DNA of 51,755 nt, taken from a virus. Position 1 is the first letter of the stretch, and every line of letters starts with the position of its first letter. Where the stretch lies: IMG/VR virus record IMGVR_UViG_3300034137_000018, positions 1-51,755 of that record. One strand, written 5' to 3'. Position numbers and translations under genes: made by a program. A model generated the notes under the pieces. It made no database searches and was not told where the DNA came from. It worked only from the letters and a program-made list of their open reading frames with translations. Below are positions 1-51,755 of the stretch, piece by piece.

Positions 1-435
1 CACCCCCCCGGGTCCTTGGGTGCCACCCCCGGGGGTGTCATCCGTGTCACCCCCAAGCGGGAGGGTGTCAGATTTGTCACCCTGGTGGTTCGACGTAGTT
101 CCTTGGAGGGTGTCAGATTTGGCACCCTCCTTCTTTGTCAGCCGTAGGTGGTATCGGCTGGGCATCTGCTGGCCAACCTCAGACCACCGCTCGGTTACCT
201 CGATTGCGCCGTGGTCTGCCAGGTCACCCAGTGCCCGCTGAACGGTTCGTACGGACATGTCTAACTCCTTGGCTATGCGTGACACCGGCGGCCGGGCGCC
301 GTCAGGCAGCCAGGCGTACGACGCCATGTGGGCGTACACAACCACGCACGTTGGGTTGACCTCGCGCAGCAACCAGTGAGGGACCTTTGACCATCCCTCG
401 CGCTCCTGAGTGACCTCGGGCAGTGTGCCGCTCAT
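1..435 (-). CDS. HTH replication-initiator-like protein (3' end outside window)
   Basis: The reading frame is open from the ATG at 435 to the window edge, so only the first 145 codons are visible. Residues about 15-105 look like the winged-helix N-terminal domain (HTH_36-like) of phage replication proteins. A Lys-Val-Pro-His-Trp segment comes first, then a helix-turn-helix near residues 49-72 (SRIAKELDMSVRTVQRAL). After residue 100 the protein becomes a low-complexity Gly/Asp/Thr linker encoded by tandem DNA repeats. The start overlaps the HNH gene stop by 4 bases (ATGA). A replication role is inferred from the domain and from the repeats inside the gene; a plain transcriptional regulator is the alternative. 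Confidence 0.75.
   Translation of the reverse strand, partial: MSGTLPEVTQEREGWSKVPHWLLREVNPTCVVVYAHMASYAWLPDGARPPVSRIAKELDMSVRTVQRALGDLADHGAIEVTERWSEVGQQMPSRYHLRLTKKEGAKSDTLQGTTSNHQGDKSDTLPLGGDTDDTPGGGTQGPGGV
31..130. repeat. Three iteron-like dyad repeats inside the HTH gene
   Basis: Three copies of a GGGTG-N10-CACCC unit lie at 31-54, 62-83 and 105-130, each with a 10-base centre. The last two centres are nearly identical (TCAGATTTGT and TCAGATTTGG). The arms extend to 7, 6 and 8 pairs. On the minus strand they encode a repeated Lys-Ser-Asp-Thr-Leu peptide. Repeats inside an initiator gene recall the lambda ori inside gene O. Operators or hairpins are alternatives. Confidence 0.5.
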
Positions 436-833
436 GCCTGCACCGCCATGATGCGTCCGCAGCAGTCCTCGCACAGCGGCGGGCAGGCGGGGTCAGACAA
501 GGTCGGCTCGAGGCAGACCAGGCACTGCCGGACGTACGGTGCCGGGTGCGCCATGTACTCAGCCCAGACCGCCCGCAGCAGGTCTGCCGGCGGCATCGTG
601 ACGCCCTTGCCTCGGTTGCATTCGGCGCAGGCAGGAACGAGGTTCCACGGGTCACTGGTGCCGCCGTGGGCCACGGGGATGACGTGCTCGATCTGCAGCA
701 CCACCACACCGGCGGGTAGTCCACAGTAGCGGCACGAGAAGTTGTAGCGGCACAATGTCGCCCAGCGCAGCGCGTGTGAGACAGGCTGGCGTTCCACTGG
801 ACGGTGCGTGGCCGATGTTGGTATAGTTTTCAC
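432..833 (-). CDS. HNH endonuclease
   Basis: A 133-residue HNH nuclease. The core reads CRYCG, then an IEHVIPVAHGG segment (the first H of HNH) and NLVPACAECNRGKG, so the metal-binding Cys pairs and the HNH residues are present. A second Cys cluster (CLVC...CEDCC) follows near the C-terminus. A GTG at 839 is also in frame, but the Shine-Dalgarno AGGAAG lies only 2 bases from it. It is 8 bases from the GTG at 833, which is therefore preferred. The stop overlaps the next start by 4 bases. The position beside the initiator-like gene suggests a role in phage DNA metabolism, or a selfish endonuclease. Confidence 0.88.
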   Translation of the reverse strand: MKTIPTSATHRPVERQPVSHALRWATLCRYNFSCRYCGLPAGVVVLQIEHVIPVAHGGTSDPWNLVPACAECNRGKGVTMPPADLLRAVWAEYMAHPAPYVRQCLVCLEPTLSDPACPPLCEDCCGRIMAVQA

Positions 834-892
834 TGGCACTACTTCCTAGGCTTAGTCGGTCAACTAGTGGTGCTGCGAGGGTCAGGGTCTGG

Positions 893-1069
893 TCAACCCT
901 GGCCCTCAATTTCGTTCAGGGCCGGCTGGTCATCTGGCGGAACCGGTTCTGGCATCGTACCCCTACAACCCTCTGCGTGACCACCCTGCCTGGCTATGTG
1001 TCTGCAGCACTCGGTGCAGCGGCCGGGCAGCCCAGCCAGGTAGGCGCGCAGGTCGGGTGTCAGCGCCAC
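893..1069 (-). CDS. Small Cys/His-rich protein
   Basis: A 58-codon gene starting at a GTG that overlaps the stop of the membrane-protein gene by 10 bases. Residues 18-35 hold CTECC, two His and a final Cys, suggesting one zinc site. The C-terminal third is acidic and Pro-rich. Function unknown. It is supported by the tight overlap with its neighbour and by filling the space down to the ribosome site of the HNH gene. Confidence 0.6.
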   Translation of the reverse strand: MALTPDLRAYLAGLPGRCTECCRHIARQGGHAEGCRGTMPEPVPPDDQPALNEIEGQG

Positions 1070-1206
1070 TGCGGGCCCGCTATCAACCCCAGCAGCACAG
1101 CCACCGCCAGTAGCAGCAGTGACAGGATGCAGGTCAGCATGACCACCTGGCAGCCTTGGCGCAGCCCGGCCGCCGCCGCCTGCACGGCAGCCAACGTCTT
1201 GTCCAT
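1060..1206 (-). CDS. Small single-pass membrane protein
   Basis: 48 residues. The start ATG overlaps the preceding stop by one base (TGATG). A charged/amphipathic N-terminal helix of about 22 residues is followed by a strongly hydrophobic segment (VVMLTCILSLLLLAVAVLLG) and a short tail. Function unknown. With the next gene upstream it forms a pair of tiny membrane proteins, a pattern seen for holin-like or membrane-modulating phage proteins, but nothing here is specific. Confidence 0.6.
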   Translation of the reverse strand: MDKTLAAVQAAAAGLRQGCQVVMLTCILSLLLLAVAVLLGLIAGPQWR

Positions 1207-1328
1207 CACTGCAGCACCAGCGCCAGCAGAACGCACACTGCCAGCACCACTAGCGCTAGACCGGCGACAGCGATACCGGCCAAGCATGCCCGCTGCACCC
1301 ACACCTCCACCTGCTCCCGGGTCAGCAC
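1206..1328 (-). CDS. Small single-pass membrane protein
   Basis: 40 residues from a GTG at 1328 that overlaps the stop of the upstream gene by 7 bases. A short polar N-terminus (LTREQVEVW) precedes a hydrophobic helix covering most of the rest. Function unknown. The interlocked stop and start codons on both sides are the main evidence that this very short frame is translated. Confidence 0.55.
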   Translation of the reverse strand: MLTREQVEVWVQRACLAGIAVAGLALVVLAVCVLLALVLQ

Positions 1329-1669
1329 GGCAGCACCATGGGGTCGGTGCCGTCCGTCCAGCGGACCTGCCCGCCGGCGCTGCCGCTGGTGGACCAATGC
1401 CCTGCGCGGGGGTCGTGGCCGGCTGGCAGCATGCACGGCACCCAGGTGTGGCACTGGGGGTGGTAGGTGGCCAACATGGGCACGTCGGCCGCCGGCGAGC
1501 CGCATAACGTTACCCCGTCGAGCATGTCCTCGTCCAGCCATGCGGTGCCGGCGTCGTGGTGGTCAGCGACGGACCTGATGTACGCCGGCCAGTCCGTCAC
1601 ACCAGCCGCTGACGCCAGCACCCGCAGGTGCCGGGCCAACAGCGCGCTTGCCTCGTCAGGGCTGGTCAT
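1322..1669 (-). CDS. Hypothetical protein
   Basis: 115 residues, start ATG overlapping the methyltransferase stop (ATGA). The N-terminal half is helical. The middle contains a CxxH-like cluster (YHPQCHTWVPCMLPAGHDP) with Cys and His spaced as in small zinc-binding or host-type AGHD motifs. Such motifs occur in many short actinophage proteins of unknown role. It is co-transcribed with the two methyltransferases. Confidence 0.7.
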   Translation of the reverse strand: MTSPDEASALLARHLRVLASAAGVTDWPAYIRSVADHHDAGTAWLDEDMLDGVTLCGSPAADVPMLATYHPQCHTWVPCMLPAGHDPRAGHWSTSGSAGGQVRWTDGTDPMVLPC

Positions 1670-2706
1670 GCGTCACCCTCGAGGCGCTGGGTCGCCTGCT
1701 TGGCGTCACCCTTCAGGAACACCAGCATGTGCTGGTGCACGCGGGTCAGTTTGCGGCTGGCCCGGAACGGGCGTTCGGCGCGGACGGCTGCGGTGCCCAC
1801 CGGGTCCAGCAGCACAGCGTCGTTCCAGAACCGCATACCGGCCGACTCGAACTGGCCGATCGTGTCAGCGACCAGCCCACGGTACGCACCCTTCTTGTCG
1901 CGGATGTCGCTGGTGACCCACACCGCGAACCGGTGCTCACGCAACCGCTCCGCAGCCCGATAGATGATGACCTGCTGCATCGCCAGGAACTGCTGGTGGT
2001 CCATGGTGGACAGGTCCCGGGGGTCGTCGCTGTACACCTCGAGGTCGCCGTACGGCGGGCAGGTGAGTAGCATGTCGTAGCGCCCGTCAGGGTGCAGCAG
2101 GGTGTCCATGGCGGTACTGTCGCCCTCGATCCACACCGGCCAGTGGTTGTTGGTCCCCAGGTGCGCTTGGGTGCGGTTGGCTGCCACCTGCTCGCCGCGC
2201 AGGTCTATGCCGGTGTAGTTGCGCTGCAGCACGCTGGCCACAATGCCGCGCACCGAGCCGCCCGCGAACGGGTCCAGCACAGCGTCACCCACCAGGGTGT
2301 GCCACCGGTACGCCAGTTCGCACAGCACCGGGTCGAACACCGACACCCCGGCAGCCTTCAGCGGGCTGTAGTTGTTCTCCTCGCCGCGCAGCAGCCGGGC
2401 CAGGAAGTCGTCGCGTCCGGGGGCGGTGATGCCCACCGCCGACGCCTTCGCAGGGTCGTAGCCGGGCCGCTGCCCAGGCACCGGGATGCCGGCGTTGAAC
2501 AGCAGGTCCCCTCCGCGCCCCAACTCGGACTCGATGCCCATGGTCAGCCACCGCCGCTTGCGGGCCTGCCAGTCCCCTGCCCGGCGGTCCAGCACCGACA
2601 TGGGAGGCACCCCGAACTTGTCTGCCAGGGACACCGCAGCGGGCCGCTCGTAGTCAAACAGTCCCGCGTCCTCGCCCTGCTCTGCCCAGCCCTCTGCTGT
2701 GGTCAT
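1666..2706 (-). CDS. DNA methyltransferase (N4-cytosine/N6-adenine type), copy 1
   Basis: 346 residues. The SAM-binding motif DPFAGG is at 145-150 and the catalytic TCPPY motif (DPPY/SPPY class) at 215-219, so the FxGxG motif precedes the catalytic motif. The N-terminus has the conserved segment FGVPPMSVLDRR (31-42) that recurs in the second copy. It should methylate an exocyclic amino group of C or A in phage DNA, plausibly for protection from host restriction. The ATG at 2706 overlaps the upstream stop (ATGA). It is homologous along its whole length to the gene at 2933-4009, so the pair probably arose by duplication. The target site cannot be read from sequence. Confidence 0.88.
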   Translation of the reverse strand: MTTAEGWAEQGEDAGLFDYERPAAVSLADKFGVPPMSVLDRRAGDWQARKRRWLTMGIESELGRGGDLLFNAGIPVPGQRPGYDPAKASAVGITAPGRDDFLARLLRGEENNYSPLKAAGVSVFDPVLCELAYRWHTLVGDAVLDPFAGGSVRGIVASVLQRNYTGIDLRGEQVAANRTQAHLGTNNHWPVWIEGDSTAMDTLLHPDGRYDMLLTCPPYGDLEVYSDDPRDLSTMDHQQFLAMQQVIIYRAAERLREHRFAVWVTSDIRDKKGAYRGLVADTIGQFESAGMRFWNDAVLLDPVGTAAVRAERPFRASRKLTRVHQHMLVFLKGDAKQATQRLEGDA

Positions 2707-2936
2707 TCTGCGCCCTTCAGTCGTAGTCCAGTATCGGTCAGTGGCCCCCAGCGCCGGGTCAGTTCGTCCCACCCCACGTAGGTCTTGTAGCCGTTCTTGT
2801 AGCCCTTCCAGTGCCCGTCCGTTGTGCGCCCCCAGCGGGGACTGGCTGGGTCGCACGGGTCCCAATCTGGTGTGCTGTAGTCAGTGACGCAGACCACCTC
2901 GGGTGGCGGCTCGGGGGCGCCTTGGTCCCAGGTCAC
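2703..2936 (-). CDS. Hypothetical protein between the methyltransferases
   Basis: 77 residues, translationally coupled on both sides by ATGA overlaps. Rich in Trp, Gly, Asp and Tyr (for example GRTTDGHWKGYKNGYKTY), with no recognised domain. Its sandwiched position suggests it travels with the methyltransferase pair. Confidence 0.7.
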   Translation of the reverse strand: MTWDQGAPEPPPEVVCVTDYSTPDWDPCDPASPRWGRTTDGHWKGYKNGYKTYVGWDELTRRWGPLTDTGLRLKGAE

Positions 2937-4009
2937 ACCGTCCCCATCTCGTCTGTGGCGACCTTCGGGTCGCCCTTCACGAACACCAGCGCATGCTGGT
3001 GCATACGGATGACCTTGCGGGCGCTGGAGAAGTGACGGCCGGCGCGCACAGCACCAGACCCCACCGGGTCCAGAATCACCAGGTCGTTGTACAACTCGAG
3101 CCCGCAGTCCTGCGCGGCATGGATGGTGTCAGCCACCAGCGCCCGGTACGGACTGCCCACCTTTGCCTTGTCCCGCACATCGCTGGTCACCCACACCACG
3201 AACCGGTTTGGTCGCAGGTGCTCAACGGCCTCCGCCAGGATGGCCTGCTGCACCACGAGGAACATGTCGTAGTCCATGGTGGACAGGTCCCGCGGGTCGT
3301 CCGAGTACACCTCCAGGTCGGCGTACGGGGGGCAGGTCAGGATCAGGTCGGCAGCAAAGTGGGTCAGCGCTGGCAGCACGTGCAGGCTGTCACCAGCCAG
3401 CCACCGCGGCTTGGGTAGCCCGTCCGGCACCAGACCGATCTGCTGCCAGTTGGCGTTCACCTGATCGGCGCGCAGGTCCACACCCAGGTAGTCCCGGCCC
3501 AGCACCCCGGACACAATGCCACGGACACTGCCGCCGGCGAACGGGTCCAGCACCTGCCAGCCCACCTTGCTGAACCAGCGGACCGCCAACTCGGCCAGCA
3601 CCGGGTCAAAGATGGACGTGCCTACCGTCTCCACATCCCCGGCCTCGCCGTCCCCGCCGCCCCACTTCGGGTCATAGGAGGCGGTGCCGCCGCCGGCCTT
3701 CTGACCCAGCCACGCACCGCCACCGCCGCCGCCCGGGTGCGGGCCACTGCCACGCTTGTGCTTGAACTGGCCGGCGCCGTTGAAGTAGTCATCGGTGAAG
3801 CCGGACCTCTTCAGCAGGTTCGTGTCCCGCCCCAACTCGGACTTGATGCCCAGGGACAGCCACGCCCGCTTCCGCTCCTGCCACAGCCCAGCCCGCCGGT
3901 CCAACACGCTGAACGGCGGCACCCCGAACCGGTCGGCCAGGGTGACCGCCGGCGCCGCCTCCGACTCGAACAGCGCCTCGGGGGCCAGCGGGTCCACGAA
4001 GCCGCTCAC
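2933..4009 (-). CDS. DNA methyltransferase (N4-cytosine/N6-adenine type), copy 2
   Basis: 358 residues from a GTG at 4009 that overlaps the upstream stop (GTGA). It carries the same N-terminal FGVPPFSVLDRR segment, DPFAGG and TCPPY motifs, and the downstream YSDDPRDLSTMD stretch shared with copy 1. It differs mainly by a Gly-rich insertion of about 40 residues around 105-145 (HPGGGGGGAW...KWGGGDG), between the N-terminal segment and the SAM motif. That insertion lies where a target-recognition loop could sit, so the two copies may methylate different sites. This is inference from divergence only. Confidence 0.88.
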   Translation of the reverse strand: MSGFVDPLAPEALFESEAAPAVTLADRFGVPPFSVLDRRAGLWQERKRAWLSLGIKSELGRDTNLLKRSGFTDDYFNGAGQFKHKRGSGPHPGGGGGGAWLGQKAGGGTASYDPKWGGGDGEAGDVETVGTSIFDPVLAELAVRWFSKVGWQVLDPFAGGSVRGIVSGVLGRDYLGVDLRADQVNANWQQIGLVPDGLPKPRWLAGDSLHVLPALTHFAADLILTCPPYADLEVYSDDPRDLSTMDYDMFLVVQQAILAEAVEHLRPNRFVVWVTSDVRDKAKVGSPYRALVADTIHAAQDCGLELYNDLVILDPVGSGAVRAGRHFSSARKVIRMHQHALVFVKGDPKVATDEMGTV

Positions 4010-4209
4010 GGCTTGACCTCGTACGGCCAGTCCGCGTCGTAGCCCCAGGTGCGCCCGCAGCCGGTGCAGACCTCGCCGTCCCACACGGTCAGCCGGTCGC
4101 ACTCGTAGCAGTCGTCCACGTCGCCAATGGCGGCCAGCCGGACGCGCAGGCTCTGCGGCAGGAGAGACGTTGCGCGCCGCTCCAGCAGTCTTGCCAGCCA
4201 GCGCTTCAC
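4006..4209 (-). CDS. Small zinc-ribbon protein
   Basis: 67 residues. A basic N-terminal region is followed by CYEC-x10-CTGC, a four-Cys zinc ribbon, and an aromatic acidic tail. ATGA and GTGA overlaps tie it to its neighbours and to the methyltransferase below it. Possible accessory DNA- or protein-binding factor; no specific function is recognised. Confidence 0.72.
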   Translation of the reverse strand: MKRWLARLLERRATSLLPQSLRVRLAAIGDVDDCYECDRLTVWDGEVCTGCGRTWGYDADWPYEVKP

Positions 4210-4583
4210 CGCTCGTCCTTGGGTGCCACGTAGACCACCACAGCACCCTGGTAGCGGATGAGGTCTGCCTGCGTGAACATGCGCCCGTTGGTGCCGTGGA
4301 ACATGCCGTCGCGGTGGTGCCGCTGGTAGGCGGTGCCTGTGGGTCCGTTGGACAGCACAATACTGCCGGGCGGCAGGCTCAGGTGGTGCCCTGTCAGGGT
4401 GTCACCCACCGCAGCCTCCAGTGTGGCCGGGGTCTGTTGCTGCTGCCTCAGCGCCCGCGCCTCCCGGGTCATGGTTCGGCGGTCATGCGCATCGCAGATG
4501 AGGATGTCTGGGTCTCCGATGTCGTGCTGCCGGCCGGTGCACGAGGTGCCGTCCAGCAGGTGCACGTAAATGGACTGAGGCAT
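4206..4583 (-). CDS. Hypothetical protein
   Basis: 125 residues with a good Shine-Dalgarno (AGAAAGAAGG, about 4 bases before the ATG at 4583). The N-terminus reads YVHLLDGTSCTGRQHDIGDPD, then a CDAHD segment and a Gln-rich helix. No domain recognised. It starts a short translationally coupled set that runs into the methyltransferases. Confidence 0.7.
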   Translation of the reverse strand: MPQSIYVHLLDGTSCTGRQHDIGDPDILICDAHDRRTMTREARALRQQQQTPATLEAAVGDTLTGHHLSLPPGSIVLSNGPTGTAYQRHHRDGMFHGTNGRMFTQADLIRYQGAVVVYVAPKDER

Positions 4584-4626
4584 GGTGCCTTCTTTCTGTG
4601 GGGGTTGGAATCCCAGAGCCGCTAAG

Positions 4627-4998
4627 TCAGCGGCGGGGGGGTAGTGCGGTGTAGACAGTTTTCGGGGCCACGTAGTCCGGGTGGCGGGGGTCAGTGACGG
4701 GCCACGGCAGCGGGGTCATGCCCACCACGGACGCCAGCGGGACCGTTGCCCAGCGGTTGTCCTCGCCGTACATGCGGCAGGTCAGGTCCACAGCCTTGTC
4801 GGTGTCACCCAGCAGGGACACACCCACCCCGATTACCTCCACGTCGAACGCCACCGTCAGCGGTGTTGGCTTGGCCACCTTCACGTAGACCAGGGACCGG
4901 CGCCCCATCAGGGACTGCACAGTCATCCGCTTCTGGCTGGGCGTCATGCGCGCCATCTCCATCCGGCGCGGCTCTTGACTCGGGGCTGCGGTGTTCAT
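4627..4998 (-). CDS. Hypothetical protein, leaderless start
   Basis: 123 residues. The ATG at 4998 is chosen over upstream in-frame codons because it lies exactly 6 bases after the -10 box of a conserved promoter, and no Shine-Dalgarno is present. Basic N-terminal 35 residues (KRMTVQSLMGRRSLVYVKVAK), then a beta-rich body. Function unknown. The shared promoter type places it in the same regulon as the genes starting at 6416, 7470, 14679, 15358, 42346, 47480 and 49739. Confidence 0.75.
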   Translation of the reverse strand: MNTAAPSQEPRRMEMARMTPSQKRMTVQSLMGRRSLVYVKVAKPTPLTVAFDVEVIGVGVSLLGDTDKAVDLTCRMYGEDNRWATVPLASVVGMTPLPWPVTDPRHPDYVAPKTVYTALPPRR

Positions 4999-5034
4999 GT
5001 GCCTAGTTTGGCACACCTTCCTCTGTTGGCACAA
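4999..5034 (-). promoter_or_regulatory. Leaderless promoter for the gene at 4627-4998
   Basis: On the minus strand: -35 TTGTGC (5034-5029), 18-base spacer ending in TGC, -10 CAAACT (5010-5005), then 6 bases to the ATG. It lies within the 3' end of the upstream zinc-protein gene. Confidence 0.7.
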
Positions 5035-5245
5035 GTAGGCGGGCGATGCGGCGCAGACTGCCCAGGTTGTAGCGGTCCACGGTCTGTGACCCGTCGCGGT
5101 GCTCGTTGCCGTCCAGCAGGGACAGCACACACTCACCGCAGATGCGTCCCCAATACCCCCGGCCGGCGCGGCGGTAGTTGCCTCCGCCCTTCCGTTGGAT
5201 AGCCCAGCACTGCCGGCGCCGGCCACAGTAGGTGCAGCGGTCCAT
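5003..5245 (-). CDS. Small zinc-finger protein
   Basis: 80 residues from the ATG at 5245, which shares one base with the preceding stop. CTYC near the N-terminus and CGEC about 30 residues later form a four-Cys site, separated by a basic, aromatic loop (RKGGGNYRRAGRGYWGR). The C-terminal part is helical. Unknown role; the basic loop suggests nucleic-acid binding. Confidence 0.7.
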   Translation of the reverse strand: MDRCTYCGRRRQCWAIQRKGGGNYRRAGRGYWGRICGECVLSLLDGNEHRDGSQTVDRYNLGSLRRIARLLVPTEEGVPN

Positions 5246-5604
5246 CAGCCCTTCCCCTCCCAGCGGTAACACGCCGGCCAGCGGGCCAACACGTCAGTGG
5301 CGGGCCCACCAGTCACCGGGCCCAGGTCACACTTGGGGTACGTGCCGCCCAGGCGTTTCAAGACACGGTGCACGCAGTCCCCGCACGTGTGGCCGGCACC
5401 GTCCCTGTCTACGCCCAGCAGCGGCATGTGCGGTCCGTCCAGCAGCAGCGGGTGGAAGCCGCGCTCAATGTGCGCGGCCACCTTCGCCCGCCGCCGCTCC
5501 AACGCAGCCCGCCGCCTGTCGGCGGTGGACTGCTCGGGTTGCGGCTCGGGCGCCGGGGTGGGGAAGCCGCCGAACAGCATCGGCTCCTCCGCATCGTCCG
5601 TCAC
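5245..5604 (-). CDS. Hypothetical Cys-containing protein
   Basis: 119 residues, GTG start coupled to the upstream stop by a GTGA overlap. Pro/Glu-rich N-terminus, a basic helix (ADRRRAALERRRAKVAAHI), then a C-terminal region with HTCGDCVHR, YPKCD and ACYRWEG that looks like a compact zinc or iron site. This type recurs in actinophage early regions; function unknown. Confidence 0.7.
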   Translation of the reverse strand: MTDDAEEPMLFGGFPTPAPEPQPEQSTADRRRAALERRRAKVAAHIERGFHPLLLDGPHMPLLGVDRDGAGHTCGDCVHRVLKRLGGTYPKCDLGPVTGGPATDVLARWPACYRWEGKG

Positions 5605-6416
5605 AGCAGCGCCCCCGCCACAATGTTGGCCGCGGTCGGCCGGCGGAAGAAGCCGAACGCCTCGTCGTCACGGCTGGCCTCGAGGGTGGCCACGAAGGTG
5701 ACATGATCGCCCTTCTGGACGTTGCCCACCAGTTCGCCGTCCACCCAGTCCCCCAGCAGAGACTTGGGGCAGGTGCCGTACACCTTGAAGCCGCGGTCGT
5801 CGCGCACCAGCAGTTTCACCTCGAGGCTGCCGTATGCGTAGCCGTCCACCGTCTTGCGGGCCAGCACTTCGCCGGTCACGGTCTGCCGGCCGGTCACCAC
5901 CGGGGACTGCGCGGCCAGTTCGGCAGCCTTCGCAGCCTCCCGTGCGTCGTGGTCAGCCACAGTCTGCAGCATCGCCTCGCCCTGCTTGTCGGTCAGCCCA
6001 CCGTGCTTGCCGACGTGGTGGTACAGCGACCAGTAGAAGCCGCTGCTGTCCTCGATGACCTTCAGCCGGTCCAGCGCAGCCGCCAGATCGGGGCTGCTGT
6101 GCCGCCACGCGCCGCGGCTGATGTCGGCCAGCACTTCTGCCTCCCGGGCTGCCACAGCCTGCTTGACGTGCCGGTGTGCGGTGGCCCGCAGGCTGGACAC
6201 CTTGACGGTGTTCTTGCCGCTGCCGTCGCAGTCGAAGCAGACGCGTCCTTGGGTGCGCTCTCCGTGCACGTAGCCGTCGAGGACGACGCGGCCGAAGTGC
6301 ACGACGCCGTCACCGCCGCAGTTGCCGCAGGTGCGGACGATGGTGTCGGTGCCCTTCATGCCAGGGCACGGGTCCACGTAGACGGTGGGGTCGGTTTGGG
6401 TGTCTGCGGTGGTCAT
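5601..6416 (-). CDS. DnaJ-type zinc-finger protein with C-terminal beta domain
   Basis: 271 residues. Two CxxCxGxG-type knuckles (CGNCGGDG near residue 30 and CFDCDGSG near residue 60) are the hallmark of the DnaJ cysteine-rich zinc domain. Without a J-domain, it is probably a zinc-binding RNA/DNA or protein scaffold. A helical middle is followed by a beta-rich C-terminus (about 165-260: GEVLARKTVDGYAYGSLEVK, VTFVATLEASRDDEAFGFF) resembling an OB-like fold. The start is leaderless, 6 bases after a -10 box. The gene at 14897-15358 has a related knuckle module and the same promoter type. Confidence 0.72.
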   Translation of the reverse strand: MTTADTQTDPTVYVDPCPGMKGTDTIVRTCGNCGGDGVVHFGRVVLDGYVHGERTQGRVCFDCDGSGKNTVKVSSLRATAHRHVKQAVAAREAEVLADISRGAWRHSSPDLAAALDRLKVIEDSSGFYWSLYHHVGKHGGLTDKQGEAMLQTVADHDAREAAKAAELAAQSPVVTGRQTVTGEVLARKTVDGYAYGSLEVKLLVRDDRGFKVYGTCPKSLLGDWVDGELVGNVQKGDHVTFVATLEASRDDEAFGFFRRPTAANIVAGALL

Positions 6417-6473
6417 GTACCTATAGTGGCATACCTGTCAGGGGTGACACAACCCCTCTGGTAGAGATACCGT
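6417..6473. promoter_or_regulatory. Divergent overlapping promoters
   Basis: Minus strand: -35 TTGTGT (6452-6447), 18-base spacer, -10 CACTAT (6428-6423), 6 bases to the ATG at 6416. Plus strand: -35 GTGACA (6444-6449), 18-base spacer, -10 TACCGT (6468-6473), 5 bases to the ATG at 6479. The two -35 elements overlap, so occupancy of one should exclude the other. The plus-strand promoter is the weaker prediction. Confidence 0.6.
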
Positions 6474-6478
6474 CAAGC

Positions 6479-6880
6479 ATGACATCACCCCGCCGAGCCG
6501 CCGCCAGCATGGCCGCCGCAGTAGCCCTCGCAGTCCCGCTGACCCTGGCCACGGTCACCCCCGCCCACGCAGGGCCCTGCCCATCGTCCACCTGCAACGT
6601 CAACGTCATCTACAACAGCACCCAGTCCATCTACGCCATCAACGTGTGGAGCGACACCAACTGCACCACCTACGATGCGCCACACCGCGTCCTCTACCCG
6701 GGCCAGCAGTCCCCGGTGGGGTACGCCTCGTACCGGGTCAACTCGCCGTCAAAGTTCGGCACCCGCGGCTACGGGTACACCAACCTGCGGAGCGCCAACG
6801 CCTGCGTGCCGTACCAAGTCACTCGCTACAACAACACCGATCTGCGCATGGACGTGCTGGTGTATCGCGCGCTGCCGTGA
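6479..6880 (+). CDS. Secreted protein with Sec signal peptide
   Basis: 133 residues on the strand opposite to all neighbours. Residues 1-31 form a classical signal peptide: basic MTSPRR, a hydrophobic Ala/Val/Leu core, and an AHA cleavage site before Gly32. The mature 102-residue protein has four Cys (positions fit two disulfides) and is rich in Asn, Tyr, Thr and Ser, suggesting a compact beta fold outside the cell. No Shine-Dalgarno precedes the ATG; a -10-like TACCGT ends 5 bases upstream. The gene ends 9 bases before a convergent gene. This looks like a moron: a self-contained transcription unit with a possible role in surface modification, exclusion or lysogenic conversion. The function is not recognisable. 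Confidence 0.72.
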   Translation: MTSPRRAAASMAAAVALAVPLTLATVTPAHAGPCPSSTCNVNVIYNSTQSIYAINVWSDTNCTTYDAPHRVLYPGQQSPVGYASYRVNSPSKFGTRGYGYTNLRSANACVPYQVTRYNNTDLRMDVLVYRALP

Positions 6881-6889
6881 CGCGCGCTG

Positions 6890-7207
6890 CTACGAAGTAG
6901 CCGGCGGGGTCAGGCTGACCTGCGCAGGGTCGACCACGTACCGGGTGGCGGTGCCGTCAGGGCGCCGCGCCTCGCCGGGCTTGGTGTAGACCGCCATGTG
7001 TCGGCCACGTCGGGCTGTGCCGCGCCGCCACGCCACCCGCCAGTATCGGACAGCCTCGCCGCGCACCCACACCGTGGTGCCCGGGTCCAACTGCTCCACC
7101 AGCATCATCGCCAGGGTGGACGCCGGCCAGTCAGGGTGTCGGGCGAACACCGCCCGCGCCGCAGCGATTCGTTCCTGCACCTGCGGGCTGTCCGCAGCGG
7201 TGGTCAC
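6890..7207 (-). CDS. Hypothetical protein
   Basis: 105 residues, GTG start with GTGA overlap. An N-terminal helix is followed by a Trp- and Arg-rich beta segment (VWVRGEAVRYWRVAWRRG). It converges on the secreted-protein gene with only 9 bases between stops, so the two transcripts may run into each other. No recognised domain. Confidence 0.65.
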   Translation of the reverse strand: MTTAADSPQVQERIAAARAVFARHPDWPASTLAMMLVEQLDPGTTVWVRGEAVRYWRVAWRRGTARRGRHMAVYTKPGEARRPDGTATRYVVDPAQVSLTPPATS

Positions 7208-7470
7208 GCGGTCACCTGGCCTGCGAAGTAGTGGGCGGCCTCGGCCAGGTTACGGAAGCACCGCACGTCGTGGCTGTAGCAGCCACGGCCTTCGTGGTAG
7301 CCGGCGGACCGGCCCACCCGGGCGGTGTGCCAAGACACGAGGCCAATAACGGCGCCTGTGGCGTCAAGGATTGCGTAGTCACGGATGCTGCCGTCGTTGC
7401 TGCGCCGGCTCAGGCGGGCGCTGCAGTCGGTGCCGGCAATGCGGCGGACGGGGTACTGTGTGGTGGTCAT
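7204..7470 (-). CDS. Hypothetical protein, leaderless start
   Basis: 88 residues. The ATG at 7470 lies 6 bases after a conserved -10 box and no ribosome site is visible. The sequence TDCSARLSRRSNDGSIRDYA and the aromatic/His-rich centre (SWHTARVGRSAGYHEGRGCY) do not match a family I know. Member of the shared leaderless regulon. Confidence 0.72.
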   Translation of the reverse strand: MTTTQYPVRRIAGTDCSARLSRRSNDGSIRDYAILDATGAVIGLVSWHTARVGRSAGYHEGRGCYSHDVRCFRNLAEAAHYFAGQVTA

Positions 7471-7506
7471 GTGTCTATTCTGGCATGTCAGGTCAGGTGC
7501 GCGCAA
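7471..7506 (-). promoter_or_regulatory. Leaderless promoter for the gene at 7204-7470
   Basis: Minus strand: -35 TTGCGC (7506-7501), 18-base spacer ending in TGC, -10 CAGAAT (7482-7477), 6 bases to the ATG. It overlaps the end of the VRR-NUC gene. Confidence 0.75.
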
Positions 7507-7846
7507 GTACCTTGGCGATGGTTCCGTCCAACAAGTCCAGGGGGCGCCACACGTGCACCAGCACGTTGGGTGCGGTAGCAGCGACCGCGCGCCAGCCGTC
7601 CAGCCACAGGTTCTGCTCGGGGGTCACCCGGCCCCGGTGCGACTTCAACTCAGCGGCCAGCACCAGCCCCCGGCCGGGGTGCAGCATGAGCAGGTCTAGG
7701 AATCCGCGCCCGTTCCGCAGCGGTACGTAGTCGTGGAAGCGCAGCGTCCACCGCAGCGTCTTGGCCAGGTCCAGCACCTTCGGCAGCAGTTCGGTGTCCT
7801 CGTCCATGGCAGCCGCCTGCAGCGCCCACGCCTCCGCAGCCCTCAC
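7493..7846 (-). CDS. VRR-NUC family nuclease
   Basis: 117 residues from a GTG at 7846 overlapping the preceding stop (GTGA). The fold signature is GFLDLLMLHPG-x5-AELKSHRGRVTPEQNLWL: the catalytic Asp, the E-x-K pair and the downstream Gln of the VRR-NUC branch of PD-(D/E)XK nucleases. Such stand-alone phage VRR-NUC proteins act on branched or flapped DNA during recombination and replication. It sits near the SNF2 helicase, Rad52-like protein and a second nuclease, consistent with a recombination module. An ATG at 7807 would still keep the catalytic core. Confidence 0.82.
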   Translation of the reverse strand: MRAAEAWALQAAAMDEDTELLPKVLDLAKTLRWTLRFHDYVPLRNGRGFLDLLMLHPGRGLVLAAELKSHRGRVTPEQNLWLDGWRAVAATAPNVLVHVWRPLDLLDGTIAKVLART

Positions 7847-8100
7847 GTCTGCGGCCACGTCCACAGCCGGCCGTCCGCCGAGAAGCCGGCGTGGCTGTAG
7901 CGGTGCCCTGCCCGGCGGTGACACAGCAGCCCTGCAGGGCGCGCGTCGTAGCCTGTCCCGTGCAGGGTGGACACGCTAGGACACCCGCGCGGCGGCCCAG
8001 CCCGCAGGTGCCGCAGGTGCTGCCCCACCAACATCACCAGCAGCGCCAGCCCCGCCATGCCAAACAGAACCAGCAGCACCGCCCACTCGCCTGCACTCAT
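7843..8100 (-). CDS. Membrane protein with His/Cys-rich tail
   Basis: 85 residues. One hydrophobic helix (residues 7-27, VLLVLFGMAGLALLVMLVG), then a soluble tail with CPSVSTLHG and LLCHRRAGHRYSHAG, a Cys/His pattern common in short actinophage proteins. Overlaps both neighbours by 4 bases (ATGA upstream, GTGA downstream). Function unknown. Confidence 0.7.
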   Translation of the reverse strand: MSAGEWAVLLVLFGMAGLALLVMLVGQHLRHLRAGPPRGCPSVSTLHGTGYDARPAGLLCHRRAGHRYSHAGFSADGRLWTWPQT

Positions 8101-8630
8101 TCACTCGCCTCCCAGATAGGGCCCGTGCCCGGCAGCACAATGAGTGCGTCCTCCACCATGGTGCCGTCAGGCAGGAACATCTTCATGCTGCGGTAGCCGG
8201 CGGGACTGTCCGGCTTCCGGCCGGTGCAGCCCGGCGCGGTCAGGCACGGAACCTCCTCGGGCTTGCCGGTGGACCACACCACCCACCCCTCATCTCGGGC
8301 GGTCCGCGGATGCTCGGTGACAAACCCGTGACAACCAGTGTTGCCGGACCCGCACAGCAGCACAATGTTCTCCACCCGGTCCGCGTCATATTCGCGGCGC
8401 CGCTTGCGATGATGCTTACTGGCCATGATGCCCCACAGCGATATCAGGCACCGCTGGCAGGTCTGCCCGTCCCGGTCCAGGCACGCCTGCTCTGCGTCCG
8501 TCAGCGCCGGCACAGCAGCGCGCGCTGGCCGGCTGCTGCTGGTGCGCTTCATGGCGGTGCGCGCCATCGAGGATGTGCCGCGCGCCAGGGGTGTGCGCCG
8601 CATCGGCTCGCCGCGCTTCACGCCGGCCAC
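8097..8630 (-). CDS. HNH-like endonuclease
   Basis: 177 residues, GTG start. A basic N-terminus (MRRTPLARGTSSMARTAMKR) precedes CQRC, then SKHHRKRRREYDADRVENIVLLCGSG and NTGCHGFVTEHP. Order and spacing match HNH nucleases of the phage type (His-His, Asn, then Gly-Cys-His). A late CLTAPGCTG may complete a zinc site. The start overlaps the preceding stop by 13 bases. Likely a DNA nuclease for recombination or packaging; target unknown. Confidence 0.8.
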   Translation of the reverse strand: MAGVKRGEPMRRTPLARGTSSMARTAMKRTSSSRPARAAVPALTDAEQACLDRDGQTCQRCLISLWGIMASKHHRKRRREYDADRVENIVLLCGSGNTGCHGFVTEHPRTARDEGWVVWSTGKPEEVPCLTAPGCTGRKPDSPAGYRSMKMFLPDGTMVEDALIVLPGTGPIWEASE

Positions 8631-8818
8631 GCGTAGTTAGGACTCACGCCGTAGTCGAGCAGTCCACGTGCTACGAGCCGCTCCACCTTGTGTACGGCCA
8701 ACTTGGCCGGCACACCCTCGGCTACGAGCGCAGCCACGACGCCGGGTTGGCCGGGTTGGTGCGCCCACCGCCGAGCCAACTCCACCACGTGCGCATCGGG
8801 GATGTCGGACGACTTCAC
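8618..8818 (-). CDS. Small winged-helix protein
   Basis: 66 residues from a GTG at 8818 that overlaps the stop of the 36-residue ORF by 4 bases. The pattern GVVAALVAEGVPAKLAVHKV followed by ERLVARGLLDYGVSPNYAWP is typical of phage winged-helix proteins: recognition helix, then wing with the DYGxS signature. Probably DNA-binding or a structural adaptor. Confidence 0.65.
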   Translation of the reverse strand: MKSSDIPDAHVVELARRWAHQPGQPGVVAALVAEGVPAKLAVHKVERLVARGLLDYGVSPNYAWPA

Positions 8819-8925
8819 GAGCACCTCCACCCAAGCACGTACGGGCCAACCCACACCCACCAGCGACCAACGCGCTGCGGCGGATGTAGCCTGCTGGGCC
8901 ACCCGGCCCGGTAGATTCCGATCAT
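8815..8925 (-). CDS. Micro-ORF, Trp-rich 36 residues
   Basis: Reads MIGIYRAGWPSRLHPPQ then a Trp/Val-rich stretch and stops. It starts in an ATGA overlap and ends in a GTGA overlap with the winged-helix gene, and this linkage is the only strong evidence for it. It may serve mainly for translational coupling. Confidence 0.4.
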   Translation of the reverse strand: MIGIYRAGWPSRLHPPQRVGRWWVWVGPYVLGWRCS

Positions 8926-9281
8926 GTGTGCTCCCCTCTGCCAGCCACGCCGTACATGGCGCGGACGCTGGCACCCACAGACTGCCAGGCGCGCAACTCA
9001 GACTCGAGTGCCTTCGCACGGCGGTCCGCGTAGCGGTAGGCGGCATCTGCTACGTCCAGCACTGCCCGCAGGTCAGTGGTAGCCAACTCGGCCTCGCATT
9101 CCTTCGCCTTGATGGACCCGTCCGCGTCCAGGTAGGCGCGCGCCTTGGCTGCGTCGTACGCCCGGTCCGCGTCCAGGTACGCCTTGTAGTGGCGGTTGCA
9201 CACGTCCACCCCCTCAGCGATGGCGTTCGCCAGCCACAAAATGCGCTGCTCCACCTGAACCGGATTTACAACGTCAGGCAT
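8922..9281 (-). CDS. Hypothetical helical protein
   Basis: 119 residues, mostly predicted helix with heptad-like Ala/Leu spacing and many charged residues (DADRAYDAAKARAYLDADGS), likely a coiled coil. The N-terminus is PDVVNPVQVEQRILWLANAI. Overlaps the upstream stop by 8 bases. Function unknown. Confidence 0.68.
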   Translation of the reverse strand: MPDVVNPVQVEQRILWLANAIAEGVDVCNRHYKAYLDADRAYDAAKARAYLDADGSIKAKECEAELATTDLRAVLDVADAAYRYADRRAKALESELRAWQSVGASVRAMYGVAGRGEHT

Positions 9282-9552
9282 GCCCCAACCTCCCTGTCAC
9301 AGTCACTGTGCGCAGCCGGTAGGGGTGCGCCTCGTCCAGCCGAACGCTGACCCACACCACCTCCAGTTTGTAGCCGGCTGCGCGTGCTGTGGTGATGGCC
9401 CGCCCCACCGTCTCAGACAGGCAGGACACCGGCCACACCCACCACCGCTCGCTGGGCCACACGTCCACCAGCACCACCAGCCCGCGCCCCACATGCCGCA
9501 GCGTGCCCAGGGTGACCCTGTGCGCGGCCGGCTGCGCCAGCGGCCCACTCAT
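9274..9552 (-). CDS. Hypothetical beta-rich protein
   Basis: 92 residues, ATGA overlap with the helicase stop. Alternating hydrophobic strands rich in Val and Trp (GLVVLVDVWPSERWWVWPV) and a C-terminal beta region. No family recognised. It is translated directly after the SNF2 helicase and may be an accessory subunit. Confidence 0.65.
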   Translation of the reverse strand: MSGPLAQPAAHRVTLGTLRHVGRGLVVLVDVWPSERWWVWPVSCLSETVGRAITTARAAGYKLEVVWVSVRLDEAHPYRLRTVTVTGRLGHA

Positions 9553-11342
9553 CGGCCACCAGCCCTACGCAGCGCAGCCTCAGCCAACAGGCGGGTGCGG
9601 TTCACATCCGAGGTGGCGTTGTCGAACAGCCGCCCGTCAGGTGACACCAACTGCTCGCCCTGCTGCCGCTTCACCTGCAGCACCTCCGCGATGGACGGAT
9701 CAGACCCTTCCTCGGACACCAGGAAGTAGGCCAGTGCTGGGTCTGTGCCCATGCCGTCACGGCGCAGCCGGCCAATGCACTGCTCGTGGACCTGCGGCGA
9801 CCAGTCCAACTCCCCGAACACACCCACCCGTGCGTGCTTCTGCAGCCCGTCCACCCCAGCCCCGGACCGCAGCGACATGATGAGCACTCGGGCCGCGTCT
9901 GGGTCGTCCCAATCCTCGAGGGGGCTGGTGAATTTCGCCACCGCAGCAGCCTTCTGTGTAGGCGATTCGCTGCCGGTGTACAGCACCGGCCGCAGGTCAG
10001 CCAGCCGCTGCAGCCAGATGTCGTAGACGGCTCGATGCCAGCCCCACAGCACCACCCGCCCCTCTGACTCGCACAGCATGCGCACAAACTCGGCCACGTA
10101 CGGCGCCTTGCCGATGCCGGTGGCCTGCCGCATCATCATGTCCAGTTCGCCGGCGGACCTGAACCGCTCGAACTTCTCGGCCTTGCTGTCCAGCACCAGC
10201 CTGGCCATGGCTGCTGCGTCACCGGCCACCGCGTCCAGCGCAGCCGGGTCACTGTCCACGGTCTCGGTCACCTTGATGGTTTGCGGCAACTCCCGGCCCA
10301 CGTCCTTACGGGTGCGTCCCAGCATGACGCCCTGCTCCCGCAGGTACGAGCCGAGCGCTGCCGGGTTCGCCACCTTGATGTGGCTGCCCCACGCCAGCGC
10401 CCCCCACTCGCGGGTGAATTCCTCAATGCTGCCCAGGGTGCCGGGGTTGATGACGTCCAGAATGTTCCACGCCTCGCCGGCGTAGTTGTACACAGGAGTC
10501 GCGGTCAGCCCCAGCCGGTACGGCACACTGTCAGCGATGCGCGCGGCAGCGACGCCCTTCGCGGAGTCGGCGCCGCGCCGCAGGTCTTGTACCTCGTCGA
10601 AGACGATGTACTTCAGCCGGCCCGTCAGCGCGTCAGCCCACCCGTCCAGTTTGTTGTAGGTGGTGATGAGCACGTCCGCCTGCTCGAATTCCAGCCGATG
10701 CTTTCGCGGGTCCGCACTGGTGTACGGGGTGCCCTTGCGGATCACGTGGTAGCGCAGGAACGGGAAGTGGCTGTCCAGTTCCTCCACCCACCGGCCGCCG
10801 CGGTGTGACGCCAGGTGGGTGGGTGCCACCACCAGCGCCGGCAGCCCGTCGTCGTGCAGGAAGTTGAGGGCTGCGGTGAACGTTTTACCCAGCCCCACCT
10901 CGTCTGTCAGTAGCAGCCCACCCACGGCGCGCAGCAGTTGCATGGCCGCCAACTGGTAGTCCCGGGCCCGCTCGGTGGGGTCAGCGTTCAGGTGCGGCTG
11001 GTAGTCCCCGGCCAGGATGGAGGTCACCAACTCCTCGGCCTCGCGGTGCTGCTTCGCGGCCATGGCCAGCATGTCCGCGGACTGGTCATCCATGGGCTGC
11101 AGCGGGTATCGCTCGATGAACCACTGCAGGTCCCGGGCGGTCTCCACGGTGTGCCGGAAGTGCAGATACCCCTTGCGGTCACTGGTGGCGCGGCCGAACA
11201 TGCGCTTGGCGCGCATGGACACAGCCGGCTCTGCCTGCAGCGCCCAGTAGCCTGCGTGCCCGCGGCGGCGGGTGGTCCGCAGATGCTCCGGTAGTTCCTC
11301 CTCCGAGATGTAGCGGTACTTGCCGTAGGTGCGCGTGGTCAT
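9549..11342 (-). CDS. SNF2-family DNA helicase/translocase
   Basis: 597 residues. Motif I DEVGLGKT is at 147-154 (the SNF2 form of Walker A), the DExx box DEVQ at 249-252 and motif III LTATP at 279-283. The C-terminal RecA domain ends with motif VI (QCIGRLRRDG). The N-terminal 130 residues precede the helicase core and probably bind DNA or a partner. Enzymes of this family translocate on duplex DNA using ATP; in phages they accompany recombination genes. Coupled by ATGA overlaps to the PD-(D/E)XK nuclease gene upstream and the small gene downstream. Confidence 0.92.
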   Translation of the reverse strand: MTTRTYGKYRYISEEELPEHLRTTRRRGHAGYWALQAEPAVSMRAKRMFGRATSDRKGYLHFRHTVETARDLQWFIERYPLQPMDDQSADMLAMAAKQHREAEELVTSILAGDYQPHLNADPTERARDYQLAAMQLLRAVGGLLLTDEVGLGKTFTAALNFLHDDGLPALVVAPTHLASHRGGRWVEELDSHFPFLRYHVIRKGTPYTSADPRKHRLEFEQADVLITTYNKLDGWADALTGRLKYIVFDEVQDLRRGADSAKGVAAARIADSVPYRLGLTATPVYNYAGEAWNILDVINPGTLGSIEEFTREWGALAWGSHIKVANPAALGSYLREQGVMLGRTRKDVGRELPQTIKVTETVDSDPAALDAVAGDAAAMARLVLDSKAEKFERFRSAGELDMMMRQATGIGKAPYVAEFVRMLCESEGRVVLWGWHRAVYDIWLQRLADLRPVLYTGSESPTQKAAAVAKFTSPLEDWDDPDAARVLIMSLRSGAGVDGLQKHARVGVFGELDWSPQVHEQCIGRLRRDGMGTDPALAYFLVSEEGSDPSIAEVLQVKRQQGEQLVSPDGRLFDNATSDVNRTRLLAEAALRRAGGR

Positions 11343-11719
11343 CGCAGCCCCTGTCCTGTCAGTGAGTGGAGGGTGACTGGCACGCCGGCCAGCACCTGTG
11401 GGATGCCGCGGTGGGCGGCAACGGTGGTCACCAGCAGCAGCGCACGCACGTCCGGGCTGTGCGCGTATCGCAGCAGTTGGCGGGTGGCAGCAGCCAGGCT
11501 GCCGGCCACCTTGACCTCGATGCCTGCGCCGTTGTCGGTCAGGAAGTCGATGCGTCCGCGGGCGGTGGCCGGCGCCGGGTAGGTCAGGGTGACCTCGCGC
11601 CGGAAACGGATGCCAGCAGCAGCCATGACCCGCGCCATGTCAGCATGCAGGTCAACCTCGTCGGTGTACGTCAGGGTGGCCGCAGCCAGCGCGGCTGCGA
11701 CCCGATCCACGTCGCTCAC
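11339..11719 (-). CDS. PD-(D/E)XK nuclease
   Basis: 126 residues from a GTG at 11719, overlapping the upstream stop by 4 bases. An early Glu (HADMARVMAAAGIRFRREV) is followed by GRIDFLTDNGAGIEVKVAGS, giving Asp-x10-Glu-x-Lys, the PD-(D/E)XK active site. A conserved helix with Gln (AATRQLLRYAHS) closes the fold. Upstream in-frame codons would only add an Arg/Pro-rich shadow of the neighbouring gene. The gene pair nuclease-SNF2 helicase is a common phage recombination arrangement. Confidence 0.82.
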   Translation of the reverse strand: MSDVDRVAAALAAATLTYTDEVDLHADMARVMAAAGIRFRREVTLTYPAPATARGRIDFLTDNGAGIEVKVAGSLAAATRQLLRYAHSPDVRALLLVTTVAAHRGIPQVLAGVPVTLHSLTGQGLR

Positions 11720-12147
11720 TCCGCCCGCCGCGCCTCGTAGCGCACAAACGGTCCGCAGGGCACCACCCAGGCGTCCTGGTCGTCCGGGTCCAGACTGGCC
11801 GCCAGGTACTCGAGTGCAGTGCCCTCGGCGGGCTCGTCCACCACTGTGACCCGGTGGTATTTTGGCCGGCGGACAGCATGCGACCACTTGCCACAGGCTG
11901 TGCACCGCCACATGCGTTCCAGGTACTGCACCTGCCAGGTGGGGTGCAGCCGCTGCCGGCGTTGCGCTGCTGGGTTGTCGAACTGCACAATCAGGTGCGC
12001 GCCGGACCCACCGGTGATGGTGCCCAGCATGCCCTGGCCGGCGGTGTCGGTGTACAGGATGCGCTGCCCGCGGCGGGCCGGCACCCCGTAGTGGCCGCGT
12101 ATGTAACGCAGCGCAGCGTCGGTGCTAGCCACGGTTACGGACCACAT
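11716..12147 (-). CDS. Hypothetical protein with SH3/KOW-like core
   Basis: 143 residues if the ATG at 12147 is used; the GTG at 12132 is a serious alternative, and neither has a visible ribosome site. The segment RYIRGHYGVPARRGQRILYT followed by a Gly-rich turn and HLIVQFDN is a small beta barrel seen in many actinophage early proteins. A CTACGK pair and a C-terminal acidic stretch follow. It lies between the nuclease and the annealing-protein operon; role unknown. Confidence 0.68.
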   Translation of the reverse strand: MWSVTVASTDAALRYIRGHYGVPARRGQRILYTDTAGQGMLGTITGGSGAHLIVQFDNPAAQRRQRLHPTWQVQYLERMWRCTACGKWSHAVRRPKYHRVTVVDEPAEGTALEYLAASLDPDDQDAWVVPCGPFVRYEARRAE

Positions 12148-12325
12148 CAAACGAAGTGATGTGCGCCTGCGCCAGCGCGCGCGTGGTGCCATCGTCTGGG
12201 TCGTCTATAGCCACCCACGGCGCCCCCGCCTGCATGAGGTTGAGGATGGCCTCACCTTGGGCGGTCGGCATGTCCCAGTGAACAACGCGCCCCCCAACCA
12301 GGTAGAAGGTGATTCCCATTCTCAC
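12125..12325 (-). CDS. Hypothetical protein
   Basis: 66 residues from a GTG at 12325. GGAGGG lies 6 bases upstream of this GTG, which supports it over the ATG two codons later. It is also GTGA-coupled to the upstream gene. Short beta-rich N-terminus (GITFYLVGGRVVHWD), helix, then DDPDDGTTRALAQ. No recognised family. Confidence 0.65.
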   Translation of the reverse strand: MRMGITFYLVGGRVVHWDMPTAQGEAILNLMQAGAPWVAIDDPDDGTTRALAQAHITSFDVVRNRG

Positions 12326-12963
12326 GAGAGGCCCTCCAACTCGGGCAGCCGTCCAGCCAGAAGCCGCAGCGCCACGCCGGGCGCCTCATCGGACAAGGTG
12401 ACGTTCAGGATGGGGTCCCCCTGCCGGTAGCCGATGAACGGCGGCAGCCCCGTGGACTCCTCGCCGGTGTCCGGGTCCGTCCAAACGTCCGGCAGCCCGT
12501 CCTTCGTCACCCACTGACCCTTCGCCTTCTTGACCCGCGCCACCAGCGCGGTCAGGAACGCCGGGTGGACCTCGCAGGACAGCACCTGCTCCACCAGCCA
12601 CTCCGGGTGATGCTCAGACAGCCACGCCAACCCGTCCGGGGTGACCGTGACCACCACATCCTCCTGCACCTGATGGGGGGCGTTGGCCTGCACCCACCGC
12701 AGCGCGTACGCCTGGTCTGTGACACTGACCGTGACCCGGCCGTTGTCCATGCGCACCCGGCCCAGCGGCACACCCTCATACGAGGCCACGTCAGCGTCAC
12801 TGGCCTCGTACTCGTCAGCGATGGCCCGCCGCGCCTCCCGGTTGGCTGCGGTCAGCCGGTCCAAAATCGCGGCCTCCAGTAGCAGCCGGCGGGCGCGGTC
12901 CTTCCGCGTCTCCGGTGCCGTGTCCCCAATGACCTCGGCGTCCACAATGTCCTCGACGGTCAT
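12322..12963 (-). CDS. Hypothetical protein adjacent to the Rad52-like protein
   Basis: 213 residues, ATGA-coupled to the Rad52-like gene. An N-terminal helical region with Arg/Lys/Glu (ETRKDRARRLLLEAAILDRL) is followed by a beta-rich centre (VRMDNGRVTVSVTDQAYA) and a helix with VARVKKAKG. The fixed position directly after a single-strand annealing protein suggests a partner in recombination, such as an SSB-like or exonuclease-regulating factor. The sequence itself shows no known motif. Confidence 0.7.
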   Translation of the reverse strand: MTVEDIVDAEVIGDTAPETRKDRARRLLLEAAILDRLTAANREARRAIADEYEASDADVASYEGVPLGRVRMDNGRVTVSVTDQAYALRWVQANAPHQVQEDVVVTVTPDGLAWLSEHHPEWLVEQVLSCEVHPAFLTALVARVKKAKGQWVTKDGLPDVWTDPDTGEESTGLPPFIGYRQGDPILNVTLSDEAPGVALRLLAGRLPELEGLS

Positions 12964-13955
12964 CCCTGCACCGCCTCGGGTTGTGGCTGTGACAGCGCGG
13001 CAGCATCCGCGCTGTCGTTCCAGAACTGCGTCAGGTAGTTCCAGTCCTCCACTGTGGCGGTGTTCATGTCCACCGGCCAGCCGCCGGCGGTGTTCCGCTC
13101 AGCCAGCATGCGGGCAATCTCGTCGCCCTTCCTGGTGTTGTCCCAGTCCGGGTGCGCCTTGGCGATGGCTGCCCGGTGCCGGGCACGCGCCTGCGCCAGC
13201 GCATCGCTTGCCTGCTGCTGCGCCGACTGCTCGGCGGGCTGCGCTGCAGGCTGCCGCGGGTCCGACTCCTGATACTGCACAACCCCAGTCCGCACCGCGT
13301 CCCCAGGTCCATACGCACCCTCGCCGGGGTGGCTGGCACCCTCGGGGTGCGTCGGCTCGTCGCGGCGGTCCACAGCCCCAGCCGGCGGCGGCTCGTACTC
13401 GCGCATCAGTAGCGCCCGATCCGACTTGCCCCACAGGTAGGTGGCGATGCCGAACTGCTGCGCAGCATTCCGCAGCGCGTCCCCGATGATTTCCTTGATA
13501 GCGTCCGGGCCGTTCTTGCCCTGCGCGTCACCGAAGCCGATCTTCGAGTAGCCCATGATGGTGAGCCTGATCCACATGCCGCCGTCACTGAACAGCGGCA
13601 GCCCCGTCGGGGTCAGCGCCAGCGGCTCCCACTCCCACAGCGCCGGTCCCACCACATCGTTGAGGCGCATTTTCAGCCCCGCATGGCCCACGTACGCCAG
13701 GTGCACTGACCGTGCGTGGTAGCCGCCGCAGAAGTACTCGTCTGCGCTGATGGGCCAGTTGTCGGGGTCACGGCGTCCAGGCTCGCACTTGCCGCGCATG
13801 TTGCGCTGCTCGCCCTGCTTCGCCTTACCCACCGGCTGCGGCTTGTGCTCCAACTCGTCCGGAGGAAACTCGGCGCGCAGCGCAGCCCAGCGCGGGTCAT
13901 CGGGGGACACCGGCTCCAACAGGGTGGCTACGTCTGTACCTTTCGCGGCGGTCAC
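12960..13955 (-). CDS. Rad52/Sak-like single-strand annealing protein
   Basis: 331 residues from a GTG at 13955 that overlaps the upstream stop (GTGA). The N-terminal half matches the Rad52/Rad22-type core: a YVGHAGLKMRLNDVVGPALW segment, a WEPLAL strand, a glycine turn with GGMWIRLTIMGYSKIG, and the diagnostic KEIIGDALRNAAQQFGIATY. The C-terminal 130 residues are Pro/Gln/Ala-rich and probably flexible. Such proteins coat single-stranded DNA and anneal complementary strands in phage recombination. Together with the SNF2 helicase and nucleases downstream it forms the recombination module. Confidence 0.85.
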   Translation of the reverse strand: MTAAKGTDVATLLEPVSPDDPRWAALRAEFPPDELEHKPQPVGKAKQGEQRNMRGKCEPGRRDPDNWPISADEYFCGGYHARSVHLAYVGHAGLKMRLNDVVGPALWEWEPLALTPTGLPLFSDGGMWIRLTIMGYSKIGFGDAQGKNGPDAIKEIIGDALRNAAQQFGIATYLWGKSDRALLMREYEPPPAGAVDRRDEPTHPEGASHPGEGAYGPGDAVRTGVVQYQESDPRQPAAQPAEQSAQQQASDALAQARARHRAAIAKAHPDWDNTRKGDEIARMLAERNTAGGWPVDMNTATVEDWNYLTQFWNDSADAAALSQPQPEAVQG

Positions 13956-14368
13956 AGGACACCAGCCTCGGTGGCCGAGGTCCGGCCGTCTCTGCACGGT
14001 CCGCCGCCGGCGCCCACGAAACGACGGCCCCAGTGGACCTCGCAGGTGGCGCTGTCGTGGGTGCAGTGGGCACGGTCCACGTCAGGCAGCAGCCATGCTG
14101 CGGCCCGGCGCTCGAAGTAGGACAGCCCCAGCGGGTCCACCCGGGTGTCCCAAAAGTCGTGCTCGGTGATGATGGCGTACAGCCGGGTGCGGAACTCGCC
14201 GGCGTCACCGGCTGCGTGCGGGTCACGGTAGCCGGCGCCGCCCGGGCCCCCCGCGGCCCTGGCCAGCGCGTCCGTCATCTGATCGTGCAGCCACAACGCC
14301 TTATCCCAGGCGGACTGACGCACAGCCTGGTCGGCGGTCTCGGTGTGATCTGTGGGTGAGGTGGTCAT
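13952..14368 (-). CDS. Hypothetical protein, first gene of the recombination operon
   Basis: 138 residues. The ribosome site GGAAGGGGG lies about 7 bases before the ATG at 14368. It has a helical N-terminus (SAWDKALWLHDQMTDALARA), a Gly-rich turn, and a Cys/His pair region (DRAHCTHDSATCEVHWGRR) near the end. An extended -10 promoter lies about 40 bases upstream, so this gene appears to open the operon leading to the Rad52-like protein and helicase. Function unknown. Confidence 0.7.
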   Translation of the reverse strand: MTTSPTDHTETADQAVRQSAWDKALWLHDQMTDALARAAGGPGGAGYRDPHAAGDAGEFRTRLYAIITEHDFWDTRVDPLGLSYFERRAAAWLLPDVDRAHCTHDSATCEVHWGRRFVGAGGGPCRDGRTSATEAGVL

Positions 14369-14405
14369 GCCTCAACCCCCTTCCTTGTGGGGTGATGTTG
14401 TGTCA

Positions 14406-14414
14406 ATTTTGGCA
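14406..14414 (-). promoter_or_regulatory. Extended -10 promoter with Shine-Dalgarno leader
   Basis: The minus strand reads TGCCAAAAT: the same TGC-CAnAAT core as the leaderless promoters, but without a matching -35. The next ATG (14368) is about 38 bases downstream and has a Shine-Dalgarno site. Expected start of transcription is near 14399. Confidence 0.5.
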
Positions 14415-14433
14415 GGGCGCTGTGACAGTTTCC

Positions 14434-14679
14434 TCAGCCGGTCTTGCCGGCGTTGGCGCACTGCAACACGAGCGTCTTCAGCGTCTCCAGGTCGATGTCC
14501 AGCACGTCCGCGATGCGGAAGATGGACGGCGCCAGGGGCACGATGTTCTGCAACTCCAGACGATTCATGGACGACATGGAGGTGCCGGTCTGCTGCCCGA
14601 GTTCACGGATGGACAGACCCTTCGCTTGGCGTCTGGTGCGTACCAGATCCGCCAGATTGGTGATGGTTGAAGTAGACAT
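14434..14679 (-). CDS. XRE-family HTH repressor-like protein
   Basis: 81 residues. Residues 5-60 form a Cro/C1-type HTH domain: NLADLVRTRRQAKGLSIREL, GQQTGTSMSSMNRLE and the IFRIADVLDI helix. There is no oligomerisation or cleavage domain, so it is Cro-like in size. The start is leaderless, 6 bases after -10 CATAAT, and an imperfect palindrome lies in the promoter spacer, suggesting autoregulation. It is the best candidate regulator for the family of similar promoters in this window; this is inference. Confidence 0.82.
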   Translation of the reverse strand: MSTSTITNLADLVRTRRQAKGLSIRELGQQTGTSMSSMNRLELQNIVPLAPSIFRIADVLDIDLETLKTLVLQCANAGKTG

Positions 14680-14715
14680 ACGCCAATTATGGCATGCCGC
14701 ATGTGGCATGGTCAA
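14680..14715 (-). promoter_or_regulatory. Leaderless promoter of the XRE gene, with candidate operator
   Basis: Minus strand: -35 TTGACC (14715-14710), 18-base spacer, -10 CATAAT (14691-14686), 6 bases to the ATG. The spacer holds the imperfect palindrome ATGCCRCATGYGGCAT (14694-14709, 14 of 16 symmetric) and an overlapping perfect GGCATGCC (14691-14698). The -35 overlaps the stop of the upstream gene. Confidence 0.72.
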
Positions 14716-14882
14716 CGTGGGTTAGACGGATGCACCAGCACCCGATCTTTGTCGATCCAGTCCACCACCCGGCGGGTCGTAGGGCTGCCCGCCTGCCAGG
14801 TCCGCGCCGCGTCCTCGGTGCCACGGGCGTAGTCCACCCACTGCCCGTCCCGCAGAATCTGTCCTAGCCAAGTCTCTTCCAT
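14712..14882 (-). CDS. Small hypothetical protein
   Basis: 56 residues, ATG at 14882 with GAGAGG 8 bases upstream. Reads EETWLGQILRDGQWVDYARG, then a segment typical of short phage proteins that look like a DUF-type beta hairpin (TRRVVDWIDKDRVLVHPSN). Function unknown. Confidence 0.62.
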   Translation of the reverse strand: MEETWLGQILRDGQWVDYARGTEDAARTWQAGSPTTRRVVDWIDKDRVLVHPSNPR

Positions 14883-14896
14883 GGCGTGCGCCTCTC

Positions 14897-15358
14897 TCAG
14901 TCGGTCAGCAGGGCCAGGGCCTCTGCCGCAGTCAGGTTGCGGGTGCCGTAGTGCACGAAGCCGGCTTCGGCGGTGTACGCCCACAGCGCACGGGCCAGGC
15001 CGGGGTGACCGGCCAGGTATGACTGCAGCGCCGACTCGTACCGGGCGGGGGCGTTAGTGGCCAGGTGGTCGATGCCGTAGCACAGGTCGGTGGAGTAGCG
15101 GGGGGTCAGACCGGCCGCCTCCAGGGCTGAGATGCTGTCGCGGATCATGCCGGTCATCGCTGCGGTGCGGGCCTTCGCTGCTTCGATGGTGGCCCGGTCG
15201 CCCTCGACCCAGCCCCAGCCGTCGCACTTGAAGCAGCCGCCAGGCCCGCCGGCGTACACCACCCGAGAGGACACCAGCCCCTCGCCGCGGCAGCGGCTGC
15301 AGAGCCGGGGCTTGACGAAGCGGGCGGTAACTTCGGCGGGGGCGGTAGCGGTGGTCAT
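14897..15358 (-). CDS. Zinc-knuckle protein, leaderless start
   Basis: 153 residues. CSRCRGEG and CFKCDGWG, about 20 residues apart near the N-terminus, form a DnaJ-type CxxCxGxG zinc module like that in the protein at 5601-6416. The rest is helical (RATIEAAKARTAAMTGMIRD). The ATG at 15358 is placed 6 bases after the conserved -10. The two zinc-knuckle proteins share promoter type as well as motif, hinting at a common origin or pathway. Confidence 0.72.
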   Translation of the reverse strand: MTTATAPAEVTARFVKPRLCSRCRGEGLVSSRVVYAGGPGGCFKCDGWGWVEGDRATIEAAKARTAAMTGMIRDSISALEAAGLTPRYSTDLCYGIDHLATNAPARYESALQSYLAGHPGLARALWAYTAEAGFVHYGTRNLTAAEALALLTD

Positions 15359-15394
15359 GTGTCTATTGTGGCATGCCGCCAGCCGGTCACGCAA
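15359..15394 (-). promoter_or_regulatory. Leaderless promoter for the gene at 14897-15358
   Basis: Minus strand: -35 TTGCGT (15394-15389), 18-base spacer containing GGCATGC at its end, -10 CACAAT (15370-15365), 6 bases to the ATG. Confidence 0.75.
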
Positions 15395-15407
15395 GTACCC
15401 TTGTGGG

Positions 15408-15662
15408 TTATTCCACGCGGAAGGACAGGGCCCCGATGTTGTCCGTCATCTCGTAGACGCCGCCGTCAGCCCACGTCAGCGTCACAGTCTCTGCGCCCTC
15501 AGCGTTGCGGGTACCAGCCACAGACGCCAGCACCCCGCTACCCACCTCCACCGGCTGCCACGGATAGATGCTGTTACCGATTTCGTCGGTGGCATACCGG
15601 GTCACGGTCACAGTCCGGCCAATCAGCGACGCCAGGTGCAGCACGTCCGCAGCCGCAGCCAC
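15408..15662 (-). CDS. Hypothetical protein
   Basis: 84 residues from a GTG at 15662, one base after the TAG of the preceding gene; a weak AAGAAG ribosome site lies in that gene's end. Beta-rich (IGRTVTVTRYATDEIGNSIY, TVTLTWADGGVYEM), perhaps a small barrel. No family recognised. Confidence 0.6.
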   Translation of the reverse strand: MAAAADVLHLASLIGRTVTVTRYATDEIGNSIYPWQPVEVGSGVLASVAGTRNAEGAETVTLTWADGGVYEMTDNIGALSFRVE

Positions 15663-15663
15663 G

Positions 15664-15873
15664 CTACTTCTTGCCCTTCTTGGCACCGGGCGTCTTCAGC
15701 GTCTTGCCCTTACCGCCCTCGTTGCCGGCCAGCCTGCCGTCCTTGGAGCCGCCGGGCTTCGGCTTCCCGCCGCGCTCGCCGGTCTGCCCGGTCAGGGCAC
15801 CGATGGTGGCGTCCGTCTCTGACTGCGGACGCGCGCCGAGCGACCCACCGCTGTTGGCCTTAGTCACAACCAT
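15664..15873 (-). CDS. Small basic low-complexity protein
   Basis: 69 residues with a near-ideal AGGAGG site 5 bases before the ATG at 15873. Composition is dominated by Gly, Lys, Thr, Ser and Pro (GKPKPGGSKDGRLAGNEGG, ending KKGKK), so it is probably disordered and nucleic-acid or polyanion binding. It lies just after the hairpin that ends the lysis operon. Function unknown. Confidence 0.65.
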   Translation of the reverse strand: MVVTKANSGGSLGARPQSETDATIGALTGQTGERGGKPKPGGSKDGRLAGNEGGKGKTLKTPGAKKGKK

Positions 15874-15893
15874 GACTGCCTCCTGTGTGTGAG

Positions 15894-15923
15894 GGGGCGG
15901 CCCGTCCGAATGCGGGCCGCCCC
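15894..15923 (-). terminator. Hairpin terminator after the lysis genes
   Basis: Perfect 11-base arms GGGGCGGCCCG (15894-15904) and CGGGCCGCCCC (15913-15923) with an 8-base loop, 51 bases after the holin stop. No T-tract follows, as is usual for actinobacterial terminators. Confidence 0.7.
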
Positions 15924-15974
15924 GGAAAGTGCCTAACCCGAGCACAGGCTTGGGGTGAGCGCTTGCATGTAAGG

Positions 15975-16262
15975 CTACCGCTCGTACGGCTCCACCACGG
16001 CAGCGGTGCCCTCGGTGTCCGGCTTCGCGGCCAGGAACGGCAGGAACCGCTGCAGCCACAACTCCACAGCCGGCACCGCCATGACCCGGGTGATGGCCCC
16101 GGCAATGCCCAGCAGCACAGCAGCCCACCCGGTGGCCTCGGCTGGGTCCCCCTGCGCGGCAGCAGAGTAGATGAGCGGCAGCATGGCCGCCACCCCCACA
16201 ATGGCCGCAAACACAGTACGGGTGACCCGCCGCGCACCGTTCAGCGTGATCCTCTGACCCAT
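15975..16262 (-). CDS. Holin-like membrane protein
   Basis: 95 residues with two hydrophobic helices: TVFAAIVGVAAMLPLIYSAA near residues 16-36, and WAAVLLGIAGAITRVMAVPA near 46-66. A charged C-terminus (KPDTEGTAAVVEPYER) follows. Size, two helices and location one gene away from the endolysin match class II holins, which form the membrane lesions that release the endolysin. Other small membrane genes nearby could also be holin or antiholin. Confidence 0.65.
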   Translation of the reverse strand: MGQRITLNGARRVTRTVFAAIVGVAAMLPLIYSAAAQGDPAEATGWAAVLLGIAGAITRVMAVPAVELWLQRFLPFLAAKPDTEGTAAVVEPYER

Positions 16263-16275
16263 GGTGTCCCGCCCT

Positions 16276-17037
16276 TCACTTGGCCCGGATGGCGGCGGCT
16301 GCCGCTGTCTCTAGGGGGTAGTAGTACAGGTAGCAGATTAGGGTGTCCTGGCCGTCCCAGCCCTTACCGCAGGCAATGTTCAGCACCAGGCACGGCAGCC
16401 CGTCCGGGGCGGTGGTCAGGGCCAGCCCCTCAGGCTCCAGCCGGCCGTTGACGGGCAGCCCGTCAACGTTCTGACCCACCCGGCCCAGCATGCTGGCGTC
16501 GATAGTGTGCAGCAGCACACCGTCCCGCCACACCCGCAGCGACACCGGCCCGCTGTCAGGGTGCGTCATACCGTCATCCTCGAACGGGCCACCAAACAAC
16601 TCGTACACGCAGCCCTTGTACAGCACCCGACCCTGGCACCAGTACGGCTGCGGCTGCGGCGGGTGAACCGGCGGCGCTACAGTGCGGTGCCAGTTCAGCC
16701 AGCGGTCAGTCCACACATGGTCCGCCACGTACGGAATCTCCACCCACTGCGGGCCGGCGGGCGTGTTGTTTTTGAACGTGATGAGCGCCACCCCGCGCCC
16801 CACCGACCGCACGTTCATCGGGTAGCCGTGCCCCCACATGCCCCGCATGGTTGACAACGGCTTCAAGTCGAAGAAGCGCGTAATCACCATGTCCTCGTAC
16901 TCGTCGTCGGGCCGGTTGATGGCCTGCGACATGTACAGGTCCCGGGGTCCAGCGAACGCGATCTGTTGCGGAAACCCGGCGCGCTCGATGGGGGTGACCG
17001 AGCCCCAGTACCAGAACGGGGACGGTGTGGCAGGCAC
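16276..17037 (-). CDS. Hypothetical beta-rich protein, possibly a propeller-like tail or cell-wall protein
   Basis: 253 residues, GTG start with AGGGG 5 bases upstream. The chain is rich in aromatic residues and short strands. The segment RLEPEGLALTTAPDGLPCLV near the end recalls the EPEG motif of small beta-propeller domains in Gram-positive phage tail or wall-associated proteins. There is no signal peptide. It lies between endolysin and holin, so a role in adsorption or lysis is plausible but unproven. Confidence 0.6.
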   Translation of the reverse strand: MPATPSPFWYWGSVTPIERAGFPQQIAFAGPRDLYMSQAINRPDDEYEDMVITRFFDLKPLSTMRGMWGHGYPMNVRSVGRGVALITFKNNTPAGPQWVEIPYVADHVWTDRWLNWHRTVAPPVHPPQPQPYWCQGRVLYKGCVYELFGGPFEDDGMTHPDSGPVSLRVWRDGVLLHTIDASMLGRVGQNVDGLPVNGRLEPEGLALTTAPDGLPCLVLNIACGKGWDGQDTLICYLYYYPLETAAAAAIRAK

Positions 17038-17045
17038 AGCAGCCC

Positions 17046-18155
17046 CTAGTTGTCGTCTGAGTTGTCGATGCCCATGGACCTGAACAACTCAGGGCCGGGC
17101 AGCCCGTCGCAGTCCGGGTGGTGCCCCTTGTTCGGCCAGCAGTCGTCCTTCGTCAACCGCGAGCCCGCCTTGTTGCACAGGTCCATTTGCAGCAGCGCCA
17201 GGGACCGGCGGGTGTCATGACCCAACACCCCGTTCACGTCCTCGATGACGTAGTTGGTGCTGGACCGCTGGTGCGCCCGGTTCGCCATGATCTGAATCTG
17301 CTCGCCGTCCACACCAACCTCGAGTGCGGAGCCGGTCTTCAGCGCGGCCACCACAGCCCGCAGCGAAATGAGGGGCAGCGGCTTGGTCTTGCTGAGGTCC
17401 GCCAGCCGGTATCGGTAGCCGGCCTCGGTGATGAGGACAGGCGCCTTGGGGTCTGAGTTGGAGATCGTCTTGCCGGTGGTAACCGCGAACCCGCGGGGGC
17501 GGGGAATGTCGCCCTTGGTGGGGTGCACCGCCAACGTCTCCCGGGTGGTCCAGTACGGGCCCAGGTAGGTGGGGGTCACGTCCGGCTTGCTGTCCGTCTT
17601 GTCCACGTCGCCCTTCCAGCCGAACTTGCCGCGGGGGACGCCGGCGATGACCTCTGCCAGCCCGCGCATCATGTTGCGGTCATCGCAGTAGTCCCGCAGC
17701 ACCGACACATGCTCGTGCCACAGGTGCGAGTCGTTCGACCAGTCGTCGGGGTGCCAGCCGACGCGGGACCGGCTGCCGGTGCCGGTGGCCACCCTGTTGT
17801 AGCCGGACACGTTCTTGCCGTCCAGGGTGCCGATGGTCTCCCGCACGGGGGCTATGCGCGGGTCCTTGTTCTCGCACGCCACCTTCAGGCGGCGGTGCAC
17901 AGTCACCAACTCAGACAGCCGCCCGAACGTGATGTCGATGCCGCACGCCGCGTTGCTGGGGCCGCGCTTGTCGGCGGGGCACTGGATGCTGTAGTCCCGG
18001 GTCAGCCCGCGCTCCAACAGTCGTGCCCGGGACAGGTGGTAGCCGGACCCGTGCTTGGCGTCGCCCACCACCCCGCCGACCTTCATGGTGTCGAAGTAGG
18101 GGTCGATCAACTCGTAGATGTCGTACAGGGCGTCAGGCGCCACAGTGGTTGCCAT
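17046..18155 (-). CDS. Endolysin, M15-like zinc peptidase
   Basis: 369 residues, AGGAG site 8 bases before the ATG at 18155. Zinc ligands in M15 order are visible: His40 (GSGYHLSRARL), Asp74 (CGIDITF) and the His-x-His pair 147-149 in SHLWHEHVS. This fits a peptidase that cuts stem or cross-bridge peptides of host peptidoglycan. Residues about 190-369 form a separate C-terminal region with a repeat-like YRYRLADLSK and a helical NGVLGHDTRRSLALLQMDLC segment resembling a peptidoglycan-binding domain. The neighbours are membrane proteins and a holin, which supports the lysis role. Confidence 0.75.
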   Translation of the reverse strand: MATTVAPDALYDIYELIDPYFDTMKVGGVVGDAKHGSGYHLSRARLLERGLTRDYSIQCPADKRGPSNAACGIDITFGRLSELVTVHRRLKVACENKDPRIAPVRETIGTLDGKNVSGYNRVATGTGSRSRVGWHPDDWSNDSHLWHEHVSVLRDYCDDRNMMRGLAEVIAGVPRGKFGWKGDVDKTDSKPDVTPTYLGPYWTTRETLAVHPTKGDIPRPRGFAVTTGKTISNSDPKAPVLITEAGYRYRLADLSKTKPLPLISLRAVVAALKTGSALEVGVDGEQIQIMANRAHQRSSTNYVIEDVNGVLGHDTRRSLALLQMDLCNKAGSRLTKDDCWPNKGHHPDCDGLPGPELFRSMGIDNSDDN

Positions 18156-18178
18156 ATCAGTGTCTCCTGTAGTAGGTG

Positions 18179-18592
18179 TCAGTCCTGCTTGTTCAAGGGT
18201 GCCACCCCTAGCACAGCCTCGTCCGGGTCAGGCGGGTGCGGGTACTCCTTGAGCACCCCGCGCCCGTCCTCTGGTGGCAGACTCTCCTCTATCGCCGGCC
18301 TCCGCTGAATGCGTACCAGCAGCACCAGCAGCCGCACAAACGATGCGGTGGTGGTGGTGAAAACGATTGCCCGCAGCACCCCCCGGTACGGCCAGTCGTT
18401 GCCCCAGGCTGCGTTGGCTGCACCCAGTGCGTACAGCAGCCACAGCGCCACAGCCAGTTGCATGAGCGCCCTGCCGGCGGCAGTGGACCGCCACGGTGAA
18501 CGGAGGCCGTACAGCAGGATGAATATGGTAAGCACAGGCCAGCCCAAGGCAATCATCACCGTGGCCCAGTCGTTGTAGTCGTTAAAATTCAC
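18179..18592 (-). CDS. Three-helix membrane protein of the lysis region
   Basis: 137 residues from a GTG at 18592 with AGGAG 6 bases upstream inside the preceding gene. The N-terminus NFNDYNDWATVMIALGWPVL runs into helix 1; further hydrophobic helices are at about 42-60 and 72-92. An acidic Pro-rich tail ends the protein. Such proteins are common next to actinophage endolysins and may be holin, antiholin or membrane modifiers. Confidence 0.72.
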   Translation of the reverse strand: MNFNDYNDWATVMIALGWPVLTIFILLYGLRSPWRSTAAGRALMQLAVALWLLYALGAANAAWGNDWPYRGVLRAIVFTTTTASFVRLLVLLVRIQRRPAIEESLPPEDGRGVLKEYPHPPDPDEAVLGVAPLNKQD

Positions 18593-18822
18593 TTGTGTCT
18601 CCTGCGCATTGAGTCGTTTAGCAATTCCGCAAACCCGTTACGTTCACGATACCCGCGCAACTCCTTGCTGACTTTGGTGACTTCCATGCCCTGTGCCTGC
18701 ACCTGCGCCAGCGCCTGCGTGGCCGCCACGGCAGCAGCAGACGCCTCGGCTATCGCGTCCGGGTTCGGGGCGAACTGTGACCTGTACCGCATCTGCCACC
18801 ACCTGACAAGGTTACGGAGCAT
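18589..18822 (-). CDS. Small helical protein
   Basis: 77 residues. A short amphipathic N-terminus (LRNLVRWWQMRYRSQF) is followed by an Ala/Gln-rich helix and a basic C-terminus (ELLNDSMRRRHK). Overlaps both neighbours. Likely a membrane-peripheral component of the small-protein lysis cluster; function unknown. Confidence 0.6.
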   Translation of the reverse strand: MLRNLVRWWQMRYRSQFAPNPDAIAEASAAAVAATQALAQVQAQGMEVTKVSKELRGYRERNGFAELLNDSMRRRHK

Positions 18823-19123
18823 GGCCTGCGTCGCTCCTGTTCGGGGTTGTCGTGCGCTGCAGGGATTCCAGTACCCTGACTGTGGTTCGGGAATGCTCTA
18901 ACAGTTCCTGCACCTGCTTATCCTGCACACCCCTGGCCTCTTCGGACTTCAGGTATGCATCCCTCCAATCACGTATCTGCTGCTCTCTGAATTCCAGCAT
19001 CTTCATCACAGTCGAATTAGGGACAATGCGGCCAGTGAACACCAAGATGATGAATATGCCCACCAGAGACGCGGCGCCTAACGTCCCGCCGCCGCCCTGC
19101 AGCCACAGGAACACCTCGTCCAC
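18812..19123 (-). CDS. Membrane-anchored coiled-coil protein
   Basis: 103 residues. One N-terminal hydrophobic helix (GAASLVGIFIILVFTGRIVP) is followed by a long charged coiled coil (MLEFREQQIRDWRDAYLKSE and on). This single-helix plus coil layout is common in lysis cassettes of actinophages. The coding DNA is clearly richer in A+T (roughly 18890-19060) than its surroundings, a possible sign of recent transfer. Confidence 0.65.
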   Translation of the reverse strand: MDEVFLWLQGGGGTLGAASLVGIFIILVFTGRIVPNSTVMKMLEFREQQIRDWRDAYLKSEEARGVQDKQVQELLEHSRTTVRVLESLQRTTTPNRSDAGHAP

Positions 19124-19126
19124 AGG

Positions 19127-19339
19127 TCAGTCGCCCGCAGTGCGGAATGCGTACTCGCCGGCAGCCTCATCCCACTCGAAGATGACGTACGAACTGCGCT
19201 CCGGGTTGTCAGCGTCCAGCAGGGTCAGGTTCAACTGGGTCACCCGCACACCCACCGCCTGCGCCCTGTCCGTCCACTCCTGCAACGCCGCAACGGCCCC
19301 AGCCAGTTTTTCCTGCTGTGACCACAAAATGCCTGCCAT
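19127..19339 (-). CDS. Small hypothetical protein after the tail fibre
   Basis: 70 residues, with AGGAG 6 bases before the ATG at 19339. The helical N-terminus WSQQEKLAGAVAALQEWTDR is followed by a beta-rich end (SSYVIFEWDEAAGEYAFR). The 104 bases upstream, up to the fibre stop, hold no gene. Function unknown. Confidence 0.65.
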   Translation of the reverse strand: MAGILWSQQEKLAGAVAALQEWTDRAQAVGVRVTQLNLTLLDADNPERSSYVIFEWDEAAGEYAFRTAGD

Positions 19340-19443
19340 ATGTAACTCCTCCCCCTCCCTCATGTGTGCAGGGGACGGGTGTTGTGTGTGCCTGGCTGGC
19401 GGGGTTTTCCACAGCCAGTGTAATGCCAGCCCTTGTGGGTCTG
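19340..19443. other. Gene-free gap after the tail fibre gene
   Basis: Holds the Shine-Dalgarno of the next gene and one weak inverted repeat (CTGGCTG/CAGCCAG, 7 pairs with a 13-base loop, near 19391-19417). I see no convincing terminator or ORF here. Confidence 0.5.
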
Positions 19444-21903
19444 TCAGCGGGTGTACTGGATGATGAGTTTCGGTGCGGATTGGCTGCCGGCGCCGTACAG
19501 GAAGCAGAAGTTGGCCGACGCGGCGCTGTCCACAGACACCGGCCCGAACCCCAGCCCGCGGGTGGTGCCGGCCTTCAACTCGTTTCCGATGGCCACGGGC
19601 AACGCCTGCCGGTACGGCACGCCCTCCTGCTGGCTGGCGAACGTCATGCGTCCCTGTATCACGCTCGCTGCAGCCCACGATGCCGGCTTGGTGGTGTAGT
19701 TGTGGCTGCACAGCCGAATGGCTGCGCCCTGCGACAGTCGGGCGTGGCGCACCCGGTAGGTCAGGGTGACTGCCTTGATGGTGGCCCCAGCCAACTTGGC
19801 TTGGATGTCGGCGTAGTTGAATCCGAAAAGACTTCGGGTGTGTCCGTGCGCGGTGTCCTCGTACCCCTGGTACAGGTCAGACGTGTCCACCCCCTCACGG
19901 GTAGCCAGTCCCTCGTCATAGGAGCGTGACCATGTGGCGGCCCACTCGCCGGTGTACGTGTTCACCGGGTCCGGCTGGACGGTGCCGCCGGCCTGCACAC
20001 TCTTCTGGCTGAGGGTGCCAGCGTCAGCGGCGCCTGCGTACAGTCCCACATCCTCCACGTAGACGACGAAGGCGCGGTCTGCGGTGGTCTGCTGCCCCGT
20101 CCCGTAGATGTGACCTGACCCGGTGCCGGTGGGGCTAGGTCCGCCCACCCGCGCAAAGCAGATAGCGAACCGCACGTTGGGGTATTGCAGGACAAACGAG
20201 AACACCTTCTCGAATTGGAAGGCGATGCTTGCTGGGGTGTCGCCTATGCGGATGCGATGGTTCCGCATAATGGTGGAGGAGGTGGTGGGCACTGACCCGT
20301 CCACGGTGTGCCTGATGCGTAGATCGAACACGTCACCGGCCAACGACTCGAAATGACCCATGCACACAATGCGGTACAGTCGGCCACCGCCCAGGTTAGT
20401 GGCCGCAAATTCAAACACCTTATATTCGGTGCCGACTGTTATAGCGTCGCCGGTATTGAATCCAGTTGTGGAAATGTCGTAGGCCACAATTCCGCGGGGC
20501 AGTGGACCGAGAATGTCCTTTACCAAGTCGTATCCGCCGACATTGAATTGCTCCCCGGCCACCAGACGGGCGCCCAACGTCTCTAGGACGTTCATTCCCT
20601 GCACCTGTGACGTGGACGAATCGAAGCCCCACCCTGCCTGGCCGTCGCGGTAGTCCCCGGACCGCATGCGGTCCCACAGCACCTGCATCTCCGGTTTGAT
20701 GAAGTCGATGTTGCCTGCGGTCTGGTACGTGGTCTGCACTGCGAACACCACGCTGGTGTACCCCTCGGGCACCGTAAAGTTGGCCTCTAGTGGTATCCAC
20801 GTGCCGTACACCCCGGCGGTGGCGGTGCCTATCACCACCTGCCCCAATTGGTCTGTGCCGGACAGCGCGGGCCCGTCGTCTGCGGTGCCAGACCTGTAGA
20901 AGTAGACACGGACCCGGGCCAGGGTGGGGGTGGTGCCGCTGGGCAGGATGGCTCCGGTGATGGCTGCTGCGTCGCAGCGCCACAGGACAGCGCAGCGCAC
21001 AGTGCGGCCGGCGTCCACCGGGATGCGTGGCGTCAGTCGCCAGGTGGAGTCAGCAGACACACTGCCGTACGCGCCAGGTGTCCGGTTCTGCGCGCGCAGG
21101 TAGTTGCTGTCCGGGAACGCCTCGTCAGGCGCCGGCGGCAGCCAGTCCGACACACCCAGCGGTGCGGTGGTGCGCAGCGGCGGCACCCACATGGGGCCCA
21201 GGAACGCAGGGTCCTGCACCAGGTTGGTGGTCACCCCCAGCGACAGCCGGTCAGCGGACACCCCACCCACCGCAATGGCCGCACCAGCCAACGGCAGCGC
21301 ACGCCACCCAGCCAACGACAGGTCCCACCGCCACACCGCCAGCACAGCATTGCTGGCCGGGTTGGGGTCCACCTGATACCACAGGTCCCCCGAGCGTGGA
21401 CCGCCCGGGATGCCGGGGGCAGGGTCTGCCATAGCCCAGTACGTCTCAATCTTGCCGTCCGCGGTGTCCTGCGCGTTCTGGGCTGCGGCCAACGCAGCCG
21501 CCGCGGTGCCGGCGTCCTGTGACACCAGCCACGTGTCCCCGTCGTAGCGCAGCAGCGTCCCCTCCGCGTACAGGGTGCCCAGGTAATTGGTGCCGCCGCC
21601 GGTGACTAGCCACTGGTCGTTGTACTCGGGGTTGTGCTCCTCCTCGGTGGGTGCGGTCTGCGTGTAGAAGACGGTCACCTTGCCGTCCGTGCGCGCCTGC
21701 ACATCCACCAGCCCCTGCAGCGCGGCTGCAGCATTCGACGCAGCCTGCGCACCGTTGATGATGCCGGCCCGCACCCCGTACGTGCCGCCTGCGTCGTCCT
21801 GCACTGACGACCGCTCCAACTGCGGTGACCGTTCCATGGCCGCCAGCCTGCGCTGCAGGTCCGCTACCGTCCGCGCCAACGCCTCAACTTCGGATGTGCT
21901 CAT
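19444..21903 (-). CDS. Tail fibre / receptor-binding protein
   Basis: 819 residues from the ATG at 21903 (ATGA overlap with the Tal-like gene). The N-terminal 30 residues form a coiled coil (SEVEALARTVADLQRRLAAM), an attachment and trimerisation region. A mainly beta chain follows with several carbohydrate-module-like stretches, such as the region 250-420 and the C-terminal 150 residues (TWSRSYDEGLATREGVDTSD through the final LIIQYTR). The position after the Tal-like protein and the length are typical of actinophage fibres. Base composition drops in A+T-rich patches around 20150-20560, suggesting exchange of a receptor-recognition segment. Confidence 0.78.
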   Translation of the reverse strand: MSTSEVEALARTVADLQRRLAAMERSPQLERSSVQDDAGGTYGVRAGIINGAQAASNAAAALQGLVDVQARTDGKVTVFYTQTAPTEEEHNPEYNDQWLVTGGGTNYLGTLYAEGTLLRYDGDTWLVSQDAGTAAAALAAAQNAQDTADGKIETYWAMADPAPGIPGGPRSGDLWYQVDPNPASNAVLAVWRWDLSLAGWRALPLAGAAIAVGGVSADRLSLGVTTNLVQDPAFLGPMWVPPLRTTAPLGVSDWLPPAPDEAFPDSNYLRAQNRTPGAYGSVSADSTWRLTPRIPVDAGRTVRCAVLWRCDAAAITGAILPSGTTPTLARVRVYFYRSGTADDGPALSGTDQLGQVVIGTATAGVYGTWIPLEANFTVPEGYTSVVFAVQTTYQTAGNIDFIKPEMQVLWDRMRSGDYRDGQAGWGFDSSTSQVQGMNVLETLGARLVAGEQFNVGGYDLVKDILGPLPRGIVAYDISTTGFNTGDAITVGTEYKVFEFAATNLGGGRLYRIVCMGHFESLAGDVFDLRIRHTVDGSVPTTSSTIMRNHRIRIGDTPASIAFQFEKVFSFVLQYPNVRFAICFARVGGPSPTGTGSGHIYGTGQQTTADRAFVVYVEDVGLYAGAADAGTLSQKSVQAGGTVQPDPVNTYTGEWAATWSRSYDEGLATREGVDTSDLYQGYEDTAHGHTRSLFGFNYADIQAKLAGATIKAVTLTYRVRHARLSQGAAIRLCSHNYTTKPASWAAASVIQGRMTFASQQEGVPYRQALPVAIGNELKAGTTRGLGFGPVSVDSAASANFCFLYGAGSQSAPKLIIQYTR

Positions 21904-24260
21904 GTGGTCTGCGCCGCCTGTCCGTAGGAGAAGGAGTCCGAGCGCCGCAGCGTCAGCGTGGCCTTGGCCTCGCCCTGCTGCTGCCAACCCACGATGCGGC
22001 ACCACACCTCGGTCCAGCCAATCCACGGCAGGTCAGCGCGCACCAGGATGTCGTCCCCCAGGTTCCATGAGCCTATCCGGGCGTGCGGGTGGTCCATCAC
22101 GTCAATGCTGGAGATTTCGGGCAGTAGTTGCCGCCGCCCCCATTCGCTGCGAGTGAGGGAGGTCAGGCGGGCGCTGGTGCCGGCCGCCTTGTCTGTGTAC
22201 ACCGCCACCCGGCGGACCCGCCCGTCGCGGTGCGCGACCTCGCTGCGCAGTGACTGCGCGCCCTCTCCCTTGCCGATGCCCAGCACGGTGTTGGCGAACG
22301 CGTCCCCGTCACGAGTGACCGGCACCACGCTGGTGATGTTGTCCCCTTGGATGAACGCCAGGTCTGTACGGCGCCGCCCCAAGCGCGGGTAGTCCACGCG
22401 CACCCGATGCCGGATGGTCGCCCCGTCCCACCAGTGCTCCTCGCTGTAATCGAACGGGGTTTCCTGCGCCAGTTTGTCAATTTCCTGTCCGCAGTCTGTG
22501 GTCTCCCACCACGCCAGAACATACGGCTCGGCCTCGATGGGGTCCACGTCCCGCACTGGTGTGCCGGTGTAGTTCACTTCGGTGCCGGCCGCGTGCGCGG
22601 CCGGGTTGGTAGCACCCAGCCCGCGGACCACCGTGAACTTCAGCCCAGAGCGGGCGGTCACGGACAGGTCCTCAGAGCCGATGCGGACCGTGAACGGCAG
22701 CGGCGGCTTGCCGAAGTTCTGCAACGCCCGCACCGTGAGGTTGGTCTGCGTGGCGGTCATAGGCAGCGCCAGCGCCGACACGGCAGCATTGTAGATGGGC
22801 CCCGGGGCGGTGGCTGCGTTGTACCATGCGCCCCCGAACTGGTACTCGTGGTAGCCGCCCGCAGCCGGAGTCCCCACCCGCACAGGGCAGTCGTTCGGCA
22901 GCACATACTCCATGCCGATGTTCCCGTCGGGCTGCGTCTGCAGGTGCTGCCAGATGGCGTAGAAGATTTGGATGGGGTCGTAGTTGATGCGCGCCCAGTA
23001 CGGGCCGGTGTACGGCATGCCGTGCGGGTAGGTGGTGAATCCTGCGCATTCCAACTCCCACGCCGCCCCAGAGAAGCCGGACCTGACGACCAGCCCACCC
23101 CACCTGATTTGCCCGTCCGCCTCGGCGTAAATGGCTGTCTGCCACTCCTGCAGAATCGGCTCGCCGGTGTTTGCGTCCAGCATCTGCCCAATTTCTGGGG
23201 TGACAGTCCCCTTCAGTGACCCTGGCCCGGACAGCGCATGCTCGGGTCCATCTGTGGTCAGCGGCACCTCCCAGTTCAGGAACTGCTTGGTGAGCATGTT
23301 CTGGGCGATGTAGCGCCACGCCACCCGATGGGTGCGGTCAATGGGAGGTGCTGGCCGGTACACGTACTGCTCCAGCGTTGACCCGCCGTAGCCCACCAGG
23401 GTGCCGACGCCGGACAGCCCACGCATCGTCTGCAGCGACGGCGTCCTGACACCGCCAGCCAGCGCACCAGCCCCGGACACCACACCCTGCGCGGGCAGCG
23501 CCTGCACACCCGCCCCAGACACGGTGCCGGCGCCGGACGTGCCACCAGCCCCAGGCACCCGCCGCACGCCCTGCAGTGCGCCGGCCCCTGACAGCCCGCC
23601 GGACCCCGCGTACGAGTCTGTGGTGCTGGGCACCACCTCGACCCACGCCAACGGCGCACCAGCCGTTGTGCCCGCGAACGTGACCGTGTTTGCGCCGCCG
23701 CTGGTGGGTGTTGTCCCGGTCTGCAGCCACGCCGCATACGTGTACCTCTCAGGCAGCGAGTCGGGGTCATGCGATGCGAGTACGGTCATAGCCGACGACG
23801 TCGGTATGGGGCCGGCGTCCCATGCCTCGTAGACCGCTACCAGTTTCGACCCAGCCTGCGTGGCGTTCCAGTTGATGGTCTGCTGTGTCCCGCACACCAC
23901 CGCAGCCGACGCGCCGAGTGGGTTGGCTGCCTGCCCGGTGATGACCAGCACGAACATGTCGCAGCGCGTCTGCGCGCCGTCGTACGTTGACCGCACCCGG
24001 GTGGGCACCGATGACGTCACCCGCGCCCAATCGATGGCGACCATGCCGCCAGTCACCGCCAGCATCTGCACCCGCTGCCAGGCGGTGGTGCTGCCCGCGT
24101 CAGTGGTGGCGGTCTCGATGCGGTTGGTGTTCTGCGTGTCGTAGCCGGACACACACATGAGCAGCGACCCGACCGGCGGGGTGAACTGTGCCGTTACCAG
24201 CGTGGTGGCGTAGGTGCTGCTGACCGCTGCCGGGGTGCTGGCGTGGCGCGCAAGCGCCAT
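21900..24260 (-). CDS. Tal-like minor tail protein with extra N-terminal domain
   Basis: 786 residues. Residues about 295-786 form the tail-associated (Tal/gp27-like) baseplate protein: a first beta module (EQYVYRPAPPIDRTHRVAWR), an EWQTAIYAEADGQIRWGGLV strand pair and a long middle, ending in IGSWNLGDDILVRADLPWIG. Residues 1-215 are a separate beta-sandwich-like domain. The two are joined by a linker of about 75 residues built from repeated SGAG units (LSGAGAL, TSGAGTVSGAG, VSGAGALAGG, LSGVGTL). The extra domain is a candidate adhesin. It follows the distal tail gene as expected for the tail tip. Confidence 0.75.
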   Translation of the reverse strand: MALARHASTPAAVSSTYATTLVTAQFTPPVGSLLMCVSGYDTQNTNRIETATTDAGSTTAWQRVQMLAVTGGMVAIDWARVTSSVPTRVRSTYDGAQTRCDMFVLVITGQAANPLGASAAVVCGTQQTINWNATQAGSKLVAVYEAWDAGPIPTSSAMTVLASHDPDSLPERYTYAAWLQTGTTPTSGGANTVTFAGTTAGAPLAWVEVVPSTTDSYAGSGGLSGAGALQGVRRVPGAGGTSGAGTVSGAGVQALPAQGVVSGAGALAGGVRTPSLQTMRGLSGVGTLVGYGGSTLEQYVYRPAPPIDRTHRVAWRYIAQNMLTKQFLNWEVPLTTDGPEHALSGPGSLKGTVTPEIGQMLDANTGEPILQEWQTAIYAEADGQIRWGGLVVRSGFSGAAWELECAGFTTYPHGMPYTGPYWARINYDPIQIFYAIWQHLQTQPDGNIGMEYVLPNDCPVRVGTPAAGGYHEYQFGGAWYNAATAPGPIYNAAVSALALPMTATQTNLTVRALQNFGKPPLPFTVRIGSEDLSVTARSGLKFTVVRGLGATNPAAHAAGTEVNYTGTPVRDVDPIEAEPYVLAWWETTDCGQEIDKLAQETPFDYSEEHWWDGATIRHRVRVDYPRLGRRRTDLAFIQGDNITSVVPVTRDGDAFANTVLGIGKGEGAQSLRSEVAHRDGRVRRVAVYTDKAAGTSARLTSLTRSEWGRRQLLPEISSIDVMDHPHARIGSWNLGDDILVRADLPWIGWTEVWCRIVGWQQQGEAKATLTLRRSDSFSYGQAAQTT

Positions 24261-24263
24261 CGG

Positions 24264-25238
24264 CTACGTCGCAGACTCTTGGAACTCGACGCTCACCGAG
24301 GCGAAGGTGCTGGTGTCTGCGTATAGGTTCTTGGTGCCACCAGACTTCAGCCCCTGAATGGCCAACGTCTGTGTGGTGCCGCGCATGCTGGACGGGATGG
24401 CGACGGTGTCGCCGGCGTTCAGTGTCCACCGGGACACCGAGGTCTGCGCCACCGCGTCCAGGTCGTAGCCGGCGCCCTGTGTGACCGCTGACCCAAGCAC
24501 CGCCCGTATCTGCCCGAACGCGTTGCCGTTGACGGACGCGGACACTCGATCAATTCTGGCGCCGCCGACCGTCACCACCAGCACCGCCCGGGTGGCCCAC
24601 ACCGGCACCGGGATAGCCCACTGCCCGAACCAGTTGACAAACGACGCGCTGGTCAGGTTGTACACCAGCCCCGGGTTGGCTGTGTACAGCCGGGAGTCGC
24701 GCCGCGGGTTGGCGATTTTCCGCAGGTCCACAATCATCGACTGGGTGATGGCAGCCGTGTTGACGGGCAGGTCGATGCGGGCCAGGGTGACCGCGGTGTA
24801 TCCCAGGTTCAACTGGGTCACGTCGGTGGTGGTGTTCGGAACCCCGCTGATGACCCGGGTGAAGACGTACGGGCCGGTGGCCAGCACGCCAGGGGCGCCC
24901 CAGCCGGACCCGCTGATGTTGGGGTCCTCGATGCGGCCAATGACCAAATCGGATCGGCCAGCGCCTGCACCAGTTGCTGCGATAGCCACAGTGTCTGTGG
25001 TCAACATGCGCGCCGCGTACATCTCGGCTACCTGGCTGGCCCCGCGGCCCAGCATGCTGCAGGCGCCCACACCGACGTTCACAGCAGCGCCCGGGGTGCC
25101 CAGGGCTGTCACCCGTAGGTCGTTGGTGCCCAGCACGCCCTCGTTGCCGTTCAGGGCGTTGTAGCCGACCAGGCGGAACACCCCTTCGGAGTGCTGCGCG
25201 CCGTTACCAATCACATAAGGTACTGGATCCCAGGGCAC
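24264..25238 (-). CDS. Minor tail protein
   Basis: 324 residues from a GTG at 25238 with AGAGG 7 bases upstream. The upstream in-frame codons are rejected because they lie within the preceding gene. The segment NDLRVTALGTPGAAVNVGVG and the later GRSDLVIGRIEDPN are typical of actinophage baseplate upper proteins. The C-terminal half is beta-rich and probably exposed. Located between the distal tail protein and the Tal-like protein. Confidence 0.75.
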   Translation of the reverse strand: MPWDPVPYVIGNGAQHSEGVFRLVGYNALNGNEGVLGTNDLRVTALGTPGAAVNVGVGACSMLGRGASQVAEMYAARMLTTDTVAIAATGAGAGRSDLVIGRIEDPNISGSGWGAPGVLATGPYVFTRVISGVPNTTTDVTQLNLGYTAVTLARIDLPVNTAAITQSMIVDLRKIANPRRDSRLYTANPGLVYNLTSASFVNWFGQWAIPVPVWATRAVLVVTVGGARIDRVSASVNGNAFGQIRAVLGSAVTQGAGYDLDAVAQTSVSRWTLNAGDTVAIPSSMRGTTQTLAIQGLKSGGTKNLYADTSTFASVSVEFQESAT

Positions 25239-25252
25239 TTTGTTACCTCTTC

Positions 25253-26161
25253 CTATAGTCCTGCGTAGGCGTGACGCCACGAGAACTGCGTACTGGACAG
25301 ACCAGTGTTGTCAACGCCTGCCAGGGTTACAGCGTAAGCGCCGGGGTTGAGGCTGGAGCGGTCCATGCGTGACTGGCGTGTCAGGTAGCCGGCCCACGAC
25401 GAGCCAGCATTCGACGTCACAGACCGCACCCACGGGCGCGTGTCAATGGTGATGGTTGCCCCAGCGATGATGGTCATGGCCAGCGACAGTGACCACTGCC
25501 CCGCCACCGTCACCACCGGGTTGGTGATCGGGCCCCTGATGGACACCACTGGCCACACCGGCAGTTCTCCGCCCACCACGATGCTGCCGGGCGTCTCGGT
25601 GGTGGCTGTGGTGGTGATGGGCGCGGTAGCCGGGAACACGATTCCGGTCGTGGGGGTGTTTACCAGCGCCAGCGATATGCCTGTGTCGTCGTGGGCGTAG
25701 AAGCGGTCGTCCATGGTCTGGAAGTCGCACTCGATGGTGACTAGCCCCTGTTTACGGAAGTCGTCGTTCAGCACGAACCTGCGGGGCCGCCCGAACAGCA
25801 TGCGCTGCCGTCCTGCGTTCTCGGTGGCCAGGCTGGCGTACGCGCCAGGCACCCGCCGGATGGTGTCACCGCGCCACGCCGTCGCCACAGTGCTGGCCAA
25901 CGCCAACACATCACCCTCAGATGACGCCCTGCACGCCAGGCTGAACCCTACGGTTCGCCCACCCCGGTAGTCCGCGCCCATGGCGTACCCGTCAGTGCGC
26001 GGCCGGGCTGTGTCGTCCGTGGCGATTTCCACGTCACCAACCACGGGGGCTGCCCGCAGCCCAATGGGGCCAGGCAGCCGGAACGGGTTAGCGGCAGGAT
26101 CCCAGCCGCCGAACGCAAACGAGGTCCCCGGGTAGTCGAGGCGCCACTGCCCGTTCAGCAC
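25253..26161 (-). CDS. Distal tail (Dit-like) protein
   Basis: 302 residues, GTG start 3 bases after the tape-measure stop. The N-terminal half resembles the Dit/phage tail protein fold, with SFAFGGWDPAANPFRLPG, an RRVPGAYASLATENAGRQRM loop and ECDFQTMDDRFY. The C-terminal 130 residues form a second beta domain. Dit proteins make the hexameric hub linking the tail tube to the baseplate; the position right after the tape measure supports the call. Confidence 0.75.
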   Translation of the reverse strand: MLNGQWRLDYPGTSFAFGGWDPAANPFRLPGPIGLRAAPVVGDVEIATDDTARPRTDGYAMGADYRGGRTVGFSLACRASSEGDVLALASTVATAWRGDTIRRVPGAYASLATENAGRQRMLFGRPRRFVLNDDFRKQGLVTIECDFQTMDDRFYAHDDTGISLALVNTPTTGIVFPATAPITTTATTETPGSIVVGGELPVWPVVSIRGPITNPVVTVAGQWSLSLAMTIIAGATITIDTRPWVRSVTSNAGSSWAGYLTRQSRMDRSSLNPGAYAVTLAGVDNTGLSSTQFSWRHAYAGL

Positions 26162-26164
26162 GTG

Positions 26165-29100
26165 TCACCGCTGCGCATACACGCCCCCTCTGGTGGTGCT
26201 GCGGACCCGGAACATGACCTCATCCAGGTCCCTGTGCAAGTTACCGGATGACTGCAGCGTCAGGCTGCCGATGTACGGCCGGCTGTCAGTGCCGCCCGCA
26301 CCGCCCTGCCCGGTCATGGCCCGCCGCGTCTGGCTGCCTGTCAGCACCCGCTCGCCGCCGCTGTACCTGCGCAACTGCGGGTTCAGCACCAACTCAGCAC
26401 CCTTCTCGCCGGTCCAGGCAAACCCGGGCGCGGCGGACTGTGTGCCGGCTGCGTAGCCGCGTTGGCGGACCGCGCCGCCCCTCTTGTAGAAGTCGACGTG
26501 CACGTGGTCATAGTGCGGGTTGACCCCGCGGTAACTGCCCCAGCCGCCACGGCCGGCGTTGTGGATGCGGCGCCGCCAAATCACGTTGTCCACACCGAAC
26601 TTCCCGCGGCCGGACCCTGCAAAGTAGCCGGCGATTTCGTTTCCCAACGCCACATTGCTGGTCATGATGTCAATGGCCTTGCCGATGGCGTGCTTGGAGA
26701 GGGTGCGGGTGCCGGCGATGTTGCGGTACGAGAAGCCGCCGATGTTGGTGATGCCCCAACGGTCTGTGGTGTACGCCCGCGCCGCCCTTGCGCGCGGCCC
26801 CAGCCCTCGGGTGGAGCCAGCCGACGACTTCGACACCACAGACCTGATGTCGGTCCACAGGTTTTCTGCGAACCCCTTAGCCTTGTCCACCGCCTTATCC
26901 AGCAGCAGCCCCGGCACGCGCCGCACCACACCACCCCAGCCGCTGGCGCCCAGCCCACCCAGCCCGGCCTGCGCCATAGCCTTCGATGCACGGTCCCGCA
27001 GCAGGTCCGCAGGGTTAGCGAACTTACCCAGCCATGACGCCTTCACCCGCTCAGTCAGGGCGCCCACCGCACCCTTTATGGCGTCACCCACCGCAGACAG
27101 TGGCCCGCTGCCGCCCCGCAGTTCGAAGTGCAGGTGGGGCCCGGTGCTGTTGCCGGTGGACCCCACCCTGCCCACGTTGTCGCCGCCGCGCACCCGGTCC
27201 CTGGCCTTCACCAGGAACGACGACAGGTGCGCGTACAGGGACCTCTCCCTGCCGTGGTTGATCCACACGTGCTTGCCGTACGAGCCGGTCAGGGTGCGGA
27301 CGCTGGCCACCACCCCATCCTTGTACGCCTTCACCAGCGCCCCGAAGTCGCCGGGCTTGTTGCCGTCACCAGCCCACCGCGCGAAGCCATACCCGGATTT
27401 GTGCTGCGACCACGACGCACCGGGCAGCGGGTTGACGCCGCCGCCCAGGAAGTAGCCGGGCAGCCGCAGCCCTGCACGGACAGCCCGCCGCAGCGCCTCA
27501 ATGGGCCGGTGCCCGCCAGCCTTCCGCACCTCGTCCGCAGTCCACACATGCTCGTGTGCGTGGGTGACCCCCGCCACCTCATCATCGGACATGCCACTGC
27601 CGGTGGGCCCACCGCCCTTGAAGCCTTTGATGGAGATGGGTGACAGCCGCCCACCGATTTTCAGTTTGTCGATCACCCAGTTGTAGGCACCGATGAGGCC
27701 GCTGTTGACGATGCCGATGACGGCTGTGATGGGCGCCTTCATTTTGGCGCGCAGCCCGTCCCAGATGCGGCCGGCGGCGGAAATGAAGCCGGACAGCCGG
27801 CCCCGCAGCCCCGTCTTGTCGTTGGTGCCCAAAATGTTGGTCACCGCGTCACGGGCGCTGCCCACCGGGTCCGACATCCATCTGCGGATAGCGGACCAGC
27901 CGCGCCGCCACGTCCCACCAGCCCACGCGCGCAGCGCCCCCAGGTCAGACTGTGCGTTGTCCAGGCTGCGGTTCGCTGCGTCCCTGCCGGCCCTAACCGA
28001 ACTCGACATCCAGCCGGAGATCGCTGACCAGCCGCGCCGCCACGTGCTGCCCGCCCACTTACGCAGCGCGCCCAGGTCCGCCTGCACAGCGTCCATGGCA
28101 CGCCCCGACGCCCGCTGCCCGGACGTGACCGCAGACGACATCCAGCCGGACACAGCAGACCAGCCCTTACGCCACGTGCTGCCCGTCCAGTTCTTCGCGG
28201 ACGTGAACTTGCGGGTGATGTCGTTCCAGTCAGACACCACCGCGTCCTTGCCGCGCCCCACCGCCCCACCAATGGCGGGCCCCACACCAGCCCAGTCCTT
28301 GCGCCAGGCACCCACCACCCAGTCCTTGGACCGCGAGAATTGGCCGGTGATCTTGTCCCAGTTGCGGGACACCGCCAGCACGCCCAACCCAATGGGGCCC
28401 AGCAGGACAGCCAGCACCACATCCCAGTGCTTCTTCCAGGTGCCCACCACCCAGTCCTTGGCGTCCCGGAATTTGCCGGTGATCTTGTTCCAGTCACCCA
28501 CTATGGCGTCACGGACCCGGCCGAATGCTGCCGGCACCTCCCGGCCCAGCCAGCCGAACACTGCGTTGACGATCTCGCGGAAGCGCTCGCTGTGCTTGTA
28601 GGCGTAGATGAGGCCGCCCACCAGTGCGGCTATGGCGATGACCACCAGCCCGATGGGGTTCGCGGTCATGGCCACGTTCAGCGCCCACTGCGCAGCCGCG
28701 CCTATGCGAGTGGTGGCGGCCAGGGTCCCCAGCCACTTCAGGAAGCCGCCGGCCGCCATGATTTGCATCTGGATGGCGGTGGCGCCCAGCCCCACCCCGA
28801 AGATGCCCAGCGCCACACCCACAGGAGTCAGCACGCCACGCCAGCGGGCCATCCACTCGACCACCGCAGCCACCGCAGGCACCCCGGTGTCCTTCAACCA
28901 CAGCAGGAACGGCAGCACATCATCGCGCAGCACCCGCCCAATGCCGCCACCGGCCTCCTTGATGGCCGCCCACGTCTCAGACCGCCCGAAGCGGTCCAGG
29001 GCATCCTGGCCCTGCCGCAGCAGCCCAGGCACCGCAGCGGCGCCGTCACGGACCGCCCCGAACACACCGACCGCTACGGACTTGATGGTCCCCCACGCAT

Positions 29101-30112
29101 CGGACCGCCCGAACGCCATAGCGCCGTCCGTGATGCCGGTCAGAATGCCGGGCAGTTTCTCCAACTGCCTGCCCAGGAACGCTGACGCACCCCCCAGCCC
29201 GTCTTTCAGCATGGGAATGAGGGGGGCGATGGCGGTGGCCAGCCCCTGCCCCAGCGTGTCCTTGACGGTGGACCACATACCAGCCAGTGACGCTGACTGC
29301 TTCGCCATCAGCCCGTCGAAGCGCTCCAACCCAGCCTGCGCGGCCGGCCCCGCCAACGCCTGCATCATGGCGTCCAACTCAGTCTTGCCTAGTTTGCCTG
29401 CCTGTGCCAGCGCCGCGATTTCCTTCTTGGACTTGCCGGTGGCCTTCGCCAGCAGGTCATACACCGGGATGCCGGCGTCCCTCAACTGGTTCAGGTCCTC
29501 GCCTGTGATCTTGCCGGCGGCGTTCATCTGCTGCAGCGCCACGGTGGCGCGCTTCACACCCTCGGCCCCAGTGCCCATGCCGCTGGTCACATTGCCCAGG
29601 TTGGTCATGATGGGAATGACCTTGTCGGCCTCAATGCCGGCTGAGATGAGGCTGCTGGCCGCGGTCTGCAACTCAGGGAACTCAAAGGGGGTAGTGGCCG
29701 CAAAGTCCTTCAGCCGGGTCAGAAACGCCTCAGCCTTCTCTCCGGACCCCAGCATGGTGGTAAACGCAATCTGGGCGGTCTCGTTGCCGGCCGCCACCTG
29801 CACACCCATGCCCAGTCCGGCCGCGCCCACAGCGCCCAGCGCAGCCACACCAGCCCCGCCAAAACGGCCGATGGTGCCCAGTGCCCCACCCAGCATGCCG
29901 CTGATGCCGGACGCCGCCCGACCCACATGGGTGCGGGCTGCGCTGCTGAACTGCGTTCCTAGCGCAGCACCGGCTGCGGTGCCTGACCTGCCGGCCTCTG
30001 TGGTGACCTGACGCCCGAATAGACCGAAGCGGCGGTGCGCACGTGACAGCCCAGCAGGCATGCCGCTGTCGTCCACCACCACCCGGGCAGACAACTCACC
30101 TAAGTCGAGCAC
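26165..30112 (-). CDS. Tape measure protein with two peptidoglycan-hydrolase domains
   Basis: 1315 residues, which sets tail length. A GTG start at 30112 follows GGGAGG by 4 bases; an upstream frame extension is rejected because it overlaps the HNH promoter. The N-terminus is Ala/Gly-rich and helical. Hydrophobic segments at about 440-530 probably cross the host membrane, and Trp-rich repeats follow at about 545-770. The C-terminus carries an M23-type zinc peptidase (about 895-1000, motif GPHLHFEL near 993) and then a second domain with SKHAIGKAIDIM and HYDHVHVDF (about 1115-1205), matching the M15/VanY-type H-x6-D...HxH arrangement. Both domains would open the cell wall during DNA entry. Confidence 0.9.
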   Translation of the reverse strand: MLDLGELSARVVVDDSGMPAGLSRAHRRFGLFGRQVTTEAGRSGTAAGAALGTQFSSAARTHVGRAASGISGMLGGALGTIGRFGGAGVAALGAVGAAGLGMGVQVAAGNETAQIAFTTMLGSGEKAEAFLTRLKDFAATTPFEFPELQTAASSLISAGIEADKVIPIMTNLGNVTSGMGTGAEGVKRATVALQQMNAAGKITGEDLNQLRDAGIPVYDLLAKATGKSKKEIAALAQAGKLGKTELDAMMQALAGPAAQAGLERFDGLMAKQSASLAGMWSTVKDTLGQGLATAIAPLIPMLKDGLGGASAFLGRQLEKLPGILTGITDGAMAFGRSDAWGTIKSVAVGVFGAVRDGAAAVPGLLRQGQDALDRFGRSETWAAIKEAGGGIGRVLRDDVLPFLLWLKDTGVPAVAAVVEWMARWRGVLTPVGVALGIFGVGLGATAIQMQIMAAGGFLKWLGTLAATTRIGAAAQWALNVAMTANPIGLVVIAIAALVGGLIYAYKHSERFREIVNAVFGWLGREVPAAFGRVRDAIVGDWNKITGKFRDAKDWVVGTWKKHWDVVLAVLLGPIGLGVLAVSRNWDKITGQFSRSKDWVVGAWRKDWAGVGPAIGGAVGRGKDAVVSDWNDITRKFTSAKNWTGSTWRKGWSAVSGWMSSAVTSGQRASGRAMDAVQADLGALRKWAGSTWRRGWSAISGWMSSSVRAGRDAANRSLDNAQSDLGALRAWAGGTWRRGWSAIRRWMSDPVGSARDAVTNILGTNDKTGLRGRLSGFISAAGRIWDGLRAKMKAPITAVIGIVNSGLIGAYNWVIDKLKIGGRLSPISIKGFKGGGPTGSGMSDDEVAGVTHAHEHVWTADEVRKAGGHRPIEALRRAVRAGLRLPGYFLGGGVNPLPGASWSQHKSGYGFARWAGDGNKPGDFGALVKAYKDGVVASVRTLTGSYGKHVWINHGRERSLYAHLSSFLVKARDRVRGGDNVGRVGSTGNSTGPHLHFELRGGSGPLSAVGDAIKGAVGALTERVKASWLGKFANPADLLRDRASKAMAQAGLGGLGASGWGGVVRRVPGLLLDKAVDKAKGFAENLWTDIRSVVSKSSAGSTRGLGPRARAARAYTTDRWGITNIGGFSYRNIAGTRTLSKHAIGKAIDIMTSNVALGNEIAGYFAGSGRGKFGVDNVIWRRRIHNAGRGGWGSYRGVNPHYDHVHVDFYKRGGAVRQRGYAAGTQSAAPGFAWTGEKGAELVLNPQLRRYSGGERVLTGSQTRRAMTGQGGAGGTDSRPYIGSLTLQSSGNLHRDLDEVMFRVRSTTRGGVYAQR
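27850..28260 (-). repeat. Trp-rich tandem repeats in the tape measure
   Basis: At least three protein repeats of the form WxGSTWRxGWSAxSGWMSS spaced about 48-50 residues apart, with weaker copies upstream (DWVVGTWKK and DWVVGAWRK). They probably stack as helices along the tail lumen. Copy number here would change predicted tail length. Confidence 0.7.
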
Positions 30113-30140
30113 AATGCCTCCCGTGCGGTAAAGTTTCCGC
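30105..30140 (+). promoter_or_regulatory. Candidate leaderless promoter for the HNH gene
   Basis: Plus strand: weak -35 TCGAGC (30105-30110), 18-base spacer, -10 TAAAGT (30129-30134), then exactly 6 bases to the ATG. The geometry equals that of the minus-strand leaderless promoters. It overlaps the tape-measure start on the other strand. Confidence 0.45.
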
Positions 30141-30698
30141 ATGCGGAGTCCATGCAAGGTGCCTGACTGTCAGAAGCCCAGCGGCGGCGGGCAGGGCATG
30201 TGCGGCATGCATTACCTCCGCTGGAAGAAGCACGGTGACACAGCGCACACCGGCGCCACGGGCGGGACAGTCGAGGAGCGATATCGCGCCCACATACACA
30301 TTGACCCTGACACTGGCTGCTGGCTGTGGACAGGCTCGGACGTGAGCAACAAGGGCTATGCGCGCTTCCATGTGGACGGGAAGCGCACCCAGGTGCACCG
30401 CTGGTCATACGAGCACCATGTACGTCCACTATTGCCGGGCGAGGTAGTTGACCACTATGAGTGCGACACCCCCCTGTGCAGCAACCCTGACCACCTGCGC
30501 GGGTCCAGCCAGCGCAGCAACGTCCTGCGTTCATCGAGCGGACCTTCAGCAGTGAATGCGCGTAGAACGCACTGCAAGTACGGGCACCCGTTTGATGCAG
30601 CCAACACCGTGGTGAGGGTCCACCCAAACGGGTCGACGTCCCGGGCATGCCGGGCATGCAGTAACGCACGATGCCGCAAGTCGCGTCAGCGCAAGTGA
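30141..30698 (+). CDS. Free-standing HNH endonuclease between tail genes
   Basis: 185 residues on the opposite strand, inserted between the tail chaperone and tape measure genes, which are normally adjacent. The N-terminal zinc module CKVPDCQKP...MCGMHYLRWKKHGD is followed by the HNH core (VDHYECDTPLCSNPDHLRG, near residues 97-115) and a C-terminal module CKYGHPFDAAN...CRACSNARC. All zinc and catalytic residues appear intact. No ribosome site; a -10-like TAAAGT lies 6 bases before the ATG. Such free-standing HNH genes behave as homing endonucleases that spread to phages lacking them. Confidence 0.88.
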   Translation: MRSPCKVPDCQKPSGGGQGMCGMHYLRWKKHGDTAHTGATGGTVEERYRAHIHIDPDTGCWLWTGSDVSNKGYARFHVDGKRTQVHRWSYEHHVRPLLPGEVVDHYECDTPLCSNPDHLRGSSQRSNVLRSSSGPSAVNARRTHCKYGHPFDAANTVVRVHPNGSTSRACRACSNARCRKSRQRK

Positions 30699-30728
30699 GC
30701 ATTGTGCGTCACCTCCTCTCTGTTGCTG

Positions 30729-31618
30729 TCAGGTGCGGGGCTGGCCTCCGCGCGGGTTGAAATCAGGCGGGTCCAAGTACAGTCCCAGCCGGGTCTGTTG
30801 TACCCACACCGCGTCCCCGTCCGGCGTCCACGTCAGCACCGGCGGAATGGACAGCAACCCCTCGATGCGGCACCGCAGCCAGCGGTAGGTGCGCCGGCGC
30901 AGCATGGCCCGGTCCTCCATGTCTACGCCATGGTCGGCCAGGTCCGCCTCCACTAGTCGCCAGCATCGGAGGATGTCCCCCCACTGGTAGTGGTCCCCTG
31001 ACGCCTCTTGCGGCTCGTCGTACCAGCGGTGGAGCCCGGACGGCCCGACTTCCCCGAACCCTTGGCCTTGCGGTCCTGCGGTTGCCTTGGTGGCGTCGGT
31101 GCTTCCGAGGCTTTTGGGCGGGCACCTGACTTCCAGAACGCCTGCGCTGCAGCCTTACCCACACCCGTCCAAATCATGGCGGTGGCGCCCACGAATTGGA
31201 TGCGCTGCCAGTCCAGCCCGTCATCGTGCATCTGCTGCCACACGTCACGGTCCGGGCTGTAGTCGGGTGCGTCTGGGGTATGGCCCAGCAGCCGCATGTA
31301 CAGGTCCGTCTCCTCGGCGTCGTCCAGCACCGCCTTGGTGCTGGCGTCGATGCGCTGACCGTTCGCTGCCTGGTCGCCGGCCAGAATGAGGCGGCTGCAC
31401 AGCAGCCCCAGCATGGGGTCCGCTGGCGGGATGCGGTACACCTTGCCGCGGATGGGCAGGGCCAGGCTGTCATCGAAGAACGAATCGAGGTCCTCGAAGC
31501 CGTCCACCTCGAGGGGTGCGGTCTGCACCTGCCCCTCGACTGCGGGCTGCTCGGGGACCATCTTGAGGCTGCGGATTTGCGCCAGTACCTCGTCGGCTGC
31601 GGGTGTGTCGTCGGTCAT
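30729..31618 (-). CDS. Tail assembly chaperone, -1 frameshift product (gpGT type)
   Basis: Formed by reading 31618-31112 and then, after a -1 slip at CCCAAAA, 31112-30729: about 296 residues. The -1 frame is open throughout the join and encodes the T-type domain, with HYQWGDILRCWRLVEADLAD, GVDMED and WLRCRIEGLLSI. The product binds the tape measure and recruits tail tube subunits, as lambda gpGT does. A separately initiated T frame (from 30953) is unlikely, since it lacks a ribosome site and the conserved DHYQWGDI part lies upstream. Confidence 0.82.
30953..31618 (-). CDS. Tail assembly chaperone (gpG type)
   Basis: 221 residues, GGGAG 7 bases before the ATG at 31618. The acidic N-terminal half carries a DDSLALPIRGKVYRIPPAD motif typical of actinophage chaperones. 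The C-terminal 60 residues are a Ser/Gly/Lys-rich tail that is out of frame with the conserved T domain. This short form is the more abundant product in related systems. Confidence 0.85.
   Translation of the reverse strand: MTDDTPAADEVLAQIRSLKMVPEQPAVEGQVQTAPLEVDGFEDLDSFFDDSLALPIRGKVYRIPPADPMLGLLCSRLILAGDQAANGQRIDASTKAVLDDAEETDLYMRLLGHTPDAPDYSPDRDVWQQMHDDGLDWQRIQFVGATAMIWTGVGKAAAQAFWKSGARPKASEAPTPPRQPQDRKAKGSGKSGRPGSTAGTTSRKRRQGTTTSGGTSSDAGD
31112..31118 (-). promoter_or_regulatory. -1 programmed frameshift slippery site CCCAAAA
   Basis: On the minus strand C-CCA-AAA is in the exact X-XXY-YYZ phase relative to the ATG at 31618: the codon CCA begins at 31117. After the slip, the -1 frame stays open to 30729. 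Confidence 0.82.
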
Positions 31619-31645
31619 GCTGTGTCTCCCTGGCTGTGGGGTGGT

Positions 31646-31668
31646 GCGTTACGCAAATCGTGTAACGC
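31646..31668 (-). other. Stem-loop in the chaperone leader
   Basis: GCGTTAC (31646-31652) and GTAACGC (31662-31668) pair over a 9-base loop, in the untranslated gap between the major tail protein terminator and the chaperone start. Could be a processing or stability element. Confidence 0.45.
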
Positions 31669-31691
31669 CGGTCCTGGCTGCAGGGTGTGAC

Positions 31692-31728
31692 GTGGGCGGG
31701 GGGACCAGCCAGGTATCCCCCCGCCCAC
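31692..31728 (-). terminator. Strong hairpin terminator after the major tail protein
   Basis: Perfect 13-base arms GTGGGCGGGGGGA (31692-31704) and TCCCCCCGCCCAC (31716-31728), 11-base loop, 14 bases after the major tail protein stop. Likely reduces transcription into the chaperone and tape measure genes, matching the different protein amounts needed. Confidence 0.82.
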
Positions 31729-31742
31729 GGTCTGTGGGCGTG

Positions 31743-32516
31743 CTACGCGTACGTCAACTTGGACGCGGCGCTGGCCGCCGACGCACCGCCGGGGCCGGTC
31801 ACGACGACGTCGTACTGCCCGGCCGTCCTCGCCACCGCCTTCAGTGCCAGGTTGGTGTCGTTGACCGGCTCCCAGTCCGCTGCCGCCACGGCGGTGCCGC
31901 CGATGGTCACAGCGGTGGCGGTGGAGAAGTTCACCCCCGTCACCAGAATGAGGCCGCCGCCGGCCACACCCGTGGTGGTGGGCAGCACCCCGGACACCAC
32001 CGGCGCACCCAGCGGGGTGTCGTTGGGGTGCGTGATGGGCAGCAGCACACCCTGCCCGGTCAGCGTCAGCCCGGCCGTGGAGAGCGCGTCCGGGCCGCCA
32101 CCGTTGTTGGTGTACTGCACCGCCGCATAGCCCTCGTACGCCTCAGCCTTGGGCCCGGTGGCCCCGTTGAGTTCGTAGTAGCGGACGTGCGCCGTGTTGG
32201 ACGGGCCCATGTTCCGGGACCGGTTGCGCAGGTACTCCTGGCCCACGTCATACGAGGACGGAAGGGCGGCGATGACACCGCGGCGCATGGTGGCCGTGAT
32301 GGACCACTCCTGCGTGGTGACGGTGCTGGACGTGTACCCGGCGCTGTCGTAGTCAGAGTCCGCTTGCAGCCCGGGCGTGCCGGCCGGGGTGAACTCAGTC
32401 AGCCCGAACAGTCACGTCCAGATGGGGGCGCCGAGGCCGTAGTTGATGTCGACGTCCAGTGCCCACTTGCGGGCCAGTGTGGTGGCGCCAAGCGCGACGC
32501 GGGTGGGGATGGCCAT
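31743..32516 (-). CDS. Major tail protein, interrupted by an in-frame TGA at codon 35
   Basis: From the ATG at 32516 the frame reads MAIPTRVALGATTLARKWAL, DVDINYGLGAPIWT, then TGA (32414-32412), then LFGLTEFTPAGTPGLQADSD and on without a stop to 31743, 257 codons counting the TGA. The parts on both sides fit one tail tube protein: the WxxxxGLTEF strand after the stop is the conserved continuation of what precedes it. The C-terminal 80 residues form an IPT/TIG-type Ig-like domain (VVSGVLPTTTGVAGGGLILV). Without the upstream part, translation could only start at the ATG at 32288. A sequencing or assembly error, a real nonsense mutation (CGA or TGG to TGA) and stop readthrough are the options. 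TGA is a normal stop in all other genes here. Confidence 0.8.
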
Positions 32517-32519
32517 GGT

Positions 32520-32894
32520 CTACTTCTCCTCGGTCTGGGCGTCGCGGTCAGCGGGTGCGCCTGGGGTGTTGGGTTGTGCAGCAGCGGTGTCGAAGTCCTC
32601 CACCACAGCGGTCTGCGCCTGCGCCGCAATCTGCGCTTTGTCGAAGCCTGCGGGCGGCTGGTGGGCGGCGGCGGCGTCGGCCAGACGTGCACGCTTGTCT
32701 GCGGCGGACCCGCTGGTGGGCAGTCCCGCATCATGCAACGCCTTGTCAAGCGCCTTGCCTTTCAGGTCTTCCACTTCGGCTGCGTCGACCACCTCGGTGT
32801 AGGTGGCGTCTCGGCGGTACACGTCCGCCAGGGCGCCCTCGGCGGTGATGACGCCGGTAACGCCGGGCACGATGTCATAGGTGAACTGGGCCAT
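32520..32894 (-). CDS. Hypothetical protein upstream of the major tail protein
   Basis: 124 residues, AGGAG 9 bases before the ATG at 32894. The centre (EVEDLKGKALDKALHDAGLP, then KRARLADA) resembles a SAP-like helix-extended-helix motif. The tail is Ala/Gln/Pro-rich. Found between tail terminator and tube genes, so probably a tail-assembly accessory; a DNA-related role via the SAP-like part is possible. Confidence 0.65.
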   Translation of the reverse strand: MAQFTYDIVPGVTGVITAEGALADVYRRDATYTEVVDAAEVEDLKGKALDKALHDAGLPTSGSAADKRARLADAAAAHQPPAGFDKAQIAAQAQTAVVEDFDTAAAQPNTPGAPADRDAQTEEK

Positions 32895-32906
32895 GGCTGG
32901 TCGCTC

Positions 32907-33371
32907 CTAGGTGCGATTCGGTGCGGGGTGATACGCGTCGAGGTAGTAGTTGCTCGTCCACGACCAACGCCGGCTGCTGTCCTGGCCCAGACTGGCAGAC
33001 GATCTCCGTAGGCTTTGCACGATTCTAATGCCTGTGCTGAGTGTGTAGTTGGTGCGTGCGTGCAGCAGCCGGAAGATGCGGTCGTCCAGGTCAGTCACAT
33101 CGAACGGGTCCCCGGACTTGCCGCGTGTCTTGACCTGCAGCCCCTCCAGTGACATGGACCCGTCCGGCTGGTCTGTCAGGGTGAACGGGGACAGCACCAC
33201 CTGCCGGTCCGGGGTGTCCGGCTGCGCCATAACGAAGATGCCGGTCTGGGCTGCTGTGTACGTGCCGGTGGCGTTCCAGGTGCCAATGCCCTCGCCGGCG
33301 ATGAGTAGCGCGGTGCCTGTCACCAGCCGGCGCCGGAAGTCCGCCGGGTCCTCAAGTACTGGGGTGGTCAC
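32907..33371 (-). CDS. Tail terminator / minor capsid-type protein
   Basis: 154 residues, GTG start with GTGA overlap. The segment VLSPFTLTDQPDGSMSLEGL and QVKTRGKSGDPFDVTDLDDR matches the tail terminator/minor capsid component family that follows the gp10-like protein in many siphophages. It should cap the tail tube at the head-proximal end. Confidence 0.68.
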   Translation of the reverse strand: MTTPVLEDPADFRRRLVTGTALLIAGEGIGTWNATGTYTAAQTGIFVMAQPDTPDRQVVLSPFTLTDQPDGSMSLEGLQVKTRGKSGDPFDVTDLDDRIFRLLHARTNYTLSTGIRIVQSLRRSSASLGQDSSRRWSWTSNYYLDAYHPAPNRT

Positions 33372-33703
33372 AGTTTCAGCGCCCTATGGATGATGGCGCG
33401 GACCTGCTCGGCGTCGTCGGCCATGGCGGACTCGAGGAACTTAGCCTGCTGCCCGGGGCGGTGCTCCCAGGACAGGGCCTCGTGCTGCGCGATGGCGTAC
33501 GGGGTGCCGTACGACACCGCAGCGGTGGTGCCGTCCACCGTCACCTGGCCGCTGTCCTGCAGGTCCGTGCCGTGCGTCTTCGGGTCATTCGGGACACGGC
33601 TGTTGCTGGTCTCCAGTAGCCGCTCCGCGCCCAGCCGCGCAGCACGCTCAGCCCGCTCGTGCAACGTCTTACGCACCCGGTCCCCGTGCCACACCAACCT
33701 CAT
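33368..33703 (-). CDS. HK97 gp10-like tail completion protein
   Basis: 111 residues, ATGA overlap. The C-terminal YGTPYAIAQHEALSWEHRPG followed by QQAKFLESAM is the hallmark of the gp10-like family of head-tail joining/tail completion proteins. The N-terminal half is a basic helix. Position between stopper and tail terminator is standard. Confidence 0.82.
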   Translation of the reverse strand: MRLVWHGDRVRKTLHERAERAARLGAERLLETSNSRVPNDPKTHGTDLQDSGQVTVDGTTAAVSYGTPYAIAQHEALSWEHRPGQQAKFLESAMADDAEQVRAIIHRALKL

Positions 33704-34020
33704 CGCAGCGCCACCTCGAAGTGGTCGCCCAGCCCCAGCCCGTCCGTGCGCCGGTCCGATGTGGCGATGACGAATGTGCGCCGGCCGCGGACCGTCACCC
33801 TGCTGTCCAGTCTGAACTTGGGGCCGTCGCGCAGGAACAGCCGCAGGGTGGTGGACGCCAACACCTCGTCGCCGTTGGACCCGCGGACCAGCCGCGCCTC
33901 GTCATCGATGGCGCAGTCGACTGTGACCTTCGGGGCGTAGGTGTCGCCGTACGCGCTGTCGCCGCGATACGTCTCCACGTCCACTTCGCTGGGCAGCAGC
34001 CACCCCTCGATCTCGGCCAC
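33700..34020 (-). CDS. Head-tail stopper protein
   Basis: 106 residues from a GTG at 34020 sharing one base with the preceding TAG. Beta-rich (EVDVETYRGDSAYGDTYAPK, VTVRGRRTFVIATSDRRTDG), consistent with the small beta-barrel stopper that closes the connector. Upstream in-frame codons belong to a shadow of the connector gene. Assignment rests on size, strand pattern and position. Confidence 0.68.
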   Translation of the reverse strand: MAEIEGWLLPSEVDVETYRGDSAYGDTYAPKVTVDCAIDDEARLVRGSNGDEVLASTTLRLFLRDGPKFRLDSRVTVRGRRTFVIATSDRRTDGLGLGDHFEVALR

Positions 34021-34532
34021 TACGCCACCCCACCGATGACGGCATACCGGGCGATGGTGGGGTCCACCGACGCCAGGTCCCCAAACGCCATCTGTATGGC
34101 GCCGTTGGTGAAGGACGACACCCTGCTGTCGCGCGGCGACTTCGCAGCCTGCGCGCGGGTCGCCAGCACCGGCAGCAGGTCCGGGGGGCAGGTCACGAAG
34201 CCGTGCGTGATGCTGACCAGCACCGACCGGTACGCGCGCCAGCCCAGACTGCTGCGGACCACGCACCCCTCCGCGTAGTCCCAGCCGCCCAGCAGCACCC
34301 CGTTGCCTGTGACGCTGTTAACGACCACCGGCGCGCCGGCCATGTCGCGGGTGTGCGGCAACACCAGCGTGTCCCGCTCGCCGCCGCGCAGGACCACACG
34401 CACCGTCTCGGTCATGCGGGGCGCGATGTGCCAGTCCGCGTCGCCGCGCACACCAGCAGCGGCTGCGTCCACGAACTCATCAGCGAACTGCCCGAACGGC
34501 AGCAGTTCGGCTGGACTGACCAGTGTGTTCAC
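34020..34532 (-). CDS. Head-tail connector protein
   Basis: 170 residues from a GTG at 34532 with GGAAAGG about 6 bases upstream. The N-terminal LLPFGQFADEFVDAAAAGVR and the later GWRAYRSVLVSITHGFVTCP fit the gp6-type connector that binds beneath the portal. Followed by stopper, gp10-like and terminator genes, which supports the role. Confidence 0.7.
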   Translation of the reverse strand: MNTLVSPAELLPFGQFADEFVDAAAAGVRGDADWHIAPRMTETVRVVLRGGERDTLVLPHTRDMAGAPVVVNSVTGNGVLLGGWDYAEGCVVRSSLGWRAYRSVLVSITHGFVTCPPDLLPVLATRAQAAKSPRDSRVSSFTNGAIQMAFGDLASVDPTIARYAVIGGVA

Positions 34533-34545
34533 GCCGCGCCTTTCC

Positions 34546-35154
34546 TTAGTCGAACCCGAGCGAGCAGTGGCAGTTCGCCACCTGATCGGCGCCGCCGGCC
34601 GGGTCACCCGGCCCCTTCATCCCGTTAGCAAATTTCCTACCCAACACGACGCTCACGCCTGAGTATTTGGCGTGCCGTTGACTGCCCGGCCGCGCTAGCC
34701 ACGTCTTCTGCCGCGCCCCAGACGCTTCGGCTGCGTCCAGGGACCCCAGCATGGAGGCTGTGGTGACCATTGACTGCGCATAGCCGGGGGCTGCGTTCGC
34801 CAACTGCTGGAAGGCGAGTGCCTTGGCTTCGCGGTCAACGGCCTTGGCCAGCGCCGCCCTGGTCGAGTCATTGATGGCCCGGGCGCCCAGCCGGGCGTTG
34901 ACGGTCAGCCACGCTGCCATAGCGGCCGGCACCCAGTCGCCGCCCAGCCCGTCAGCCACCCGGTCCCCCACCGCAGTGCCCGTGACCATGTTGGCCTCGA
35001 GCATGGCGTCCGCCAGACGCTCATCCCAGTCAGCGCCCAACACCCGCCGCGCCTGCAGCACGTCGAACTCTTGGTCCGCGAACAGGGCCAGCAGCATGTC
35101 CCTGGTGGCCTGTTCGCGTTCCGTGCGCACACCGGGGTAGGTGGCGTCCAGCAT
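34546..35154 (-). CDS. MuF-like head morphogenesis protein
   Basis: 202 residues. The C-terminal 55 residues carry the MuF/SPP1 gp7 pattern: KTWLARPGSQRHAKYSGVSV, the GRKFANGMKGPGDPAGG loop and the terminal NCHCSLGF. The N-terminal part is helical. MuF-type proteins are packaged minor head proteins that often act at the portal. Here the gene lies after the capsid gene rather than next to portal, which is unusual. Confidence 0.75.
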   Translation of the reverse strand: MLDATYPGVRTEREQATRDMLLALFADQEFDVLQARRVLGADWDERLADAMLEANMVTGTAVGDRVADGLGGDWVPAAMAAWLTVNARLGARAINDSTRAALAKAVDREAKALAFQQLANAAPGYAQSMVTTASMLGSLDAAEASGARQKTWLARPGSQRHAKYSGVSVVLGRKFANGMKGPGDPAGGADQVANCHCSLGFD

Positions 35155-35165
35155 CCGTGCCGGGA

Positions 35166-35660
35166 CTACTTGCCCGACTTGGCGGGGGTCCTGCTGACCT
35201 TGACCTCCACCTGCTCGGACTCGGGGCTAGGCGTCGGCGGCTTCTGCTCGCCGGTGGGCCCGTCCTCGCTGGACGTGTCCACCGCCGGATCCTCCACCTT
35301 TGCCGACTCCTCGGCGTTGACCTCAGGCAGCCGCGGGCCGTTGTCGTCCTCGGCCGGCTGCAGGTCCGCAGCCACACCCAGGTTGATGGGCTCGTGCGCG
35401 CGCTTGGACACAGCCTGACGCTCGCGGGTGGTGGTGGCGTGCTTCACCTGCTGCGTGGTCACCTCGTCCAGCACCACCTTGGCGGCTGCCGCCAGGTCCG
35501 CGGTGTCCTTCGCGCCGCTGGCAGCCTTCGCCATGCCGCTGTGCACCAGCGACTGCGCCTCATCCTCGGGCAACTCGATGACGCTGCCGGCGGGCGGCCA
35601 CGGCTGCCCGTCACGCGCGCCCGTGATGTCGCCGGTGAGAAGTACCTTGACGTTTCCCAT
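35166..35660 (-). CDS. Head-region hypothetical protein
   Basis: 164 residues with a GAGAGAGA ribosome site 5 bases before the ATG. The first 45 residues (VKVLLTGDITGARDGQPWPP then SVIELPEDEAQSLVHSGMAK) form the small beta/alpha domain often found in head-tail regions. The remainder is acidic, Pro-rich and probably disordered. Function unknown. Confidence 0.68.
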   Translation of the reverse strand: MGNVKVLLTGDITGARDGQPWPPAGSVIELPEDEAQSLVHSGMAKAASGAKDTADLAAAAKVVLDEVTTQQVKHATTTRERQAVSKRAHEPINLGVAADLQPAEDDNGPRLPEVNAEESAKVEDPAVDTSSEDGPTGEQKPPTPSPESEQVEVKVSRTPAKSGK

Positions 35661-35695
35661 GTGAATCTCTCTCTCGTGTGTCCGCTAGCCGGTGG

Positions 35696-35866
35696 CTAGT
35701 CGAGTGCGATCAGTCCGGCGTCACGCGCAGCGACCAGCAGCGCGTTGAACTTGGCGACCAGGGCGTCAAACTCGGCCTTGGTTGGTGCCGCCACAGCCAC
35801 GTCAGCGGGCGCGATGGCAGGGCCACCCGCCCACGCGTTCTTGTCCTCGTCCCAGGTCAGTGGCAC
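35696..35866 (-). CDS. Small protein after the major capsid gene
   Basis: 56 residues from a GTG at 35866, with a very strong AAAGGAGG site 5 bases upstream. Reads PLTWDEDKNAWAGGPAIAPA, then a helix EFDALVAKFNALLVAARDAG. The strong ribosome site and location suggest high expression, perhaps as a decoration or fibre-like head protein; there is no sequence proof of this. Confidence 0.7.
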   Translation of the reverse strand: MPLTWDEDKNAWAGGPAIAPADVAVAAPTKAEFDALVAKFNALLVAARDAGLIALD

Positions 35867-35889
35867 GTCGACCTCCTTTGCGAGTTGAG

Positions 35890-35922
35890 AGGGGGGCGCA
35901 GGCTACGAACCTGCACCCCCCT
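35890..35922 (-). terminator. Hairpin terminator after the major capsid gene
   Basis: Arms 35890-35902 and 35910-35922 pair in 12 of 13 positions (A, six G, one mismatch, GCAGG against CCTGC, six C, T) with a 7-base loop. It begins 7 bases after the capsid stop. Confidence 0.78.
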
Positions 35923-35929
35923 GGCCGAC

Positions 35930-37204
35930 TTAGGCAGCGCCCAGGATGTGCTTGACAGCGCCGGACGTGTCGATCAGCGCACCGTCACCGCGCAGCAGCG
36001 CACGGAAGGTCACGAGGTCCGTGTTGAAGGCGTACTCGTCGGACCGCTCGAAGCGGATGCCGCCGGCCAGCCGCACGAAGTACCGGGAGAAGTCCCCGAA
36101 CAGCACCGACTTGGCGCCCACACCCACTGCGGGCATGAACGGGTCCGTCAGCACCGGCTTGCCGAGGATCATGTCCGGCGCACCGGCCACCAGCCCCTGC
36201 TGCCAGATGTACTGGCCGGTGGTGTCCTTCACCTTGCGCAGGGCACCCACCGACGTGTCCTTCATCATCCACGCAGCCGAGGGGGCGTTGCGGTACGGCG
36301 CGATGAGGGAGTAGTACAGGTCGATGAGGTTGTCACCCGTGGGGCTGCCGCCGCCGGTGGCGGTCACACCCAGCGTGCTGTCCAGGGTGATGCCGCGCGG
36401 CTGGCTGGAGCCGGTGCCCGTGACGAGGTGCGCGCCGAACGCGTTCCCCAGCGCCCGGCCCGTCTCCTCGGCCAGGTAGCCCATGAGGTCCACCGCGGAG
36501 TCGTCCACCAACTCGCGGGACACCTGCACCATCACGCCGTACTTGTAGGCGGACAGGCTGGCCTGCGCGAACGCCGGGTCGGACACCCCGATGGCGGCAG
36601 CCTCAGCCACCAGCCCAGCAGTGCTGTGCGTGGTGGTCTTCGGGATCTGGATGGTCTCCCCGCCGGTGGTGTTCAGCACCCGCACCCCAGCCTGCAGCAC
36701 CGAGGACGTCTCGATCATGTGCTGGATCAACTGGTCGTAGAACGTGGTGGGGATGGTGTTGCCGCCGGCCGGCGCCGTCAACTTGGACAGGGTGCGGAAG
36801 TCCACCTTGCCCTTCGGCTTCACGTCGATGGCCCGCGGTGCACCGGAGGCGCCGGTCAGCATGCCCCGGAGTTGCACCTCGTAGTCCGACATACCAGCGT
36901 CACCTGCGCCGCCGTCACGGTCACCGCCGCTGCGCTGGTCGTCACGGTCCGAGCGTCCGTCCACGCGCGGCTTGCCCTCGAGGTCGCGCATGGCGTCCTC
37001 GGTCTTCTTCGCGCGGGTCTCGCCCTCCACCATGGCACCGATGCGCTTGTCCAGCGCGTCGATCTCAGAGTTCAAGGTCTGCCACTGCGCCTCCTCCTCG
37101 CCGGAGAAGTTGCGGTTCGCCTCCGCGGCGATCTCGGCCAGCCTGCGGGCCTCTTCGACCACACGGGTGCGCCGGTCCCGGAGCTTTGCTACGACGTCGC
37201 TCAT
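35930..37204 (-). CDS. Major capsid protein (HK97 fold)
   Basis: 424 residues from the ATG at 37204, with AAGGTGG 7 bases upstream; the longer frame adds only six codons. Residues 1-110 form a charged coiled coil (VVEEARRLAEIAAEANRNFS) that is the delta/scaffold domain removed by the protease. The rest has HK97 capsid features: the IPTTFYDQLIQHMIETSSVL helix, AYKYGVMVQVSRELVDDSAV (P-domain/spine) and GVGAKSVLFGDFSRYFVRLA near the end. It builds the icosahedral shell. Confidence 0.93.
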   Translation of the reverse strand: MSDVVAKLRDRRTRVVEEARRLAEIAAEANRNFSGEEEAQWQTLNSEIDALDKRIGAMVEGETRAKKTEDAMRDLEGKPRVDGRSDRDDQRSGGDRDGGAGDAGMSDYEVQLRGMLTGASGAPRAIDVKPKGKVDFRTLSKLTAPAGGNTIPTTFYDQLIQHMIETSSVLQAGVRVLNTTGGETIQIPKTTTHSTAGLVAEAAAIGVSDPAFAQASLSAYKYGVMVQVSRELVDDSAVDLMGYLAEETGRALGNAFGAHLVTGTGSSQPRGITLDSTLGVTATGGGSPTGDNLIDLYYSLIAPYRNAPSAAWMMKDTSVGALRKVKDTTGQYIWQQGLVAGAPDMILGKPVLTDPFMPAVGVGAKSVLFGDFSRYFVRLAGGIRFERSDEYAFNTDLVTFRALLRGDGALIDTSGAVKHILGAA

Positions 37205-37294
37205 GAGCGCGCCACCTTCCATAAATGGGAATGGGGGGTGTCGCAGAGCGGGTTGCGCCCGAGCCTGCAGGGTGTACCTGGCTGGTGTCTAGTG

Positions 37295-37332
37295 GGACTG
37301 GCCGGGCGGGTGTCGCCCGAGCCGGCCAGTCC
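37295..37332 (-). terminator. Nested hairpin between protease and capsid genes
   Basis: Arms GGACTGGCCGG (37295-37305) and CCGGCCAGTCC (37322-37332) are perfect. Inside them a second short stem (GGGCG/CGCCC) lies within the 15-base centre. It sits in the 160-base untranslated stretch 37205-37364 that separates the protease stop from the capsid start and otherwise holds only the capsid ribosome site and a 6-pair hairpin over the protease stop. It may attenuate read-through or stabilise the capsid mRNA 5' end. Confidence 0.6.
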
Positions 37333-37364
37333 GGTGGTCTAGTGGTGAAAGCGTAGCAGCAGTG

Positions 37365-38051
37365 CTACTTGGCGTGTGGGTCCCGCGTCTTGGACTGCAG
37401 CGCCATAAGCGCGGCCGGTCCGAACGTCCGCTTGTGGTAGCCGGGCTTCCCCGCGCCACCGTCCGAGCGGGCGAAGAACTTCGTCAGGTCCCCTGACTCG
37501 GACAGGGCCCGCACCTCGTCCACTGGTGCGTTGAACTTCTGCGCCAGGCTGCGGATGGCGGTGCTGGTGTCCTTGTAGGCGGGGGTGTTGACCGGCGCCA
37601 CATCCACCAGTTGCACAGACAGCAGGGTGCGCTGCGGGAAGTTCTGGTCAGACAGCCCCCACTCCTCGCCGTCCGCACCGATGACCCGGAAGGCGAACGA
37701 GGACTTGGTGACGTCGCCGCGCTGCACCAACTCGTACACGTCCGCGCGGCTGCGGGGGGTGTCGACGGTGTACACCAGCCCGACGTCGTCGGTCTCCAAC
37801 CGCAGGGTGCGTGCGCTGGTGGTCCCCAGCAGCCACATGTCGTCGTGGTTGTAGCGGGCCATCACGTCCGGCCAGCCGTCACCGCGGGAACGGTTGAACG
37901 CCTTCGCGTCGATGAACTCCACGAAGCCGCCCAGGTTCTGGCTGGGCTTGTGGAACTTGGCTGCGTACCCGCCGATGCTGCGCTTGTCAGCGTCAGCGGC
38001 CCGCACCTCCACCTGGCTGGCAGTGAAGCGCCGCTCGGTGTTGTCAGTCAT
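37365..38051 (-). CDS. HK97-type prohead protease
   Basis: 228 residues, ATGA-coupled to the portal gene. The catalytic His lies in RYNHDDMWLLG and the Ser in TKSSFAFRV, as in the U35 herpesvirus-like protease family. The protease cleaves the capsid delta domain during maturation. A C-terminal basic extension ends in SKTRDPHAK. Confidence 0.9.
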   Translation of the reverse strand: MTDNTERRFTASQVEVRAADADKRSIGGYAAKFHKPSQNLGGFVEFIDAKAFNRSRGDGWPDVMARYNHDDMWLLGTTSARTLRLETDDVGLVYTVDTPRSRADVYELVQRGDVTKSSFAFRVIGADGEEWGLSDQNFPQRTLLSVQLVDVAPVNTPAYKDTSTAIRSLAQKFNAPVDEVRALSESGDLTKFFARSDGGAGKPGYHKRTFGPAALMALQSKTRDPHAK

Positions 38052-39292
38052 GAGATCCTCCGTAACGGCGTTGGCTCGCCGGCTGGTGTGTCCTGCGTGG
38101 TGTCCGGCTGGCTGGTGGGTGCTGCGGGTGGTGCTGCTGGCGCAGCCGCTGCGGGCTTGGCGTACACGTCCCCGCCCGGTATCGGCTGCTCATCTTCCTG
38201 CGCCCGAATTTCGTTAACACTGGCAGCACCCACAGTGAGGCGGATTTGGTTAACTTCCCACCGCGTCTTGAGGTCTGCCCGCACTAGCGCATCCGGGTTG
38301 AACTTAATATACTGCCCGGCCGGGATGAGGGCTGAGAATGCGGCCTCGAGGATGACCAGCCAAGGGCGCAGTGTCAGCATCACGAAGTTGATCTGATTCT
38401 GCTCCACGTTGGCGTACGTCATGCTGCTGCCCGACTCGCCGCCCACCATCTCCGGGGGGATGCCGTAAATGGCGGCGATTTCGCTGGCCGTCGCCTTCAT
38501 GGTGGCCAGGAACTGTGCCTCCTTTTCGGGCACGGTGATGGCCTGGTAGTCCCAGTCCGAGCCGTACACGATGGGGCGCCGCCCGCGAATGGCTGCGGTC
38601 AGCCGGTTACTGATGACCTCAGCCTCGGTGGTGGTCACAGTCTTGGCGGTGTTCTTGAACGACCCGGGCGGGAAGCCGCCGTTGTCGAACCATGTCCGGG
38701 TGTAGTCCTTGGCGGACAAGGCAACGCCCATCGTTGCAGCGAACGCCCCGATGGGTGACAACCCCAGCCGGCTGCCTGCCTGCGCGAAGCGGACAATGTG
38801 GACGATGTCGGCGCGCGGCACCGGCCGGCCCTTCACCAGCCAGCCGCCGCGGGCGCCGGGCCTGTCGTCGGGTGCCACCACGGACGGGTCCAGCCAATCG
38901 GTGAGGGTGGGATACCCCCAGCCGTCGCGGTCGATGATGTAGCCGTAGGCGTTGCCGCGCAGGGCCAGGCTGGTGATGCCGGCGTACAGCCACGGCACCA
39001 GCAGCCCCGCCTCCTTCATGGTGTCGAACATGGCCGGCAGTTTGTTGCTGGGGATGCGCTCGTCGCCCACCTTGCGGTATGACTGCACAGGCAGGGTGGA
39101 GATGTTGTCGGCCAGCAGCCGCACAGACGAGTAGACGGGGGCCAGGGTTAACGCCTTGGTGGGGGACACCGGCGCAGCACCTGTGGCGGAGACGTAGTTG
39201 AACGGCAGCGCGTCACCCCACAGCGTCTCGGCGGTCAGCGTCCGCGCCTCCTCCTTGCTGGGCAGACCGATAGCCTCACGGAACCAGCCCAC
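38048..39292 (-). CDS. Portal protein (HK97 type)
   Basis: 414 residues, GTG start. Characteristic stretches include PVYSSVRLLADNISTLPVQS, TSLALRGNAYGYIIDRDGW, the clip/stem region with WFDNGGFPPGSFKN, and AAIYGIPPEMVGGESGSSMT. The C-terminal 50 residues are Pro/Ala-rich. The dodecameric portal is the DNA entry/exit channel and the docking site of the terminase. Confidence 0.93.
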   Translation of the reverse strand: MGWFREAIGLPSKEEARTLTAETLWGDALPFNYVSATGAAPVSPTKALTLAPVYSSVRLLADNISTLPVQSYRKVGDERIPSNKLPAMFDTMKEAGLLVPWLYAGITSLALRGNAYGYIIDRDGWGYPTLTDWLDPSVVAPDDRPGARGGWLVKGRPVPRADIVHIVRFAQAGSRLGLSPIGAFAATMGVALSAKDYTRTWFDNGGFPPGSFKNTAKTVTTTEAEVISNRLTAAIRGRRPIVYGSDWDYQAITVPEKEAQFLATMKATASEIAAIYGIPPEMVGGESGSSMTYANVEQNQINFVMLTLRPWLVILEAAFSALIPAGQYIKFNPDALVRADLKTRWEVNQIRLTVGAASVNEIRAQEDEQPIPGGDVYAKPAAAAPAAPPAAPTSQPDTTQDTPAGEPTPLRRIS

Positions 39293-39293
39293 G

Positions 39294-39608
39294 TCAGCGG
39301 CGCTCCTCGCCAGGCTGCAGGGTGGGGCGCGTCTCGTACGGGGCTGCGCCGAAGTGGCGGCAGTCCGGGCGGTGGTTCTGCGCCGGGGTGGTGCCGCACT
39401 CGGTGCACCGGCCGTGGGTGTCCCGGGTCACCTGACCAGCCACTGCTGCGTCCACAGGTCCCCCCTCATCCATCGGTGTCATGCCGGCCAGGCTGAACAG
39501 CCGCAGCAGCAGGTCCGTGGCCACCATGACCTGCCCGGGCCGGTCCTCTGTGAACGCCACCACCTGCGCGCCGCTGTCAGTCTGCAGCAGCCACCGCTGC
39601 CCTGTCAC
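39294..39608 (-). CDS. Hypothetical protein between terminase and portal
   Basis: 104 residues, GTG start with GTGA overlap. The N-terminal strands WLLQTDSGAQVVAFTEDRPG are followed by a short Cys/His cluster (GRCTECGTTPAQNHRPDCRH) that may bind zinc. No recognised family; co-expressed with packaging genes. Confidence 0.66.
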   Translation of the reverse strand: MTGQRWLLQTDSGAQVVAFTEDRPGQVMVATDLLLRLFSLAGMTPMDEGGPVDAAVAGQVTRDTHGRCTECGTTPAQNHRPDCRHFGAAPYETRPTLQPGEERR

Positions 39609-39835
39609 TGGTAGCCGCCGGCCAGCAGCGCGTACCCCACGGTGTCCCGCAGCCCGTCAGACCAACGCCCCTCGTTGACGCGCACCAGATTGGCCTCTGT
39701 GACCTTGTGCCCGGCCAGCGCCCGCAGGCTGTCGTTGGTGACGCACAGCACCTGCCGTGACTGCAGCCCCAACTCCCGGGCCTCAGCGTCAGCCTCGGCA
39801 AGGGTGGGGGCGGCTATCACCACACGGTCCGTCAC
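39605..39835 (-). CDS. Small hypothetical protein after terminase
   Basis: 76 residues from a GTG at 39835 with AGGAAGGG 8 bases upstream. Reads VVIAAPTLAEADAEARELGL, then QSRQVLCVTNDSLRALAG. This alpha/beta pattern recalls a nucleotide-handling or ferredoxin-like fold, but no motif is diagnostic. Confidence 0.64.
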   Translation of the reverse strand: MTDRVVIAAPTLAEADAEARELGLQSRQVLCVTNDSLRALAGHKVTEANLVRVNEGRWSDGLRDTVGYALLAGGYQ

Positions 39836-39850
39836 GGGGTCAGCCCTTCC

Positions 39851-41464
39851 TCACATCACGCTGTCAAGGACATCATACGCAGATGCCACTTCGGCGCTCA
39901 GGAACCAGCAGCCGCCCACCATGCCCACCAGTGGGGCTGCGTCATTCGGGGACTTCTTGCGGTCCACCACATACGAGTCACCCATCGGCTTCGGTAGGGC
40001 TGTGGCTGCGGCCACGTCCAGCACTGGCTGCCCGCGGTGCCGCACCTTCCCCTCCCGCACCAGGTCGTACAGGAAGCCGGTTGCTGCGCCCAGGTCACCG
40101 CCGCCCCACGGAATGACCCGCAGCCCTGCAGCCTCCAACCCCTCCACCATGGACGACACCGGCGCACCGCGGGTCTGCGCCACTATCCCAGCGGTCCGCA
40201 CCCGCTGGCTGCGCTCGGGGGACTGCAGCCACGGCAACACCCAGTCCGTACCCATGGGCAGCCCACCCCGCCCAGATGACGCCAACACCTCCACGTGCGT
40301 CAGCCCGTCGTCGCGCAACCCCACAATGCCCACATGGGCTGCGCTGCGGTCCCAGGACACGTCCAGGGTCAGCACCACCGGGCTGTCATCGGCCAGCCGG
40401 CTGTCACGGTCCCGGCACTCATCCCAGGCGCCGGCAGGAAAGAAGCCGTCCAGGGTGCCGTCCGCCCACTGACACAACCCCTCTGTGCGCCACACCCACT
40501 CGGGCTCGTTGGACTTGGACTGCAGGGTGCGCTCGGTCACCCGGCCGTAGCCCAGGCTGGGGTTGGCGTACGCCCACCCCTTGCGGTCCTTCACATGGCA
40601 GCCAGGCGGCGCTGACCACTCAAACAGCCCCAGGGTGTCATCGGGCACGTCCTCGACGTCCAGGTCGTCGCCGTCCAGGTCCACCGATTCGTTGGCGGCC
40701 TTCAGCAGCGCGGCCGGGTCCGCCGCAGCACAGATGCCGTCCGGGTCCCCCAGTGCAGCGTGGGCGGTCATGCGCAGGAAACGCAGCACCACACTGGTGA
40801 CGTCGCCGGCGTTGGACAGCGCCCAAATTTGCGCGTTGGGGCGGGCGTTGGTGGTGCCCGTCAGGGCAGACCACGCATCGAAGGTCTGATGCTCCCGCAA
40901 CTCGTCCAAAATCACCAGGTCCCCGGACAGACCGCGCCCGCTGCGGCGGCTGGCCGCCTTCACCTTGTAGCGGGCCTTCGTGATCAGGTTCAGGGACTTC
41001 TGCCCATTCACCATGACGATGCGGTCCACCATCGCCCGCAACTCGGGACGGACAGGGGACTCGTCCTCGTCCTCCTCCATCACCATGTCCACGGCGCCCT
41101 GCCACACCTCGGTGGCGGTGTCCAGGTCTTGCGCTGTGCCCAGCACCAGCCGGGTGCCCAGCGCGTACAGGAAGTAGAGGGCCAGCACCTGCGACAGGGT
41201 GGACTTGCCGTTCTGGCGGGCCACCAGAACCACCACGTTGCGGAAGCGGAACGAGCCGTCAGGGCGGACCTCGAGGGCGTGCCGCAGCAGCCACTTCTGC
41301 CACGGGTCCAGGGTCAGCCCCAGCACATGCTCCGCGAACCAGATGCACGCCCACCCGTGCGTGTACTCGGGGTGGGCGGGGTCGTCTACGTCCCGCAACG
41401 GCGGTGTGAATATGCGCGGCACCGTGTGCCCCATGAGGGGCTTCTGCTGCAGGTCCAGCGCCAT
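39851..41464 (-). CDS. terL: Terminase large subunit
   Basis: 537 residues. Walker A VARQNGKS is at 81-88 and Walker B LVILDE at 183-188. After a hinge, the nuclease domain shows VVLTLDVSWDRSAAHVGIVG (first catalytic Asp) near 350, with further acidic residues toward the C-terminus. It packages DNA into the prohead using ATP and cuts it to length. Starts 3 bases after the small-subunit stop. Confidence 0.95.
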   Translation of the reverse strand: MALDLQQKPLMGHTVPRIFTPPLRDVDDPAHPEYTHGWACIWFAEHVLGLTLDPWQKWLLRHALEVRPDGSFRFRNVVVLVARQNGKSTLSQVLALYFLYALGTRLVLGTAQDLDTATEVWQGAVDMVMEEDEDESPVRPELRAMVDRIVMVNGQKSLNLITKARYKVKAASRRSGRGLSGDLVILDELREHQTFDAWSALTGTTNARPNAQIWALSNAGDVTSVVLRFLRMTAHAALGDPDGICAAADPAALLKAANESVDLDGDDLDVEDVPDDTLGLFEWSAPPGCHVKDRKGWAYANPSLGYGRVTERTLQSKSNEPEWVWRTEGLCQWADGTLDGFFPAGAWDECRDRDSRLADDSPVVLTLDVSWDRSAAHVGIVGLRDDGLTHVEVLASSGRGGLPMGTDWVLPWLQSPERSQRVRTAGIVAQTRGAPVSSMVEGLEAAGLRVIPWGGGDLGAATGFLYDLVREGKVRHRGQPVLDVAAATALPKPMGDSYVVDRKKSPNDAAPLVGMVGGCWFLSAEVASAYDVLDSVM

Positions 41465-41467
41465 GGA

Positions 41468-41860
41468 CTAGCCCACCTTGGGCGGCATGAGGTTGGCCAC
41501 CGACGCCAGGCGCGGCGGACGGCCGGTCTTCGGCTTGCTGTCACCCTCGATGCCCTTACGCCCAGCCGGGGTCAGCCCCAACGCGTCCAGGTACTTGAGG
41601 AAGGTGGGCAGGGTGACGTTATCGAAGCCGCGGGGCCTGCGCTCCTCCACCAACTCGCCGTCCTCGCCGACGCTGGCGTCGTGCCCGGAGGCCATGTCTA
41701 TGTTGCGGGCCAGCACCCGCAGCGCAGCCACAGCCCCAGCATCCTTCTCGCCTAGTGCCGCGCCGGCCGCCTTGATGCTGCGGTCCACAGCAGCCAGCAC
41801 GGACCCCTGCTGCACCCACGTGACCCCAGCAGCATCGGTGTACTGGCCACTGTCGGACAT
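41468..41860 (-). CDS. terS: Terminase small subunit
   Basis: 130 residues directly before terL. A helical N-terminal half (AVDRSIKAAGAALGEKDAGA) is followed by a linker and a short helix-turn-helix-like stretch, LPTFLKYLDALGLTPAGRKG. The C-terminus is basic. Recognised by position and size; the DNA site it binds is not visible. It is the first gene after the terminator at 41887-41916, so the late operon must start here or read through. The only candidate I see is a weak -10 (TATCCT) 7 bases before the ATG. Confidence 0.75.
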   Translation of the reverse strand: MSDSGQYTDAAGVTWVQQGSVLAAVDRSIKAAGAALGEKDAGAVAALRVLARNIDMASGHDASVGEDGELVEERRPRGFDNVTLPTFLKYLDALGLTPAGRKGIEGDSKPKTGRPPRLASVANLMPPKVG

Positions 41861-41886
41861 GCCGCCCAGGATACGCCAGACATGAC

Positions 41887-41916
41887 ACAGCCCCCGGAAT
41901 CGGCTCCGGGGGCTGT
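41887..41916 (-). terminator. Hairpin terminator between the accessory operon and terminase
   Basis: Perfect 12-base arms ACAGCCCCCGGA (41887-41898) and TCCGGGGGCTGT (41905-41916) with loop ATCGGC. It lies 16 bases after the stop of the gene at 41933-42346. Confidence 0.82.
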
Positions 41917-41932
41917 GGGGTAGAGGGTCAGG

Positions 41933-42346
41933 TCACCAGCGGCCAGCATCGCCGCCCTGCACGTGTAGGCGATGGGACAGCAGCCTCAGGTCCGCCGCCT
42001 TGTGCAGCCATGCCAGAGCTTCGGTGTCGGACGGCTGGTACTGGTGGTTGGCTGCCGCGTACGCGCGCTCCAGGTACGACTTGGCCAACGACGCCATGAC
42101 CCGGGAGCCTGCCTGCCACTGGCGGTGCGTCAGGGTGTCACGGGCAACCTCTTCGAAGTCGGCCAGGCTGGTGCACAGGCTGGCCTGGTCGTTGTCGCCG
42201 CAGACCTCGACCCGGTCCGGTAGACCGTCGCCGTCGCGGTGCGCGATGACCCAGACAATGTCGCCGCGCTTGATGCCGGTGTAGAACTCTTCGGTGCGAG
42301 CGCGCAGCGGGGTGCCGATGGTGACCTGCTCGGTGTATGCGTTCAT
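41933..42346 (-). CDS. Hypothetical protein, leaderless start
   Basis: 137 residues, ATG at 42346 placed 6 bases after the conserved -10 box, no ribosome site. The first half is beta-rich with acidic turns (GIKRGDIVWVIAHRDGDGLP, RVEVCGDNDQ); the second half is helical (TLTHRQWQAGSRVMASLAKS). Last gene before the terminator. Unknown function; member of the leaderless set. Confidence 0.72.
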   Translation of the reverse strand: MNAYTEQVTIGTPLRARTEEFYTGIKRGDIVWVIAHRDGDGLPDRVEVCGDNDQASLCTSLADFEEVARDTLTHRQWQAGSRVMASLAKSYLERAYAAANHQYQPSDTEALAWLHKAADLRLLSHRLHVQGGDAGRW

Positions 42347-42382
42347 GTACCTATTGTGGCACACGAGTAGGTGGGTCCACAA
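42347..42382 (-). promoter_or_regulatory. Leaderless promoter for the gene at 41933-42346
   Basis: Minus strand: -35 TTGTGG (42382-42377), 18-base spacer ending in TGC, -10 CACAAT (42358-42353), 6 bases to the ATG. It lies inside the end of the upstream membrane-protein gene. Confidence 0.75.
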
Positions 42383-42572
42383 CCCCCTTGCTGCTGGCGC
42401 GTGCCGACCAGGCGTACGCAGCCACGAACACCCACGGGTACACCTCGCGCAGCACCGGCCACACGTAGCGGTCTCGGTCCACTATGAACGCGAGGGACGC
42501 CAGCAGCACGTGGCCTACAGCCAGCACCAGCACCACCGAGTGCAGGCGCCGCTCGTCGCGGGGCCTGGTCAC
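42351..42572 (-). CDS. Two-helix membrane protein
   Basis: 73 residues from a GTG at 42572 (GTGA overlap). A basic N-terminus (RPRDERRLHS) leads into helix 1 (VVLVLAVGHVLLASLAFIVD), a short loop and helix 2 (VYPWVFVAAYAWSAR). Positive charges suggest a cytoplasmic N-terminus. Its stop overlaps the next promoter. Function unknown. Confidence 0.66.
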   Translation of the reverse strand: MTRPRDERRLHSVVLVLAVGHVLLASLAFIVDRDRYVWPVLREVYPWVFVAAYAWSARASSKGVVDPPTRVPQ

Positions 42573-42733
42573 GCCCCCACCTTTGTCAGCAGCCGGCGGG
42601 CAGCACGCTGCGCCTGTCGTTCGGTCAGCCGCCGCGGGCCCGCCACCCACCGGGTTCCATCGGTGGCCCTCGAGTACCACAGCCAGGGTGCGCGGGTCTG
42701 CCGGAAGGTGACCACCATCTCGTAGCCGGTCAC
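42569..42733 (-). CDS. Small hypothetical protein
   Basis: 54 residues, GTG start and GTGA overlap on both sides. Reads GYEMVVTFRQTRAPWLWYSR, then a helix rich in Arg and Ala (LTERQAQRAARRLLTKVGA). A short beta-beta-alpha unit; the basic helix might bind nucleic acid. Confidence 0.62.
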   Translation of the reverse strand: MTGYEMVVTFRQTRAPWLWYSRATDGTRWVAGPRRLTERQAQRAARRLLTKVGA

Positions 42734-42966
42734 TCGGGGCGGCCTGTCACGCGCAGCCAGGTCTGCCGCAGCCACTCGTGGGCCTCGTACACGTCCTCGC
42801 CCAGGGTTCCGCCGCCGGGGGTGGGCAGGTCACCCACAAACCAGCGGAAGCACCGCCAATGGGAGGCGGCGGCGTTGGACACGTAGCCGGGGTGCAGCAG
42901 CCTGTCCAGCCGTGACGGACGCTGACCCACATGCTCCGTCTCGGACGAAGGCTCGCGGGTGGTCAC
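42730..42966 (-). CDS. Small hypothetical protein
   Basis: 78 residues from a GTG at 42966 (GTGA). Rich in Trp, His and Gly (SHWRCFRWFVGDLPTPGGGT), ending in a helix EAHEWLRQTWLRVTGRPE. No family recognised. Confidence 0.62.
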   Translation of the reverse strand: MTTREPSSETEHVGQRPSRLDRLLHPGYVSNAAASHWRCFRWFVGDLPTPGGGTLGEDVYEAHEWLRQTWLRVTGRPE

Positions 42967-43175
42967 TGGACAGCCGCCTTGTGCTCGCGGTGCCACTGCT
43001 TACGCTGCGTGGACGAGTCCAGCATGGGGGACCACTCGCCGCAGGTGCACAGCCCGCGCCCCGAACCGCCGGTGCCCATAGGGTTGGTGCGGGTGGTCCT
43101 GGCACCGCCCACCACCGCGAACGGCGCCCCCTCCGCTATCAGGGTGTGCCCCGGCACGCGTGCACTGGTGGCCAT
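42963..43175 (-). CDS. Small hypothetical protein with CxC motif
   Basis: 70 residues, ATG at 43175 one base after the preceding stop. A beta-rich N-terminus (VPGHTLIAEGAPFAVVGGAR) is followed by GLCTCGEWSPMLDS and a His-containing basic helix (TQRKQWHREHKAAVQ). The last part resembles the C-terminal zinc/helix unit found in many short actinophage proteins. Confidence 0.64.
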   Translation of the reverse strand: MATSARVPGHTLIAEGAPFAVVGGARTTRTNPMGTGGSGRGLCTCGEWSPMLDSSTQRKQWHREHKAAVQ

Positions 43176-43176
43176 G

Positions 43177-43818
43177 TCACACCCCCCGCATGAGGTCGTC
43201 GTAGTTGAAGCGGTGCCCCAGCGCGTCCCGCACGTCAATGTCCGGGCCCTCCAGTCCGTGGGATTGGCCGTTGTAGACGGTCACGTACCGCGGGACCCGT
43301 AGGTTGCCGCGCGCGAACGAGTGCCCGTCGTTGGTGACCCGCCACCAGCCGGCCTTGCCGCCGTCCGCCCGCCGCTCCTGGCTGTCCTCCAGCAGCCCCC
43401 AGAACCGCAGCAGCGACTCGTCTCGGGCCGCCGCGCCGACGCCGCGCAGCACGTCCGGCTTGTACAGCCACTGCTGGTCGTACGGTGCGTCCGGGCAGGC
43501 GCGGTGCAGCAGAATCAGGGCGCGGGCCATGCCGGCGTTCAACGCCCGCCGGTACAGGTGCGCGGTCTGCCCGCAGCACGGACAGATGACGCCCTCGTGA
43601 ATGTTGTCGTCCACGTACTGCTTCGCGCGCGCCAGCGTGTCCAGGTAGGTGTGCGCTGCGGACCCGCGGGTACCCAGCCGGTCCAGCAGGTTCGCTGCCC
43701 GCTCGGCAGGCGAGCCGAACGGGCCAGCCTTCGTCATCAGCCACACAATCTCAGCCACCGCTGCGTCGTGGGCTGCGCTGTCGTCCACCACCCCCCGCGG
43801 GGTGTCCACGCCGGTCAC
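43177..43818 (-). CDS. Hypothetical zinc-binding protein
   Basis: 213 residues, GTG start (GTGA). The centre reads ICPCCGQTAHLYRRALNAGM followed by ARALILLHRAC, a zinc knuckle followed by a helix, and the C-terminal half looks like a winged-helix domain with WWRVTNDGHSFARGNLRVPR and YVTVYNGQSHG. This architecture occurs in many actinophage early regions; possibly a transcription or DNA-binding factor. Confidence 0.7.
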   Translation of the reverse strand: MTGVDTPRGVVDDSAAHDAAVAEIVWLMTKAGPFGSPAERAANLLDRLGTRGSAAHTYLDTLARAKQYVDDNIHEGVICPCCGQTAHLYRRALNAGMARALILLHRACPDAPYDQQWLYKPDVLRGVGAAARDESLLRFWGLLEDSQERRADGGKAGWWRVTNDGHSFARGNLRVPRYVTVYNGQSHGLEGPDIDVRDALGHRFNYDDLMRGV

Positions 43819-44387
43819 TTCACACGCTGCCAGGTGCCGCAGTTGCTGGTCTGAAAGTAGTCGCCCGCCCTCAGGTTGACCCGGTGCCGGCCGGTGCCCA
43901 ACCCCTGAACGTCGATCTTCTCGCCGTTCTCGTCAGCGCTGGTCTGGAAGTAGCAGAAGTCGTCGTCTGCCTGCACCGCGTAACTACCCGGCTTCACCTC
44001 GTCACCCACCGCCCATGACCCGTCCTCGATGCCGGCCGCAGCCTTCGGCGCTTCGGTGGTGGCCTCGGCCTTGGGTGCGGCGGTCGTCCTGTCGGCCTTA
44101 GGGACGGGTGCGGTGACGGTAGCCCCGGGCTGGGTGACGGTGACCGTGGGCGCCGGGGCGGTGGTGACAGTCGGGTCAGCGCCGCAACTGCCGATGCCGC
44201 CCAGCAGAAGGCCGAGCAGGAACGCGCCCAGCAGCGACACCCACGCCCGCCTCTTCTTGGGGCCGGGGACGGTGTGCGGCGGCGGCGGGAACCCGGCAGG
44301 CGGCTGCCAGCCGGCGGACGGGTTCGGCTGCTGCCCACCGTAGGGCTGCTGCGGCGGGTACTGGCCGGGGTCCACAGGTGTACTCAT
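43815..44387 (-). CDS. Membrane-anchored surface protein with Pro-rich N-terminus
   Basis: 190 residues, AGAGAGG 7 bases before the ATG at 44387. Residues 1-45 are Pro/Gln/Gly-rich and cytoplasmic, residues 48-68 are one membrane helix after KKRR, then a Thr/Pro/Val linker. The C-terminal domain of about 75 residues reads EDGSWAVGDEVKPGSYAVQA, then DDDFCYFQTS, and ends FQTSNCGTWQRVK. This layout is typical of actinobacterial exported host proteins of unknown function, so the gene may be host-derived. The outer domain would be displayed on the cell surface, which suits exclusion of other phages or stress signalling. Confidence 0.75.
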   Translation of the reverse strand: MSTPVDPGQYPPQQPYGGQQPNPSAGWQPPAGFPPPPHTVPGPKKRRAWVSLLGAFLLGLLLGGIGSCGADPTVTTAPAPTVTVTQPGATVTAPVPKADRTTAAPKAEATTEAPKAAAGIEDGSWAVGDEVKPGSYAVQADDDFCYFQTSADENGEKIDVQGLGTGRHRVNLRAGDYFQTSNCGTWQRVK

Positions 44388-44707
44388 GGGGTTGCCTCTC
44401 TGGTAGGGGTGGTGGTGGCGGGCTGCCACTCGGGGGTGTCTGCTGCGCGTCGGCCGGCGACGGGCGCATGCGACCAGCCCTCGTACAGCGGCTCGCCGTC
44501 CTCGCGGTAGTACACGTACTTGTGGTGGCGGGTGCTGCCGCGCCGGCAGGCGGCCACCAGTGCAGCCAGTCCCAGCAGCAGCAGCGCCAGCGCCAGCGCG
44601 CCACCGATGGCTTGTGCACCGGCCACCATGCGGTCGAAGTCGGACTGGTTGTGCCGGCCGTCCATGTGCGCGGACAGCCAGTTCAGGAACACCTCGAGGT
44701 TGCTCAC
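44384..44707 (-). CDS. Single-pass membrane protein
   Basis: 107 residues from a GTG at 44707 (GTGA). The helix GGALALALLLLGLAALVAAC spans about residues 37-58, flanked by a soluble helical N-terminus (NLEVFLNWLSAHMDGRHNQS) and a cytoplasmic basic/Pro-rich tail. Part of a run of four genes with membrane segments (43815-45554). Function unknown. Confidence 0.68.
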   Translation of the reverse strand: MSNLEVFLNWLSAHMDGRHNQSDFDRMVAGAQAIGGALALALLLLGLAALVAACRRGSTRHHKYVYYREDGEPLYEGWSHAPVAGRRAADTPEWQPATTTPTREATP

Positions 44708-44919
44708 TGCAACCCCCCGTCCAGCCATGGCGCACGGGCGGGAGGCTCGGATGACGGTGGGGTCAGGGCTGCGGCCACAGCAGCGATGCTGTCAGCGACA
44801 GCCACCAACCCGATGCCTACGCACCAGCCGGCGAACGCCACACTGTCGTGGTGCGACAGGGGCTGTGGGACACCCAGCAGTCGGTGTGCAGGTGCGGCGC
44901 CGGGCCGTGGCCCGGTCAC
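44704..44919 (-). CDS. Small membrane protein
   Basis: 71 residues, GTG start (GTGA). One hydrophobic stretch (VAFAGWCVGIGLVAVADSIA) is followed by Ala-rich and Pro-rich segments. Function unknown; belongs to the same membrane-protein run. Confidence 0.6.
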   Translation of the reverse strand: MTGPRPGAAPAHRLLGVPQPLSHHDSVAFAGWCVGIGLVAVADSIAAVAAALTPPSSEPPARAPWLDGGLQ

Positions 44920-45554
44920 AGCGCGTCAGCCTGCGCTGCGTGCGCACCACTGAAGTGCAGATGCGGGCCCTCGGACTTGCCGGTGTCGCCGCCGAAGGCG
45001 ATCGTGGCGTGGCCGGCGCCTGCGCCCACCAGCACCTTGGCTGCCTCTGCGTCGTAGCCGGTGGGATGGTCCGGGTGCTCGGTGGGCATAGCCATGGCAG
45101 GCGGCGGCATGACCGGCACCCGCCGGGCCACCATCTTGTTGGGGTTCGGCTCCACCTCCCACTCGGTCACGGTGGACTGCCTACGCTCCACCTCGAAGCC
45201 CTTCCTGTGCGCGTACAGCGCCGCCGCAGGGGAGAGGTCCACCCACCGGCCAGTGCCGGGCTCGCGGGTGCGGAACTCCACCGTCGTGTCCGTGTCCTGG
45301 TCAGGGTTGGCGTACAGCCCCGGGTAGGCGTGGGTCAGGGTGGCGTACACCTCGTCGATGGCGCCGTCCAGCGCCTCCGTCCACTTGGTCAGCAGCGCCG
45401 ACATGGCGGTGTCCAACTCAGCCTGGCCGGTCTGAATGGGAAGGGTGCTGGTGTCCGGCGGTGGGGTGCGGCGCTCGCGCAGCCGGGCCCGCAGGTCACG
45501 GGAGACGATGACTGCCAGCAGTGCAATGCACACCAGCAGGAGGATGTTGGTCAT
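44916..45554 (-). CDS. Membrane-anchored protein with large soluble domain
   Basis: 212 residues from the ATG at 45554, with AAAGGA about 4 bases upstream. An N-terminal membrane helix (TNILLLVCIALLAVIVSRDL) is followed by a helical/beta domain. The last 20 residues read GDTGKSEGPHLHFSGAHAAQ, which resembles the final motif of M23 peptidases, but the rest of that fold is not visible. Role unknown. Confidence 0.68.
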   Translation of the reverse strand: MTNILLLVCIALLAVIVSRDLRARLRERRTPPPDTSTLPIQTGQAELDTAMSALLTKWTEALDGAIDEVYATLTHAYPGLYANPDQDTDTTVEFRTREPGTGRWVDLSPAAALYAHRKGFEVERRQSTVTEWEVEPNPNKMVARRVPVMPPPAMAMPTEHPDHPTGYDAEAAKVLVGAGAGHATIAFGGDTGKSEGPHLHFSGAHAAQADAL

Positions 45555-45838
45555 GTGGTCCTTTCGGGGATGGCTACGTCGGATACGCACAGCAGCGCTG
45601 ACAGCACGTGCACGTCCCAGGCGTCATCGGGGGTGGTGGGGTGAAGCGCGGACGCCGGCAGCAGGATGACTGTGCCGGGCTGCTCGGTTCGGATGACGCA
45701 GTAGGCGGGGAACATGGCGGGGTGGGCCCACACGATGCCCACCCGCCACTCGTGGACCTGGCCGGCGTGGTGGCCGTAGAAGCGGACCGCTGCACCCACC
45801 GGCGGCTTGCCCTGCACGTCCAAATCGCTGATGGTCAC
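45551..45838 (-). CDS. Hypothetical beta-rich protein
   Basis: 95 residues from a GTG at 45838. AGGGG lies 7 bases upstream and supports it over the in-frame GTG at 45862. Short strands and His/Trp residues (VRFYGHHAGQVHEWRVGIVW) suggest a small barrel. No family recognised. Confidence 0.62.
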   Translation of the reverse strand: MTISDLDVQGKPPVGAAVRFYGHHAGQVHEWRVGIVWAHPAMFPAYCVIRTEQPGTVILLPASALHPTTPDDAWDVHVLSALLCVSDVAIPERTT

Positions 45839-45848
45839 GGGGGTGCCC

Positions 45849-46256
45849 CTAGCGTCCTGCACTGGTGGACAGGTCGAAGTTGGGGACGATGTTCTCGGGC
45901 CGGAAGATCACGCGCGGCCGAAACAGCCCCACCTCCTTGCCGCCGGTCTGCGTGGACACGAAGGTCACGTTGTCGGACAGACCCATCGTGATGCGCTCCA
46001 CCTCGCCGCTGGCCCGGTCAACGAGGCAGATTGCCTCAAACTTGCGATCCACCACCTCGTACGAGCAGAAGCCCTCGACCGAGAACAGCACCCGGTCCGT
46101 GATGCCGTTGACCCCGACGATGCGGCGCGGCACCTCGAAGTTTTCGGCCGCCTTGGTCAGGTTCTCGTTCGCTGTGTCGGCCGCGGACGTGCAGCCGGCC
46201 AGGACAAGCGTGGCTGCGGCTACGGCGCCGGCGAGTGCTCGGGTGATTGCCTTCAT
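45849..46256 (-). CDS. Phage-encoded lipoprotein
   Basis: 135 residues, GGAGGA 3 bases before the ATG at 46256. A type II signal peptide (MKAITRALAGAVAAATLVLA then G-C22) makes Cys22 the lipidated residue. The mature part is one beta-rich domain (FSVEGFCSYEVVDRKFEAIC, ERITMGLSDNVTFVSTQTGG). It would be anchored on the outer face of the host membrane. Small phage lipoproteins of this kind in Gram-positive phages can block DNA injection by related phages (superinfection exclusion, as with Ltp of streptococcal phage TP-J34); this is inference from class, not homology. Confidence 0.75.
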   Translation of the reverse strand: MKAITRALAGAVAAATLVLAGCTSAADTANENLTKAAENFEVPRRIVGVNGITDRVLFSVEGFCSYEVVDRKFEAICLVDRASGEVERITMGLSDNVTFVSTQTGGKEVGLFRPRVIFRPENIVPNFDLSTSAGR

Positions 46257-46291
46257 AGTTCCTCCGGTTGGGGTTGGGGTGGTCAGGTTGG

Positions 46292-46837
46292 TCAGAAGGG
46301 GACGTCGGCCGATGCCCGGTCCGCCTCCCATCGAGCGTTCTTGGCGGGGTCAGCGAACTGCCAAACGCCGGTCCGCGGGTTGTACACGTGCTCGCTGTGC
46401 ACAGGGCAGGCAGGGTCGTACTCGACCAGACGCTCGGTGTGACCGCCGCCGGCGTACTGGTCATGGGGGATGCAGGTACAGCCGTTAGTGGCCTGGTCCG
46501 GGTTCCACAACACCGTGGCCGGCCACTGCAGCCACTCGGCGTCCAGCGGTGGGCTGGTCTGCTGCCCCATGTAGTGCAGGTATCGCTCCCGTTCGAGCAG
46601 GTCACCGTATGTGCCCAGTTCGCACACGTCGCCGTCGTTGAACCGCAGCACGGTGCGGTCTGGCAGCGTGGCGGCCTCGTGCGGCCCGTTCACCACCCGC
46701 ACCCACGGGCTACCCAGCAGGGCGCGCAGCCGCACCACCTCGGCGACCCACGGACGGCGCCCAACGTCCCCCGGGTCCAGGCTGGCCAGCAGCGCCGCCG
46801 CAGCCTCTGGGCTGGTGTCCCCCATCCTGTAGGTCAC
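46292..46837 (-). CDS. Hypothetical protein
   Basis: 181 residues, GTG start (GTGA). Helical N-terminus, beta-rich middle (WVRVVNGPHEAATLPDRTVL), and a C-terminal cluster TNGCTCIPHDQYAGGGHTER then ACPVHSEHVYNPRTG, with Cys and His arranged as in a zinc site. No recognised family. Confidence 0.66.
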   Translation of the reverse strand: MTYRMGDTSPEAAAALLASLDPGDVGRRPWVAEVVRLRALLGSPWVRVVNGPHEAATLPDRTVLRFNDGDVCELGTYGDLLERERYLHYMGQQTSPPLDAEWLQWPATVLWNPDQATNGCTCIPHDQYAGGGHTERLVEYDPACPVHSEHVYNPRTGVWQFADPAKNARWEADRASADVPF

Positions 46838-47133
46838 AGCCGCACCCCGTGGTCCAGCAGGTGCCGGGCCAGGTCGACAGCCAGCGGCTTGGGGTTGGTG
46901 TCAGTGTGGCCGCGCTCGATCAATGCGGCCAGCCGTAGCACTTCGTCCATACCCTCGGGCAGTGGGGACTGGTGGGCTGCCCGCAGCCGGGCGGAATACT
47001 TGCGGGCCTCGGTCACAAAGTCCGCCATGGCGTTGATTAACTGCGCCGGCGTCAGGGTGTCGTCCGCCACCCGCATCAGTTGCGTGTCCAGCATGTCCGC
47101 CACACGCACCGCCGTGTCCGCGTCCATGCTCAT
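46834..47133 (-). CDS. Hypothetical helical protein
   Basis: 99 residues, ATGA overlap. Almost entirely helical (AVRVADMLDTQLMRVADDTL, QLINAMADFVTEARKYSARL), ending in a short VDLARHLLDHGVRL helix. It resembles the C-terminus of the next upstream protein (YMVLRGVHV), suggesting related origins. Unknown function. Confidence 0.64.
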   Translation of the reverse strand: MSMDADTAVRVADMLDTQLMRVADDTLTPAQLINAMADFVTEARKYSARLRAAHQSPLPEGMDEVLRLAALIERGHTDTNPKPLAVDLARHLLDHGVRL

Positions 47134-47480
47134 ACGTGCACCCCCCGCAGCACCATGTACTGGGCGACGTGCCGCGCCACCATCTCTGGGTCAGTTATGG
47201 GGTCTGTGACGTCCGGCAGCGCGGACTCCAACCCCTCGAGCAGCAGGTCGGCCAGGCGCTGCACTTCGGTGTCGTTGCCCTCGGAGGGGTCCACCTCGTG
47301 CACGGTGACGGTGAAGGTGCGGGTGCCGTTGGCGCCGGTGGCGTCTGCTACGTCCACCAGGAGGCTGCGGGCGTCACCAGAGGGCAGTGCGCCCTTCCAG
47401 TAGGCGCGGGGGTTGTGGTCCCGCTCGATGCTGTGGGCGAGACTGACCGCCATGCGGGTCTCGGTCATTGGTGTGGTCAT
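47130..47480 (-). CDS. Hypothetical protein, leaderless start
   Basis: 116 residues. The ATG at 47480 follows a -10 box (TAGGGT) by 6 bases. A beta-rich centre (RTFTVTVHEVDPSEGNDTEV) is followed by a helical C-terminal half. First gene of the operon that runs to the terminator at 41.9 kb. Confidence 0.72.
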   Translation of the reverse strand: MTTPMTETRMAVSLAHSIERDHNPRAYWKGALPSGDARSLLVDVADATGANGTRTFTVTVHEVDPSEGNDTEVQRLADLLLEGLESALPDVTDPITDPEMVARHVAQYMVLRGVHV

Positions 47481-47516
47481 AAGAACACCCTATCTGCCTA
47501 TCTTGGCATGTGTCAA
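47481..47516 (-). promoter_or_regulatory. Leaderless promoter for the gene at 47130-47480
   Basis: Minus strand: -35 TTGACA (47516-47511, perfect consensus), 18-base spacer, -10 TAGGGT (47492-47487), 6 bases to the ATG. The spacer itself contains a TGCCAAGAT copy of the family core. Confidence 0.75.
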
Positions 47517-47529
47517 TACGGGCGTGCCG

Positions 47530-47775
47530 TTATCGGGATTTTTTTGCAGTCTTGCCGCGCTTACCGGGGCTGCTGGCAGCATCCGGCACAATCTGACCAA
47601 ATCCGGCACCTTTTCGCCGGTCCGGCACAGCATGCGGCAGCGGGTGCCGGGCTGCTCGGGTGCACGGACCCATGACGCCCTCGTGTGGGCAGCGGTCCAG
47701 GATTCCCAGGGCGATAGCCTGCTTCTCGGCGGCCAGCGTTTGCACCCAGCCGCCGGGACTGTCCGGGCGGGTCAC
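47530..47775 (-). CDS. Hypothetical protein
   Basis: 81 residues from a GTG at 47775 (GTGA overlap with the micro-gene above). A helical N-terminal part (LAAEKQAIALGILDRCPHEG) includes Cys/His, and the C-terminus is strongly basic (KRGKTAKKSR). No family recognised. Confidence 0.62.
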   Translation of the reverse strand: MTRPDSPGGWVQTLAAEKQAIALGILDRCPHEGVMGPCTRAARHPLPHAVPDRRKGAGFGQIVPDAASSPGKRGKTAKKSR

Positions 47776-47918
47776 CGCACCGGCCGGCCACTGCCAGCAC
47801 AGCGCGCCTTCACCGGCCCATGCTTCACCAGCCACGCCACGGACCCGTCACTGCCGCCGGGCGTGGTGGCGCGAATGATGCGCTGACACACCGGGCAGCG
47901 GGCTGACTGACCTACCAC
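47772..47918 (-). CDS. Zinc-ribbon micro-protein
   Basis: 48 residues from a GTG at 47918 that overlaps the preceding TAG. Reads GQSARCPVCQRIIRATTPGG, then WLVKHGPVKARCAGSGRPVR: a CPVC pair plus His and Cys, ending in the GSGRPV motif seen at the C-terminus of many actinobacterial zinc-ribbon proteins. Stop and start are interlocked with both neighbours. Confidence 0.66.
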   Translation of the reverse strand: MVGQSARCPVCQRIIRATTPGGSDGSVAWLVKHGPVKARCAGSGRPVR

Positions 47919-48121
47919 GCCGTCTTCTCCAGGTTCGCGCAAGCGGCCGCGTCCAGCGCCTCCTGCGACGGCGCCGCGTCCAGGTACGCCTCCCGCACCA
48001 GGGCGTCGAAACGCTCACGCGCCTTCGCCTCAATCTGCTGGTTGGCGCGCCGGCCCAGCCACCACACGGTGCCGCCGCCCAGCAGCAACGTGCACACCGC
48101 CAACACCACCGCGAACGCCAT
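47912..48121 (-). CDS. Membrane-anchored small protein
   Basis: 69 residues, ATG at 48121 sharing a base with the preceding stop. One N-terminal membrane helix (AFAVVLAVCTLLLGGGTVWW), then an acidic/Ala-rich helical cytoplasmic or external part ending ACANLEKTAW. Function unknown. Confidence 0.64.
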   Translation of the reverse strand: MAFAVVLAVCTLLLGGGTVWWLGRRANQQIEAKARERFDALVREAYLDAAPSQEALDAAACANLEKTAW

Positions 48122-48357
48122 CAACCCACACCTGCCTGCACACGCAGCGCAGCCACTTCGTCGTTGCGGACTTCCAGGTCCCCCTCGACCTCAGCCAGTT
48201 GGGCCACCGCCCAGTCCAGCATGGCCAGCAGTTCGTGCACGTCCTGGTAGTCCTGCGCCTCGGTGGGGGACGGCGCCACACCCGGTGCGCTCTCCTGCAC
48301 GGACCAGCGTTCGCGGATTTCCTCGACGCGGTCCAGCGTCACAGGCTCGGTGCCCAT
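48121..48357 (-). CDS. Hypothetical acidic helical protein
   Basis: 78 residues, AAGGAGG 7 bases before the ATG at 48357. Helical and acidic (LDRVEEIRERWSVQESAPGV, MLDWAVAQLAEVEGDLEVRN), probably a coiled coil. Unknown role. Confidence 0.66.
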   Translation of the reverse strand: MGTEPVTLDRVEEIRERWSVQESAPGVAPSPTEAQDYQDVHELLAMLDWAVAQLAEVEGDLEVRNDEVAALRVQAGVG

Positions 48358-48359
48358 GG

Positions 48360-48803
48360 TCAAACCTCCTTGTGTAGTGGGCAGTCAGGATCGGTGCGCC
48401 GGACGAACCGGTCGGACACCACGGCGGTCTCGCAGCGGCCGGTGCACTGCGGACCCCAAGCGCCCACCACCCGGGACTGCACCCCGGACGTGAACCCCCA
48501 GTTCTCCTCGGACCGCGGGCAGCGCGGCAGCCGGTCCGGCGTTGCCTGCGCCAGGCTGTAGCGGTCTGGTGTGGGGCCCAGGTACGACGGAGGGAACGAG
48601 TACACGGCACGGTACTCCAGGGTCAGCGTCGGCGCACCGTCTAGCAGCGCCCGCAGCCGGTCTACCTCGAGCAGTAGTTGGCCACGGTCACGGTCCGCAG
48701 TGTTCAGCCACCTGTCCGTGGCGCCGCTGCCGGTGTACGGCACCACCGCGTGGATGTACCGGCGCCGAATAGCCTCCAGCACGGCCGGATCCATAGCGTC
48801 CAC
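48360..48803 (-). CDS. Hypothetical protein
   Basis: 147 residues from a GTG at 48803. AGGAGG lies 7 bases upstream of this GTG but only about 1 base before the alternative GTG at 48809, so the later one is preferred. A central helix ADRDRGQLLLEVDRLRALLD is followed by a Cys-containing C-terminal half (CTGRCETAVVSDRFVRRTDP, DCPLHK). No family recognised. Confidence 0.64.
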   Translation of the reverse strand: MDAMDPAVLEAIRRRYIHAVVPYTGSGATDRWLNTADRDRGQLLLEVDRLRALLDGAPTLTLEYRAVYSFPPSYLGPTPDRYSLAQATPDRLPRCPRSEENWGFTSGVQSRVVGAWGPQCTGRCETAVVSDRFVRRTDPDCPLHKEV

Positions 48804-48805
48804 GG

Positions 48806-49030
48806 TCACACCTCCTCGTCGGGGACTGGCGGGGTCAGCCACCACAGGGATGCGGTGGGCAGCACAGCCACCTGCACCAGCCCGGCTATGCGCAGCCCCA
48901 GCAGGATGCGCAGGGTGGGACCCATCGGCCACCCCATGCGGGTGGCTACCTCAGACGCAGCCTGCGGGCCGGCCGCCCGCAGCAGCCAGTACGCCTGCTG
49001 CTCCGGGTACGTCAGGGTGCGGGCGCTCAC
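48806..49030 (-). CDS. Small winged-helix protein
   Basis: 74 residues, GTG start (GTGA). Pattern EQQAYWLLRAAGPQAASEVA, TRMGWPMGPTLRILLGLRIA and GLVQVAVLPTASLWWLTP gives helix, recognition helix and wing. Likely DNA-binding regulator of the early operon. Confidence 0.66.
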   Translation of the reverse strand: MSARTLTYPEQQAYWLLRAAGPQAASEVATRMGWPMGPTLRILLGLRIAGLVQVAVLPTASLWWLTPPVPDEEV

Positions 49031-49206
49031 GCCTTCACCGCCAACAACGCTGCGGCGCGCTCGGCCGCGGACCAGTCGCCCGGCGCGTCAGGGTGAACGG
49101 GGCAACGCTCGCCGGGGTGCACATGCCAGGTGCCGCTGTGGCTGCACGCCCGGCAGGTGCGATAGCACCAGCACTCGCCGGTGTTCATGGTCCAGTCCCG
49201 GTTCAT
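49027..49206 (-). CDS. Small zinc-binding protein
   Basis: 59 residues, ATGA overlap. ECWCYRTCRACSHSGTWHVH then CPVHPDAPGDW gives at least five Cys and three His in 35 residues. This resembles the recurrent His-Cys CPVHPDAP motif of short actinobacterial proteins. Function unknown. Confidence 0.66.
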   Translation of the reverse strand: MNRDWTMNTGECWCYRTCRACSHSGTWHVHPGERCPVHPDAPGDWSAAERAAALLAVKA

Positions 49207-49739
49207 GCCTGCACCCCGGCGTTCCGCAGCGCAGCCTCGAGGTAGCGCCGCAGTTCGGTGGCGGTGATACGGCCGACCGAATCGCCGCCGCTGATGCCGC
49301 TGTAGTCGTCGTGCGGCTTGGCCCCGCCCTTCGTCCACCAGGGGGCTGCGTCACCCAGCATGTCCCGCACCGCCGCCATGTCCTCGGTGCGCAGTTCCGC
49401 TGCGGTGTCCATGTCGTCGCGCCGCGCCTGCGCTGCGTCGCGGGCGGCCTTGGCCTCCCGCGACCGCGCCTGCGCCTCGGCGGCCAGCCGGTCCGCGGTG
49501 TACACCGCGTCGTGCGCCGCCCGGCCGGCGTCAGTCACCCGGTACAACGGGCCTCGCTCATGGAAGGCGCGCTCGCGCAAGAGGCCTGCCTTTACCAGCC
49601 GGTTCAGCACACCCCTGTTGGGGGTCTCGACCCAGCCGTTGTGGCCGGGGTCGTTCTTCTGCACCATGGCGTGCAGGGCACGCATCTGCGCGTCGGTGAT
49701 CTTCTGGGTGGGCGTCTGTGCGCCGGTCGTGGTGTCCAT
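49203..49739 (-). CDS. Winged-helix/coiled-coil protein, leaderless start
   Basis: 178 residues. The N-terminal winged helix reads NRGVLNRLVKAGLLRERAFH with LYRVTDAGRAAHDAV. A charged Ala-rich coiled coil follows (DRLAAEAQARSREAKAARDA), and a C-terminal helix TELRRYLEAALRNAG. The ATG is 6 bases after a conserved -10 box. Divergent from the plus-strand mini-gene across a shared 147-base control region. A regulator of this region is plausible. Confidence 0.74.
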   Translation of the reverse strand: MDTTTGAQTPTQKITDAQMRALHAMVQKNDPGHNGWVETPNRGVLNRLVKAGLLRERAFHERGPLYRVTDAGRAAHDAVYTADRLAAEAQARSREAKAARDAAQARRDDMDTAAELRTEDMAAVRDMLGDAAPWWTKGGAKPHDDYSGISGGDSVGRITATELRRYLEAALRNAGVQA

Positions 49740-49775
49740 GTACCTATTCTGGCATGTGTTGGTCAGCGACTGCAA
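49740..49775 (-). promoter_or_regulatory. Leaderless promoter for the gene at 49203-49739
   Basis: Minus strand: -35 TTGCAG (49775-49770), 18-base spacer ending in TGC, -10 CAGAAT (49751-49746), 6 bases to the ATG. Confidence 0.75.
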
Positions 49776-49810
49776 CCCCTGACACAGAACAATTTCCGGC
49801 AATTTCCCCG

Positions 49811-49846
49811 TTGACCACACCCATCCGTGCATGCCATTATTGGTAC
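49811..49846 (+). promoter_or_regulatory. Plus-strand promoter of the same family
   Basis: Plus strand: -35 TTGACC (49811-49816), 18-base spacer ending in TGC, -10 CATTAT (49835-49840), then TGGTAC. Expected start near 49847. No ATG lies there, so the transcript has a leader of about 40 bases. Confidence 0.72.
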
Positions 49847-49886
49847 GTCAGCACGACCACCCCAGCCCCCCACCGAAAGGCAGCCC

Positions 49887-49982
49887 ATGTACATGACCCC
49901 CGAGATGCGCAAAGCCCTGGCAGACCTGAACCGCCGCCTAGCCGCCGCGCAGAAGGCGTCAGTGGTCCACCTCGGCAAGTAG
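49887..49982 (+). CDS. 31-residue plus-strand mini-protein
   Basis: Encodes MYMTPEMRKALADLNRRLAA AQKASVVHLGK, a mostly helical, basic peptide. GAAAGG lies 6 bases before the ATG at 49887, and a family promoter lies 40 bases upstream. The unit ends 52 bases before a strong hairpin, so promoter, ribosome site, ORF and terminator form a complete 220-base transcription unit. Could be a regulatory or anti-host peptide, or the transcript may act as RNA. Confidence 0.6.
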   Translation: MYMTPEMRKALADLNRRLAAAQKASVVHLGK

Positions 49983-50034
49983 CCACCAGACCGCCCCGCA
50001 TGCCACGATGGGTGCGTGGCCGGCAGGCTCGCCG

Positions 50035-50065
50035 CAGCCCCACACCACGTCAGGGTGTGGGGCTG
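50035..50065. terminator. Bidirectional hairpin terminator
   Basis: Perfect 12-base arms CAGCCCCACACC (50035-50046) and GGTGTGGGGCTG (50054-50065), 7-base loop. It serves the plus-strand mini-gene and, from the other side, the end of the leftward operon: the stop codon of the gene at 50050-50211 lies in the loop. Confidence 0.78.
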
Positions 50066-50211
50066 TCCACATCTCCGGCGTCAATGGGCCGACCCAGCCA
50101 GTAGCGGACCTCACGGGCCACAGCCCGGACACCCACCAGCACCAACACCAGCAGCCGCGGATGGGCATGCGCTTCCGCCCACCACGCAGCCATGTACTCG
50201 CCGGGCGTCAC
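50050..50211 (-). CDS. Small hypothetical protein with hydrophobic centre
   Basis: 53 residues from a GTG at 50211 (GTGA). Reads TPGEYMAAWWAEAHAHPRLL, then VLVLVGVRAVAREVRYWLGR and an acidic end. The hydrophobic middle is short for a membrane helix. Function unknown; the overlap with its neighbour supports translation. Confidence 0.6.
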   Translation of the reverse strand: MTPGEYMAAWWAEAHAHPRLLVLVLVGVRAVAREVRYWLGRPIDAGDVDSPTP

Positions 50212-50519
50212 AGCGTCCCGCCATCCACCGCTGCCCGGTACGGGTTAGGGGACGGCGGCCACGTGCCCACGTCCAACCCCAGGATGAGCCGGCCAGCCTT
50301 GGCGAAGCCTTCCTCCCAGCAGTCCGCCATGACACCCGGCAGCGTGGACACTGCAACAGTCAGCGCCCACGTCTCGCACGGCCAGTACGTGGACACAGAA
50401 TGGTCGCCTTCGCAGAACGGCCGGCCGCTCAAGGCGCCCACATGCGCAGACCGCGGGTGGGCGCCCATGATCGCCTTCACGTCCAGGACGCCCGCGTCAG
50501 GCTCAACCCCTGTAGTCAC
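50208..50519 (-). CDS. Hypothetical protein
   Basis: 103 residues from a GTG at 50519, overlapping the HTH gene end by 17 bases. Alternating strands and helices (AGVLDVKAIMGAHPRSAHVG, VSTYWPCETWALTVAVSTLP) with Cys and Trp. No known family. Confidence 0.6.
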   Translation of the reverse strand: MTTGVEPDAGVLDVKAIMGAHPRSAHVGALSGRPFCEGDHSVSTYWPCETWALTVAVSTLPGVMADCWEEGFAKAGRLILGLDVGTWPPSPNPYRAAVDGGTL

Positions 50520-50739
50520 GACGAACCTGCCGCAGCCTCTCCCGCGACATACCCACATGCGCAGCCGCCGCCGACGGCCCCACCTCAGCAGCCAACGCCA
50601 CCACCGCAGCATCACGCACCTGCAGCCCAGCAGTCACCGCCCCCTGATGCAACGTCACATACTCCGCGGCAGCCTTAGCCCGCGCAGCCGCATCCGGCAG
50701 GTCCCTGATCTTGTCCAACTCGCTACGCCTCTGCTCCAT
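50503..50739 (-). CDS. Small HTH protein
   Basis: 78 residues, GAGAGG 7 bases before the ATG at 50739. Helical throughout, ending in a resolvase/sigma-like helix-turn-helix: LAAEVGPSAAAAHVGMSRER then LRQVRRDYRG. Probably a DNA-binding protein. The gap 50740-50793 between it and the HNH stop holds only its ribosome site. Confidence 0.68.
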   Translation of the reverse strand: MEQRRSELDKIRDLPDAAARAKAAAEYVTLHQGAVTAGLQVRDAAVVALAAEVGPSAAAAHVGMSRERLRQVRRDYRG

Positions 50740-50793
50740 GCCTGTACCTCTCTCTGGATGTGGAATCACGCCAAGCGGTGTAGGCCAACTACC

Positions 50794-51663
50794 CTACCCA
50801 ACCAGGGCAGGAACGGCAAGAGTGGTGTGCTCTGCCAGCAGTGCCCTGACCCGCAGCATCGCCGCAGCGGACGGCGCCACCCGCGGACCCTTCGACAGGT
50901 TGCACAGGTAGTGCGCCAACTGGACGTTGGACAGGTCATGCGTTCCGCCGCGGGACAGCGGCACAACATGATCCAGGCTGGGCTTGATTCCCTTCACGGT
51001 GGCGGCCGGGTCAATGGGCTGACTGCACAGCCGGCACACCCACCCGTCACGCTCGGCCAGCGCTGACAGCAGCATGCGCTTCGATCCCAGCCCCAGCGCG
51101 GTGGCCCGCCTAGCCTGCGCCACCGCGATGACGCGCTCCCTGTAGCCCGGGTCCGCGGCGTACCTGTCAGCCATCGCAGCCTTCACGGCCAGGTAGCCGC
51201 ACTCATCGCTGCAGTGCTTCTGCTGACGACTGCGGGCACAGAACACCCGGCCGCACCGGCAGATGGGAAAGTAGACAGGGCACCAGCCGCGCTCCTTACT
51301 GCCGCTGCCGGACGCCACCCGCGCGTCACGCTGACGCTTACCACGCAGCAGCGCAGCACACCGCGCCGTGCACGCCTTCTTGGCTGCCTTGTCCTTGTCT
51401 GTCACCACCCACGTGGCGCCGCGCTGATCACAAGAGCGCTCCTCGCCTGCTGTCCACAGGCTACGGTACGCATCTCCCATGCACGTGACACTGCAGAACC
51501 TGCTGGAGTTGTGGGTGCGTGCGCGGAACTGTGCACCACACTCCTCGCAGATGCGAGCGTCACGGGCAGCGGTAGCCGTCCGGATGCACCCATGACACCT
51601 ACGAGTCCCTGGCCACACCGGACTGCCGCACGACTCGCAGGCTGCGCTCTTGCGCTTAGACAC
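50794..51663 (-). CDS. HNH endonuclease with multiple zinc fingers
   Basis: 289 residues if the GTG at 51663 is used; a TTG at 51681 lies too close to the predicted transcription start. At least four Cys4 modules are seen in order: CESCG...CHGC, CEECGAQF...FCSVTC, CRCGRVF...HCSDEC, and the HNH module CRLCSQPIDPA then LDHVVPLSRGGTHDLSNVQL and CNLSKG. HNH catalytic residues are intact. The zinc-finger array suggests sequence-specific DNA recognition, as in homing or mobility endonucleases. Confidence 0.85.
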   Translation of the reverse strand: MSKRKSAACESCGSPVWPGTRRCHGCIRTATAARDARICEECGAQFRARTHNSSRFCSVTCMGDAYRSLWTAGEERSCDQRGATWVVTDKDKAAKKACTARCAALLRGKRQRDARVASGSGSKERGWCPVYFPICRCGRVFCARSRQQKHCSDECGYLAVKAAMADRYAADPGYRERVIAVAQARRATALGLGSKRMLLSALAERDGWVCRLCSQPIDPAATVKGIKPSLDHVVPLSRGGTHDLSNVQLAHYLCNLSKGPRVAPSAAAMLRVRALLAEHTTLAVPALVG

Positions 51664-51683
51664 AGCACCCGCACATGCCAACT

Positions 51684-51712
51684 ACACTACGCGCGACCGG
51701 CACGGATGACAA
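51684..51712 (-). promoter_or_regulatory. Candidate promoter of the right-end HNH gene
   Basis: Minus strand: -35 TTGTCA (51712-51707), 17-base spacer, -10 TAGTGT (51689-51684). Transcription would start near 51676, 13 bases before the GTG at 51663. The last 43 bases of the window (51713-51755) show no feature. Confidence 0.5.
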
Positions 51713-51755
51713 GGGCGATCCCTCCCGGGGGAAGGCCAGCGGGGGTACAGCCAAC

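Follow-up and report, generated by a model that had tools for sequence, protein, structure and literature searches.

Organization of the tail module

The DNA analyzed here (the window) is the full length of an IMG/VR-type virus record and comprises 51,755 bases with a GC content of 68%. On its minus strand, an ATG at 32516 opens a frame that meets TGA at 32414–32412 (codon 35), continues for 222 sense codons, and is closed by TAG at 31745–31743. Re-reading the sequence confirmed these coordinates and counts, which had been given in a first-pass annotation. The 34 codons preceding the TGA translate to MAIPTRVALGATTLARKWALDVDINYGLGAPIWT, and the codons that directly follow it (CTG TTC GGG CTG ACT GAG TTC) translate to LFGLTEF. 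The features of the locus are as follows.

31743–32516, minus strand: major tail (tube) protein gene, 257 codons followed by TAG, broken at codon 35 (PHROG 3884, 7.6e-33 when read through; translation; lambda gpV fold match)
32412–32414, minus strand: in-frame TGA at codon 35 (read from the sequence; all 80 homologues have a sense codon here, 34 of them for Gly)
32415–32516, minus strand: first 34 codons, first tube strand (residues 18–23) and start of the strand at residues 33–36 (AlphaFold2 model; conserved with L002 and L003)
31746–32411, minus strand: 222 codons 3′ of the stop, remaining tube domain (PHROG 3884, 1.6e-25)
31746–32003, minus strand: C-terminal IPT/TIG (Ig-like) domain (Pfam PF01833, 9.2e-11, residues 137–221 of the downstream part)
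30953–31618: DUF7426 tail assembly chaperone
26165–30112: tape measure

The siphophage module around the gene is normal, with terminase, portal, S78 protease, capsid, connector, DUF7426 chaperone, tape measure, and minor tail proteins. The tail gene immediately precedes those for the tail assembly chaperone and the tape measure, the position that PHROG 3884 genes of actinobacteriophages also occupy, and its nearest named relatives are found in phages of Microbacterium, Curtobacterium, Streptomyces, and Gordonia (Actinobacteria hosts).

Several further features were observed in this region. A second frame (30763–31199, minus strand) overlaps the tail chaperone gene, aligns to open reading frames in L002 and L003, the two closest relatives of the window at the tail gene, and is probably the expected frameshifted gpGT-type extension. 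A probable HNH homing endonuclease gene (30141–30698, plus strand) lies on the opposite strand between the chaperone and the tape measure, where the gap measures roughly 650 bases in the window versus ∼46 in the relative L012. Its match to HNH_3 (E 0.00038) falls under the curated cut-off, and tblastn aligned it to annotated phage HNH endonucleases with a best E of 1e-13. The tape measure gene contains repeats of 132 bases (44 codons) at 27855–28494.

Outside the tail module, a 26-base element recurs at positions 4990, 6408, 7462, 14391, 14671, 15350, 42338, 47501, and 49731 (minus-strand consensus TGCCANAATAGACACATG), with seven matches at no more than three mismatches compared with 0.01 expected. 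At no fewer than five predicted genes (starts at 6416, 7470, 14679, 42346, and 49739), the element coincides in position with the start codon, and it resembles a promoter for leaderless transcription or an operator for a repressor. Two related ParB-like/DNA methyltransferase genes (PHROG 12517 and 498) stand in tandem on the minus strand at 1666–2706 and 2933–4009; they share DNA blocks of 72–76% identity and, judged by their sequences, are a tandem duplication.

Both sides of the TGA encode one tail tube protein

The open frame that characterizes PHROG 3884 tail proteins is interrupted in the window by the TGA at codon 35, and the family assignment made here applies to the read-through sequence rather than to an expressed product. 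With the stop read through, the score against the PHROG 3884 profile (major tail protein) is 114.6 bits, compared with 90.9 bits when the downstream part is scored by itself, indicating that both sides of the TGA belong to one gene. The match spans residues 10–167 of the read-through protein.

We built an AlphaFold2 model with the TGA read as Gly. The model (mean pLDDT 82.6) places strands at residues 18–23, 33–36, and 39–52, so that codon 35 falls within a strand near the beginning of the tube domain. The top Foldseek match in the PDB is lambda gpV (PDB code 7t4f; E 3.9e-07, global TM 0.43), followed by further matches to the tail tubes of monocin and Sf11. Together, the two halves are one major tail protein with a lambda gpV-like fold and a C-terminal TIG domain. 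The first-pass annotation was correct in calling a major tail protein and in its view that neither half makes sense alone.

We scanned the whole window on both strands for coding potential and found three stops with same-frame coding on either side. Two of these simply separate neighboring genes, a start codon following directly on the stop. Behind the TGA at 32414, the next ATG or GTG follows only after 41 codons, which leaves this TGA as the sole in-frame stop in the window that interrupts a gene.

The stop is private to the window

A wider search of IMG/VR returned 80 homologous loci, some of them near-duplicate contigs, so that they do not represent 80 independent observations. All 80 have a sense codon at position 35 (Gly in 34, Pro in 22, Thr in 7, Ala in 5, others in fewer), and none carries a stop inside the gene; the single stop returned by the comparison, in L052, is the natural end of that frame. 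The four annotated phage homologues that we aligned likewise have a sense codon at the site. The comparison with close homologues that had been proposed earlier gives glycine in the two closest relatives (GGG in L002 and GGC in L003), both of which read ...IWTG(L/V)FG(L/M)TEF... across this position. The glycine codon GGA, which is one base away from TGA, occupies the site in L037–L039, L056, and L059.

The homologues that reach the N terminus start at the same methionine as the interrupted frame, upstream of the stop. Homologues beginning after the stop, which the earlier reading had named as evidence that would refute it, are thus not what the comparison shows. The shared start also bears on the possibility that the true gene starts downstream and that the stop is part of a short, independent open reading frame. 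A 181-codon open reading frame from the ATG at 32288 could accommodate such a late start, but the nearest ATG or GTG lies 41 codons past the stop, and codons 1–34, which encode the first tube strand, are conserved. With the homologues that extend to the N terminus beginning upstream, we give a late start hardly any credence.

The window was compared with L002 for synonymous and nonsynonymous divergence. The first 34 codons show a dN of 0.06 and a dS of 0.75, and codons 36–170 a dN of 0.13 and a dS of 0.54. In a three-way comparison, the window carries 14 private amino acid changes, L002 22, and L003 30. By these measures, both halves look constrained, and the window lineage has no excess of amino acid changes, so that relaxed selection is not indicated. 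That the window has the fewest private changes argues that the tail gene is not decaying and that the stop, if real, is very recent. The portal, protease, capsid, chaperone, tape measure, and minor tail genes align to their relatives without an in-frame break; one stop in the second frame that overlaps the chaperone gene lies where the alignment ends and was interpreted as the natural end of that frame. The stop at codon 35 is therefore private to this contig, frame-preserving, and isolated, and it lies in a constrained gene.

A 30-base pattern search found no near-identical record, and the closest record in a peptide-pattern search shares 77% identity across the downstream half. Neither search thus supplied another copy of this strain by which the base could be decided. 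Searching genome contigs with the single protein returned no relative, and megablast of 20 kb against phages gave no match.

Readthrough and reassignment of the UGA

We considered functional readthrough of the UGA, through a near-cognate tRNA for Trp or a suppressor of the host, as a source of full-length tube protein. In its favor, the frame continues past the stop and looks constrained both before and after it. UGA followed by C, as found here, is regarded as a weak terminator in Escherichia coli. This context is nevertheless no reason to expect the high output needed for a tube protein, and ordinary readthrough yields too little product for a major virion protein. The stop is conserved in none of the 80 homologues, and the closest relatives carry Gly at the site rather than Trp, Cys, or Sec. 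Shuffled sequences fold at least as well as the RNA 3′ of the UGA (z of about +0.7 to +1.0), and thus no stimulatory structure beyond that of the shuffles was found downstream. ARAGORN detected no tRNA in the record, suppressor tRNAs included, an Rfam search found no Rfam element, and a literature search retrieved no case of stop codon readthrough in a phage major tail gene.

Functional readthrough, one of the options raised in the first-pass annotation, is therefore very unlikely given the 80 IMG/VR and 4 phage homologues without the stop, the unremarkable RNA fold, and the lack of a tRNA. Slightly less probable still is the stricter version, in which the tube protein would be made only via efficient readthrough of the UGA at codon 35, perhaps with the aid of a UGA-decoding tRNA from the host. 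If true, it would be a new way of dosing a major virion protein, remarkable for a protein required in many copies.

Reassignment of TGA in the phage, or selenocysteine at codon 35, is the least probable of all the readings that we weighed. The frame does stay open past the TGA, which is the one observation in its favor. However, TGA is the commonest stop in the window, terminating 62 of the 88 predicted genes, and only a single TGA lies within a gene; a code change is excluded on these grounds, as had been concluded before. For selenocysteine, the relatives have Gly instead of Cys, and there is no special RNA stem. Both a new code and selenocysteine were accordingly rejected.

Origin of the in-frame TGA

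Most likely, the TGA is a private single-base nonsense change, either a base error in the consensus, which we favor, or a genuine loss-of-function allele. These two readings correspond to the sequence error and the defective phage or prophage proposed at the outset, and the private, isolated nature of the stop supports this pair, whereas readthrough, the third proposal, finds no such support in the relatives, the RNA fold, or the tRNA search.

We infer that one base of the virus consensus is probably wrong. An error is favored because the stop is private, preserves the frame, is the sole break, and replaces the Gly of near relatives. The constraint on the gene, the lack of a second tail tube gene that could stand in for it, and the IMG/VR-type origin of the record count in the same direction. 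It may have arisen by sequencing, low coverage, or assembly of a strain mixture, and would affect one position of a normal, functional tube gene. The living phage would then translate the gene without interruption into an ordinary tube protein of 257 residues, with a sense codon, probably for Gly, at position 35. An indel error was rejected because the frame is identical on both sides of the stop. Two points count against a consensus error: substitution errors are rare in well-covered short-read assemblies, and GGA is rare among the Gly codons here (19 of 598), so that the one-step route to TGA would start from an uncommon codon.

The main rival, which we hold to be less likely than an error, is that the nonsense mutation is real and recent. 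The virus copy or prophage would then be defective in its tail tube, or the stop would be a minority allele complemented by intact relatives in the same cell. A single frame-preserving stop that is private to the contig, in a constrained gene and with no other broken gene seen, fits such an allele, and a very recent loss would leave no further trace. On the other hand, the tube protein is essential in a siphophage, and the allele should therefore be purged from free phage; no second tail tube gene that might replace it was found in the record, and no further decay was seen.

The locus serves mainly as a caution. A lone in-frame stop that is private to a single virus record and lies in a constrained gene is what base errors and private mutations are expected to produce, and such stops should be compared with relatives before recoding is proposed.

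Comparison with known tail proteins

The PHROG 3884 tail proteins of actinobacteriophages (for example, Microbacterium phages Warren and Rasovi, Streptomyces phage Piccadilly) belong to the same family as the window protein, share its tube domain, and are encoded at the same place before the chaperone and the tape measure. In contrast to these phage homologues, the window gene alone has TGA at codon 35, and its product possesses a C-terminal TIG domain that the short phage homologues (165–172 amino acids) lack. The IMG/VR contigs L002 (3300004213_000126) and L003 (3300025875_000093) are 80 and 77% identical, respectively, over the whole protein, including the TIG domain, and share the neighboring genes; they differ from the window in their intact frame with Gly at codon 35.

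Lambda gpV (PDB code 7t4f) combines a tube domain with an Ig-like C-terminal domain, similar to the window protein, from which it differs in sequence (17% identity). The modest TM of 0.43 between the two probably results from a different placement of the two domains.

Recoding is known from genes of the tail module, as in the gpG–gpGT frameshift of lambda and in Listeria phages, in which the major tail protein itself is frameshifted (PMC5009743). However, those frameshifts add a C-terminal extension, whereas the window exhibits an unconserved in-frame stop near the N terminus.
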